Shown here one piece after another: positions 1 through 47,538 of a DNA stretch of 47,538 nucleotides. Positions within the stretch are counted from its first letter, which is position 1, and every line of letters starts with the position of its first letter. The position numbers were made by a program, and so were the translations under genes. Under the pieces are notes generated by a model. It was not told the origin of the DNA. It saw only the letters and a list, made by a program, of their open reading frames with translations, and searched no databases. This DNA comes from Sphingopyxis sp. (GTDB lineage: Bacteria > Pseudomonadota > Alphaproteobacteria > Sphingomonadales > Sphingomonadaceae). Location of the stretch: positions 1-47,538 of the forward strand of contig PNJO01000006.1 in NCBI GenBank assembly GCA_013821905.1, in the 5' to 3' direction.

Positions 1-534
1 GGCGACCGCCTCGGCATGGGTGGTCGCGACGCCGACGATTTCGTGACCGAGATCGCGAACGATCATCTCGATATCCATCGCGATGATCGGTTCGTCCTCG
101 ATGATCAGGATGCGCGCGCGCGTCTGGCGGTCGATCTCGTCGGTCGCTTCGGCGATCAGCCCCTGCACCGCTTCGGCGTCGCGGCCGATGATGCGGCCGG
201 CGTCCGCGGCGCTGAAACCCTCGACCGCGGTGAGCAGCAGTGCCTGGCGCGCGAGCGAGGGGATGCGGCGAAGCCGCGCGTCGGCGATGGCGATATCGGT
301 CGCCGCGGCTTCCTCGGTGACCGCCTGTTCGGCGACGAGGCCGAAATTGTCATGGACCATGCGATAGAGCTGGACGCGCAGGTCGGCGCGCGGGTCGACG
401 GCATCGGGGTGCGCGACGAGAGTTTCGAGCAGCCGCGCGACGAGCGCGTCGCCGCTCTGCTGGCTTCCCGAGATCGCCCGGCCGTAGCGCCGCAAATAGG
501 GAAGATGCGGTGCGATTGCCTGACCCAATGACAT
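1..534 (-). CDS. phyR: General stress response regulator PhyR (3' end outside window)
   Basis: Anti-anti-sigma response regulator of the alphaproteobacterial general stress response. When phosphorylated, its sigma-like half binds NepR and frees the sigma factor EcfG. The visible 178 residues comprise an EcfG-like helical domain (about 1-130) and the start of a receiver domain from residue 141, with the acidic pocket E146-D147-E148 in an ILIIEDEP motif. The phosphoacceptor aspartate would lie beyond the window edge. The ATG at 534 is preceded by GGAGAG. It diverges from nepR across a 209-bp gap. The order sigma-like domain then receiver is diagnostic of PhyR. I saw no EcfG-type promoter facing phyR. 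Confidence 0.93.
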   Translation of the reverse strand, partial: MSLGQAIAPHLPYLRRYGRAISGSQQSGDALVARLLETLVAHPDAVDPRADLRVQLYRMVHDNFGLVAEQAVTEEAAATDIAIADARLRRIPSLARQALLLTAVEGFSAADAGRIIGRDAEAVQGLIAEATDEIDRQTRARILIIEDEPIIAMDIEMIVRDLGHEIVGVATTHAEAVA

Positions 535-635
535 AGAGACTCTCCTGATACCGGCCGCCATTTGCCCCGAAATCGGCGGGAATATACGCGCGCGCGACGA
601 AAATGCCCGCACGACGGGCTTAATTTCACCAGACG

Positions 636-660
636 GGAACGATTTAGCCGTAAAATGGTT
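636..660 (+). promoter_or_regulatory. EcfG-type promoter upstream of nepR (proximal match)
   Basis: GGAAC at 636-640 and GGTT at 657-660 are separated by 16 bases. This is close to the general-stress sigma factor consensus GGAAC-N16/17-CGTT, with G in place of the first C. It lies about 84 bp upstream of the nepR start, as expected for autoregulation of this locus. Inferred from the pattern only. Confidence 0.6.
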
Positions 661-670
661 TCATATGGAA

Positions 671-697
671 GGAACAAACCGCCATTGCAGTTTGGTT
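671..697 (+). promoter_or_regulatory. Second EcfG-like element upstream of nepR
   Basis: GGAAC at 671-675 is followed by GGTT at 694-697 with an 18-base spacer, slightly longer than the consensus. It repeats the arrangement of the element 35 bp upstream and may be a weaker tandem promoter or a decayed copy. Confidence 0.3.
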
Positions 698-743
698 TAT
701 GCGCGGTTAGCACAGGGGCCCATGAGCAGCGGATGCACCGATA

Positions 744-914
744 ATGTCATCTGAATCCGGTTCGCCGTCGCCCAAGGCGGCCGGAAAAGACGACGGCAAG
801 AAAATCCCCAGGAAGGTGCAGGACGTCAATGGCGCGCTGCGCCGCGCCTATGATTCCGCCGTCGACGAATCGATTCCGCAATCGATGCTGGACCTGCTGA
901 ACAAGCTCAGCTGA
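744..914 (+). CDS. nepR: Anti-sigma factor NepR
   Basis: A 56-residue anti-sigma factor that sequesters EcfG and is itself captured by phosphorylated PhyR. The family signature is present: a charged, disordered N-terminus (about 1-24), helix 1 around residues 25-41, an ESIPQ linker and a C-terminal LDLLNKL helix at 49-55. The ATG at 744 is the only plausible start, and the length is typical. It diverges from phyR. Unusually, no sigma factor gene follows: the next gene, tgt, is convergent and ends 48 bp away. EcfG must therefore be encoded elsewhere. Confidence 0.92.
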   Translation: MSSESGSPSPKAAGKDDGKKIPRKVQDVNGALRRAYDSAVDESIPQSMLDLLNKLS

Positions 915-962
915 TATCGCCGGACGAATGCCGTCGCCCCCGCCAGGGCCGGATGACGGATG

Positions 963-2096
<1,134 letters not shown>

Positions 2097-2131
2097 CTAT
2101 GGCGGGGAAGGCACGGAAAGTCGAGGGTATC

Positions 2132-2259
2132 GATCCTCCCCGTGCCGCAGGCATGGGGAGGTGGCAGCGCCAAGCGCTGACGGAGGGGCCATGACGCGGC
2201 CCCTCCGTCAGCGCTTCGCGCGCGGTCCCCCTCCCCATCGCTACGCGACGGGGAGGATC
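2132..2259. repeat. Palindromic intergenic repeat, family A (two inverted units)
   Basis: Two copies of a unit of about 58 bp face each other. Each has an outer CCTCCCCGT...GGGGAGG hairpin, then an AGCGC/GCGCT core and GACGGAGGGGCC. The outer ends GATCCTCCCCGT and ACGGGGAGGATC are complementary. It lies in the gap between tgt and the hemerythrin gene. A related element lies inside truB at 40983-41115. Confidence 0.85.
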
Positions 2260-2265
2260 AAAAGC

Positions 2266-2754
2266 TTAGGCGCGCTCGTCCTCGCTCGACGGTTCCTCGG
2301 CCGCGGCCTTCGCCTTTTCCTTCGGCTTCTCCTTCGCGAAGATCGCCGCGAGTTCCTTCTTCTTCGCCTCCGACAGCTCTTTCTCGGCCTCGGGGAACAT
2401 CTCTTCCTCTTCCTCTTCGATATGATGGAGGTAACGCTCCTTCAGCGTGCGAAAGCGCGTCAGCCAGCCGGTCGAGGCAAAATCCATCTCGTAAAGATCG
2501 GTAAGAAGATCGTCGATTTCCTTGTGCTCGGCAACGCTGTGCTGCGCCTCGTCGCGCAGGTCGGGCCGGCCGAGCATCGTCGCGTAGAGCGACATTTCCT
2601 CCGACGCGGCATGCGCGGTCACCTCGACGCGGAATGTTTCGAACAGATAGCGGCGATCGTCGCTGTCGCCCTGCGTCCCGTCGATGCGGTCGAGCAGATC
2701 GCGGTGGCGATCGTGGTCGGCTTTCAGCCGCGCGAATATCCTGGTCTCGGTCAT
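2266..2754 (-). CDS. Hemerythrin HHE-domain protein
   Basis: A 162-residue cytoplasmic four-helix protein of the HHE hemerythrin type, expected to bind a di-iron centre and sense or buffer O2, NO or peroxide. Candidate iron ligands are H14/H17, H48 with E52, H72/H77 with E79, and H110/H111 with E115. The last 40 residues are a highly charged Lys/Glu/Ala tail. The ATG at 2754 has GGAG seven bases upstream. The EcfG-type promoter at 2787-2811 points at it, so I infer membership of the PhyR-NepR-EcfG stress regulon. The iron-binding function is a family inference. Confidence 0.88.
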   Translation of the reverse strand: MTETRIFARLKADHDRHRDLLDRIDGTQGDSDDRRYLFETFRVEVTAHAASEEMSLYATMLGRPDLRDEAQHSVAEHKEIDDLLTDLYEMDFASTGWLTRFRTLKERYLHHIEEEEEEMFPEAEKELSEAKKKELAAIFAKEKPKEKAKAAAEEPSSEDERA

Positions 2755-2786
2755 TGTCGTCTCCGTCCATTGGCAGTCGGAGAAAG

Positions 2787-2811
2787 AACGGTTCAGCGGA
2801 CCGGCAGTTCC
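2787..2811 (-). promoter_or_regulatory. EcfG-type promoter of the hemerythrin gene
   Basis: On the minus strand GGAAC (2811-2807), exactly 16 bases, then CGTT (2790-2787): a full match to the alphaproteobacterial EcfG consensus. The -10 element ends 32 bases before the ATG at 2754, leaving a short leader with a good ribosome site. The site begins immediately after the stop of the upstream GGDEF-EAL gene. Confidence 0.75.
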
Positions 2812-2815
2812 GGCG

Positions 2816-5002
2816 TCAGGCGGCCTTCCAGTCGCTCGTCGTCGTGAAGGAGGGCAGCGCGAGCGCGCCCGTCTGCTGCGCCGCGGCCGCGATCAGATAG
2901 GGCGAAACGCGGTGGCGCGTGCAAAGACCGCCATTGCCGTCGCTGACCAGCGATTGTTCGAATTCGACGCCCTGCTGGTGCTTCATCGAGCGGCGGACGG
3001 TCGCGGTGACAAGCTGTCCCTCGCCGAAATCGATGACGAAACGCGTGCCGACCGGCACGTCGATGATGCCCTCGATAAAGGCGCCGGTCGCCGACAGGTT
3101 GCGGATGACGACATTGTAGCGATGATTGTCGTGCACCGCGCCGACCTTGCGGAACAGCGAGACGCGGTCGTTGCGCTGGCGCGCCGGACCCGCGGGCTCG
3201 ATCGTCCACGATCCCGCCTCGGTCTGCCGGACCAGTTCGTCGCCCGGGACGGGCTTGCTGTACACATAGCCCTGCACATGGCTGACGTTGAGCTTGCGGA
3301 TCAGTTCGAGCTGGTCGAGCGATTCGATGCCCTCTGCCGTGGTTTCCATCTCGAGCGCCTCGGCGAGCGCCACGATCGCCGCAATGATCGCACCGTTGCG
3401 CGACCCCTGCACCGTCGCCCCGCGCACGAAGCTCTGGTCGATCTTGATCTTGTCGAACGGCGCCGACTGCAGATAGCCGAGCGACGAATAGCCGGTCCCG
3501 AAATCGTCGAGCGCAAGGCGGACGCCCAGCCCCTTCAGCGCCTTGAACATGCGCGCGGTCTCGGCCGAATCGCCGAGGAAGACGCTTTCGGTAATCTCGA
3601 GCTCGAGCCGGTCGGGCGGCAGACCGGTGGTGGCGAGCGCGTTCGCGACGATCTTGGGCAGATCGGGATTGGCGAACTGGATCGGCGACACATTGACCGC
3701 GACGCGCAAATGGCCCGGCCAGCCCGCGGCCTCCTCGCAGGCCTTGCGCAGCACCCATTCGCCGAGCGGCCAGATCAGATTGGCTTCCTCGGCGATCGGG
3801 ATGAACAGCGCGGGCGAGATCACGCCGCGGTCGGGATGCGTCCAGCGGATCAGCGCCTCGACCCCGGTCACGATGTTCGATTTCGCGTTGACGACGGGCT
3901 GGTAGCAAAGCTCCATCTCGCCGCGCGCCAGCGCGTCGCGCAGATCCTCCTCGAGGATGCGGCGATCCTCCGCCGACTGGTGCAGGTCGCTCGAATAGAA
4001 GCTGAACCGGCCGCGGCCGTTGCCCTTCGCGGCGTAGAGCGCGAGGTCGGCGTTGCGGACGAGGTCGTCGCTCGATTGGCCGTCGAACGGCGCGATGGCG
4101 ACGCCGACCGAGGCGCCGATGATGCAGCGGCTGCCTTCGACCGAATAGGGTTGCGACAGGCTGTTGATGATGTCGGCCGCCATATCGCCGAGCTTGCCGC
4201 GGTCGTCGATGTCGGGAAGGATGATCTGGAATTCGTCGCCACCGAGGCGGCTGACCATTTCCTTGTCGCCGACGATCTTGAGCAGCCGCTCGGCGACCTG
4301 CTTGAGCAGCGCGTCGCCGGCGGGGTGGCCGAGCGTATCGTTGACCTGCTTGAAGCGGTCGAGGTCGAGCAGCATGATCGCACAGCTGCGCTGCTGCTGG
4401 ACGAAGGCGGCGAGCGTCGAATCGAGCTTTTTCGAGATGTGGAAGCGGTTGGCGAGGCCGGTCAGCGAGTCATAGAGCGCGAGGCGCGACGCATCCTCGG
4501 CCGAACGGCGCTGCGCCGTAATGTCGGTGCCGCTGCCACGATAGCCGGCGAATTTTTCGCCGTCGAAATGGGGACGCCCCGACACCGCCCACCAGCGGTC
4601 GTCGCCCTCGAACGCGCTGCGCAGCGGCAGTTCGTCGAATTTCGACTGACGCGTCAGCAGGAAAGGCAGGGTGCGCTGCCGCTCGCCGTGGCTGTCGCCG
4701 GGGAGGAAGAGTTCGGTGAAGACGGTGCCGAGCAGGTCGGCGCTGCTACGCCCCATCTGCCGCGCGACCGAATCGGTGATATAGGTGAGCCGCCCCCTGG
4801 CGTCGGTCGACCAGAACCAGCCCTGGCGGCTTTCCTCGTAATTCTGGAGCAGGAGCAGCGCTTCGCGCGTCTGCAGGTTCGGCGCCGCCTCGCCGCGTTG
4901 CCGTGCGATGCGCGAGCCGAGCTTGCCGAAAAGGCCGCGCTGGCTCTCTTCGGCGACACTGGTTTCCAGATCGGACGAATCGATCCGCGACGGCATGTCC
5001 AT
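2816..5002 (-). CDS. PAS-GGDEF-EAL-PilZ cyclic-di-GMP protein
   Basis: A 728-residue soluble signalling protein with four modules: PAS-like sensor (about 50-165), GGDEF diguanylate cyclase (about 172-335, intact GGDEF at 254-258), EAL phosphodiesterase (about 350-600, EAL at 382-384, DDFGTGYSS at 499-507, K520) and a C-terminal PilZ-like domain (about 605-715, Arg cluster at 608-613 then NLSATG at 635-640). No RxxD inhibitory site sits at the usual position before GGDEF. No membrane segment or signal peptide is seen. Both catalytic motifs look active, so the protein could make and degrade c-di-GMP and also bind it. I chose ATG 5002; a TTG lies directly before it at 5005. Confidence 0.93.
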   Translation of the reverse strand: MDMPSRIDSSDLETSVAEESQRGLFGKLGSRIARQRGEAAPNLQTREALLLLQNYEESRQGWFWSTDARGRLTYITDSVARQMGRSSADLLGTVFTELFLPGDSHGERQRTLPFLLTRQSKFDELPLRSAFEGDDRWWAVSGRPHFDGEKFAGYRGSGTDITAQRRSAEDASRLALYDSLTGLANRFHISKKLDSTLAAFVQQQRSCAIMLLDLDRFKQVNDTLGHPAGDALLKQVAERLLKIVGDKEMVSRLGGDEFQIILPDIDDRGKLGDMAADIINSLSQPYSVEGSRCIIGASVGVAIAPFDGQSSDDLVRNADLALYAAKGNGRGRFSFYSSDLHQSAEDRRILEEDLRDALARGEMELCYQPVVNAKSNIVTGVEALIRWTHPDRGVISPALFIPIAEEANLIWPLGEWVLRKACEEAAGWPGHLRVAVNVSPIQFANPDLPKIVANALATTGLPPDRLELEITESVFLGDSAETARMFKALKGLGVRLALDDFGTGYSSLGYLQSAPFDKIKIDQSFVRGATVQGSRNGAIIAAIVALAEALEMETTAEGIESLDQLELIRKLNVSHVQGYVYSKPVPGDELVRQTEAGSWTIEPAGPARQRNDRVSLFRKVGAVHDNHRYNVVIRNLSATGAFIEGIIDVPVGTRFVIDFGEGQLVTATVRRSMKHQQGVEFEQSLVSDGNGGLCTRHRVSPYLIAAAAQQTGALALPSFTTTSDWKAA

Positions 5003-5218
5003 CAAGTAGCTTTCTGGCCCCCAAATCAGGAAACCTGCATTGCCTGCAATGCCTTGCCATATTGTAAATAAACCGCGCCTTGGGGAGCAAACTGTCCCAT
5101 TCAGGGAAGCAGCAGGCTGGCATCGTCACAGCTGCAGAAGCAATATTCGCGCCCGATCGAACGGGCGCAGGTGCCCTGCATCGCCTCCAATCCAACACAG
5201 GACACTGCGTAGATTGAA

Positions 5219-5740
5219 CTATTTCTTGTAGGCGGCGATCACTTCAAGTTTGAGCGGGGTTCCCTGATACGCGGGCGTATGAACCCTGAGCACGCATTTC
5301 AGATTTGGTGCCGTGGTGCCGGCAATCACCTTCGCAACCGAAACATTGTTTGACGGCGCCAGCGTAGAGAAGATGGCATCGGGGATTGCGACCGGCTTCA
5401 GGCTTTCGGGCTTAACGTCGGGGAAATTTGCAGCCAGAATGGATTTGGCATGCTGGACCACCACTGCTTCCAGTTTCTTGCATGTGGCCAGATCGCCAGC
5501 GATGCCAGCATAGTTGCGCGTCAGGCTGACATCGTAGCGAATGACAGCGAAAGCGCCGCCATTGATCGCCGCGGAGCCGCGATTGTCGGCCTTGCCATCG
5601 CTACCAAAGGCGTTGGCGTTGACGTAGGCGACCGCAGAAGTTCCGGGCACGGCATATGCCCCAAAGGTTGGCTGCGCGACGGCCAGACCACTAAAGGTGA
5701 AAGGAACAAGAGCGACACACGACAACTTCGATTTGTTCAT
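5219..5740 (-). CDS. Exported protein of unknown function
   Basis: 173 residues. An N-terminal signal peptide (basic MNKSK, hydrophobic core, AVA-type cleavage near residue 22) suggests a periplasmic or secreted protein. The rest is Ala/Val-rich with two cysteines, which could form a disulfide. I do not recognise a family. ATG 5740 is preferred over 5746 because AGGGGGA lies six bases before it. The region is visibly richer in A/T than its neighbours and stands alone between two long genes, which hints at recent acquisition. Confidence 0.72.
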   Translation of the reverse strand: MNKSKLSCVALVPFTFSGLAVAQPTFGAYAVPGTSAVAYVNANAFGSDGKADNRGSAAINGGAFAVIRYDVSLTRNYAGIAGDLATCKKLEAVVVQHAKSILAANFPDVKPESLKPVAIPDAIFSTLAPSNNVSVAKVIAGTTAPNLKCVLRVHTPAYQGTPLKLEVIAAYKK

Positions 5741-5772
5741 GCACATTCCCCCTAACGATGTCTGTCGCTTGA

Positions 5773-5802
5773 TATCTAGGCGGCGAGCTTGCGGTGTTGC
5801 AA
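5773..5802 (-). promoter_or_regulatory. Possible sigma-70-type promoter of the exported orphan
   Basis: On the minus strand TTGCAA (5802-5797), an 18-base spacer, then TAGATA (5778-5773), about 32 bases before the start at 5740. A weak match to the consensus; pattern-based only. Confidence 0.3.
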
Positions 5803-5878
5803 GTCGCGATACTCGAACGCGGGCGCTTGAACCGTTCTCGTGGTTTGATGACGGTGTCCGCCCTACCGAAGCGGGCGC

Positions 5879-6943
5879 TTATCCTCTCGGCAGCAACAGG
5901 CTTGCGTCGCCATAGCTGTAAAAGCGGTAGCCACCCTCGATCGCGTGCTTGTAAGCCGATTGCATCATTTCCAATCCCATCAGCGCGCTGACCAGCATGA
6001 ACAGGGTCGAGCGCGGCAGATGGAAATTGGTCATCAGACCGTCGATCGCACGGAACCGGTATCCCGGCGTGATGAAGATCGCGGTGTCGCCCGCGAAAGC
6101 CTCGATCACCCCATCCTCGCGCGCCGCGCTTTCGAGCAGGCGAAGGCTGGTGGTGCCGACCGCAATGACGCGTCCGCCCGCCGCGCGCACCGCGTTGAGG
6201 CGGGCAGCGGTATCGGGTTCGATCCGTCCCCATTCGGCGTGCATCACATGATCTTCGGTGTCGTCGGCCTTCACCGGCAGGAAGGTGCCGGCGCCGACAT
6301 GCAAGGTCAGCGTTTCGGTCGCGATTCCCGCCGCGGCGAGCGCCGCGAGCAGGTCGGGTGTGAAGTGCAGCGCCGCGGTCGGCGCAGCAACCGCGCCGTC
6401 CTCGCGCGCGAACATCGTCTGATAGTCGCTGCGGTCGTCGGCGTCGGTCGGACGCTTGCCCGCAATATAGGGCGGCAGCGGCATGGTGCCCGCGCGTTCG
6501 AGCAACAGTTCCACAGGCTCGTCGCCGGCAAAGGCGAGAATGAAGCTGCCGTCGGCGAGCCGCTGCTCGGCGACCGCTTCGACACCTTGGCCGAAATGGA
6601 CCGTTTCGCCGATGCGCAGCCGCTTGGCGTTGCGCACAAAGGCCTGCCAGCGACGCAGGTCGACGCGCTTGTGCAAGGTCGCGCCGATGCGAGCCCCAGG
6701 CGCGTCTTGCGCACCGTCCTCCCGACGGACTCCGCGCCGCCCCTCGAGCTGCGCCGGGATCACGCGCGTGTCGTTGAAGACGAGGCAGTCGCCGGGCCGA
6801 AGCCACGCCGGGAGGTCGCGCACCCCGGCATCGGTCATCCCGCCCGGTTCGACGACAAGCATCCGCGCGGCGTCGCGCGGCCGCGCGGGGCGCAGCGCGA
6901 TGCGCTCGTTCGGCAGATCGAAATCGAAGGCGTCGACGCGCAT
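5879..6943 (-). CDS. queA: tRNA preQ1(34) S-adenosylmethionine ribosyltransferase-isomerase
   Basis: Transfers and isomerises the ribosyl group of S-adenosylmethionine onto preQ1 in tRNA, giving epoxyqueuosine; it acts after Tgt. 354 residues, normal for the family. Hallmarks include the N-terminal [12 protein letters not shown] segment, the [12 protein letters not shown] strand, [11 protein letters not shown] and the C-terminal [16 protein letters not shown] block. The open frame extends far upstream, but the conserved N-terminus starts at ATG 6943. The cyclophilin gene lies 25 bp upstream on the same strand and is probably co-transcribed. Confidence 0.96.
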
Positions 6944-6968
6944 GGCTGTTCCGTGCGCGCGTCGGGGC

Positions 6969-7763
<795 letters not shown>

Positions 7764-7849
7764 GCTGGATCGGCCTTTGATGATAAACAGGATTTGCGCC
7801 CCGACTGGCGCGCCCTAGCGGGAAAAAGCTGAACGCTCAATGATCGCGG

Positions 7850-8356
7850 TCAGCCCTCGCCCTGGCGAAGCCCGCGCTCGGCGATGCGCGCAACGACGGC
7901 TTCGCGCACCGCGGGCGTGACGAACTTGTGGATCTCGCCGCCGAAGATCGCGATTTCCTTGACCAGCCGCGACGCGATCGGCTGCAGCCCGACATCGGCC
8001 ATCAGGAAGACCGTCTCGATCCTGTCGTTGAGCTGCTGGTTCATGCCCGCCATCTGATACTCATATTCGAAATCGGCGACCGCGCGCAGGCCGCGCACGA
8101 TGACGTTCGCCCCCTCGCGCTCGGCAAAGTCCATCAGCAGCGAGTTGAACCCGACGACGCGGATGTCGCCGCCGATGCTCACGACCTCGCGGCGGACCAT
8201 CTCGATGCGTTCGTCGTCGTCGAACAGCGGCGATTTGCTGATGTTGGTCGTCACGCCGATCACCAGCCGGTCGACCAGCTTCGCGCCGCGGCGGATGATG
8301 TCCATATGGCCGAGCGTGATCGGATCGAACGTTCCCGGATAAACCCCCACCCGCAT
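7850..8356 (-). CDS. coaD: Phosphopantetheine adenylyltransferase
   Basis: Catalyses the penultimate step of coenzyme A synthesis, adenylating 4'-phosphopantetheine. 168 residues. The nucleotidyltransferase signature is present at the N-terminus (YPGTFDPITLGH) with the conserved VRGLRAVADFEYE and GLQPIASRLVKEI segments. The ATG at 8356 overlaps the TGA of ispA by one base (TGATG), indicating translational coupling. An in-frame TTG directly upstream is the less likely start. panB, another CoA-pathway gene, lies 12.6 kb away. Confidence 0.96.
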   Translation of the reverse strand: MRVGVYPGTFDPITLGHMDIIRRGAKLVDRLVIGVTTNISKSPLFDDDERIEMVRREVVSIGGDIRVVGFNSLLMDFAEREGANVIVRGLRAVADFEYEYQMAGMNQQLNDRIETVFLMADVGLQPIASRLVKEIAIFGGEIHKFVTPAVREAVVARIAERGLRQGEG

Positions 8357-9261
8357 CAACGGTCCCTTTCCACGACATAGCGCGCGATCGCCCGCAACAA
8401 TTCGGCTTCGTCGCCGAAGCCCGCGAGATGCGCAACCGCCTGTTCGACGAGCAGCCGTGCCTGTTCGCGCGCGCGTTCGATCCCCATAAGCGTGACGAAG
8501 GTCGCCTTGCCGGCCTCTTCGTCCTTGTGCAGCGCCTTGCCCGCCAGCTCTTCATTGCCTTCGACGTCCATGATGTCGTCGGCGATCTGGAAGGCGAGCC
8601 CGATATCGCGGGCATAGCCGCGCAAGGGACGGCGCCCGTCGGCGGGGATGCGCGCGAGGATCGCGCCCGCCTCGACCGAAAAGCCGATCAGCGCGCCGGT
8701 CTTGAGCTGTTGCAGCCGCGTCACCGTCGGCAGGTCGAAATCGGAGGTTTCGGCGGCGAGGTCCATCATCTGCCCGCCCGCCATGCCCGCGGGGCCCGCC
8801 GCGAGCGCCAGTTCGCGCACCAGTTCGGCGCGCACGAACGGATCGGCATGGGTTGCGGGGTCGCACAGCCATTCGAACGCCAGCGCGTGGAGCGAATCGC
8901 CGGCGAGCACCGCCGTCGCATCGTCATAAGCCTTGTGCACGGTCGGCTTGCCGCGCCGCATGTCGTCATCGTCCATGCACGGCAGATCGTCGTGGATCAG
9001 CGAATAGACGTGCATCGCCTCGACCGCCGCGCCGACGCGCAGCGACGAATCGCGGTCGACGTGGAACAGGTCGCCGGCGGCGCGGACGAGCAGCGGACGC
9101 AGCCGCTTGCCCCCCGCGATGGCCGCATGGCGCATCGCTTCGTACAGCCGCGCGCGCGGGTCCGCGGGCACCGCCAGCAACCGGTCGAACAGCCGGTCGA
9201 TGCCGGCCGCGACATCCTCCTGGGCGGTTTGCAACAGCGATGCGGACAGGGCGACCGGCAT
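8356..9261 (-). CDS. ispA: Farnesyl/geranyl diphosphate synthase
   Basis: A trans-isoprenyl diphosphate synthase that condenses IPP with allylic diphosphates to supply ubiquinone, hopanoid and carotenoid precursors. 301 residues. First Asp-rich motif DDLPCMD at 91-97, second DDIMD at 228-232, plus GGKRLRP near residue 50. The residues before the first motif suggest a C15-type enzyme, but chain length cannot be fixed from sequence alone. xseB ends 6 bp upstream and coaD overlaps downstream. dxs, often next to ispA-xseB in other bacteria, is absent here. Confidence 0.94.
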   Translation of the reverse strand: MPVALSASLLQTAQEDVAAGIDRLFDRLLAVPADPRARLYEAMRHAAIAGGKRLRPLLVRAAGDLFHVDRDSSLRVGAAVEAMHVYSLIHDDLPCMDDDDMRRGKPTVHKAYDDATAVLAGDSLHALAFEWLCDPATHADPFVRAELVRELALAAGPAGMAGGQMMDLAAETSDFDLPTVTRLQQLKTGALIGFSVEAGAILARIPADGRRPLRGYARDIGLAFQIADDIMDVEGNEELAGKALHKDEEAGKATFVTLMGIERAREQARLLVEQAVAHLAGFGDEAELLRAIARYVVERDR

Positions 9262-9267
9262 TGCGGG

Positions 9268-9531
9268 TCAGGTCTCGCCGAAGGGAGTCGTTCCTGCCGG
9301 CTGCCCGTCGGCGCCGAGGCTCACCTGTTCGATCCGCGCCTGTGCCGCGGCCAACCGCGCCTCGCAATGTACGCGCAGCGCATGGCCGCGTTCGTAGAGC
9401 GCCACCGATTCCTCAAGGCTGACGTCACCGCTTTCGAGCCGCCGGACGATGCTTTCGAGCTCGCCCATCGCGGCCTCGAACGACAGCGACGCAATGGCGG
9501 GAGCGGCGGTGGGATCGGGGGTGTCCGTCAT
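9268..9531 (-). CDS. xseB: Exodeoxyribonuclease VII small subunit
   Basis: 87 residues; the small subunit of the nuclease that degrades single-stranded DNA. The conserved SFEAAMGELESIVRRLESG helix-turn and SLEESVALYERG segment identify it. It is the first gene of a tight xseB-ispA-coaD set, 6 bp from ispA. The large subunit gene xseA is not in this window. Confidence 0.93.
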   Translation of the reverse strand: MTDTPDPTAAPAIASLSFEAAMGELESIVRRLESGDVSLEESVALYERGHALRVHCEARLAAAQARIEQVSLGADGQPAGTTPFGET

Positions 9532-9614
9532 GGCGCCTGCTTTGGCCCCTTCGCCCCCCCACGGTCAAGTGCGGTCGCGCTTGACGTCGCGGCGCGCGGC
9601 GATAGCGTCGCGCC

Positions 9615-10277
9615 ATGTTCATCGGCCATTTCGCCCCGGCACTGATCGTCGCGGCCCGCCCCCGGGCGGCGGGGCTGGGGACGCTGTTCGTCGCGGCGCA
9701 ACTCGTCGACATCGGCTTTGCCGCGCTGCTGGTTCCCGGGATCGAGGCGATGCGCATCGTGCCCGGCATCAGCGCGATGAACCCGATGGACCTCTATCAC
9801 ATGCCCTATACGCACAGCCTGCTCGGCACGCTGATATGGGCGAAGCTCTTCGGCCTGCTCGTCTGGTTCGCGACGAAACGGAAGGAAGCGGCGATCGGGG
9901 CGGCGCTGGTGGTGCTGTCGCACTGGTTCGTCGACCTTGTCGTCCATATTCCCGACCTCACACTCTATGGCGCGCCGCCGAAGCTCGGCCTTGGTCTGTG
10001 GAACCATCCCGCGATCGCGATGCCGCTCGAAATCCTCTTCATCGGCGGCGCACTCGTTTATTATACACGGCGCACGCAGGCGCCCTCGGGCAATCTTCGC
10101 CTGTGGGTGCTGGCGGGGCTGCTCGCCCTTGCGCAGGCGGTCGACTGGTTCGGGCCCAAGGAGCCCGCCTATTCGCTCGCGATCCCGGCGACGATGCTCT
10201 TCGCCTATGCGCTGCTCGCCGGCACCGCGGCCTGGGCGGGCGCCAACCGCCGGATCGCCGAGCCGGCAAACGCCTGA
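9615..10277 (+). CDS. Polytopic membrane protein, DUF457/YdjM-like
   Basis: 220 residues with about five or six hydrophobic segments. Histidines and acids cluster as in the DUF457 family of predicted membrane-bound metal-dependent hydrolases: H5, H67 (MPYTHSLLG), H103, D107, H111 and D114 (SHWFVDLVVHIPD). No substrate is known. It diverges from xseB across 83 bp and is followed by an unrelated small exported protein. The family call rests on the His/Asp pattern and topology; the hydrolase activity is unproven for the family. Confidence 0.75.
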   Translation: MFIGHFAPALIVAARPRAAGLGTLFVAAQLVDIGFAALLVPGIEAMRIVPGISAMNPMDLYHMPYTHSLLGTLIWAKLFGLLVWFATKRKEAAIGAALVVLSHWFVDLVVHIPDLTLYGAPPKLGLGLWNHPAIAMPLEILFIGGALVYYTRRTQAPSGNLRLWVLAGLLALAQAVDWFGPKEPAYSLAIPATMLFAYALLAGTAAWAGANRRIAEPANA

Positions 10278-10407
10278 CGGTTTCGCGTCCGCGCAATCAC
10301 GATTCCGCATTTTGCAATTGCTGGCGCGCGCGCGCGCCGCCATGTTGCATCGCACAAGAAGAGAGGGGCTCGAAGGCAAGTTTTGTTCCACAACAAGGAC
10401 TTGCACC

Positions 10408-10701
10408 ATGAAGAAGTTTTTCCTCCCCGTCCTCGCCCTCGCAACGCTCGCTCCCGCTGCGGCCCGCGCCGACGAGCCCGCGCCGCAGCGTTTCGAGCAT
10501 CAGGGGCGCGTTTACAGCTACACCGTCACCCAGGCCGGCGATTACCGCGTGATCAGCGGCGTCGAGGAAAAGAGCGGCAAGCCGTTCACCCTCCGCGTCG
10601 GCGAAAAACGCGTCCGCGGCACCGTCGGTTCGCAGCAGGTGAGCTTCTCGCTGCGCGACGTCGAATCGCTGGGCAAGGTTACCGTGCTCGCCTCGCGCTG
10701 A
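10408..10701 (+). CDS. Small exported protein of unknown function
   Basis: 97 residues. A classical signal peptide (MKKFF, hydrophobic core, ARA cleavage near residue 21) leads a short mature domain of about 75 residues, rich in alternating charged and beta-prone residues, without cysteines. I do not recognise a family. AAGGA lies about eight bases before the ATG. A strong intrinsic terminator follows at 10718, so it is probably a single-gene transcript. Confidence 0.75.
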   Translation: MKKFFLPVLALATLAPAAARADEPAPQRFEHQGRVYSYTVTQAGDYRVISGVEEKSGKPFTLRVGEKRVRGTVGSQQVSFSLRDVESLGKVTVLASR

Positions 10702-10717
10702 AACCGGGCTCCGACCG

Positions 10718-10760
10718 CAGACCCCGTGGCGCTTTTCGCGTCATGGGGTCTGTTCGTTTT
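10718..10760 (+). terminator. Rho-independent terminator after the small exported protein
   Basis: Arms 10718-10732 and 10738-10752 form a 15-bp stem (CAGACCCC pairs with GGGGTCTG; two G-U pairs inside) with a 5-base loop, followed by TTCGTTTT. It insulates purL, whose start lies 26 bp beyond the T-tract. Confidence 0.75.
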
Positions 10761-10785
10761 GCGCGCACATCGCTAAAGGCGCGCC

Positions 10786-13041
10786 ATGACTCAGACCGCA
10801 ACCGCGCCCGCCTCCGTCATCACCCCCGAGATCGTCGCCGAACACGGCCTGTCTCCGGAAGAATATGAGCGCGTATTGCACGCGCTCGGGCGCGAACCGA
10901 ACCTCGTCGAACTCGGCATCTTCTCGGTCATGTGGTCCGAGCATTGCAGCTACAAAAGCTCGCGTATCCATCTGAAGAAACTGCCGACCGAGGCGCCTTG
11001 GGTGATCTGCGGCCCCGGCGAGAATGCCGGCGTCATCGACATCGGCGAAGGGCCGGACGGCAAGAAGCTCGCCGCGATCTTCAAGATGGAGAGCCACAAC
11101 CACCCGAGCTACATCGAACCCTATCAGGGCGCGGCGACCGGCGTCGGCGGCATCCTGCGCGACGTCTTCACGATGGGCGCGCGTCCGGTCGCCAACCTCA
11201 ACGCGCTGCGTTTCGGCCGCCCCGACCATCCGAAGATGAAGCATCTCATCTCGGGCGTCGTCCACGGCATCGGTGGCTACGGGAATTGCGTCGGGGTCCC
11301 GACGGTCGGCGGCGAGGTCAATTTCCACAAGGCCTATGACGGCAATATCCTCGTCAACGCGATGACCGTCGGCGTCGCCGAGCAGGACAAGATCTTCTAT
11401 TCGGCCGCGAGCGGCGTCGGCAATCCGATCGTCTATGTCGGCTCGAAGACCGGCCGCGACGGCATCCATGGGGCGACCATGGCGTCGGCCGACTTCGGCG
11501 AGGATGCCGAGGAAAAGCGCCCGACCGTGCAGGTCGGCGACCCCTTCACCGAAAAATTGCTGATCGAGGCGTGCCTCGAACTGATGGCGTCGGACGCGAT
11601 CGTCGCGATTCAGGACATGGGCGCCGCCGGCCTCACCTCCTCGTCGGTCGAAATGGCGTCGAAGGGCGGCGTCGGCCTCCACCTCAAGATGGACGACGTG
11701 CCGCAGCGCGAAACTGGCATGACGGCCTATGAAATGATGCTGTCCGAATCGCAGGAACGCATGCTGATGGTGCTGAAACCCGGCCGCGAGGATTTCGCCG
11801 CCGCGATCTTCCACAAATGGGAACTCGACTTCGCGGTCATCGGCACCGTCACCGATACCGGGCGCATGGTGCTGGAGCATCATGGCGAGATCGTCTGCGA
11901 CATCCCGCTCGCCCCGCTCGCCGACGATGCGCCGCTCTACGACCGCCCGCACGTTCCCACGCCGAAGCAGCCCGAGCCGACGAACGTTCCCGAGACGAAG
12001 GACGTCGCCGCGGACCTCAAGACGTTGATGGGCACCCCCGACATCGCCAGCCGCCGCTGGATCTGGGAACAATATGACAGCCAGGTCGGCGCCGACACGG
12101 TGCAGACCGGCGGCGACGCCGCGCTCGTCCGCATCCACGGCACCAACCGCGCGCTCGCGATGTCGACCGACTGCACCCCGCGCTATTGCTACGCCGACCC
12201 GGTCGAGGGCGGCAAGCAGGCGGTCGCCGAAACCTGGCGCAACATCAGCGCGGTCGGCGCCACGCCGCTCGCGATCACCAACTGCCTGAACTTCGCCAAC
12301 CCGCAGCGCCCCGAAATCATGGGCCAGATCACGGGCTGCCTCGACGGCATGGCGCAGGCGTGCCGCGCGCTCGACTATCCGATCGTCTCGGGCAACGTCA
12401 GCCTCTATAACGAGAGCAAGGCGACCGGCGGCGGCAGCGCGATCCTGCCGACTCCCGCGATCGGCGGCGTCGGGGTGATCGAGGATCTGAACAAAGCGGT
12501 CGGCATCGGCTTCAAGCGCACCGGCGACATCGTCCTCGCGGTCGGCGAACGCGCCGGCCACCTCGGCCAGTCGGTCTGGCTGCGCGAAATCCATGACCGC
12601 GAGGAAGGCCCGCCGCCGCCCGTCGACCTGAAGGCCGAAAAGCGCACCGGCGACTTCATCCGCGGCGCGATCAACGCCGGCTGGATCACCGCGTGCCACG
12701 ACGTGTCGGACGGCGGCATCGCCGTGGCGCTCGCCGAAATGGCGCTCAAGTCGGACATCGGCGTGCTAGTCAGCGAAGAACAGCCCTTCGGCGTCGCCGA
12801 AAGCTTCTTCGGCGAGGATCAGGGCCTCTATCTCGTCACCGTCTGCGACACCTGCCTCGCCGACTTCCTCGACGCCGCCGGCCGCGCCGACGTGCCTGTC
12901 GATCCCGTCGGCCGCACGATCAAGGACCGCATCGTGTTCGAGCTTCCCGAGAGCGACCACCAGGTGACGCTCGCCGAGCTGCGCGAAGCGCATGAAGGTT
13001 TCTTCCCGAACCTGATGGGAGCCGACGCGGCGCTTGCATAA
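10786..13041 (+). CDS. purL: Phosphoribosylformylglycinamidine synthase II
   Basis: The large synthetase subunit of the PurLSQ-type enzyme, converting FGAR to FGAM with ATP in purine synthesis. At 751 residues it is the short PurL form, needing separate PurQ and PurS. Conserved blocks include [11 protein letters not shown] near the N-terminus, [10 protein letters not shown] (ATP/Mg site), the [11 protein letters not shown] region, [10 protein letters not shown] and the C-terminal [15 protein letters not shown]. The start at 10786 gives the usual N-terminus. purQ and purS are not nearby. A repeat element follows the stop. Confidence 0.97.
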
Positions 13042-13052
13042 CATTCCCACCT

Positions 13053-13130
13053 CGTCATCCCGGCGAAGGCCGGGATCTCGCCGGTGCGGCAAAACGCGAC
13101 GATGAGATCCCGGCCTCCGCCGGGATGACG
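13053..13130. repeat. Palindromic intergenic repeat, family B (CGTCATCCCGGCGAAGGCCGG)
   Basis: Outer arms CGTCATCCCGGC (13053) and GCCGGGATGACG (ending 13130) are complementary. Each arm also folds on itself as CCCGGcgaaggCCGGG. It fills the gap between purL and the DUF72 gene. The same element recurs at 32703-32780, and a half-unit at 43336-43363. Confidence 0.85.
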
Positions 13131-13144
13131 GAGGTGTTGAAGTC

Positions 13145-13879
13145 ATGAGCATCCATGTCGGAGTAGGCGGCTGGACTTTCGAGCCGTGGCGCGGCCCCTT
13201 CTATCCCGCCGGCCTCGCGCAGAAGCGCGAGCTCGAATATGCCGGACAGCATCTGACCGGGATCGAGATCAACGGCACCTATTATGGCAGCCAGAAGCCC
13301 GAAACCTTTGCAAGCTGGGCGGCTTCGGTCCCCGATGGCTTCAAATTCAGCGTCAAGGCATCGCGCTTTACCACCAACCGCAAGATACTGGCCGAAGGCG
13401 CCGCTTCGATCGAAAAATTCCTGACGCAGGGCCTCACCCGGCTTGGCGACCGGCTCGGCCCGATCCACTGGCAATTCATGGCGACCAAGAAGTTCGACCG
13501 CGACGATTTCGCGGGCTTCCTCGACCTGCTGCCCGAGACGCAGGACGGTCTGAAACTGCGCCACGCGATCGAGGTCCGTCACGAGAGCTTCCGCGACCCG
13601 GCCTTCATCGACATGCTGCGCGAGCGCAATATGGCAGTGGTCTATGCCGACAGCGACGAATTCCCCTGCATCGACGAGCAGACCGCCAATTTCACCTATG
13701 CCCGCCTTCAGCGGTCGCAGAACGATGTCGAGACCGGCTACGACAACGCAGGGCTCGACAAATGGGCTTCCCAAGCGAAGGACTGGGCCAAGGGCGACCG
13801 CGACGTCTTCCTCTTCTTCATCGCCGGCGCCAAGGTCCGCAACCCGGCGGCTGCGCAGGCGCTGATCGCGCGGCTATGA
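13145..13879 (+). CDS. DUF72 family protein
   Basis: 244 residues, TIM-barrel-like DUF72 family. The N-terminal VGVGGWTFEPWRGPFYP, the EINGTYYGSQ segment and the FKFSVKASRFTTN strand are family hallmarks. The biochemical role of DUF72 is not established. The 3' end overlaps the next gene by ATGA, so the two are translationally coupled. Only the 14 bp after the family B repeat separate the start from that repeat, so its own promoter is not obvious. Confidence 0.88.
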   Translation: MSIHVGVGGWTFEPWRGPFYPAGLAQKRELEYAGQHLTGIEINGTYYGSQKPETFASWAASVPDGFKFSVKASRFTTNRKILAEGAASIEKFLTQGLTRLGDRLGPIHWQFMATKKFDRDDFAGFLDLLPETQDGLKLRHAIEVRHESFRDPAFIDMLRERNMAVVYADSDEFPCIDEQTANFTYARLQRSQNDVETGYDNAGLDKWASQAKDWAKGDRDVFLFFIAGAKVRNPAAAQALIARL

Positions 13880-14277
13880 CCGCGGGCTATTCGGGCACGC
13901 CGCTCGCGAAGAAACTGTCGCTCCAGGACGGGATGACTGCGTGGTTCCACGCGATGCCGACCAGCGTGCGCGAAGAGATCGGCGAGGTAGCGCTCGACGA
14001 ACGCGATGCGCCCGACGCCGGCCTGCAGGCGGCGCATATCTTCACCACCGAGCGCGCCGGACTCGCCCGTCTGCTGGCCGAATTGCGGACGCTGATCGAC
14101 CCTGCGGGCTTCGTCTGGGTCAGCTGGCCCAAGAAGGCGTCGAAAGTCCCGACCGACATTACCGAGGATGTCATTCGCGAGATTTGCCTGCCGATGGGCT
14201 GGGTCGACGTGAAGGTCTGCGCTGTCGACGCGGTCTGGTCGGGGCTGAAGCTGATGATCCGCAAGGAACTGCGCTGA
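13876..14277 (+). CDS. DUF3052-like protein
   Basis: 133 residues, cytoplasmic, no membrane segment. The motifs GYSGTPLAKKL at the N-terminus, FVWVSWPKKASKV in the middle and the C-terminal VWSGLKLMIRK match what I recall of the DUF3052 family of unknown function. The start ATG overlaps the DUF72 stop (ATGA), indicating coupled expression. A family B-type hairpin follows the stop and separates it from the convergent Coq4-type gene. Confidence 0.75.
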   Translation: MTAGYSGTPLAKKLSLQDGMTAWFHAMPTSVREEIGEVALDERDAPDAGLQAAHIFTTERAGLARLLAELRTLIDPAGFVWVSWPKKASKVPTDITEDVIREICLPMGWVDVKVCAVDAVWSGLKLMIRKELR

Positions 14278-14287
14278 ATAAAATGGA

Positions 14288-14345
14288 CCCCGGCGAAAGC
14301 CGGGGCCCATGAAGGTGCAAGATTGGGCCCCGGCTTTCGCCGGGG
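14288..14345. repeat. Inverted repeat, family B variant (CCCCGGCGAAAGCCGGGG)
   Basis: Arms CCCCGGCGAAAGCCGGGGCC (from 14288) and GGCCCCGGCTTTCGCCGGGG (ending 14345) are exact complements, and each contains its own short hairpin. It sits between two convergent genes, where it could act as a bidirectional terminator-like structure. Same variant at 37521-37600. Confidence 0.85.
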
Positions 14346-14355
14346 AGCATTCAAC

Positions 14356-15135
14356 TCAAGCCGCCACAGCCTGCGCAGCGAGGAAATTATACGGGTCGAT
14401 GCCGCGGCTGCGGTACGCGCGGTGCGCTTCCTTGTAGAGCGTCGGTTCGCCGATGCCGAGGCGCGCGCGCGCGGTTTCGAGCGGTTCGGCGAGCAGCGAG
14501 CGGATGTCCTGCTCGATGATCGCCTTGGCCGCCTTGCCGTGGCGCTGACCCTGGCGGATCGCACCCATCACCGGCGCGTCGCCCCGGACGCGGCGCTTCA
14601 GCTCATAACCGCCGGCATAGGCGATGAAGAAATTGCCGTAATTGCCCGTCTGGCCATAGGTGAAGCCGAGCACGCACTGTTCGCCGAGCGCGTCGCGGCC
14701 GTAGCCGGTCAGGATGTGGAACAGGTCGTGCGTGTCGCGCAGGCGGTTCGCATACCATTGGAGCTGGTCGTCGAACTTGGGACGGCCCATCTTTTCGCTC
14801 TCGGCGACGAGCCCCGCGGCCGACAGACCCTCGCGGCGCATGAAGGTAACATAGGCATGGCCGACGCTGTTTTCGGGCAGCGCGTCGATCCAGCCATGAT
14901 CGTCGAGCAGGTCGGGCAGATAGGGCTCGCGCTCCATCAGCTTGCGACCGAAATCGCTTTCGACGAAGGCGCGCGCGTCGTCCATGAAGCCCTTGCGCGG
15001 CAGATTTTCGAAGATGTGGAAGACCTGTTCGGTGTCTTCCTTGTCCCTGATGAGCTTCCGGAAGTGCGACAGCGCCTTGAGCGGGCGGAATTTCGCGGGC
15101 TGGCGGTCGGGATGGGAGAAAATGGTCGGGGTCAT
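14356..15135 (-). CDS. Coq4 family protein
   Basis: 259 residues. It contains the Coq4 metal-site signature: DTHDLFHILTGYGRD, with HDxxH and a following acidic residue. Eukaryotic Coq4 organises the ubiquinone synthesis complex and has been linked to decarboxylation of the ring. Bacterial homologues are common in sphingomonads; whether this one acts on ubiquinone or another isoprenoid is unknown. The open frame runs upstream, but conserved sequence starts at ATG 15135. It diverges from the DUF418 gene, with a perfect palindrome in the promoter region. Confidence 0.85.
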   Translation of the reverse strand: MTPTIFSHPDRQPAKFRPLKALSHFRKLIRDKEDTEQVFHIFENLPRKGFMDDARAFVESDFGRKLMEREPYLPDLLDDHGWIDALPENSVGHAYVTFMRREGLSAAGLVAESEKMGRPKFDDQLQWYANRLRDTHDLFHILTGYGRDALGEQCVLGFTYGQTGNYGNFFIAYAGGYELKRRVRGDAPVMGAIRQGQRHGKAAKAIIEQDIRSLLAEPLETARARLGIGEPTLYKEAHRAYRSRGIDPYNFLAAQAVAA

Positions 15136-15167
15136 GCTGTGCCTCGATAGAATCACTTGCCAGTGCC

Positions 15168-15195
15168 TATCTAGCATTACTGACATATATGTCAA
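15168..15195 (-). promoter_or_regulatory. Predicted promoter of the Coq4-type gene
   Basis: TTGACA (15195-15190), a 16-base spacer, then TAGATA (15173-15168) on the minus strand, about 33 bases before the start at 15135. The -35 hexamer overlaps the palindrome at 15181-15194. Confidence 0.5.
15181..15194. promoter_or_regulatory. Perfect palindromic operator-like site
   Basis: TGACATATATGTCA is a perfect 14-bp palindrome in the gap between the divergent Coq4-type and DUF418 genes. It covers the predicted -35 of the former. TGACA/TGTCA half-sites are common for TetR- and GntR-type repressors; the protein that would bind here is not in the adjacent genes. Confidence 0.55.
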
Positions 15196-15284
15196 TAAGC
15201 CGTAAACGCGATTTGTCGCCGCCCAGAAACCGCTCGACGCTGCCCGGGATGGAGGATAGCTCTGGCGGCAAAGGGGAACGGGAC

Positions 15285-16541
15285 ATGACCGGGATTGCAG
15301 CAGGAACGCGATACGAAAGCCTGGACGCCATCCGCGGCGTCGCGGTGATGGGCATATTGGCGATGAACATCGCCGCCTTCGCCCTGCCCTTTCCCGCCTA
15401 TTCCAACCCCGCCGCGGGCGGACCTCCCGCCGGTCTCGACCTCGCGACATGGTTCTTCAATTTCGTGCTGGTCGATTCGAAGATGCGCGGGATGTTCTCG
15501 ATGCTGTTCGGCGCGAGCACGCTGCTCGTCATCGAAAGCGCGGCGGGCGGCGGACGGAGTGCCGCGGGCGCGCATTATTCGCGCATGGTCTGGCTCGCGA
15601 TCTTCGGCCTCGTCCACTTCTACCTGATCTGGTTCGGCGACATCCTGTTCCTCTATGCGATGTGCGGGTTGCTGATCTTCCTGTTCCGCAACCTGTCGGC
15701 GAAGGCGCTGCTGATCTGGTCGCTGCCCTTCTTCCTGATCGCGCTCGCGCTGCCGGGCAGCCTGTGGACGATGCTCACCCTCGCCGAAGCCGGCGCGCTC
15801 CCGCCCGAAGCGCTGGCGCAGATGAAGCAGTCGCTCGCCCAGATGAACAACGACATGGGGCCGGGCACGCCCGCCTATGCCAAGGAAATCGCGCTCTACC
15901 TCGGCAGCTATGCGAGCATCGTCGGGCACCGGACCGGCGAGATGGGCGGCGATCCGCTCTTCTTTCTCGCGATGTTCTCGTGGGAGACGATCGGGCTGAT
16001 GCTGATCGGCATGGCGCTGTTCAAATCGGACATGCTGACCGGCGGATGGGAAGCGGCGCGCTATCGCAAATGGGCGACCGCCTGTTTCCTGATCGGCATC
16101 CCGCCGCTCGTCGGCCTAGCCCTCTATCAGATCGACGCGGGCTTCAGCGCGGTATCGGTCTTCGGCGCCTCGATCGTCGGGTCGATCCCGTTCGACACGC
16201 TGATGACGGTCGGATGGGCGTCGCTGATCATGCTGCTGATCAAGACCGCCGCCAGCGCGGGCACGCGCGCGCGGCTCGCGGCGACCGGACGCATGGCCTT
16301 CACCAATTATCTGACGACGTCGATCGTGATGACGACGATCTTCTATGGCTATGGGCTGGGGCTGTTCGGCAGCGTCGGACGCGCGGCGCTCTATCTTTTC
16401 TGCTTCGGCATGTGGGCCGCGATGCTGCTCTGGTCGAAGCCGTGGCTCGAGCGCTATCAATATGGCCCGCTCGAATGGCTGTGGCGTAGCCTGTCGCGCT
16501 GGCAGCTACAACCGATGCGGAAGGTCGCGGTCGCTCAGTAA
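15285..16541 (+). CDS. DUF418 family membrane protein
   Basis: 418 residues, about eight to ten transmembrane segments. The N-terminal YESLDAIRGVAVMGILAMNI and the C-terminal GRMAFTNYLTTSIVMTTIFYGYG block are typical of DUF418/YeiB-type integral membrane proteins, distantly related to acyltransferase-3 proteins. Substrate unknown. GGGGAACGGG precedes ATG 15285; an in-frame ATG at 15189 lies inside the palindrome and is unlikely. The stop overlaps the convergent Hpt gene by 7 bp. Confidence 0.88.
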   Translation: MTGIAAGTRYESLDAIRGVAVMGILAMNIAAFALPFPAYSNPAAGGPPAGLDLATWFFNFVLVDSKMRGMFSMLFGASTLLVIESAAGGGRSAAGAHYSRMVWLAIFGLVHFYLIWFGDILFLYAMCGLLIFLFRNLSAKALLIWSLPFFLIALALPGSLWTMLTLAEAGALPPEALAQMKQSLAQMNNDMGPGTPAYAKEIALYLGSYASIVGHRTGEMGGDPLFFLAMFSWETIGLMLIGMALFKSDMLTGGWEAARYRKWATACFLIGIPPLVGLALYQIDAGFSAVSVFGASIVGSIPFDTLMTVGWASLIMLLIKTAASAGTRARLAATGRMAFTNYLTTSIVMTTIFYGYGLGLFGSVGRAALYLFCFGMWAAMLLWSKPWLERYQYGPLEWLWRSLSRWQLQPMRKVAVAQ

Positions 16542-16960
16542 CCGACCGCGTTGCCGAAGCTCGACGGGCGGCGCTGGACGAGCGGATTGGCCTCGCGCTC
16601 GAGCGCGCCCAGCGTTTCCTCGAACAGCGGACGCAGCGTGACGACGCGCGGCAGATATTCCTCGGGGCTGACCTGCGCCTCGACGCAGCGGCGCGCGAAC
16701 ATCTCGATATCCTCGGCGAGCGCGCCGAGGCGCTCGGCGCCGAACTGGCGCGCCTCGCTCTTCAGCGTATGCGCGGGCATCACGAGGCCGCGCGCGTCGC
16801 GGGCGCGCATCGCCTCTTCGATCGCGGCGACCGACTTGGTGCCGTCCTCGCGGAAATAGCCGAGAATACGCACGAAGGCAGCACCCAACTGGGCGCGCGT
16901 CGCGCGAAATTCATCCCAATCGACCAGGATCTCGTCCAATTTGCGTCCCTCGGTGTTCAA
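16535..16960 (-). CDS. Hpt domain phosphotransfer protein
   Basis: 141 residues, a stand-alone histidine phosphotransfer domain. The phosphorylatable residue is H64 in the PAHTLKSEARQFG motif, within a predicted four-helix bundle. It probably relays phosphate between a hybrid kinase and a response regulator, neither of which is adjacent. I chose the TTG at 16960 because AAGGA sits five bases before it. The next ATG upstream (16987) lacks a ribosome site and would only add non-conserved residues. The 3' end overlaps the DUF418 stop. Confidence 0.8.
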   Translation of the reverse strand: MNTEGRKLDEILVDWDEFRATRAQLGAAFVRILGYFREDGTKSVAAIEEAMRARDARGLVMPAHTLKSEARQFGAERLGALAEDIEMFARRCVEAQVSPEEYLPRVVTLRPLFEETLGALEREANPLVQRRPSSFGNAVGY

Positions 16961-17053
16961 TATGGTCCTTGGTCCCGCAGCGATCATGCCGAAAGTCGGT
17001 AAAAAAGAGGTTACGGCGCCGGAGCCAAAGGGCGAAGATCGCCCCAAAACGGG

Positions 17054-17281
17054 TCAGTCGCGGCGGACCCGCCAGCGCCCCGTGGCATCGGCAGCGCCAT
17101 CATCCTCCAGATGCCAGCCGTGCTCGCCCGCCAGCGCAGCGACCTCGCGGCCCGCCTGCGGGTCGTCGGCGATCAGCAGGACATCGCGCGCATCGCGCAT
17201 CGCCTTCGCCAGCCGCAGCGCCGGCCAGGGGCAGCGCATCCCGCGTGCATCGACGACGAGCGACGCCGCCTCACTCGTCAT
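17054..17281 (-). CDS. TusA/SirA-like sulfurtransferase family protein
   Basis: 75 residues. The DARGMRCPWPALRLAKAM block, with the active C17-P18 pair, identifies the TusA-like fold used in sulfur relay (for example thio-modification of tRNA or molybdopterin supply). The specific partner is unknown, and many such paralogues are not TusA itself. It overlaps the 3' end of der by 11 bp and is probably expressed with it. Confidence 0.85.
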   Translation of the reverse strand: MTSEAASLVVDARGMRCPWPALRLAKAMRDARDVLLIADDPQAGREVAALAGEHGWHLEDDGAADATGRWRVRRD

Positions 17282-18659
17282 AGGGGTTGCGCGAATTGCG
17301 GAAATTGAGCCGCACGGGAACGCCCTGGAAACCCAGTTCCTTGCGCATGCCGTTGACCAGATAACGTTCGTAGCTGCCCGGCAGCGCGTCGGTGCGCGAC
17401 CCGAAGACGACGAAGGTCGGCGGCCGCGTGCGCGCCTGGGTGATGTAGCGCAGCTTGATGCGCTTGCCGCCGGGCGCCGGCGGCGGATTGTTTTCGACCG
17501 CGCCCTCGAACCAGCGATTGAGCCGCGCCGTCGGTACGCGGTTGGTCCAGATATCGCGCTGCTCGAAGGCGACGCGGACGAGCGTGTCGATGCCCTTGCC
17601 CGTCGCGCCCGAGATGCTGAGCACCGGCACGCCCTTGACCTGGCTGAGTCCGTCGTCGAGCGCGGTGCGCACGCCGTTGAACAGCGACGAGGGGTCCTCG
17701 GCGATATCCCATTTGTTGAGCGCGACGATCAGCGCCCGCCCTTCCTGCAGCACCTTGTCGGCGATGCGCAAATCCTGTGCCTCGAGCCCCTTCGTCGCGT
17801 CGAGCAGCAGCACCACGACCTCGGCGAAATCGACTGCGTGGAGCGCGTCGGCGACCGACAGTTTCTCGAGCTTGTCGACGACCTTGGCGCGCTTGCGCAT
17901 CCCCGCGGTGTCGAACAGCTGGATCTCGTGGACCTCGCCGTCCTTTTCCCACTGCCAGTCGACGCGGATCGAATCGCGCGTGATGCCCGCCTCGGGGCCG
18001 GTGATCAGCCGGTCCTCGCCGATCATGCGGTTGATGAGCGTCGACTTGCCCGCGTTCGGGCGGCCGACGATCGCAAGCTTCATCGGGCCGAGCGGCGTGT
18101 CCTCGTCCTCCCGGTCGCCGTCGGACGGCAGCGCCGCTTCGGCTTCGGCCTCGTCATGGGCCTCGACGATCGGGCGCAGCGCGTCGAACAGATCGACCAT
18201 GCCCTCGCCATGCTCGGCACTGAGCGGGATCGGATTGTCGAAGCCGAGCGCGTAGGATTCCATCAGGCCCGCCTCGCCCTGTTTCCCCTCGGCCTTGTTG
18301 ACGAGGAGGATGATCGGAGTGTCCTCGCTGCGCAGCCAGCGCGCGATTTCCTCGTCGAGCGGGGTCACCCCGGCGCGGCCGTCGATCATGAACAGCGCGG
18401 CATCGGCCTCACGCACCGCCTTTTCAGTCTGCACGCGCATCCGGCCGGGCAGCGTCGCCGCGTCCTGATCCTCGAACCCTGCGGTGTCGACGATGCGGAA
18501 TTCGAGGCCGAGCAGCTTGCCGTCGCCTTCGCGCCGGTCGCGCGTCACCCCCGGCTGATCGTCGACAAGCGCAAGGCGCTTGCCGACCAGCCGGTTGAAC
18601 AGCGTCGATTTGCCGACATTGGGCCGGCCTACAATGGCAATCGTCGCGAATCGCGACAT
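17271..18659 (-). CDS. der: Ribosome biogenesis GTPase Der (EngA)
   Basis: 462 residues with the diagnostic tandem of two GTPase domains and a C-terminal KH-like domain. First P-loop GRPNVGKST (11-19), second GRPNAGKST in the middle, each followed by its NKxD motif (NKAEG-type in the first, NKWD in the second). Required for 50S subunit maturation. The open frame extends upstream, but conserved sequence begins at ATG 18659. bamB ends 47 bp upstream and a TusA-like gene overlaps downstream, the usual bamB-der pairing. Confidence 0.96.
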   Translation of the reverse strand: MSRFATIAIVGRPNVGKSTLFNRLVGKRLALVDDQPGVTRDRREGDGKLLGLEFRIVDTAGFEDQDAATLPGRMRVQTEKAVREADAALFMIDGRAGVTPLDEEIARWLRSEDTPIILLVNKAEGKQGEAGLMESYALGFDNPIPLSAEHGEGMVDLFDALRPIVEAHDEAEAEAALPSDGDREDEDTPLGPMKLAIVGRPNAGKSTLINRMIGEDRLITGPEAGITRDSIRVDWQWEKDGEVHEIQLFDTAGMRKRAKVVDKLEKLSVADALHAVDFAEVVVLLLDATKGLEAQDLRIADKVLQEGRALIVALNKWDIAEDPSSLFNGVRTALDDGLSQVKGVPVLSISGATGKGIDTLVRVAFEQRDIWTNRVPTARLNRWFEGAVENNPPPAPGGKRIKLRYITQARTRPPTFVVFGSRTDALPGSYERYLVNGMRKELGFQGVPVRLNFRNSRNPYDE

Positions 18660-18706
18660 GGGCTTTTCCCTGTTGTTGCGCCGGGCCGCCCCGGCCCGGA
18701 CGCTTG

Positions 18707-20044
18707 TCAGCGCCAGGCCGTGAGGCGTCCGTCGTCTGCCAGAATATACAAAATATTGTTCGCGACCACCGGCGGCTGCGACAGCGGCGATTTGAACTCG
18801 GTCGTGCCGAGCAGGCTGCCGTCGGTCGGCGAGAATTCCTGGAGCTGGCCTTCGCTGTTCACCGCGATCAGGCGCCCGCCGGCAAGGATCGGGCCGGTCC
18901 AGCGGATCGGGTCCTTCTTCTTGCGCTCGGTTTCGACGCGGAAGCGCGCGAGCTGCTGGAGCCAGCGCACCTTGCCGGTGCCGCGCGCGACGCACAGCAG
19001 CTTGCCGTCGTCGGTCATCGCATAGACCCACTCGCCGACCACATAGGGCGTCGAGATGCCGGCAATCGAGATTTCCCAGCTACGCTGGCCGGTGACGAGC
19101 TCGTAGCTCGCCATGCGGCCGCCCTGGCCGAGCGCGAAGACGCGGCCGCGGTCGATCACCGGATCGGCATCGACATCGGTCAGCGTCGACACGGAAAGCG
19201 CCATCGACGTGCGTGCGAGCGCGTCTTCCCAAAGGTCGCGGCCGTTTTCGTATCGATAGGCCTGGACCTCGCCCGACGAGAAGCCGGCGACGATCGTGCC
19301 CTGACCCGCGGCGGGCGAACCCGCGCCGAAGATGCTGCCGGCCTCGAGCGAGGCGGTCGCCTGCCATAGCACCGCACCGTTGGCGGCGTTGAGCGCGATG
19401 ATCTGGTTGTCCTGCGTCACCACATAGACGCCGCCGAACGCAATCGTCGGCGCGCCGCGCAGCGGCCCGGCGGGCTTCACCTTCCACAGCACCGCACCGT
19501 CAGCGGCGTTGAGCGCGGCGACATCGCCCGCGCCGCTCGTTGCGTAGACGACGGTCCCGTCGACCCCCGCGCCACCGCCGAAGAGCGAATTCTTGAAATC
19601 CTTGCCGGTGCTGCCGATCGACGCGCTCCACAGCCGGGCGCCGGTGTCGGCGGCAAAGGCGGTGACGACGGCGTCGGTATCGACGACGAACAGCCGGTTG
19701 TCGGCGACGACGGGCGACGCGGCGAGCCGCTGCTTGTTGTTGCTGCCGGCGACATCGGCCTGCCAGAGCTGGCTGCGCGTCGCACCGAGCGCCGGATGGC
19801 CCATGGATTTCGAGGCATTGCCCCCCGACTGCGCCCAGGCGACATTGACCTCGGCCGGCGGCAGGAGGACCTCGATCGCGGCGGTTGCCGGATCGACCTT
19901 GATGCTGTTGTCGTTCGACAGGATCGACACGCGTTCGCCGATCGTCGGCGTCTTGGGCCCGCCATCGCCCTTGAACACGCCGCAACCGGCGAGCGGGAGC
20001 GCGAGCAGCGCGGCGGCACAGGCAAGATAATGCTTGTTCAGCAT
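18707..20044 (-). CDS. bamB: Outer membrane assembly lipoprotein BamB
   Basis: 445 residues. A lipoprotein signal (LPLAGCG lipobox near residue 21) is followed by repeated PQQ-type beta-propeller blades (ALNAADGAVLW, ALNAANGAVLW and others). It is the non-enzymatic scaffold of the BAM complex that inserts outer-membrane proteins. I start at ATG 20044, with AGGAAG nine bases upstream. A GTG at 20062, overlapping the stop of the upstream gene (GTGA), is the alternative and would put a basic extension before the lipoprotein signal. Confidence 0.92.
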   Translation of the reverse strand: MLNKHYLACAAALLALPLAGCGVFKGDGGPKTPTIGERVSILSNDNSIKVDPATAAIEVLLPPAEVNVAWAQSGGNASKSMGHPALGATRSQLWQADVAGSNNKQRLAASPVVADNRLFVVDTDAVVTAFAADTGARLWSASIGSTGKDFKNSLFGGGAGVDGTVVYATSGAGDVAALNAADGAVLWKVKPAGPLRGAPTIAFGGVYVVTQDNQIIALNAANGAVLWQATASLEAGSIFGAGSPAAGQGTIVAGFSSGEVQAYRYENGRDLWEDALARTSMALSVSTLTDVDADPVIDRGRVFALGQGGRMASYELVTGQRSWEISIAGISTPYVVGEWVYAMTDDGKLLCVARGTGKVRWLQQLARFRVETERKKKDPIRWTGPILAGGRLIAVNSEGQLQEFSPTDGSLLGTTEFKSPLSQPPVVANNILYILADDGRLTAWR

Positions 20045-20058
20045 GTTTTTCGGCTTCC

Positions 20059-20850
20059 TCACTTTGCGGCGGCCGTCGTCGTGGGCGCGGCGCTGCCTTT
20101 CTGGTCCTGGGCGGCGCCGGGCGCCGCCGCACTCTTGTCGGCCGCGGCGCTGACCGCCGCGCGGTCCTCGACCGCATCGACACCAAGCATCCCGGCCATC
20201 TGGACGGTGCGCGACTGGAGCGACTTCGGCAGATCCTTCGTCTTGGCGATGCGCCCGTAAAGCGCGCCCGCCTGGTCGTCCTTGCCGAGCTGGTAATAGG
20301 CGACGGCGCTGAGTTCCGCGGCGCTGGCGAACCAGCTCGACGCGGGGTCCTTGGCGTCGACCATCGGCTTCATCCGCGCGATCACCACCTCAGGCTTCAG
20401 CGTGTCGAATTCGAAGGCGGTCTGGCGGATCAGCGCAAGGTCGCGCAGCGCGGGGTCGAGCTTCGTGTCGCCCGCAACGGTCGCCATCAGCGCCGCAGCG
20501 CCTTTCAGGTCGCCGCCCTGCGCCTTCAGATTCGCCTGCTGGAAGAGGGCGGCGGCGCGGTAGCCCGCGTTGTCGCCGGTCTCGAGCTTCTTGAGCGCGG
20601 CCGTCGCGGCCTGCGGCTGGCCGGCCTTCAGCTTGTCGAGCGCGGCGACGAGCTCCTCGCCCTTTTCGCCGCGCGCCGCGTCCTGCTGATGGTTCCAGAA
20701 GAGATAGCCGCCAAAGGCCAGCAGCGCCGCGAGGACGCCGCCGACGATCCAGCGCCCATAACGCTGCATGACATTATCGAGCCGGTCCTTGCGAACGGCT
20801 TCGTCGACTTCCTGCAGCAGGGCGGCATCGTTCGTCGGGCTCAGGGCCAA
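20059..20850 (-). CDS. YfgM-like membrane-anchored TPR protein
   Basis: 263 residues. One transmembrane segment (about 34-52) after a short cytoplasmic stretch, then a helical TPR-like periplasmic region (about 60-220) and an Ala/Thr-rich tail. It resembles YfgM, which assists periplasmic chaperones near the Sec translocon and is encoded next to bamB and der in many bacteria, as here. The start is a TTG (20850) with an optimal GGAGG five bases upstream; there is no better ATG. It ends just before bamB. Confidence 0.85.
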   Translation of the reverse strand: MALSPTNDAALLQEVDEAVRKDRLDNVMQRYGRWIVGGVLAALLAFGGYLFWNHQQDAARGEKGEELVAALDKLKAGQPQAATAALKKLETGDNAGYRAAALFQQANLKAQGGDLKGAAALMATVAGDTKLDPALRDLALIRQTAFEFDTLKPEVVIARMKPMVDAKDPASSWFASAAELSAVAYYQLGKDDQAGALYGRIAKTKDLPKSLQSRTVQMAGMLGVDAVEDRAAVSAAADKSAAAPGAAQDQKGSAAPTTTAAAK

Positions 20851-20892
20851 TCAAACCTCCATTTACTCACTATTGGCCGGCCATTCAGCATC

Positions 20893-20921
20893 GCGCCGGT
20901 CGCTTCCTTAGCGACGGCGCC
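20893..20921. repeat. Hairpin between panB and the YfgM-like gene
   Basis: GCGCCG-TCGCT and AGCGA-CGGCGC arms with single-base interruptions form a strong stem downstream of panB. No T-tract follows on the minus strand, so intrinsic termination is uncertain. Confidence 0.45.
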
Positions 20922-20963
20922 GAAAAAGGCCAAGCGATTCACTTTGCGCGGATCACCCTGGCT

Positions 20964-21827
20964 TCAACCTTCGTAGATCTGATCCTCGGTCGGGAATGAA
21001 CGGGACCTGACTTGGTCGGCGTAATCCTTGACCGCGCCCTCGACGACGCTCGCCATATTGCCGAAGCGCTTCACGAATTTGGGGACGCGTTCGAACATGC
21101 CGAGCATGTCGTCGGTGACGAGCACCTGTCCGTCGCACTGCGCCGAAGCGCCGATGCCGATCGTCGGACAGGCGACCTTGCTGGTGATCTCGATCGCGAT
21201 CGATTCGAGCACGCCCTCGATGACGATCGAAAAGGCGCCGGCTTGCGCAACGGCGACCGCGTCCTCGACAATCGAGCGCGCCTCTTCCTCGCTCTTGCCG
21301 CGCACGCCATAGCCGCCGAGGATGTTCACCGCCTGCGGCGTCAGCCCGACATGCCCCATCACCGGAATGCCGCGCTGGGTGAGGAATTCGATCGTCGGCG
21401 CGAGCACCTTGCCGCCCTCGACCTTCACCGCAGCGGCGCCGGTTTCCTTGAGCAGCCGCGCGGCATTGTCGAATGCCTGCTGCGGGCTGCCCTCATAGCT
21501 GCCGAAGGGCATGTCGACGATGACAGCCGCATGATAGCTGCCGCGCACCACGGCGGCGCCGTGCAGCGCCATCATGTCCATCGTCACGCCGACGGTATGC
21601 GGCAGGCCGTAGATCACCTGCGCGAGCGAATCGCCGACGAGCAGCATGTCGCAATGCGGGTCGAGCAGCTGCGCCATGCGGACCGTATAGGCGGTGAGCA
21701 TCACGATCGGCTCGCCGCCCTTGCGCTGGCGGATGCGCGGCACCGTCAGGCGCTTCATCGGCTGCGGCGTCGGATTGGCGCGGCTGGTCGAGGTGTCAAG
21801 GGTGAGCGTCTTGGGGAGCGTGGACAT
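20964..21827 (-). CDS. panB: 3-methyl-2-oxobutanoate hydroxymethyltransferase
   Basis: Makes ketopantoate from 2-oxoisovalerate and methylene-tetrahydrofolate, the first committed step of pantothenate and CoA synthesis. 287 residues. Family blocks include MLTAYTVRMAQLLD, LLVGDSLAQVIYG, AAVKVEGG, PVMGHVGLTPQ and IGIGASAQCDGQVLV. ATG 21827 gives the normal N-terminus; the longer open frame reaching 21941 is AT-rich upstream sequence. panC is not adjacent. Confidence 0.96.
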   Translation of the reverse strand: MSTLPKTLTLDTSTSRANPTPQPMKRLTVPRIRQRKGGEPIVMLTAYTVRMAQLLDPHCDMLLVGDSLAQVIYGLPHTVGVTMDMMALHGAAVVRGSYHAAVIVDMPFGSYEGSPQQAFDNAARLLKETGAAAVKVEGGKVLAPTIEFLTQRGIPVMGHVGLTPQAVNILGGYGVRGKSEEEARSIVEDAVAVAQAGAFSIVIEGVLESIAIEITSKVACPTIGIGASAQCDGQVLVTDDMLGMFERVPKFVKRFGNMASVVEGAVKDYADQVRSRSFPTEDQIYEG

Positions 21828-21912
21828 GGCGCGCGGCTTAGCGGCTAAAGCGGGCCTGCGAAAGCGACAAAGCCGAGCGATGTTATCCGGGATTGACTCA
21901 ATGTTAAAAATA

Positions 21913-21929
21913 TCGAACATAGAGTTCGA
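21913..21929. promoter_or_regulatory. Inverted repeat, candidate operator of the membrane-pair/XRE operon
   Basis: TCGAAC-N5-GTTCGA is a perfect 6-bp inverted repeat 24 bp before the first gene. It overlaps a second one, ATGTT-N10-AACAT (21901-21920). The stretch is AT-rich compared with its surroundings. The encoded XRE regulator is the obvious candidate ligand (inference). Confidence 0.45.
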
Positions 21930-21952
21930 ATCATATGACATGGAGCCAACGA

Positions 21953-22375
21953 ATGTCTTTTCGGGAAAAAATACACTGGGCGACGCTGGTGGCTATGACC
22001 CTCGCCTTTGGCTGGTATTTCCTTGCCTATCCGTGGGGAATCGTCGGAAGCCCGGCGGGCGTGATGGCGACCGCCGGCCTGCTGGTGCCCGTAACCATCG
22101 CCATCATCGCCGCCATGACCGTCGCTACCGCCTTTCTGGCGATCCGCAACCCGCGCGAGGTCGATACGCGCGAGGATGAACGCGACCGCAATTTCCACAT
22201 GCGCGGCACGCATTTCGCTTATTATCCGCTCGTCGTCGGCATCTGGATCAATATTTTCCTGATCTTCTGGGGCATCGGGCAGGCGCAGCAGCTGAACCTG
22301 ATGATCGCAACGCTGGTCGTCGCCGAGATCGTGCGGATCGGAACGCAGCTTTACCTCTATCGCAGGGGCCATTGA
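21953..22375 (+). CDS. Small four-helix membrane protein (paralogue 1)
   Basis: 140 residues, four predicted transmembrane segments, with a charged loop DTREDERDRNFHMRG between segments 2 and 3. The N-terminus MSFREKIHW and the DERDR loop recur in the next gene, so the two are paralogues. Architecture and the neighbouring mini-XRE gene resemble DUF2178-type membrane protein/regulator pairs, but I cannot confirm the family. ATG 21953 has GGAG seven bases upstream; an in-frame ATG at 21935 is less likely. Function unknown. Confidence 0.8.
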   Translation: MSFREKIHWATLVAMTLAFGWYFLAYPWGIVGSPAGVMATAGLLVPVTIAIIAAMTVATAFLAIRNPREVDTREDERDRNFHMRGTHFAYYPLVVGIWINIFLIFWGIGQAQQLNLMIATLVVAEIVRIGTQLYLYRRGH

Positions 22376-22441
22376 GCCATGTCCCCCGCGATCCTCGAAT
22401 CCGCGCGCCAGCTCGCCGGCGCCGACACCGGAGACTCGTCG

Positions 22442-22867
22442 ATGAACTTCCGCGAAAAGACCGCCTGGCTGAACGTCATCGCGATGGTCGCCGCCTACAC
22501 AATCTATTTCGGGCTTCTCCTCTCCGGGCATCCCGCCGGGCGCGAGGTGTTTCCGATGCTGTGGCTGTTCGGATCGATCGCCGTAGCGCATGCGGTGGTC
22601 GTCATCATCGGCACCGTCATCCTGTCGGCGCAGGCGCCGAAGTCGGAACGCGCGCGCGCCGACGAGCGCGACCGCGCGATCCGCAGGCGGGGTGCGACCG
22701 CCGCCTATTATGTGCTGCTGGTCGGCATGATGGTCGTCGGGGTCTATATGCCCTTCGTCGAGAGCGGCGTGCCGCTGGCGAACGCCGGGCTGTTCGCGAT
22801 CGTCTTTGCCGAACTGGTGAACAGCATCGTCGTGCTGATGAGCTATCGGAGAGGCTGGCATGGCTAG
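22442..22867 (+). CDS. Small four-helix membrane protein (paralogue 2)
   Basis: 141 residues from ATG 22442 (GGAG eight bases upstream). Four predicted transmembrane segments, MNFREKTAW N-terminus and ADERDRAIRRRG loop align with the preceding gene, indicating tandem duplication and divergence. An in-frame ATG at 22379 would add 21 residues that have no counterpart in the paralogue. The stop overlaps the XRE gene by 8 bp. Function unknown; probably acts with its paralogue and under control of the downstream regulator. Confidence 0.8.
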   Translation: MNFREKTAWLNVIAMVAAYTIYFGLLLSGHPAGREVFPMLWLFGSIAVAHAVVVIIGTVILSAQAPKSERARADERDRAIRRRGATAAYYVLLVGMMVVGVYMPFVESGVPLANAGLFAIVFAELVNSIVVLMSYRRGWHG

Positions 22868-23081
22868 TCTCCCCTTCACCAACGACATCCGCACCTTGCG
22901 CTTCCTGTCGGGCGAGATGACGCAGGGCGAACTCGGCGACCGCGTCGGGGTGACGCGCCAGACGATCGCGGCGATCGAGCAGGGTAAATATTCGCCGTCG
23001 CTCGAGGTCGCGTTCCGCATCGCGCGCACCTTCGACAAATCGCTCGAAGCGGTGTTCCAGTGGAGCGATGACGCCGATTGA
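22860..23081 (+). CDS. Minimal XRE-family HTH regulator
   Basis: 73 residues, little more than a helix-turn-helix: MTQGELGDRVGVTRQTIAAIEQG is the recognition unit (about 20-42), with a SPSLEVAFRIA third helix. It belongs to the very small YozG-like XRE group often encoded with small membrane proteins. It overlaps paralogue 2 by 8 bp and is therefore co-expressed. It has no sensor domain, so the signal may come from the membrane partners or simple autorepression (inference). Confidence 0.9.
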   Translation: MASLPFTNDIRTLRFLSGEMTQGELGDRVGVTRQTIAAIEQGKYSPSLEVAFRIARTFDKSLEAVFQWSDDAD

Positions 23082-23207
23082 GACCGCGCGGCCGCGCCGG
23101 CCCGGCATCGGCCTCTTCCCCGGGGACGATGTCGGGCCGATCAATTTCTGCCCGATAATTGCCTGCGGAAGCGAAGCGGCGTAGGCTCAGGCCGAGAGGA
23201 GTCGGCC

Positions 23208-23987
23208 ATGCGTGCCCTGCTTTTCCTGTCGGCGCTGCTCGCCGCCGCCCCCGTGCCCGCGCAAGACGGAAACCCGCTTCCCGCCGACCTGCACCTCGTG
23301 CCGGCGGCGGCCGATACGAAGCCGCGCCCGTGGGCGATCTTTTTCCCGCGCGCGATGGGCCTCGGCACGCTGGCGCCGGGCAACCAATATGCCGACCTCG
23401 CCGCCTTTCTGAATGCGCGCGGGATCGACGTGCTGATCGTCGACGATGACGCGGCGCTCAGGCGTCTGGGCCCGCCCGGATCGGCGGGGGAGAAGCGCGC
23501 GGCGGTCGCCATCGACGCGCTGGCGCGGTTGCGCACGACCGGCCGGTTCGACATGCGCTGTCCCGGCATCGTCGTCGGCTGGTCGCGCGGCGGCGAAGGC
23601 GCGCTGACGCTCGCGTCGAGCCGGAACGGAACCGACAGCGGCATTCGCGCCGCGATCGTCTATTACCCCTCGGTCGGCGGACAGGTGCGGCCCTGGCCGC
23701 AGCGGATGCCGGTGCTGGCACTCCAGGGCACCAGCGACGGCATCGCACCCGCAAGGAAACTGGAAGAACTGGCCGCCGGGCGCGTGAAGAACGACGAACA
23801 TCCCTTCACGATCAAAACATATCCGGGCGCCAGGCACCGTTTCGACGTCGCGCACCCGACCGACAGGCCCGACAGCGCGAAGATCGAAAAGGACTTCGAT
23901 GCCAAGGCGCACGCCGACGCGCTCGCGGCGATCGACGCCTTCCTGACCGAGCGCGCGATCAGCGGCGCGAGCTGCGCGCTCGACTAG
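23208..23987 (+). CDS. Exported alpha/beta hydrolase (dienelactone hydrolase-like)
   Basis: 259 residues with a signal peptide (1-18, ending PAQ). The nucleophile elbow GWSRGGEG holds the catalytic serine. TSDGIAPA may supply the acid and the GARHRFD segment the histidine, completing a Ser-Asp-His triad. The dienelactone hydrolase-like shape suggests an ester substrate in the periplasm; none can be named. The stop overlaps the convergent aldo/keto reductase by 4 bp. Confidence 0.82.
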   Translation: MRALLFLSALLAAAPVPAQDGNPLPADLHLVPAAADTKPRPWAIFFPRAMGLGTLAPGNQYADLAAFLNARGIDVLIVDDDAALRRLGPPGSAGEKRAAVAIDALARLRTTGRFDMRCPGIVVGWSRGGEGALTLASSRNGTDSGIRAAIVYYPSVGGQVRPWPQRMPVLALQGTSDGIAPARKLEELAAGRVKNDEHPFTIKTYPGARHRFDVAHPTDRPDSAKIEKDFDAKAHADALAAIDAFLTERAISGASCALD

Positions 23988-24913
23988 GCGGCGGCCAGCG
24001 CGGCGAGATGATCGTCGGAAAGATCAAGGTCGAGGCTGCCGAGCAGCTCGTCGAGCTGCGCGACGGTCGTCGCGCTGGCGATCGGCGCGGTGACGCCGGG
24101 CTGGCGCGCGACCCAGGCGAGCGCGATCTGCGACAAGGTGGCGCCGGTTTCGGCGGCGATCCTGTCCATCACCGCGAGCATAGCGGGGCCGCGGCCTTCC
24201 AGATAGGGCTGGACGCGCGCGCCGCGCGGGCTTTGGCCGAGATCGTCGGCACTACGATATTTCCCCGACAGATAGCCCGACGCGATGCTGAAATAGGTGA
24301 CGACGCCGAGATCCCGGTCGATGCACAGCTGTTGCAGCGCGCCTTCATATTGCTCGCGGTCGAGCAGATTCAGCTCGGGCTGGACGACGGTGTAGCGCGG
24401 CAGGCCCTTCGCATCCGAAACACGCAGCGCCTCGGCCAGCCGGTCGGCCGAATAGTTGGACGCGCCGATCGCGCGGACGAGGCCCGAATCGACCAGTTCG
24501 CCGAACGCGCCGAGCACCTCGTCGAGCGGGACGTCGGGGTCGTCCTTGTGCGCGAAATAAAGGTCGATGACATCGACCCCGAGCCGGTCGAGCGACCCCT
24601 GCACCGCGCCGCGAATGGCATCGGGACGGAGCCCGCCCTCCATCATGCCGACCTTGGTCGCGATCAGCACCCGGTCGCGCGCGCCGCTTTCCTTGAGCCA
24701 CGCGCCCATCATGGTTTCGGACTCGCCGCCCTTGTGGCCCGGGACCCACACCGAATAGACGTCGGCGGTGTCGATCATGCCGCCGCCATGTTCGACGAAG
24801 CGGTCGAGCACCGCAAAGCTCGCCGCGCGGTCGGCGGTCATGCCGAAGACATTGCCGCCGAGAACGAAGGATTCGATCGACAGGCCGCTCTGGCCCAGCG
24901 CCTTTTCGGTCAT
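23984..24913 (-). CDS. Aldo/keto reductase
   Basis: 309 residues, NADPH-dependent TIM-barrel oxidoreductase. MIDTADVYSVW carries the Asp-Tyr pair, with lysine in TKVGM and histidine in DLYFAHKDDPD completing the catalytic tetrad. The C-terminal IASATTVAQL binds NADPH phosphate. Substrate unknown. It is last in a three-gene overlapping operon, sharing ATGA with the upstream GDPD gene. Confidence 0.93.
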   Translation of the reverse strand: MTEKALGQSGLSIESFVLGGNVFGMTADRAASFAVLDRFVEHGGGMIDTADVYSVWVPGHKGGESETMMGAWLKESGARDRVLIATKVGMMEGGLRPDAIRGAVQGSLDRLGVDVIDLYFAHKDDPDVPLDEVLGAFGELVDSGLVRAIGASNYSADRLAEALRVSDAKGLPRYTVVQPELNLLDREQYEGALQQLCIDRDLGVVTYFSIASGYLSGKYRSADDLGQSPRGARVQPYLEGRGPAMLAVMDRIAAETGATLSQIALAWVARQPGVTAPIASATTVAQLDELLGSLDLDLSDDHLAALAAA

Positions 24914-25986
24914 TTCGCGTTTCCCTTCTTCACCGTCGCGACGGCTTCGCGCGGATTGTCGCTGAACAACCCGTCGATGCCGGTCGCGAGATAGGCATCG
25001 ATCTCCGCACCAAGGTCGCCGTGACCCGCGGGGTTGATCCCGCCCTTGTCGCCGAGCGGCAGGAAATAATTTTCGCGGCGGAACGTCCAGGGATGAACCT
25101 TGAGCCCCGCGGCATGAGCGTCGCGCACGAGATGCGTCGGATTGCCGAGCGTGCCGAGCGTAGTGCGCGGGATGACGAGTTCCTTATAGGGGCCGATGCC
25201 GTCGGCATAAGCCGCGATCGCATTAAGGCCCGCAGGCGACGTCATGGCGGCATAGGTGGTGCCGGGCGCATCGGCCGGGCCGCCCTCGCCGTCCATCAGC
25301 TGGATCAGCGGCAGTTCGCTCCGCGCGCGCAGCGCCTTGAGATTGCCGACTTCGAAGCTCTGGATGAAGACCGGCGCGCTGCGGCCGCGATAGCCGAAGC
25401 GGTCGAGCAACGCGAGCAGCGGCGCTTCGTGCGGCAGGCCGATCGCGATGAAATAGCTCGGGTGCTTGGTTTCGGGATAGACGCCGACCGGGTTTTTGCG
25501 GCTCTTGTTCGTTTCGGCGAGGAAGGTCAGGATTTCCTCGAAGGTCGGGATGTCATAGCGGCCGTCATAATCGGTCGAGCGCAGCTTGGGCAGCCGCTCG
25601 CGCGCGCGCAGCGTCTTCAGTTCGGCGAGGGTGAAATCCTCGGTGAACCAGCCCGTCACTTTCGCGCCGTCGATCGTCTTGGTCGCCTTGCGCGCCGCGA
25701 ATTCGGGGTGGGCAGCAACGTCGGTGGTTTCCGAAATCTCGTTCTCGTGCCGCGCGACGAGGATGCCGTCCTTCGTCAGCACCAGGTCGGGCTCGATATA
25801 GTCGGCGCCGAGTTCGATCGCGAGGCGATAGCTTTCGAGCGTATGTTCGGGGCGTTCGCCCGACGCGCCGCGGTGCGCGATGACGATGGGCGCCTGCCCG
25901 GTCAGGGTCGGCTGCGCCACCATTTCCTCAGCCGAACAGCCGGTGGGCAGCATCAGGGCCAGCAAGGCCGCGCAGATGCGTTTCAT
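24910..25986 (-). CDS. Glycerophosphodiester phosphodiesterase, lipoprotein
   Basis: 358 residues. A short lipoprotein signal (LMLPTGC, Cys at about 18) places it in the envelope. The GDPD barrel starts with IAHRGASGERPEHT and the metal site EPDLVLTKDG. It hydrolyses deacylated phospholipids to glycerol-3-phosphate and an alcohol, a GlpQ-like phosphate or glycerol scavenging role. It overlaps both neighbours by 4 bp (ATGA). Confidence 0.93.
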   Translation of the reverse strand: MKRICAALLALMLPTGCSAEEMVAQPTLTGQAPIVIAHRGASGERPEHTLESYRLAIELGADYIEPDLVLTKDGILVARHENEISETTDVAAHPEFAARKATKTIDGAKVTGWFTEDFTLAELKTLRARERLPKLRSTDYDGRYDIPTFEEILTFLAETNKSRKNPVGVYPETKHPSYFIAIGLPHEAPLLALLDRFGYRGRSAPVFIQSFEVGNLKALRARSELPLIQLMDGEGGPADAPGTTYAAMTSPAGLNAIAAYADGIGPYKELVIPRTTLGTLGNPTHLVRDAHAAGLKVHPWTFRRENYFLPLGDKGGINPAGHGDLGAEIDAYLATGIDGLFSDNPREAVATVKKGNAK

Positions 25987-26333
25987 GCCGCAAAGCGTTT
26001 CTGCCAGTCATCGGCCGAAAAGCCGACGCTGACCCCGGCCGGGCTTTCGACCACCGGCCGCTTGATCATCGCCGGTGCCTCCAGCATCAGCGCCTTCGCC
26101 GCCGCGGCGTCGAGCCCCTGCTTGCGCGCCTCGGGCAGCTGGCGAAAGGTCGTCCCCGCCCGGTTGAGCAGCTTTTCCCAGCCGAGCGCCTCGATCCAGC
26201 CCTGCAGCTTCGCCGCGTCGAGCCCGTCCTTGCGAAAATCGTGGAAACGATAGGCGACGCCCTGTCCGTCGAGCCAGCGGCGCGCCTTTTTCACCGTGTC
26301 GCAGTTCGGAATGCCATAGAGTATCAGTGTCAT
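25983..26333 (-). CDS. ArsC/Spx-like protein (YffB type)
   Basis: 116 residues, thioredoxin-fold ArsC-like family. GIPNCDTVKKARRWL carries a single N-terminal cysteine (C11), followed by the conserved AMIKRPVVE arginine-proline turn. The lack of further cysteines and the short length fit YffB/Spx-like members rather than true arsenate reductases. First gene of an operon with GDPD and aldo/keto reductase (ATGA overlap). Function uncertain. Confidence 0.87.
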   Translation of the reverse strand: MTLILYGIPNCDTVKKARRWLDGQGVAYRFHDFRKDGLDAAKLQGWIEALGWEKLLNRAGTTFRQLPEARKQGLDAAAAKALMLEAPAMIKRPVVESPAGVSVGFSADDWQKRFAA

Positions 26334-26377
26334 GCGCTTCGCGTAGGGCCCGCCCGTTACATATTGGAGGCAGCAGC

Positions 26378-27055
26378 CTAGGCGATGGGCGGCGGGTCGG
26401 CAATGCGCGCGTTGGCGCTGGCGAGCTTGCCGCGCAGCGCCCGGGCAAAACCTTCGTGCAGCGTCCCCGCGATGGCCGGATTGGCGGCCAGATAGGCGCG
26501 CAGCGCCGCCGCGGGGACGAACCACAACCGCGCGTTGGCCGACAGCGTCACCGTGCCGGTCGCGTGCGTTCCATCGATCACCGTCGCCTCGCCGATCAGG
26601 GCGCCATCGTCGAGCACGCCGACGTCGACGCCGTCGCGCTGGATCAGCGCCGCGCCCTCGGCGAGGAAGAACAGGCTGGGCGCGGCCTGGTTTTCGCGGA
26701 TCAGCACCTCGCCGCGCCGCGCCGAAATCCAGTGCCCCTGGTCGATCAGCCCGCGAGCGTCGGCGGGCGACAGGCGGGCGAAATGCTGGCGACGCAGTTC
26801 CTGCTCCTCGCCAGAGAAGATGATCCGCGTGTCGCGGAGCCAGTGCCGCGCGGCAAAGGCCAGATTGACGAGGAGGATCGCGAGCAGGAGCAGCGTGTAG
26901 CCGATCCCCGGCCAGCGAAAGATCGCGATCGGCAGCGCGAACAGCGCGGCGGTGGCCAGTCCCAGACGGCGATGGTCGGCACGCCCGGCGAAGCTCGCCG
27001 CCAGCAGCAGCAGCAAGGCCCCATAGCCCAACAATGCCGGGTCGAAATTCGCCAT
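26378..27055 (-). CDS. Membrane-anchored cyclic nucleotide-binding domain protein
   Basis: 225 residues. Two or three hydrophobic helices (about 8-65) are followed by a CRP-like cyclic nucleotide-binding domain (about 85-200) with ALIGEATVIDGTHATGTV in the position of the phosphate-binding cassette. The cassette lacks the canonical Arg, so cyclic nucleotide binding is doubtful. There is no HTH, so it is not a transcription factor. The layout resembles Popeye-domain proteins. It diverges from the DAHP synthase gene across 256 bp. Confidence 0.8.
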   Translation of the reverse strand: MANFDPALLGYGALLLLLAASFAGRADHRRLGLATAALFALPIAIFRWPGIGYTLLLLAILLVNLAFAARHWLRDTRIIFSGEEQELRRQHFARLSPADARGLIDQGHWISARRGEVLIRENQAAPSLFFLAEGAALIQRDGVDVGVLDDGALIGEATVIDGTHATGTVTLSANARLWFVPAAALRAYLAANPAIAGTLHEGFARALRGKLASANARIADPPPIA

Positions 27056-27146
27056 AGCCACATCGTTCCGCGTTGGCCCCCTCGTGGGGCGTAGCCCTAA
27101 TACGTTACCGAATGTCGCAGGCCTTGGCGGACATCGGCGCCGCCAA

Positions 27147-27179
27147 CCCGAAAATCGCCGATAAATTAACATTTTCGGG
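27147..27179. repeat. Inverted repeat in the DAHP synthase leader
   Basis: CCCGAAAAT (27147-27155) and ATTTTCGGG (27171-27179) are exact 9-bp complements around a 15-base loop. It lies in an AT-rich part of the 256-bp gap (27056-27311), about 130 bp before the aroG start. It could be an operator or part of an attenuator; I saw no leader peptide rich in aromatic codons. Confidence 0.45.
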
Positions 27180-27311
27180 CGGCAAAGAAAAGCAAAGGTG
27201 CGTTTTTGCGCTGCCGATGGTAATTTTCTGCCTCCCTTGCGTCCGGGGGGCTTTCGCGCGATGGCGGCGCGCGATTCGTATTTCGCCGCAAAAAGACATA
27301 GAAGACACAAG

Positions 27312-28685
27312 ATGACTCAAGCATGGCAACCGCACAGCTGGCGTTCGCACGAAGCCCGTCAGCTTCCCACCTATTCCGACGACGCCGCGCTCGCGGCGGC
27401 GGAAAAGGAACTCGCAGGCTATCCGCCGCTGGTTTTCGCGGGCGAAGCGCGCGACCTGACGGCCGAGCTCGGCCGCGTCGCGGAAGGCAAGGCGTTCCTG
27501 CTCCAGGGCGGCGACTGCGCCGAAAGCTTTGCGGAATTCCATCCGAACAATATCCGCGACACCTTCCGCGTGCTGCTCCAGATGGCGGTCGTGCTGACCT
27601 TCGCGTCGAAGATGCCGGTCGTGAAGCTCGGCCGCATGGCGGGACAGTTCGCCAAGCCGCGCTCGGCCGACATGGAAGAGATCGGCGGCGTCGAGCTGCC
27701 GAGCTATCGCGGCGACATCATCAACGACATCGCGTTCGAGGCGGCGGGCCGCGCGCCCGACCCGCAGCGCATGGTCAAGGCGTATAACCAGTCGGCGGCG
27801 ACGCTGAACCTGCTGCGCGCGTTTGCCGGGGGCGGCTATGCCAACCTGCACCAGGTCAACGCCTGGACGCACGACTTCATGGACCGCAGCCCGTGGGCGA
27901 AGAAATATCAGGAAACCGCGGCGCGGATTTCCGAAGCGCTCGCCTTCATGGAAGCATGCGGTGTGACGCCCGAAACGGTGCCGCAGATCAAGGGCACGAG
28001 CTTCTATACCAGCCACGAAGCGCTGCTCCTCCCCTATGAGCAGGCGCTGACGCGGCAGGACAGCCTGACCGGCGGCTGGTACGATACCTCGGGCCATTTC
28101 CTGTGGGTCGGCGACCGCACCCGCTTCGAGGGCTCGGCGCATATCGAATATCTGCGCGGCATCGGCAATCCGGTCGGCATGAAGTGCGGGCCGAGCCTGG
28201 AGGCCGATGTGCTGCTGCGCCTGCTCGACACGCTCAACCCGAACCATGTGCCGGGGCGGATGACGCTGATCACGCGCTACGGCCACGACAAGATCGAGGC
28301 GCATCTGCCGGGGCTGGTGCGCGCGGTGAAGGAATCGGGCCACCCCGTCGTCTGGTCGTGCGACCCGATGCACGGCAATGTCATCAAGACCTCGACCGGA
28401 TACAAGACGCGCCCGTTCGAGCGCATCCTGGCCGAGGTGCGCGGCTTCTTTGCCGTGCACCGCGCCGAGGGCACGCATGGCGGCGGCATCCATATCGAGA
28501 TGACCGGCCAGAATGTCACCGAATGCACCGGCGGAGCGATGGACGTGACGCAGATGGACCTTGCCGACCGCTATCACACCCACTGCGACCCGCGCCTCAA
28601 CGCAGGGCAGTCGCTGGAGCTCGCTTTCCTGCTGGCAGAAATGCTCAATCAGGAAATGACCGAGCGAGCCAAGCAGGCGGCATGA
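27312..28685 (+). CDS. aroG: 3-deoxy-7-phosphoheptulonate synthase, class II
   Basis: First enzyme of the shikimate pathway, condensing phosphoenolpyruvate with erythrose-4-phosphate. 457 residues of the plant/mycobacterial class II type. Family blocks include [52 protein letters not shown] and [13 protein letters not shown] 27312 gives the standard N-terminus [11 protein letters not shown]. The stop overlaps the start of a 56-residue membrane protein gene (ATGA). Confidence 0.96.
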
Positions 28686-28852
28686 GCGAGCGCCGCGTCG
28701 TCGTGCAGCAGGAGGTGATCCGCAACGGGATCGGCTTCGGCAGCGCGCTGGCGATCGCGATCAGCTTCACGACGCACAAGTCGGTGCTGTGGGCGATCAT
28801 CCACGGCCTCTTCAGCTGGTTTTACGTCGCCTATTATGTCCTGACCCGCTGA
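28682..28852 (+). CDS. 56-residue membrane protein coupled to DAHP synthase
   Basis: A small protein starting inside the aroG stop (ATGA). A hydrophilic N-terminus (about 1-12) is followed by a helix with [12 protein letters not shown] and a second hydrophobic helix ending [10 protein letters not shown], so one or two membrane spans. Too short for most gene finders, yet its start overlap and codon use look genuine. No family recognised. The coupling implies expression in fixed ratio with the shikimate-pathway enzyme; the functional link is unknown. Confidence 0.75.
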
Positions 28853-28865
28853 AGGCGGGCCGGGC

Positions 28866-30356
28866 TCAATTGCCCGGCCAGCTCTTCACATTGGCGAAGG
28901 CGCGGCCCAGCGCGACATGCAGGTCGGCATCCTCCGCCGCGCCGCCGAGCGGCACCTTATCCGAGAAATTGTCGGCGGGGCGGTGATAGTCCTTGCCGAG
29001 GAAGGCTTCGAGCAGCGGCATGTCCGAAAAGCTGCCGCCGACCATCAGCGAGGTGACGCCCTTGGCGCCCAGCGCCCAGCCGTCCTGCCGCTGGATGAAG
29101 GCGTCGGCCTCGCCATCCTCGTCGAGCTTGCGGCCGAGCTTGGTCGCCGCCGCGCGAACGACCGCGTCATAAGCGGGCTTGCCGCGCCCGATCGTCGCGA
29201 CGGGCGTGCCGCGCGGCGAGATGGCGATGGTGTCGATATTGAGCGCAACGGTGATGTCGCCGAGCGGAACCACCGGATGGTCCGCAAAATAATGCGCGCC
29301 GAGCAGGCCCTTTTCCTCGGCGGTCGTCGCGAGGAAATAGATGTCGCGGTCGGGCCGCGGGCCGGTGGCGAGGCGCTTTGCAGTCTCGATCAACACTGCG
29401 ATGCCGCTCGCATTGTCGACCGCGCCGTTGCAGATGCGATCCGCCTCGCCCTCGGGGGCGCAGATGCCGAGATGGTCCCAGTGACCGAGGAACAGCACTG
29501 CCTTGCCGTCGGGCTTGGCGCCCGGCAGCTTGGCGAGGATATTGTTGCTGGCGAAGGCGCGGACCGTCGTCGTCGTCGACAGACTGGCGGTGACGGGAAG
29601 CGCGACGCCGCGATAGTCGGCGGACTTCGCCGCCTCGCGGATCGCGGCGCCGTCCTGCCCCGCCGTCTTGAGCAGCGCGTCGGCGGCCGCGGTCGACAGG
29701 AAGCCGGTGACCGGCGCGCCCATCGTCGCACCCGCCAGCCGCACCGACTTGCTGCCGACCGAGGCGCGCAACTGGTCCCACGGCACCGCATCGGTCGCGA
29801 TCACGAGCACCGCGCTCGCGCCCGCGTCGGCGAGCAGCTGGCGCCGCTCGCGATAGCGCGGCAGCTTGTCGCCAAAGGGCACATTTTCGAAAAGCATGAT
29901 CGCCAGCTTGCCGCGCACATCGGCATTCACCTTGCCCGCGCCGTCGACGCCATAGCCGACGAAGACCGCGGGCAGATCGGCGAGCGATGCCGTGGCGTCG
30001 CGGCCGGTCAGGACGACCCCGTCGGCGGGCAATGCGAAATCGCGCCCGTTGACCTTGAACTTCGCATCGCCGCCGGCCGACTGGCTTTCGATCAGCGGCA
30101 CCGCCTGCAACCAGGGCGTCGGACTGCCCGGCACGGCCTCGAGCCCCGCCTTGGCCCATTCGCCGACGACATAGGCGATCGTGCGATCCTCGCCCTCGGT
30201 TCCGGGCGCGCGCCCTTCGAAGCTGTCGCCGGCCAGGATTCGCATATGCTGCGCCAGATCGGCCTCGGTGATCGGGGCGTCGGCGGCGCAGGCGGGGACG
30301 GCGATGGCGGAAAGGGCGACCGCCGCGATCGCGGCGCGAAAGTTGAGCGTCTTCAT
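28866..30356 (-). CDS. M28 family metallopeptidase
   Basis: 496 residues with a signal peptide (1-24, ending ACA). A protease-associated domain (about 120-240) precedes the M28 zinc peptidase domain. Zinc ligands and catalytic residues are visible: H292 and D294 in GHWDHLG, D314 in VDNASG, E347/E348 in TAEEKG, D375 and a late His in KDYHRPADN. Probably a periplasmic aminopeptidase. It converges on the small membrane protein gene 13 bp away. Confidence 0.93.
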   Translation of the reverse strand: MKTLNFRAAIAAVALSAIAVPACAADAPITEADLAQHMRILAGDSFEGRAPGTEGEDRTIAYVVGEWAKAGLEAVPGSPTPWLQAVPLIESQSAGGDAKFKVNGRDFALPADGVVLTGRDATASLADLPAVFVGYGVDGAGKVNADVRGKLAIMLFENVPFGDKLPRYRERRQLLADAGASAVLVIATDAVPWDQLRASVGSKSVRLAGATMGAPVTGFLSTAAADALLKTAGQDGAAIREAAKSADYRGVALPVTASLSTTTTVRAFASNNILAKLPGAKPDGKAVLFLGHWDHLGICAPEGEADRICNGAVDNASGIAVLIETAKRLATGPRPDRDIYFLATTAEEKGLLGAHYFADHPVVPLGDITVALNIDTIAISPRGTPVATIGRGKPAYDAVVRAAATKLGRKLDEDGEADAFIQRQDGWALGAKGVTSLMVGGSFSDMPLLEAFLGKDYHRPADNFSDKVPLGGAAEDADLHVALGRAFANVKSWPGN

Positions 30357-30426
30357 GCGGGGCGGATGGCACGCCCGTTCCGGGCGGGCAAGGCCGTTCG
30401 TCGAACGACGAACGGCAGGCGTGGGG

Positions 30427-31236
30427 CTAGCGCCCCGCCCTCGCCAGCAGCGCGCGCGCCGCGGCGACGTGCATATCCTCGATCATGCGGTCGTCGTGGC
30501 GCTGTGCCCCGCCGGTTGCCGCCGCGACGAGCGCCTCGGCGGCGGCAATCTCGCGCTCCGACGGCGCGAAAGCCGCGTTGCACGGATCGACCTGCGACGG
30601 GTGGATCAGGCTTTTGCCATCGAAGCCGAGGCGGCGTCCCTCGGCCGCTTCGGCGGCGAAGCCCGGCGCGTCGTCGATCGCGTTATAGACGCCGTCGAAC
30701 GCCCAGACGCCCGCCGCGCGCGCCGCGAGCACGATCGCCTCGATCGCATGACCCATCGCGCCGCGATCGATGCCGTTCGGCAGCTTCAATTCGTGCGCCA
30801 GATCGTTGAGCCCCGCGATCAGTCCCGCCACCGCCGGATCGGCGGCGATGTCGCGCGCCGCATAGATGGCGGCGGGCGTCTCGATCATCGCGAGGATCGG
30901 CAGGCCGAGACCGCGCGCGAGTTCGAGATCGGCGATCGCATCGACCTTGGGCAGCACCACGGCATCGAGCGGCAGGCCGGCGACGGCGTTGATATCCGCC
31001 GCCTGATGCTCGCTCCCCGTCCCGTTGATCCGCACCGCGACGCGCTTGCCCGGATAGCCCGCGACGACGGCGGCGCGCATCGCATCGCGCGCCTCCGCCT
31101 TGCGATCGGCGGGGACGGCGTCCTCCAGATCGATGATCAGCATGTCGGCGGCGAGCCCCCGCGCCTTTTCGAGCGCGCGGGCGTTCGACCCCGGGACATA
31201 GAGCAGCGAGCGCGGCGGATAGTCACTTGGCGTCAT
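30427..31236 (-). CDS. HpcH/HpaI (CitE-like) CoA-ester lyase
   Basis: 269 residues, TIM-barrel citrate lyase beta-like family. SLLYVPGSN, DMLIIDLEDAV (metal-binding Asp/Glu), VRINGTGS and LPKVDA followed by IETPAAI are the family signature. It probably cleaves or hydrolyses a CoA thioester such as a malyl- or citramalyl-CoA; stand-alone members are not citrate lyase. ATG 31236 gives the usual N-terminus. Divergent from qmcA. Confidence 0.9.
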   Translation of the reverse strand: MTPSDYPPRSLLYVPGSNARALEKARGLAADMLIIDLEDAVPADRKAEARDAMRAAVVAGYPGKRVAVRINGTGSEHQAADINAVAGLPLDAVVLPKVDAIADLELARGLGLPILAMIETPAAIYAARDIAADPAVAGLIAGLNDLAHELKLPNGIDRGAMGHAIEAIVLAARAAGVWAFDGVYNAIDDAPGFAAEAAEGRRLGFDGKSLIHPSQVDPCNAAFAPSEREIAAAEALVAAATGGAQRHDDRMIEDMHVAAARALLARAGR

Positions 31237-31322
31237 GCGCTTTTCTGTGGCGCAAGCGGGCCATTGCCGCAATAAGGAAGCGGGTTTGCAAAGTGGCTAT
31301 TTGCAGAGAGAGGGGATGATCG

Positions 31323-32234
31323 ATGGAATTCGCGCTGGCGCTGGTGGTCCTGGCCCTTGTCTTCCTGATCTGGGCGCTGACGCCCGTGCGGCAGGGCTAT
31401 GCCTATACGATCGAACGTTTCGGCCGCTTCACGCATACCGCGCAGCCCGGCCTCAACTTCATCATGCCGATCTTCGACCGCGTCGGGCGCAAGGTGAACA
31501 TGATGGAGCAGGTGCTCGACATTCCGGGGCAGGAAATCATCACCAAGGACAATGCGATGGTCGCGGTCGACGGCGTTGTCTTCTTCCAGGTGCTCGACGC
31601 CGCCAAGGCCGCTTATGAGGTCAGCGACCTCTATCTCTCGATCATGAACCTGACGACGACGAATCTGCGCACGGTGATGGGCTCGATGGACCTCGACGAG
31701 ACGCTGTCGAAGCGCGACGAGATCAACACGCGGCTGCTGCACGTCGTCGACGATGCGACGACCCCGTGGGGGGTCAAGATCACCCGCGTCGAGATCAAGG
31801 ACATCCGCCCGCCCGCCGACATCTCGAACGCGATGGCGCGGCAGATGAAGGCCGAGCGCGAGAAGCGCGCCAACATCCTCGAAGCCGAGGGCAGCCGCGC
31901 TTCCGAAATTCTCCGCGCCGAAGGCCAGAAGCAGAGCCAGATCCTCGAAGCCGAGGGCCGCCGCGAAGCCGCCTTCCGCGACGCCGAGGCGCGCGAGCGC
32001 GAGGCGGAGGCCGAGGCGAAGGCGACACAGATGGTGTCCGACGCGATCGCGAGCGGCAATGCGCAGGCGATCAATTATTTCATCGCGCAGAAATATGTCG
32101 AGGCGGTCAGCCAGTTCGCGACCAGCCCGAACAGCAAGACGATCCTCTTCCCGGTCGAGGCGACGCAGCTGATCGGCACGCTCGGCGGGATCGGCGAACT
32201 CGCCAAGGATGCGCTCGAAAAGCGGGGAGCCTGA
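31323..32234 (+). CDS. qmcA: SPFH-domain stomatin-like protein (QmcA type)
   Basis: 303 residues. One N-terminal membrane anchor (about 2-20), an SPFH/band-7 domain (about 22-175, with [15 protein letters not shown] and [18 protein letters not shown]), then a long Ala/Glu/Arg coiled coil (about 175-240) and a C-terminal oligomerisation helix. Such proteins build ring-like membrane scaffolds associated with proteases. The partner NfeD gene begins 1 bp after its stop, the classical stomatin-NfeD operon. Confidence 0.93.
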
Positions 32235-32235
32235 G

Positions 32236-32682
32236 ATGCCCGACTTCATCGCCAATATGGAACCGCATTGGGCGTGGCTCTCGCTCGGCGTGCTGCTCGC
32301 CGCCGCCGAGATCGTCGCGCCGGGCTTTTTCCTCATCTGGGTCGGCGCCGCGGCGGTCGTCACCGGGGTGATCGCGTGGATCGTGCCGCTGAGCATCCCG
32401 CTCCAGCTCGGCATCTTCGCCGTGCTGTCGTTCGTCGCGCTCTATGGCGGGCGCCGCTGGCTGAAGGCGAACCCGATCACGACGACCGACCCGCACCTCA
32501 ACCAGCGCGGCGGCCGCCTGGTCGGCGAGGTGCTGACGGTGACGAGGGCGATCGAGGACGGCCGCGGCCGCGCGAAGGTCGGCGACGGCGAATGGCCGGT
32601 GCGCGGGCCTGATGTGGCCGAGGGCACGAAGGTGCGTGTGGTGAGCGCCGACGGCGGTGTGCTGGTGGTCGAGCCGGCCTGA
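32236..32682 (+). CDS. NfeD family membrane protein
   Basis: 148 residues. Two or three hydrophobic segments (about 12-75), then a C-terminal OB-fold (about 90-148; GRLVGEVLTVTRAI ... GTKVRVVSADGGVLVVEP). This is the short NfeD form without a protease domain, partner of the upstream SPFH protein. ATG 32236 directly follows the qmcA stop. A family B repeat follows downstream. Confidence 0.92.
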   Translation: MPDFIANMEPHWAWLSLGVLLAAAEIVAPGFFLIWVGAAAVVTGVIAWIVPLSIPLQLGIFAVLSFVALYGGRRWLKANPITTTDPHLNQRGGRLVGEVLTVTRAIEDGRGRAKVGDGEWPVRGPDVAEGTKVRVVSADGGVLVVEPA

Positions 32683-32702
32683 ACGCATTTTACAACCCCT
32701 AT

Positions 32703-32780
32703 CGTCATCCCGGCGAAGGCCGGGATCCCGCCGAGGCGTCATAACGACAGGGTGAGACCCCGGCCTTCGCCGGGGTGACG
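32703..32780. repeat. Palindromic intergenic repeat, family B
   Basis: Outer arms CGTCATCCCGGCGAAGGCCGG (from 32703) and a near-exact complement ending GGGGTGACG at 32780. Each arm forms its own CCGGC...GCCGG stem. It lies between the convergent nfeD and GNAT genes. Near-identical to 13053-13130. Confidence 0.85.
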
Positions 32781-32812
32781 GAGCGAGAAAATCGGGCAGG
32801 TTCGCCGCGCCC

Positions 32813-33343
32813 CTATCCGCCTTTGGGCCTGCCATAAATCCCGACGACATGCCCTAGCGCATCGCTGTCGCCGATACGCCGGAAACCGAGTTTCGCCGAC
32901 ACGCGTTCGGACGCGCCGTTGCCGGGGTCGATGATGCAGCGCACTTCCTTTGCATCGAGGTTCGCGTCGGCCCAGGCGAGCGCGGCGCGCATCGCCTCGG
33001 TCGCATAGCCGGCGCCCCAATGATCGGCGTCGAAGGCCCAGCCGGCCTCGGGCACGCCCTCGAGTTCCGGGATGCCGCGCCCGAAATAGGAGAGCCCGCC
33101 CATCCCGACGAGCGCGTCGCTCGCCCGGTCGGCGAACACCCAGTAACCGAAGCCCATCACCGGCCAGAGCCCGGCCGCGCTCAGGAACTTGCCCCAGCTG
33201 ACGTCGGGTGCGCGCGGTTCGCCACCGATAAAGCGCGTCACGCGCTCGTCGGCCCACATCGCGACATGGGTGTCCTTGTCGGCAAGGCGTCCGGGACGCA
33301 GGCACAGGCGGTCGGTTTCGATGACGGGGGCGATGGTGAACAT
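32813..33343 (-). CDS. GNAT acetyltransferase (RimJ/RimL type)
   Basis: 176 residues, single GNAT domain. TDRLCLRPGR at the start, GWAFDADHWGAGYATEAM as the acetyl-CoA-binding loop and GNGASERVSAKLGFRRIGD near the end match the RimJ/RimL subgroup that acetylates protein N-termini or small amines. The target is unknown. ATG 33343 is the first conserved methionine. It lies 32 bp downstream of the methyltransferase gene on the same strand. Confidence 0.88.
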   Translation of the reverse strand: MFTIAPVIETDRLCLRPGRLADKDTHVAMWADERVTRFIGGEPRAPDVSWGKFLSAAGLWPVMGFGYWVFADRASDALVGMGGLSYFGRGIPELEGVPEAGWAFDADHWGAGYATEAMRAALAWADANLDAKEVRCIIDPGNGASERVSAKLGFRRIGDSDALGHVVGIYGRPKGG

Positions 33344-33375
33344 GGGCGCGGGTGTGCCGAAGGCCGCGGGGGCGG

Positions 33376-33936
33376 TCAATCGGGGTTGAGATAATGGTCG
33401 AACAGGTCGTGGAGAACGGCCTTGCCGTCGACCTGCTGCTTTGCGCGCAGCACCGCGAGTGTGTCGATGCGCGCGAGGATATCGGCATGGCGCAGCACGC
33501 CGTGATAATGCGGCCGGTCCCGGAAATCGTGGAAGAGGAAGACGCAGTCGGGTTTGCAGTGGATGATCGACTGGAGCAGGCAGGCGACGCGGAAGCGGCC
33601 GTCGATCAGCACCGCATCGGGGCTGCCCGCCAGGTGCCGCCAGATCTGCGTATGATAGCGCGGCCAGTCGCGGATGCGGCTTTCGTCGGCCGGATAGCCC
33701 CAGTCGCCGACGGCGCCGATATCGGCGTGGAAGGGCGTGAAGTCGATCGCGGCGCGCGCGAGATTTTCGCCGACCTTCGCCAGCCACGCGGCATCGCTGT
33801 CGACGCTGACGATTTTCTGCACCTGCCGCGCCGCGACCAGGGTGCTGCCGCCGCAACCGAATTCGAGCAGCGACACGCGCCCCGCGAGTTGCAGTTCGAC
33901 CTGGGCGATTTCGGCGGCGGTCATCTGAGACTGCAT
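33376..33936 (-). CDS. SAM-dependent methyltransferase-like protein
   Basis: 186 residues with a Rossmann-like fold. VSLLEFGCGGSTLVAA is SAM-binding motif I, IVSVDSD the acidic strand 2, and DAVLIDGRFR a later strand; a FLFHDFRDRPHYH segment follows. The substrate cannot be predicted. ATG 33936 has a strong GGAGGGG six bases upstream. Probably co-transcribed with the GNAT gene. Confidence 0.8.
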   Translation of the reverse strand: MQSQMTAAEIAQVELQLAGRVSLLEFGCGGSTLVAARQVQKIVSVDSDAAWLAKVGENLARAAIDFTPFHADIGAVGDWGYPADESRIRDWPRYHTQIWRHLAGSPDAVLIDGRFRVACLLQSIIHCKPDCVFLFHDFRDRPHYHGVLRHADILARIDTLAVLRAKQQVDGKAVLHDLFDHYLNPD

Positions 33937-34028
33937 GGTCCCCTCCCCACCGGCCGATGCTATGGGAGCCGCGCGCGCGCGTCCAGTCGGCATTGGCGGC
34001 ACGCCGCGGGCGCTGCTACGACCGCATC

Positions 34029-34421
34029 ATGTTGACCCCGCTCTGGCCGCAGCGCCTGCTCGCCCTCCCCTTCCTGATCCTCGGCGGCTGGTGCCTGCTG
34101 GCGCCGCAGATGGTCGAACGGCTGACGATCACACCCGCCTATCAGCATCTGAGCGCGACGAGCGCCCTGCTGATCGGCTGTTTCGGCGCACAGGCGGTGC
34201 TCGGCGGGCTGTTCATCGCGTTCAGCCGCTGGACGAAGGCGAGTTTCGCGATTTATGCCGCCGCGCTGCTGCCCTTTTTCTGGTTCAACTATTATTTCCT
34301 GTTCGTCGTGCCGGTGATGAACCGCTGGATGATGCTCGATTTCGTCTCGAACCTTGCGATGCTCGGCCTGTGCGCCTGGGGTTGGCGCAGCGCGCCTGCG
34401 CGGCTGTATGCCGGCGACTGA
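34029..34421 (+). CDS. Four-helix membrane protein of unknown function
   Basis: 130 residues and four predicted transmembrane helices, beginning MLTPLWPQRLLALPF. It is conserved-looking but no family motif is recognised. The open frame extends upstream to 33957, overlapping the divergent methyltransferase promoter, so ATG 34029 is preferred. A repeat-like hairpin follows its stop. Confidence 0.68.
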   Translation: MLTPLWPQRLLALPFLILGGWCLLAPQMVERLTITPAYQHLSATSALLIGCFGAQAVLGGLFIAFSRWTKASFAIYAAALLPFFWFNYYFLFVVPVMNRWMMLDFVSNLAMLGLCAWGWRSAPARLYAGD

Positions 34422-34423
34422 AC

Positions 34424-34485
34424 CCGCGAAGGCAGGGCCGGGAACCAGGAGAGAGAGAATGGCTCCGGGCGCCCGCCTTCGCAGG
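34424..34485. repeat. Degenerate inverted repeat, family B variant
   Basis: CCGCGAAGGC near 34424 and GCCTTCGC near 34480 are complementary, with an inner CCGGG/CCCGG pair. It fills the gap between two convergent genes. Confidence 0.55.
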
Positions 34486-34493
34486 AAGGAAGA

Positions 34494-35384
34494 TCAGGCG
34501 GCGGCGAGTTCCGCGCGCGGCGCCGAGGAATGCGCCGGCATGATCGCGTCGGCATAATCGCTTTCATATTTCTGGATCAGCGCGCGGTCGTCGTGGTTCC
34601 ACGGATGGAAACCCGGCAGGAAATAGCTGAGCCACGGCAGGAAGCTCTTGCGCAGCACGCCGGGCGTGCCGAGCAGATACCACCAGATGCGCGCCGTGAC
34701 GCGCCAGCCGGTGAGGCCGTCCTGCCTGAGCAGCGCCTTCATGCCCTTCACGCGCTTGGGCCAGAAACGGGTGGTGACGAGTAGCATCATCAGCGACTTG
34801 GCGCGCCAGCGCCTGAAGCGACTCCAGTCCTTCGTCGCGTGGAGCCAGGTGTCATAGGCGACGCCCTTGTGCTCGATCTCCTCGATCGCGTGCCATTTCC
34901 ACAGCGCCGCCCATTCGGGCTCGGCGCCCCGATACATCTTGTCGTCGCGCAGCATCACCGACGCCATCATCGCAGTATAATGTTCGAGCGCGATCGTCGC
35001 CATCAGGTTGACGATCTGCGGGCGCGTCTTGATGAGGTCGAGGACCTGGTTGACGTCATCCTCGAGCTCGCTGAGGTCGTATCCGGCCTCGGCCGCCTTC
35101 TTGTTGAAGACGACATGCTCGCGGCTGTGGATCACTTCCTGCTGCGTGAAAGCCCGGATTTCGCGCGCGAGCTTGTCGGGCACGCCGTCGCGGTGCGCCT
35201 TCACCGCCTCGATGAACATCGCCTCGCCGCGCGGGAAGGTCACCGACAGCGCGGTGTGGAATGCCGAGGCGATCGGATCGCCGTTCAGCCACCAGCGGCC
35301 CTGCCGGTCGTCGCGGCCGAAGCGCATGTCGCGCGGGGTGATCGAAAGATCGGCGGGCGTCGGCGACTGGGAAAGGCTGGACAT
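34494..35384 (-). CDS. Predicted metal-dependent hydrolase (PF10118 type)
   Basis: 296 residues, helical, ferritin-like. Conserved Glu/His pairs that could bind two metals are present: QQEVIHSREH, ALEHYTAM and IEEIEHKG. Members of this COG3687/PF10118 group have no established substrate and are often beside TetR regulators, as here, which suggests a lipid-related or xenobiotic-inducible role (inference). It diverges from the TetR gene across 72 bp. Confidence 0.85.
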   Translation of the reverse strand: MSSLSQSPTPADLSITPRDMRFGRDDRQGRWWLNGDPIASAFHTALSVTFPRGEAMFIEAVKAHRDGVPDKLAREIRAFTQQEVIHSREHVVFNKKAAEAGYDLSELEDDVNQVLDLIKTRPQIVNLMATIALEHYTAMMASVMLRDDKMYRGAEPEWAALWKWHAIEEIEHKGVAYDTWLHATKDWSRFRRWRAKSLMMLLVTTRFWPKRVKGMKALLRQDGLTGWRVTARIWWYLLGTPGVLRKSFLPWLSYFLPGFHPWNHDDRALIQKYESDYADAIMPAHSSAPRAELAAA

Positions 35385-35433
35385 ATGCTGCTCACCGTCG
35401 GAAAGGGAAACCGGGCGTGGGGACGCCTATGGG

Positions 35434-35455
35434 GTAAAAGTTAAAGGTTACTTAC
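35434..35455. promoter_or_regulatory. Candidate TetR operator
   Basis: GTAA-N10-TTAC (35434-35451), followed by a repeated TTAC (35452-35455), lies in the gap between the divergent PF10118 and TetR genes, right before the TetR start. The half-site spacing suits a TetR dimer. Pattern-based inference. Confidence 0.4.
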
Positions 35456-35456
35456 A

Positions 35457-36068
35457 GTGGTGTCAATAGCAAAGAAGCGCCTGAGCCCGGAGGAGAGCCG
35501 GTCGGCCGCGCTCGAGGCTGCGCGCCAGATATTGATCGAGATGGGGCCGGCGGCGGTGACGCTGAAAGCCGTCGCGGCGCGGATCGACCGGACGCATGCC
35601 AATCTGCTCCATCATTTCGGCAGCGCCGCCGGACTGCAGAAGGCGCTCGCCGCCTATCAGGCCGAAACGGTGTGCGCGACGATCGGGCAGAAAATGGCCG
35701 AATCGGCGCCCGGCGAACGCAATGTGCGCGAGATCGTCGATCTCGCCTTCGACGCGTTCAACAGCGGCGGCGCGGGCGCGCTCGCGACGTGGATGGCGGC
35801 GACGGGCAACGACGACGCGCTCGACCCGATCGTCGAGGCGATCCATCGGCTGATCGACGGCATGGCGCCCGACGCGCATGAAAAGCGCCTGATGCACGAG
35901 GATACGCTGGCGCTGGTGCTCATGGCGCTCGGCGACGCGCAGCTCGGCGGGCCGATGGCCGAGGCACTCGACCTGCCGCGCGACACGTCGCGCGTCCTCG
36001 CGACCGAACTGATCACCGGGCGGATCGCGCGCTTCTGGGCCGAGCATGGGGGGAAGCCGCAAGCCTAA
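35457..36068 (+). CDS. TetR family transcriptional regulator
   Basis: 203 residues. N-terminal HTH (about 15-60): VTLKAVAARIDRTHANLLHHF is the recognition region, followed by a helical ligand-binding domain. Starts with GTG (35457, or the next GTG at 35460), AAAGG nine bases upstream. It probably represses itself and the divergent PF10118-type gene through sites in the 72-bp gap. The ligand is unknown. Confidence 0.92.
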   Translation: MVSIAKKRLSPEESRSAALEAARQILIEMGPAAVTLKAVAARIDRTHANLLHHFGSAAGLQKALAAYQAETVCATIGQKMAESAPGERNVREIVDLAFDAFNSGGAGALATWMAATGNDDALDPIVEAIHRLIDGMAPDAHEKRLMHEDTLALVLMALGDAQLGGPMAEALDLPRDTSRVLATELITGRIARFWAEHGGKPQA

Positions 36069-36119
36069 AGGCTGGCTTTTTCCTGCCGTCCGCGCTACTG
36101 GCGCGCCGATCCCCTCATT

Positions 36120-36198
36120 CCGTTCGCATCGAGCGAAGTCGAGACGCCCCTCGGTCGTGCACTCCGACGGGTCTCTCGACTTCGCTCGACACGAACGG
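36120..36198. repeat. Palindromic intergenic repeat, family C
   Basis: CCGTTCGCATCGAGCGAAGT (from 36120) pairs with ACTTCGCTCGACACGAACGG (ending 36198) with three mismatches. The flanks CCTCA and TGAGG extend the stem. Located between tetR and obgE. Confidence 0.85.
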
Positions 36199-36233
36199 AT
36201 TTTGAGGTTTAGTTTCGGTCTCCCGCCGCCTGA

Positions 36234-37292
<1,059 letters not shown>

Positions 37293-37298
37293 GTACCG

Positions 37299-37372
37299 CG
37301 GGTTTCGGCCGTAAAGCGACAAAAGATACGGATGGAAGCGTCCGAAATGTCTCCTTTGTCGCCTTAAACCCG
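37299..37372. repeat. Long bulged inverted repeat after obgE
   Basis: CGGGTTT (37299) pairs with AAACCCG (ending 37372). Inside, GCGACAAA pairs with TTTGTCGC, and CGGA with TCCG. It starts 7 bp after the obgE stop. Without a T-tract it is not a classical terminator. Confidence 0.6.
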
Positions 37373-37520
37373 GAAAGGCGGGTGACGGCGGAGAAGCGCT
37401 CTTCGGGACTGGCGTCGCGGTCATCGGTCAGGATAGATCATGGCGGGCTTTTTTAGGACAGCGCTTTTTTTGCGCAGTCGAAGGCGGGTATCGGCCCGAA
37501 GTCGCCGGTAGCGCCCGTTG

Positions 37521-37600
37521 GTGATCCCCGGCGAAAGCCGGGGCCCAGATTTGTGAGCACGGCCTTTCCTTCATGGGCCCCGGCTTTCGCCGGGGATCAC
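37521..37600. repeat. Inverted repeat, family B variant
   Basis: GTGATCCCCGGCGAAAGCCG (37521) and CGGCTTTCGCCGGGGATCAC (ending 37600) are exact complements, continuing inward through GGGCCC. Related to 14288-14345. Confidence 0.85.
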
Positions 37601-37646
37601 GGAAGGGTAGCTAGCGAGCGATAAGCGACACCCTGCGTCTCCTGAC

Positions 37647-37678
37647 TTTGTCATTCCCGCGAAAGCGGGAATGACAAA
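37647..37678. repeat. Perfect 14-bp hairpin with GAAA loop
   Basis: TTTGTCATTCCCGC, loop GAAA, then the exact complement. A family B half-unit with TTTG/CAAA flanks. In RNA the loop would be a GNRA tetraloop. Confidence 0.85.
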
Positions 37679-37714
37679 CATTGGGGAACGACGGTCCTCC
37701 ACCCCACAGCCAAC

Positions 37715-37741
37715 AAAAAAAGGGGCCGCTTTCGCGGCCCC
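37715..37741 (-). terminator. Rho-independent terminator of the rpsO-pnp operon
   Basis: Stem GGGGCCGC/GCGGCCCC (37741-37734 with 37729-37722 on the minus strand), loop of four, followed by seven T residues on the minus strand (37721-37715). It lies 26 bp after the pnp stop. Confidence 0.92.
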
Positions 37742-37766
37742 TTCTCTTTTCCGGTAGCGGAAGGAC

Positions 37767-40088
37767 TTAGTCCTTCAGGAAGTCGGGCACATGACCCTGG
37801 TCTTCCGGACCGTCTTCCGAGCGCTCGCGGCGCGGGCCGCGGTCACCGCGGTCGCCGCCATCGCGGCGCGGGCCACGGTCGCGGCCGCCACGGCCACGGT
37901 CGCCACGGCCTTCGCCGTCGCGGCGGGGGCCGCGATCGCCACGATCACCACGCTCGCGCGGTTCGCGCGCCGGGCGGGTGTCTTCGAGTTCCTCGCCGGT
38001 TTCCTGATCGACGACGCGCATCGACAGACGGACCTTGCCGCGCGGGTCGATCTCGAGGACCTTGACCTTGACGTCCTGGCCTTCGCTCAGGACGTCCGAG
38101 ACCTTCTCGACGCGCTCGTTCTTGATTTCGCTGACGTGGACGAGACCGTCCTTGCCGCCCATGAAATTCACGAACGCGCCGAAATCGACGAGGTTGACGA
38201 CCTTGCCGTCATAGATCTTGCCGACTTCGGCTTCCTCGACGATGCCGGCGATCCACTTGCGGGCCGCTTCGATCTGGGTGAGGTCGCTCGACGAAATCTT
38301 GATCAGACCTTCGTCGTCGATGTCGACCTTGGCGCCCGTGGTCGCGACGATCTCGCGGATCACCTTGCCGCCGGTGCCGATGACGTCGCGGATCTTCGCC
38401 TTGTCGATCTGCATCGTCTCGATGCGCGGCGCGTGCGCCGACAATTCGCTGCGGGTTTCACCGAGCGCCTTGTTCATCTCGCCGAGGATGTGCGCGCGGC
38501 CTTCCTTGGCCTGGTTCAGCGCGGCTTCGAAGATCTCGCGCGTGATGCCCGCGATCTTGATGTCCATCTGCATCGTCGTGATGCCTTCGGACGTGCCCGC
38601 GACCTTGAAGTCCATGTCGCCGAGGTGATCCTCGTCGCCCAGGATGTCCGACAGGATCGCATAGTCCTTGCCTTCGAGGATGAGGCCCATCGCGATACCC
38701 GAGACGGGACGCTTGATCGGCACGCCGGCGTCCATCATCGCGAGCGAGCCGCCGCAGACCGACGCCATCGACGACGAGCCGTTCGACTCGGTGATGTCGC
38801 TGGTGAGGCGGATCGTGTAGGGGAACTCGTCCTTCGTCGGCAGCACGGGGTGCAGCGCGCGCCATGCGAGCTTGCCGTGACCGACTTCGCGGCGGCCCGG
38901 CGCGCCGAAGCGGCCGACTTCGCCGACCGAATAGGGCGGGAAGTTATAGTGCAGCATGAAGTGCTGGTACGACAGGCCGTTGAGGCCGTCGATCATCTGC
39001 TCCGCATCCTTGGTTCCCAGCGTTGCGGTCGCAATCGTCTGGGTTTCGCCGCGGGTGAACAGCGCCGAGCCGTGCGCGCGGGGCAGGAAGTGCGTTTCGG
39101 CGACGATCGGACGGATCTGCGTCGTCGTGCGGCCGTCGATGCGCTTGCCGTCCTTGAGGATGGCGGTGCGGACGATTTCGGCTTCGAGCTTCTTGGTCAG
39201 CTTGATGCCGGCCATGACGTCCTGCGGCGACAGGCCGTCTTCGACGAACTGCGCCTTCGCCTTCGCGCGTGCTTCGTTGAGCGCGTTCGAACGGGCCGAC
39301 TTGTCGGTCAGCTTGTAGGCGGCAGCGATATCCTTGCCGATCAGCTTCTTCAGCTTGTCCTTGATCGCGGCATTGTCGTCGCCGGCGGCGACTTCCCACG
39401 GATCCTTGGCAGCCTGTTCGGCGAGCTTGACGATCGCCTTGACGACTTCCTTACACGCGTCGTGCGCGAACAGGACGGCGCCGAGCATGACCTCTTCCGA
39501 CAGCTCGTTCGCTTCGGATTCGACCATCATCACCGCGTCGTAAGTGGCGGCGACGACAAGATCGAGGTCGCCTTCGGCAACCTGTTCGTCGGTCGGGTTC
39601 AGGACATATTCGCCGTTGACGTAACCGACGCGCGCGGCGCCGATCGGGCCCATGAAGGGCACGCCCGAAATGGTGAGCGCGGCCGACGCGGCGACCATCG
39701 CGAGGATGTCGGGCTCGTTGTGGCCGTCATAGCTCAGCACCTGAGCGATGGCGTTGATCTCGTTGTAGAAACCTTCGGGGAACAGCGGGCGGATCGGACG
39801 GTCGATCAGGCGGCTGACGAGCGTTTCCTTTTCGGTTGCGCCGCGTTCGCGCTTGAAGAAGCCGCCCGGGATGCGGCCGGCGGCCGAATATTTTTCCTGA
39901 TAGTGGACGGTGAGCGGGAAGAAATCCTGCCCGTCCTTCACCGACTTCGCGGCGGTCACGGCGCACAGGACGACCGTTTCGCCCAGCGTCGCCATCACGG
40001 CGCCGTCGGCCTGGCGGGCAACCTTGCCCGTTTCGAGGGTCAGCGTTTCACCGCCCCACTCGATCGATACTTTTTTCACGTCAAACAT
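37767..40088 (-). CDS. pnp: Polyribonucleotide nucleotidyltransferase (PNPase)
   Basis: A phosphorolytic 3'-5' exoribonuclease of the RNA degradosome. 773 residues: two RNase PH domains (about 10-230 and 310-545), KH domain (about 550-615; [13 protein letters not shown]) and S1 domain (about 620-690; [15 protein letters not shown]). The last 79 residues are an unusual low-complexity tail of Arg, Gly, Asp repeats ([17 protein letters not shown]) ending HVPDFLKD. Such a tail may bind RNA or partners. It follows rpsO after 191 bp and ends at a strong terminator. Confidence 0.97.
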
Positions 40089-40246
40089 GTGGTTTCCTTC
40101 GCCCGCCGGGCCCTATGCCGGGCGGGGCCTCTGTGTCCGGGCAATCCGGCCCGGGGCGGTTCAGGGCGTCTGTCTGCCCTATGGCGGTCCCGCCGGATGC
40201 GGGAGCGGCCCTGTGGTCCGGCACTTTGCGCGGAGCCAATATGACA

Positions 40247-40270
40247 GCGGCCCCGGAAGTCCGGGGCCGC
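40247..40270. promoter_or_regulatory. Strong hairpin in the rpsO-pnp spacer
   Basis: GCGGCCCCGG, loop AAGT, CCGGGGCCGC: a perfect 10-bp stem 9 bp after the rpsO stop, with no T-tract. In enterobacteria this spacer holds the RNase III site for PNPase autoregulation; a similar role here is inference. Confidence 0.55.
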
Positions 40271-40279
40271 CAGAAACTC

Positions 40280-40549
40280 TTACTTGCGAAGCCCCAGCTT
40301 CGCGATCAGCGCCTGATAGCGACCCTCGTCCTTCTTGCGAAGATAGTCGAGGAGACTGCGGCGCTTGTTGACCATCATCAGAAGGCCGCGGCGGCTGTGG
40401 TTGTCCTTGTGGTGCGCCTTGAAGTGATCGGTCAGCGTGTTGATGCGGTCGGTGAGGATCGCAACCTGGACTTCCGGCGAACCGGTGTCGCCCTTTTCGC
40501 GGGCATTGTCCTTGATGACTTCGGCTTTGCGCTCGGCGGTAATCGACAT
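40280..40549 (-). CDS. rpsO: 30S ribosomal protein S15
   Basis: 89 residues, the normal S15 length. Binds 16S rRNA helices 20-22 early in 30S assembly. Conserved [31 protein letters not shown] and [11 protein letters not shown] segments. It starts 25 bp after truB on the same strand and is followed by pnp, the classical truB-rpsO-pnp order. Confidence 0.98.
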
Positions 40550-40574
40550 ATTCTTTTTCCTCGAACATCCTTGT

Positions 40575-41576
40575 TCAAACGTTGAAGCCCCGGACGACTT
40601 TCAGCGTTCCCGCCAAAGCCTCGATCAGGGCGACAGGACGCATGTCGCTGTCCCTTCCCCAATAGAGCCCGTCATCCGTGCTACCCCCGGTCCAGACGCG
40701 ACCCTGACGGATCGCCCCTGCCGCTTCCGGGGAAAGGTTCAGAGCCGGGATGTCGACCAGCCCTGCCTCGAGCGGCAGAATAATTTCTGATTGGGCGGCC
40801 CCTTGGCCGAAAGCGTTCAATTTGTCCAGCGAAATCGCCTGTTCGAGCGTGAAGGGTCCCGCTTTCGTGCGGCGAAGCATCGCGACATGACCGACGCTGT
40901 CGACCGCGTGCGCGATGTCGCGGGCAAGGCTGCGGATATAGGTGCCCTTCGAGACATGCGCAGTGAGGGTGATTTCTTCTAATTCCTCCCCGGCAGGGGG
41001 AGGGGGACCGTCCGCAGGATGGTGGAGGGGGGTGTAGGCCTCAGCCGACGCTTCAGGCCGCGCCCCCCCTCCGTCAGCGCTGCGCGCTGCCGCCTCCCCA
41101 CAAGTGGGGAGGATTTGAAGGGAATAGACCGTTACCGCTCTCGCCCTCATCTCGACATCCTCGCCCTTGCGCGCGCGATCATAGGCCCGCTGGCCGTCGA
41201 TCTTGATCGCCGAAAAGGCGGGCGGAATTTGTTCGATCGGCCCGGTGAAGCGCGGCAGCACCGCCTCGATCTCCGCGAGCGTCGGCCGCACATCGCTCGT
41301 CGCCACCACCGCGCCCTCGGCATCGAGCCCCGCCGTCTCGGTCCCGAAAGCGATGGTGAAATCATAAATCTTGCTGGCGTCGAGCATCCGCCCGCACAGC
41401 TTGGTCGCCTCGCCGAGCGCGATCGGTAGCACCCCCGACGCGAGCGGATCGAGCGTGCCGCCGTGGCCCACCTTGACCTTGCCCAGCCCCGCCTCGCGGC
41501 ACACGCGCTTCACCGCGCCGACTGCCTGCGTCGAGCCGAGCCCCACGGGTTTGTCCAATATGATCCAGCCGTTCAT
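40575..41576 (-). CDS. truB: tRNA pseudouridine(55) synthase TruB with in-frame repeat insertion
   Basis: Forms pseudouridine-55 in the T-loop of tRNAs. 333 residues, compared with about 290-300 for relatives. The catalytic D43 lies in [25 protein letters not shown] and [17 protein letters not shown] are intact. Residues about 154-199 ([20 protein letters not shown] and following Pro-rich stretch) are not TruB-like and are encoded by a family A palindromic repeat at 40983-41115. Reading frame and all catalytic segments are preserved, so the gene is probably functional. Next in line is rpsO. Confidence 0.95.
40983..41115. repeat. Family A palindromic repeat inside truB
   Basis: 133 bp with complementary ends TTCCTCCCC and GGGGAGGATT. 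The right half (about 41063-41115) matches the unit at 2132-2190: CCTCCCC, GGGGAGG, GGCAGCGC, AGCGCTGACGGAGGGG. The left half is the related GGGGGACCGTCCGC...GGTGGAGGGG variant. Read in frame it adds about 44 residues to TruB. Confidence 0.88.
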
Positions 41577-41609
41577 CGCAGCGCCGCTAGGGCGCCGCGA
41601 TACCGCTTG

Positions 41610-42017
41610 TCAATTTTGCGCGGCCTTTTCGGCTTCGCGCGCCGCCTTGCGCTCTTCGCGCGTCGGCGGCGGGGCCGAGGTGACGAAGGAGGTCAGCGGG
41701 CAGCGTTCGCCGCGCACAAGGATCGCGGCGAAGCGGTCGAGCCGGCCGGCGCCGCGCGCGTCGACGGCGATCGCCTGCGCAAAGTCGATGTCACGGCAAA
41801 GACCCGCGAAACTGCCGTAAAACCATTCACCGCGGCGCCCCTCGATCCAGATGCCGCGGTCGCGGTCGGCCTGCCAGTTGCGGATCGTCGCGTCGCTGGG
41901 GAAGACGATGCTCGATTCGACGCCGAGCGCGCGCGGCTCCTTGGCGGGCTCGTCGGCCGCCGCTGCCGAAAGGGGAAGCAGCATGGCGGCCAGGGAGAGT
42001 GCGAGTTTCTGTTTCAT
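41610..42017 (-). CDS. Exported protein, DUF6491-like
   Basis: 135 residues with a signal peptide (1-21, ending AAA). The mature part has IRNWQADRDRGIWIEGRRGEW, GLCRDIDFAQAIAVD, RLDRFAAILVRGERCPLTSFV and two cysteines placed for a disulfide, a pattern I associate with DUF6491 of sphingomonads and xanthomonads (not checked). The C-terminus is highly charged. Function unknown. It sits between truB and the GNAT gene on the same strand. Confidence 0.75.
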   Translation of the reverse strand: MKQKLALSLAAMLLPLSAAAADEPAKEPRALGVESSIVFPSDATIRNWQADRDRGIWIEGRRGEWFYGSFAGLCRDIDFAQAIAVDARGAGRLDRFAAILVRGERCPLTSFVTSAPPPTREERKAAREAEKAAQN

Positions 42018-42067
42018 CGGGCGTTGTCTAACGCATCGAGTCTTAACCCGCGCTGACCCCATTCCCC

Positions 42068-42144
42068 CGTCATTGCGAGCGAAGCGAAGCAATCCGGAGC
42101 CCGCGCAAACCGCCCTGGATTGCTTCGCTTCGCTCGCAATGACG
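42068..42144. repeat. Palindromic intergenic repeat, family D
   Basis: CGTCATTGCGAGCGAAGCGA (from 42068) and TCGCTTCGCTCGCAATGACG (ending 42144) are exact complements. The full arms run to 28 bp and end in AATCC/GGATT. It sits between the GNAT gene and the DUF6491-like gene. Confidence 0.88.
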
Positions 42145-42148
42145 AGCC

Positions 42149-42688
42149 TTATTGTGCCGCCCACTCGTCCGCGAGCAGCGACCACAGGCCGGTATCGCGG
42201 ACATAGCCGGTCCAGGTGATGCGCTCGGATCGCAGCACGCCTTCCTTCGTGCCGCCGAGCTTCGCGACCGCGGCCTGGCTGCGCCCGTTGCGCTCGTCGA
42301 TGCGAAATTCGATGCGGCGGATGCCGACGGCAAAGGCGTGGTCGATCATCAGCCTTTTGACGCGCCCGTTGAAGCCGGTACCGCGCGCGGCGGGGTGGAT
42401 GAAGCTGTTGCCGATCTCGACCGTCTGCGCCGACCAGTCGGGCCGCAGCCACGCGGTCATGCCGACAAGTTCGCCGCGATCGAGGATCGCATAGGGCATC
42501 CGCCCGCCACCGCCGACCAGCGCGTCGAAGCTCGCGTCGAAATGGCCGGGCCCGAAGCTCGACGAATAGATCGGCCAGATGTCGGGATCGGCGGCGCAGG
42601 CGGCGCGCAGCGCCTCGCGATGCGTTTCGGCCAGCTTGACGAGTTCGAGATCGTCGTCGGCGAGCTCGACATAGAGCCGCTCAAGCAT
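42149..42688 (-). CDS. GNAT acetyltransferase
   Basis: 179 residues, RimJ/RimL-like GNAT domain. [20 protein letters not shown] is the acetyl-CoA pocket, and [19 protein letters not shown] the later helix-strand. Related proteins acetylate protein N-termini or toxins; the target here is unknown. ATG 42688 lies within the 3' end of tdk (8-bp overlap), so the two are co-expressed. Confidence 0.87.
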
Positions 42689-43283
42689 TGGCGAGCATCT
42701 CCGCCGCCGCGCGCCGTTTGGCCATGAAATGCCGGCGGCACATCGCGACATAGCGGTCGTTGCCGCCGATCTCTGTCTGTGCACCCTCGACCACCGCGCG
42801 GCCCTGTTCGTCGACGCGCAGGTTCATCGTCGCCTTGCGCCCGCATTCGCACACCGCCTTCAGCTCGACGAGCGCATCGGCGATGCCGAGCAGCGCCGCC
42901 GATCCGGGGAAGAGCTCGGCCGAAAAATCGGTGCGCAGACCGTAACAGAGCACTGGGATATTCGCCTCGTCGGCCAGCCGCGCCAGTTCGAGTACCTGCT
43001 GGCGCAACAGGAATTGCGCCTCGTCGACGAGCACGCAGGCGAGCGGACGCTCGGCATTTTCGGCGTTCACCGCGGCCCACAGATCGCTGTCGGGATCGAA
43101 CTTGTGCGCCTCCGCCATCAGTCCGATGCGGCTCGTCACCTGCCCTGCGCCGTAACGATCGTCGAGCGCCGCGGTCCACAGCATCGTTTCCATGCCGCGC
43201 TCGCGATAGTTGAAATCCGCCTGCAGCAGCGTCGTCGATTTGCCGGCATTCATGCTGGCATAATAGAAATAGAGCTTGGCCAT
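42681..43283 (-). CDS. tdk: Thymidine kinase
   Basis: Salvages thymidine to dTMP. 200 residues, type II enzyme. P-loop MNAGKSTT (11-18), catalytic/lid region VLVDEAQFL, and the zinc-ribbon cysteines CECGRK and MCRRHF. Full length with all motifs. It overlaps the GNAT gene downstream and diverges from the WS/DGAT gene. Confidence 0.96.
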
Positions 43284-43335
43284 GCCTCGCTGCTAGCCTC
43301 TCGCCTCGGGAGAGGCAACGAGACTCGCCTCCATC

Positions 43336-43363
43336 CGTCATCCCGGCCTTCGCCGGGATGACG
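43336..43363. repeat. Family B half-unit hairpin
   Basis: CGTCATCCCGGC, loop CTTC, GCCGGGATGACG: a perfect 12-bp stem between the divergent tdk and WS/DGAT genes, so within both upstream regions. Confidence 0.8.
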
Positions 43364-43446
43364 AAGTTTGGCCATGCTTGACTCGCCCACCACCCCTGTC
43401 ATGCTGCGCAGCAAAAGAAGCAGCATAAACAGTGGGGAGAGCTGCC

Positions 43447-44862
43447 ATGCGGCTGATGCCGGTGACCGATGCAATGTTCCTCGTCGCGGAAACGCGCGAG
43501 ACGCCGATGCATGTCGGCGGGGTCAATCTCTACACCCTGCCCGACAAGGTCGACGAAACCGAGTGGCTCAACGAACAGCTGGGCATATTGCGCCAGTCGG
43601 AGGGGATGCGGCGGCCGTTCAGCGAGGTGCTGAAACTGACGCCGCTCGGCCAATATGGTCCGATCCGCCTCGAACCCGATCGCGACATCGACATGCACTA
43701 TCATGTGCGCAGCGCCGCGCTGCCCAAGCCCGGCCGCTATCGCGAGATGTTCGAACTGGTCTCGCGCCTCCACGGCACCTTGCTCGACCGCACGCGCCCG
43801 ATGTGGGAGATCACGCTGATCTCCGGCCTGCCCGACCGCCAGATCGCGACCTATTTCAAGATCCACCATGCGCTGATGGACGGGGCGTCGTCGATGCACT
43901 TCACCAACGCGATGCTGTCGGCGGACCCCAAGGAAAAGCGCAGCTATTCGCCGATGTCGGTCGAGGCCTATGAAGCTTACAAGCGCAAGTTCCCGACCGC
44001 GAAGAAGTCGCCGACGCCGAGCATCACCGATCTGAAGGCCATCGGCGCATTTCTGAAGGAGCAATGGGGCAACAGCGTCGGGGTGACCAAGGCGCTCAAC
44101 CAATATGCCGCGGCGATGTTCGGACTCGGCGGCGGCGACCTGGCGACGCCGTGGGGCGGGCTGCCGCGCACCAGCTTCAACCGCAACATCACCGGCGCGC
44201 GGCGCTTCGTGGCGCAAAGCTGGTCGCTCGAGCGCGTGCGGGCGATGGGCAAGGCCTATGACGGAACGATCAACGACGCGGTGCTCGCGATGTGTTCGGG
44301 CGCGATGCGCAAATATCTGCAGTCGCTGAACGAGCTGCCCGACAAGCCGCTCAAGGCCATGGCGCCGGTATCGATCCGCGCCAAGGACGATATCGACGCG
44401 GCCAATTCGGTCGCGGCGGTGACCGCGAACCTCGCGACGCATATCGACGATCCGGCCGAGCGGATGGCGACGATCCAGGCGTCGATGAACGCCGCGAAGG
44501 CGCAGCTGCGCGAAATGACCGCGCAGCAGATCCAGATCTACACCGCGATCACGCAGATGCCGCAGATGCTGACCGCGCTGACGCGCACCGCCGACAAATT
44601 CCCGGCGTACAGCGTCACCATTTCGAACGTTCCCGGCCCGCGCGAGCAGCTCTACTGGAACGGCGCGCGCCTCGACGGCATGTATCCCGCGAGCATCCCG
44701 GTCGACGGCATGGCGATGAACATCACGCAGGTATCGAACAACAAGAATATCGATTTCGGCATCACCGCCTGCCGCCGCAGCGTCCCGCACGTCCAGCGGC
44801 TGATCGACTATCTGGAGGATGCGCTGGTCGAGCTGGAAACGGCAGCGGGGATCAGGAAATAA
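43447..44862 (+). CDS. Wax ester synthase/diacylglycerol acyltransferase family protein
   Basis: 471 residues. The catalytic HHALMDG (140-146) is the WS/DGAT motif HHxxxDG; the C-terminal TISNVPGPREQLYWNGARL matches the second conserved block. It transfers acyl groups from acyl-CoA to alcohols or diacylglycerol, giving storage wax esters or triacylglycerol, though some homologues have other acceptors. ATG 43447 has GGGGAGA about six bases upstream; a GTG at 43432 is the alternative. It runs opposite to the ribosomal genes around it. Confidence 0.92.
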   Translation: MRLMPVTDAMFLVAETRETPMHVGGVNLYTLPDKVDETEWLNEQLGILRQSEGMRRPFSEVLKLTPLGQYGPIRLEPDRDIDMHYHVRSAALPKPGRYREMFELVSRLHGTLLDRTRPMWEITLISGLPDRQIATYFKIHHALMDGASSMHFTNAMLSADPKEKRSYSPMSVEAYEAYKRKFPTAKKSPTPSITDLKAIGAFLKEQWGNSVGVTKALNQYAAAMFGLGGGDLATPWGGLPRTSFNRNITGARRFVAQSWSLERVRAMGKAYDGTINDAVLAMCSGAMRKYLQSLNELPDKPLKAMAPVSIRAKDDIDAANSVAAVTANLATHIDDPAERMATIQASMNAAKAQLREMTAQQIQIYTAITQMPQMLTALTRTADKFPAYSVTISNVPGPREQLYWNGARLDGMYPASIPVDGMAMNITQVSNNKNIDFGITACRRSVPHVQRLIDYLEDALVELETAAGIRK

Positions 44863-44863
44863 C

Positions 44864-44941
44864 CGTCGCCCCCGCGAAGGCGGGGGCCGCTATGAGCATA
44901 GCGCAAGGTTGCCAACGGCCCCCGCCTTCGCGGTGGCGACG
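44864..44941. repeat. Palindromic intergenic repeat, family B variant
   Basis: CGTCGCCCCCGCGAAGGCGG (44864) pairs with a complement ending CGGTGGCGACG (44941) with one mismatch. Located between the convergent WS/DGAT and rbfA genes. Confidence 0.85.
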
Positions 44942-44945
44942 ATTG

Positions 44946-45347
44946 TTACTCGCCCTCGCCGCTCTCCAGATCGCGCGCGACCTTCGGATCGCGCAGCAAT
45001 TTATCGATATGGCTCGCCTCGTCGAAGCTTTCGTCGGCGAGGAATTTGAGCTTCGCCGCATATTTCATGCGAATGCGGTGCGCGACCTCGCGCTGCAGAT
45101 AGGCGGTGTTGGTGCGCAGCGCCTTCAGCACCGCTTCCTCGTCCTTGCCGAGCAAGGGCTTCACGAAGACGGTCGCATGGCGCAGGTCGGGCGACATGCG
45201 CACTTCGGTCACGCTGACCGGATGTGTCGCGAGGACATCGTCGTGCACGTCGCCGCGCGCGAGGATTTCGCTGAGGATATGGCGCACCTGCTCGCCCACG
45301 CGCAGCACGCGGACGGAGGGGCCTTCGGACTGTTCCTTGTGGCGCAT
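44946..45347 (-). CDS. rbfA: Ribosome-binding factor A
   Basis: 133 residues. Binds the 30S subunit during 16S maturation and cold adaptation. Typical features: [19 protein letters not shown] at the start, [17 protein letters not shown] and a KH-like core with [21 protein letters not shown] 45347 has GGAGGAA seven bases upstream. It follows infB after 52 bp. truB, usually next, is 3.4 kb away. Confidence 0.95.
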
Positions 45348-45360
45348 CGGACAATTCCTC

Positions 45361-45388
45361 CTGCACCCCCGCGCCGGCGGGGGTGCAG
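45361..45388. repeat. Hairpin in the infB-rbfA spacer
   Basis: CTGCACCCCCGC, four-base loop, GCGGGGGTGCAG: a perfect 12-bp stem ending directly next to the rbfA ribosome site. No T-tract on the minus strand. Confidence 0.7.
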
Positions 45389-45399
45389 GGATGGGTCAA

Positions 45400-47538
<2,139 letters not shown>

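Follow-up and report, generated by a model that had tools for sequence, protein, structure and literature searches.

Palindromic repeats without detectable kinship lie in frame at one predicted turn of TruB, and at a second site in SufC, across Sphingopyxis

The window, that is, the whole stretch of 47,538 nucleotides analysed here, comes from a draft genome of 3.35 Mb in 362 contigs whose closest named records are Sphingopyxis. It carries a truB gene in which a palindromic element, assigned to a repeat family called A here, lies within the reading frame (Table 1). The identity of the gene is supported by the Pfam domains TruB_N (residues 31-159, E 6.6e-46) and TruB_C_2 (residues 215-273, E 9.1e-11), which flank the insertion site on either side, and by the TruB fold of the AlphaFold2 model, which matches RNA-bound E. 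coli TruB (1k8w) with an E-value of 7.6e-29. An earlier note, made from the letters of this DNA, had put the repeat at 40983-41115, and it is indeed found there, enclosed by the 333-residue frame with boundaries at 40982-41115. Its end hairpins have the form CCTCCCC...GGGGAGG, and the termini of the family read ATCCTCC/GGAGGAT. The note had also described building blocks in common with an intergenic copy, a frame kept with no stop on the coding strand, and the survival of the catalytic segments. All of this stands: the common material is a 35-nt block, 91% alike and inverted between the two copies, and the conserved blocks of the enzyme are intact with a Pfam domain on each side of the repeat. 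Might the insert reflect faulty assembly or gene calling, and the repeat go untranslated? The fragmentation of the source draft would allow for this, but conserved domains lie on either side of the insert and the single-contig genomes G020, G045 and G060 also carry frame-keeping inserts, and we regard the idea as so improbable as to be nearly negligible; for the window itself, an artefact or frame break was rejected given the domains on both sides and the frame kept in relatives.

Table 1. Positions of truB, its family A element and other repeats in the window.
Feature	Position	Strand	Basis
truB, tRNA pseudouridine-55 synthase, 333 aa	40575-41576	minus	ORF list, Pfam, structure match to E. coli TruB 1k8w
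Family A palindromic element, 134 bp, in frame in truB, ~residues 154-198	40982-41115	minus	own-genome matches, fold, absence from insert-free relatives
Element core TCCTCC...GGAGGA, 130 nt	40984-41113		
Terminal hairpin CCTCCCC-ACAAGT-GGGGAGGA, 5' end of element on coding strand	41093-41113	minus	by eye
Terminal hairpin at opposite element end, CCTCCCC-GGCA-GGGGGAGG	40985-41003	minus	by eye
35-nt block common to truB element and intergenic copy (2154-2188)	41066-41100	minus	sequence comparison
Intergenic family A element, comparison copy	2132-2259	plus	sequence comparison, genome matches
Family C copy	13052-13133		
Family C copy	32702-32783		
Palindrome with CCCCGGCGAAAGCCGGGG arms	14275-14358		
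Palindrome with CCCCGGCGAAAGCCGGGG arms	37514-37607		
Other long inverted repeat	36119-36199		
Other long inverted repeat	42068-42144		
Other long inverted repeat	44858-44947		

The coding-strand RNA of the element folds at -84 kcal/mol versus -65.2 for shuffled sequences (z -4.43), and 0 of 200 shuffles were as good. In its own genome the truB element has 62 matches at E<=10, counting itself and many partial matches, and the intergenic copy (taken as 2130-2262) has 87, with the proviso that one palindrome copy can be counted on both strands in such totals. The repeat is thus frequent elsewhere in the genome; its absence there, which would have refuted the earlier note, was not seen. An Rfam search returned matches below gathering scores only. 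To what extent is an open frame through such a repeat informative? Among 25 other own-genome copies of family A (one of 26 did not fit the end pattern), 5 have a length divisible by 3, with a remainder of 1 in 13 and of 2 in 7, and 110 of their 150 frames are free of stops. A GC-rich repeat this poor in stops would often be translatable after random insertion if its length fits, so that the open frame of the truB element is by itself weak and unremarkable evidence. Ten long frames around family A elements in other genes of the same genome were scanned; one contained a domain (MatE), with the element upstream of it, and TruB alone among the frames scanned in this genome has an in-frame copy flanked by domains. 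Many palindrome families share this genome: besides three other long inverted repeats, the window contains two further copies of a family C (CGTCATCCCGGCGAAGG), a family present in TruB of three relatives and reduced to a remnant in that of a fourth.

TruB proteins of Sphingopyxis without a recognised insert are 293-308 residues long in 17 of 17 cases and 297-300 in 11 of them, and the net gain in the window is therefore about 33-36 residues. The earlier estimate of about 44 added residues holds for what the element encodes and overstates the gain in protein length. Equal length at this place in repeat-free relatives, which would have contradicted an insertion, was not seen; they are shorter here. 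The AlphaFold2 model of the window's TruB (42 aligned sequences, mean pLDDT 82) has strands at residues 146-155 and 201-208 with a disordered segment at 158-191, and the poorer model of an insert-free relative (mean pLDDT 69) has strands at 146-155 and 165-172. Since the same strands flank the site in both models, the insert is predicted to occupy a beta-hairpin turn as a disordered loop. Throughout the relatives, inserts come after the V-T-x-x-[SATN]-L strand and ahead of the one preceding HVSKG.

TruB was matched in 115 of 119 genomes, and within the genus in 69 of 72; these 69 gave 65 readable segments, two cut by contig ends and two with a broken frame. An in-frame insert or a shortened insert is present at the turn in 48 of the 65 readable genes. 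Assigned by peptide pattern, the types are B in 21, B2 in 5, A1 in 8, A2 in 2, C in 4, D in 3, E1 in 2, E2 in 3 and none in 17, where 'none' takes in remnants and, in other genera, also possibly decayed inserts in the form of 38-41-residue loops. Among the typed inserts, one of type C and one of type D are shortened remnants (G046, G025). Inserts of types B, B2 and C start with CGTC and end with GACG, while the arms of D are of the TTCGACAAGCTCAGG type and those of E of the CCCCTCCCC type. When representatives were compared against shuffles, A1 and A2, the series B-B2-F-C, and E1 and E2 proved related, with z of at least 6 along the links. The D insert matched nothing (z <=2.5 against any family), B and C gave z <=2.3 against A or E, and A against E gave z 1.7-4.0, such that A and E may be distantly related. 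By this comparison at least three groups without detectable kinship (A/E, the CGTC-type B/C, and D) occupy the turn, and the number of unrelated groups is probably four. A single insertion that diverged was rejected for the site as a whole, given that the A/E, CGTC-type and D inserts lack kinship; changes among B, B2, C and F, which are mutually related, could reflect divergence or partial conversion instead of new insertions. In named records of other genera (Altererythrobacter, Erythrobacter, Qipengyuania, Sphingorhabdus and others) the same turn is filled by A2-, E1- and CGTC-like inserts; dispersal of the families was tested in the Sphingopyxis carriers.

Matches were present in 28 of 28 genomes tested for family B (10-64 each, E<=0.001), 12 of 13 for C (0-80), 11 of 11 for D (1-80), 12 of 12 for E (1-80) and 13 of 13 for A1 (1-45, E<=1e-8); all counts include the TruB copy and may include both strands, and high values are lower bounds, as at most 32-40 candidates per genome were scored. 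Each TruB family is dispersed in most of the carriers tested, the exception being A1 in G020, where it was found in TruB alone at E<=1e-8; G008 has only 8 matches to its family C. The G020 genome is a single contig, and its lone A1 would fit either loss of the family from other places or a foreign origin of the gene segment. Right behind the B or C element in five loci (L017, L021, L027, L015, L119) stands a GGGGAGGGG stretch that resembles the end of a family E insert and is possibly the trace of an earlier insertion.

How fast do the inserts change? On a tree of the truB flanks with 109 rows (148 loci, less 37 with identical truB DNA and then two frame-broken genes) the type changes at least 47 times. 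A tree of the unlinked purL gene from 61 genomes calls for at least 35 changes, and such counts are rough insofar as resolution in the purL tree is weak (15 of its 59 inner branches are starred). With 60 rows the purL tree requires 34 changes versus a mean of 36.2 and a minimum of 32 in 100 shuffles, so that phylogeny hardly predicts insert type. Moreover, different families are found in nearly identical genes: over 849 flank positions there are 21 differences between G013 (B) and S. terrae L137 (A2) and 30 between G030 (A1) and G029 (E2), which are purL sisters at 100/100, the sequences in both pairs agreeing closely up to a few codons from the insert. Remnants that retain one or both element ends were recognised by eye in G005, G016 and G071. 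In two genomes, both draft assemblies, truB is broken at the site: in G068 (L120) adjoining codons are missing and the junction falls at a GGGGTGACG stretch identical to a CGTC-element end, which is consistent with a deletion between truB and such an end, and in G009 (L128) the frame is lost and one hairpin is left. Overall, the frame is kept in 48 of the 50 same-genus truB genes that either are broken at the site or carry a typed insert.

A further question is whether these changes reflect fresh insertion or just one or a few entries into TruB per family, after which homologous recombination of truB segments carried the inserts from species to species. If truB segments had been exchanged in this way, pairs of genes with the same insert type might be more alike close to it. 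Within 30 codons of the insert, however, 262 same-type pairs are not more alike than 866 different-type pairs (near difference +0.016, permutation fraction 0.86; interaction 0.83; G015, G017, G043, G047 and G107 left out). Moreover, the E1 insert of G056 resembles a copy in its own genome (88%) more than it does the TruB copy of G054 (79%), and groups without kinship would need separate entries in any case. Other observations favour exchange. The A1 inserts of G000 and G020 differ by 5.9% (94% alike) versus 24% at the fourfold sites of their flanks, and G020 is the genome with A1 in TruB only. The C insert of G008 is 91% alike to that in TruB of G052 and 88% to that of G019, slightly closer than its best non-TruB matches in another genome (86%) and in its own (82%). 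A tree of 24 A1 elements places seven TruB copies, alike in length and in much of the spacer, in one half together with 5 of the 16 intergenic copies, and the TruB copy of G042 in the other half with 11. We consider exchange unlikely as the general explanation; both insertion and exchange or inheritance probably occur, with repeated insertion the larger part.

Constraint on the inserts was estimated from the rows of commonest length, which used 7 of 8 A1, 16 of 22 B, 4 of 4 E2 and 6 of 11 F inserts. Differences at codon position 3, relative to those at positions 1 and 2, give a ratio of 1.49 for A1 (p 0.06), 1.61 for B (p 0.03), 1.03 for E2 (p 0.47) and 1.60 for F (p 0.10), and the mean dN/dS is 0.52, 0.56, 0.89 and 0.58, respectively. 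The arms of B are near-invariant and its spacer is variable, and the bias in B is therefore due in part to arm conservation. These values offer weak hints of protein-level constraint on the A1 and B inserts, and frame keeping is a stronger argument than codon bias for a translated insert. As to fourfold divergence along truB, it rises from 0.278 to 0.367 towards the site over the 10-60 codons before the insert in insert-bearing pairs, and the few insert-free pairs show no rise on this side (0.331 to 0.301). On the 3' side it is higher near the site than far from it, in insert-free pairs too, and beyond about 60 codons after HVSKG it is 0.13-0.15 versus 0.23-0.42 in most other parts of the gene, with or without an insert.

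A second protein was reached through a translated B query, which led to SufC, the Fe-S cluster assembly ATPase (TIGR01978 match). Among the matches listed there were 28 long frames around B copies, 15 of which were scanned (10 with Pfam, 10 with NCBIfam, 5 of the latter new), and a domain lies on both sides of the B copy in two of the 15, both SufC (G003, G057); further genes of this kind may exist. Of the 71 Sphingopyxis genomes, 68 matched sufC and 66 were read, G047 and G021 being left out. In-frame inserts at one place (GSVxFxG/QDLL), which the sequence suggests is a hairpin turn, are present in 20 of the 66 (loci L356-L385, L386-L422); the other 46, the window's genome among them, have none, two of them with slightly longer loops. 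Five subtypes were distinguished (B in 7, a CCCCGGCGAAAGCCGGGG type in 4, its probable decayed form in 5, an E-like type in 2, and two singles), and with the decayed form set aside they fall by kinship into two groups, CGTC-like and E-like. Dispersal in SufC carriers was tested for B, and the remaining subtypes are counted as repeats on the basis of arms and kinship. The CCCCGGCGAAAGCCGGGG type, in frame in SufC of four relatives, scores z 21.9 and 18.1 against the two window palindromes that carry the same arms, at 14275 and 37514, respectively. Since several types occur at one turn of SufC, the pattern is not peculiar to TruB.

The second site bears on two further explanations. One is that a DNA feature at these truB and sufC positions attracts the insertion machinery of several families. 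Unrelated groups at the same turn in two genes would fit this, as would a GTGACG stretch (V-T codons) that is often near the truB site, equals the end of a CGTC element and coincides with the G068 junction. However, the A, D and E families have no CGTC/GACG ends, the flanks of sufC look unlike those of truB by eye, and both sites coincide with hairpin turns, that of SufC as judged from its sequence; such targeting seems improbable to us. The other is that a longer disordered loop benefits TruB in RNA binding or chaperone activity and is selected for, with the repeats as a supply. The prevalence of inserts (48 of 65 genomes) and the mild codon-position bias agree with such selection, but 17 of 65 genomes lack an insert, the inserts are unrelated in sequence, the gene is broken in two genomes and the same pattern recurs in SufC, an ATPase, all of which renders it highly improbable.

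What is seen directly is unrelated groups in frame at one turn in two proteins, shortened remnants and two broken genes. We hypothesize, and hold to be reasonably probable, that stop-poor palindromes insert repeatedly and that selection spares those that keep the frame at tolerant turns. Several GC-rich palindromic families would keep inserting across Sphingopyxis genomes, and the majority of insertions within genes would be purged. Frame-keeping, stop-free insertions at the TruB hairpin turn would survive as a disordered loop, which would be translated and nearly neutral, and they would later be trimmed or lost, after which another family could refill the site; types would thus arise mostly by independent insertions and loss, and SufC would offer a second tolerant turn of this kind. 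Tolerance alone fails to explain why just TruB and SufC turned up, with 15 of the 28 B frames scanned. A tentative alternative, which we regard as rather doubtful, is that the two turns are true hotspots at which unrelated families insert repeatedly and replace each other, so that the loops are exchangeable repeat-encoded cassettes, guided perhaps by shared machinery or a local DNA feature more than by tolerance. As for the earlier note, its observation was right, and its view of a dispersed palindromic repeat inserted in frame at a loop is borne out. Its description of the element as domesticated is not supported: with at least 35 type changes on the purL tree, two broken truB genes and a weak codon-position bias, the TruB loop looks tolerated, with fast turnover of its inserts, rather than domesticated.

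The earlier note knew of no such case for this repeat family. A literature search that covered few subscription journals and did not target family A by sequence brought up no description of several families at one site in TruB or SufC, but the novelty is narrower than the note supposed, in that TruB palindromes of S. alaskensis and E. litoralis, whose genera we take to be Sphingopyxis and Erythrobacter, are in print. The available text of Di Nocera 2013 (PMC3733652) lists, among genes that contain REPs, those for tRNA pseudouridine synthase B in S. alaskensis, E. litoralis (written 'E. lithoralis' there) and S. maltophilia, states that truB of R. conorii holds RPE-1, and places REPs in other genes of one functional category at different sites, except in recB of two Xanthomonas. 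The CGTC-tagged REPs of this kind, which have an unpaired CGTC tag at one end and an 8-9 bp stem and occur mostly as head-to-head dimers, resemble the B, B2 and C inserts of the relatives, which start with CGTC and end with GACG, but not family A with its ATCCTCC/GGAGGAT ends, and the available text of PMC3733652 contains no multi-family site. GTAG REPs carry a GTAG tag and have a RAYT gene nearby, and no GTAG end is visible in family A. The available text on ERIC, RU and other MITEs (PMC2229807) describes short non-autonomous repeats with open frames that become fused to ORFs. Inverted ends are present in the family A element; comparison with insert-free truB revealed no clear target duplication by eye, no transposase or parent transposon was identified, and the present case differs in the recurrent use of one internal turn.

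The likeness to the Rickettsia palindromic elements (RPEs) that the earlier note proposed is supported. As far as the available text of PMC3767692 and PMC2229807 goes, RPEs are palindromes of 100-150 bp that lie between genes and in frame in conserved proteins at solvent-exposed places, and the RPE-bearing guanylate kinase is translated and active (PMC2229807). Family A has the corresponding size, fold and copy number (134 bp, z -4.43, 62 matches including partial ones), and it is in frame in a conserved protein, TruB only among the frames scanned in the window's genome, with copies elsewhere; its host is nearest Sphingopyxis instead of Rickettsia or Wolbachia. Rickettsia orthologues have solvent-exposed inserts at the same locus, and in its available text the 2013 paper on Rickettsia japonica (PMC3767692) left open whether such a locus is a hotspot for insertions of different origin or holds one insert that diverged. 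Near-identical truB genes with different families, together with unrelated groups at one turn, make this question testable, and directly so in Sphingopyxis, which is free-living and has many sequenced isolates. The pattern suggests a route by which stop-poor, GC-rich selfish DNA could feed disordered segments into conserved enzymes, and some protein loops look like landing sites for it. Translated palindromes were known before, chiefly in Rickettsia; the difference from RPEs is that groups without detectable kinship share one site here and that the TruB families are dispersed in most of the carriers tested, and what is new is that, in each of two proteins, a single turn has been used repeatedly by unrelated groups of repeats.
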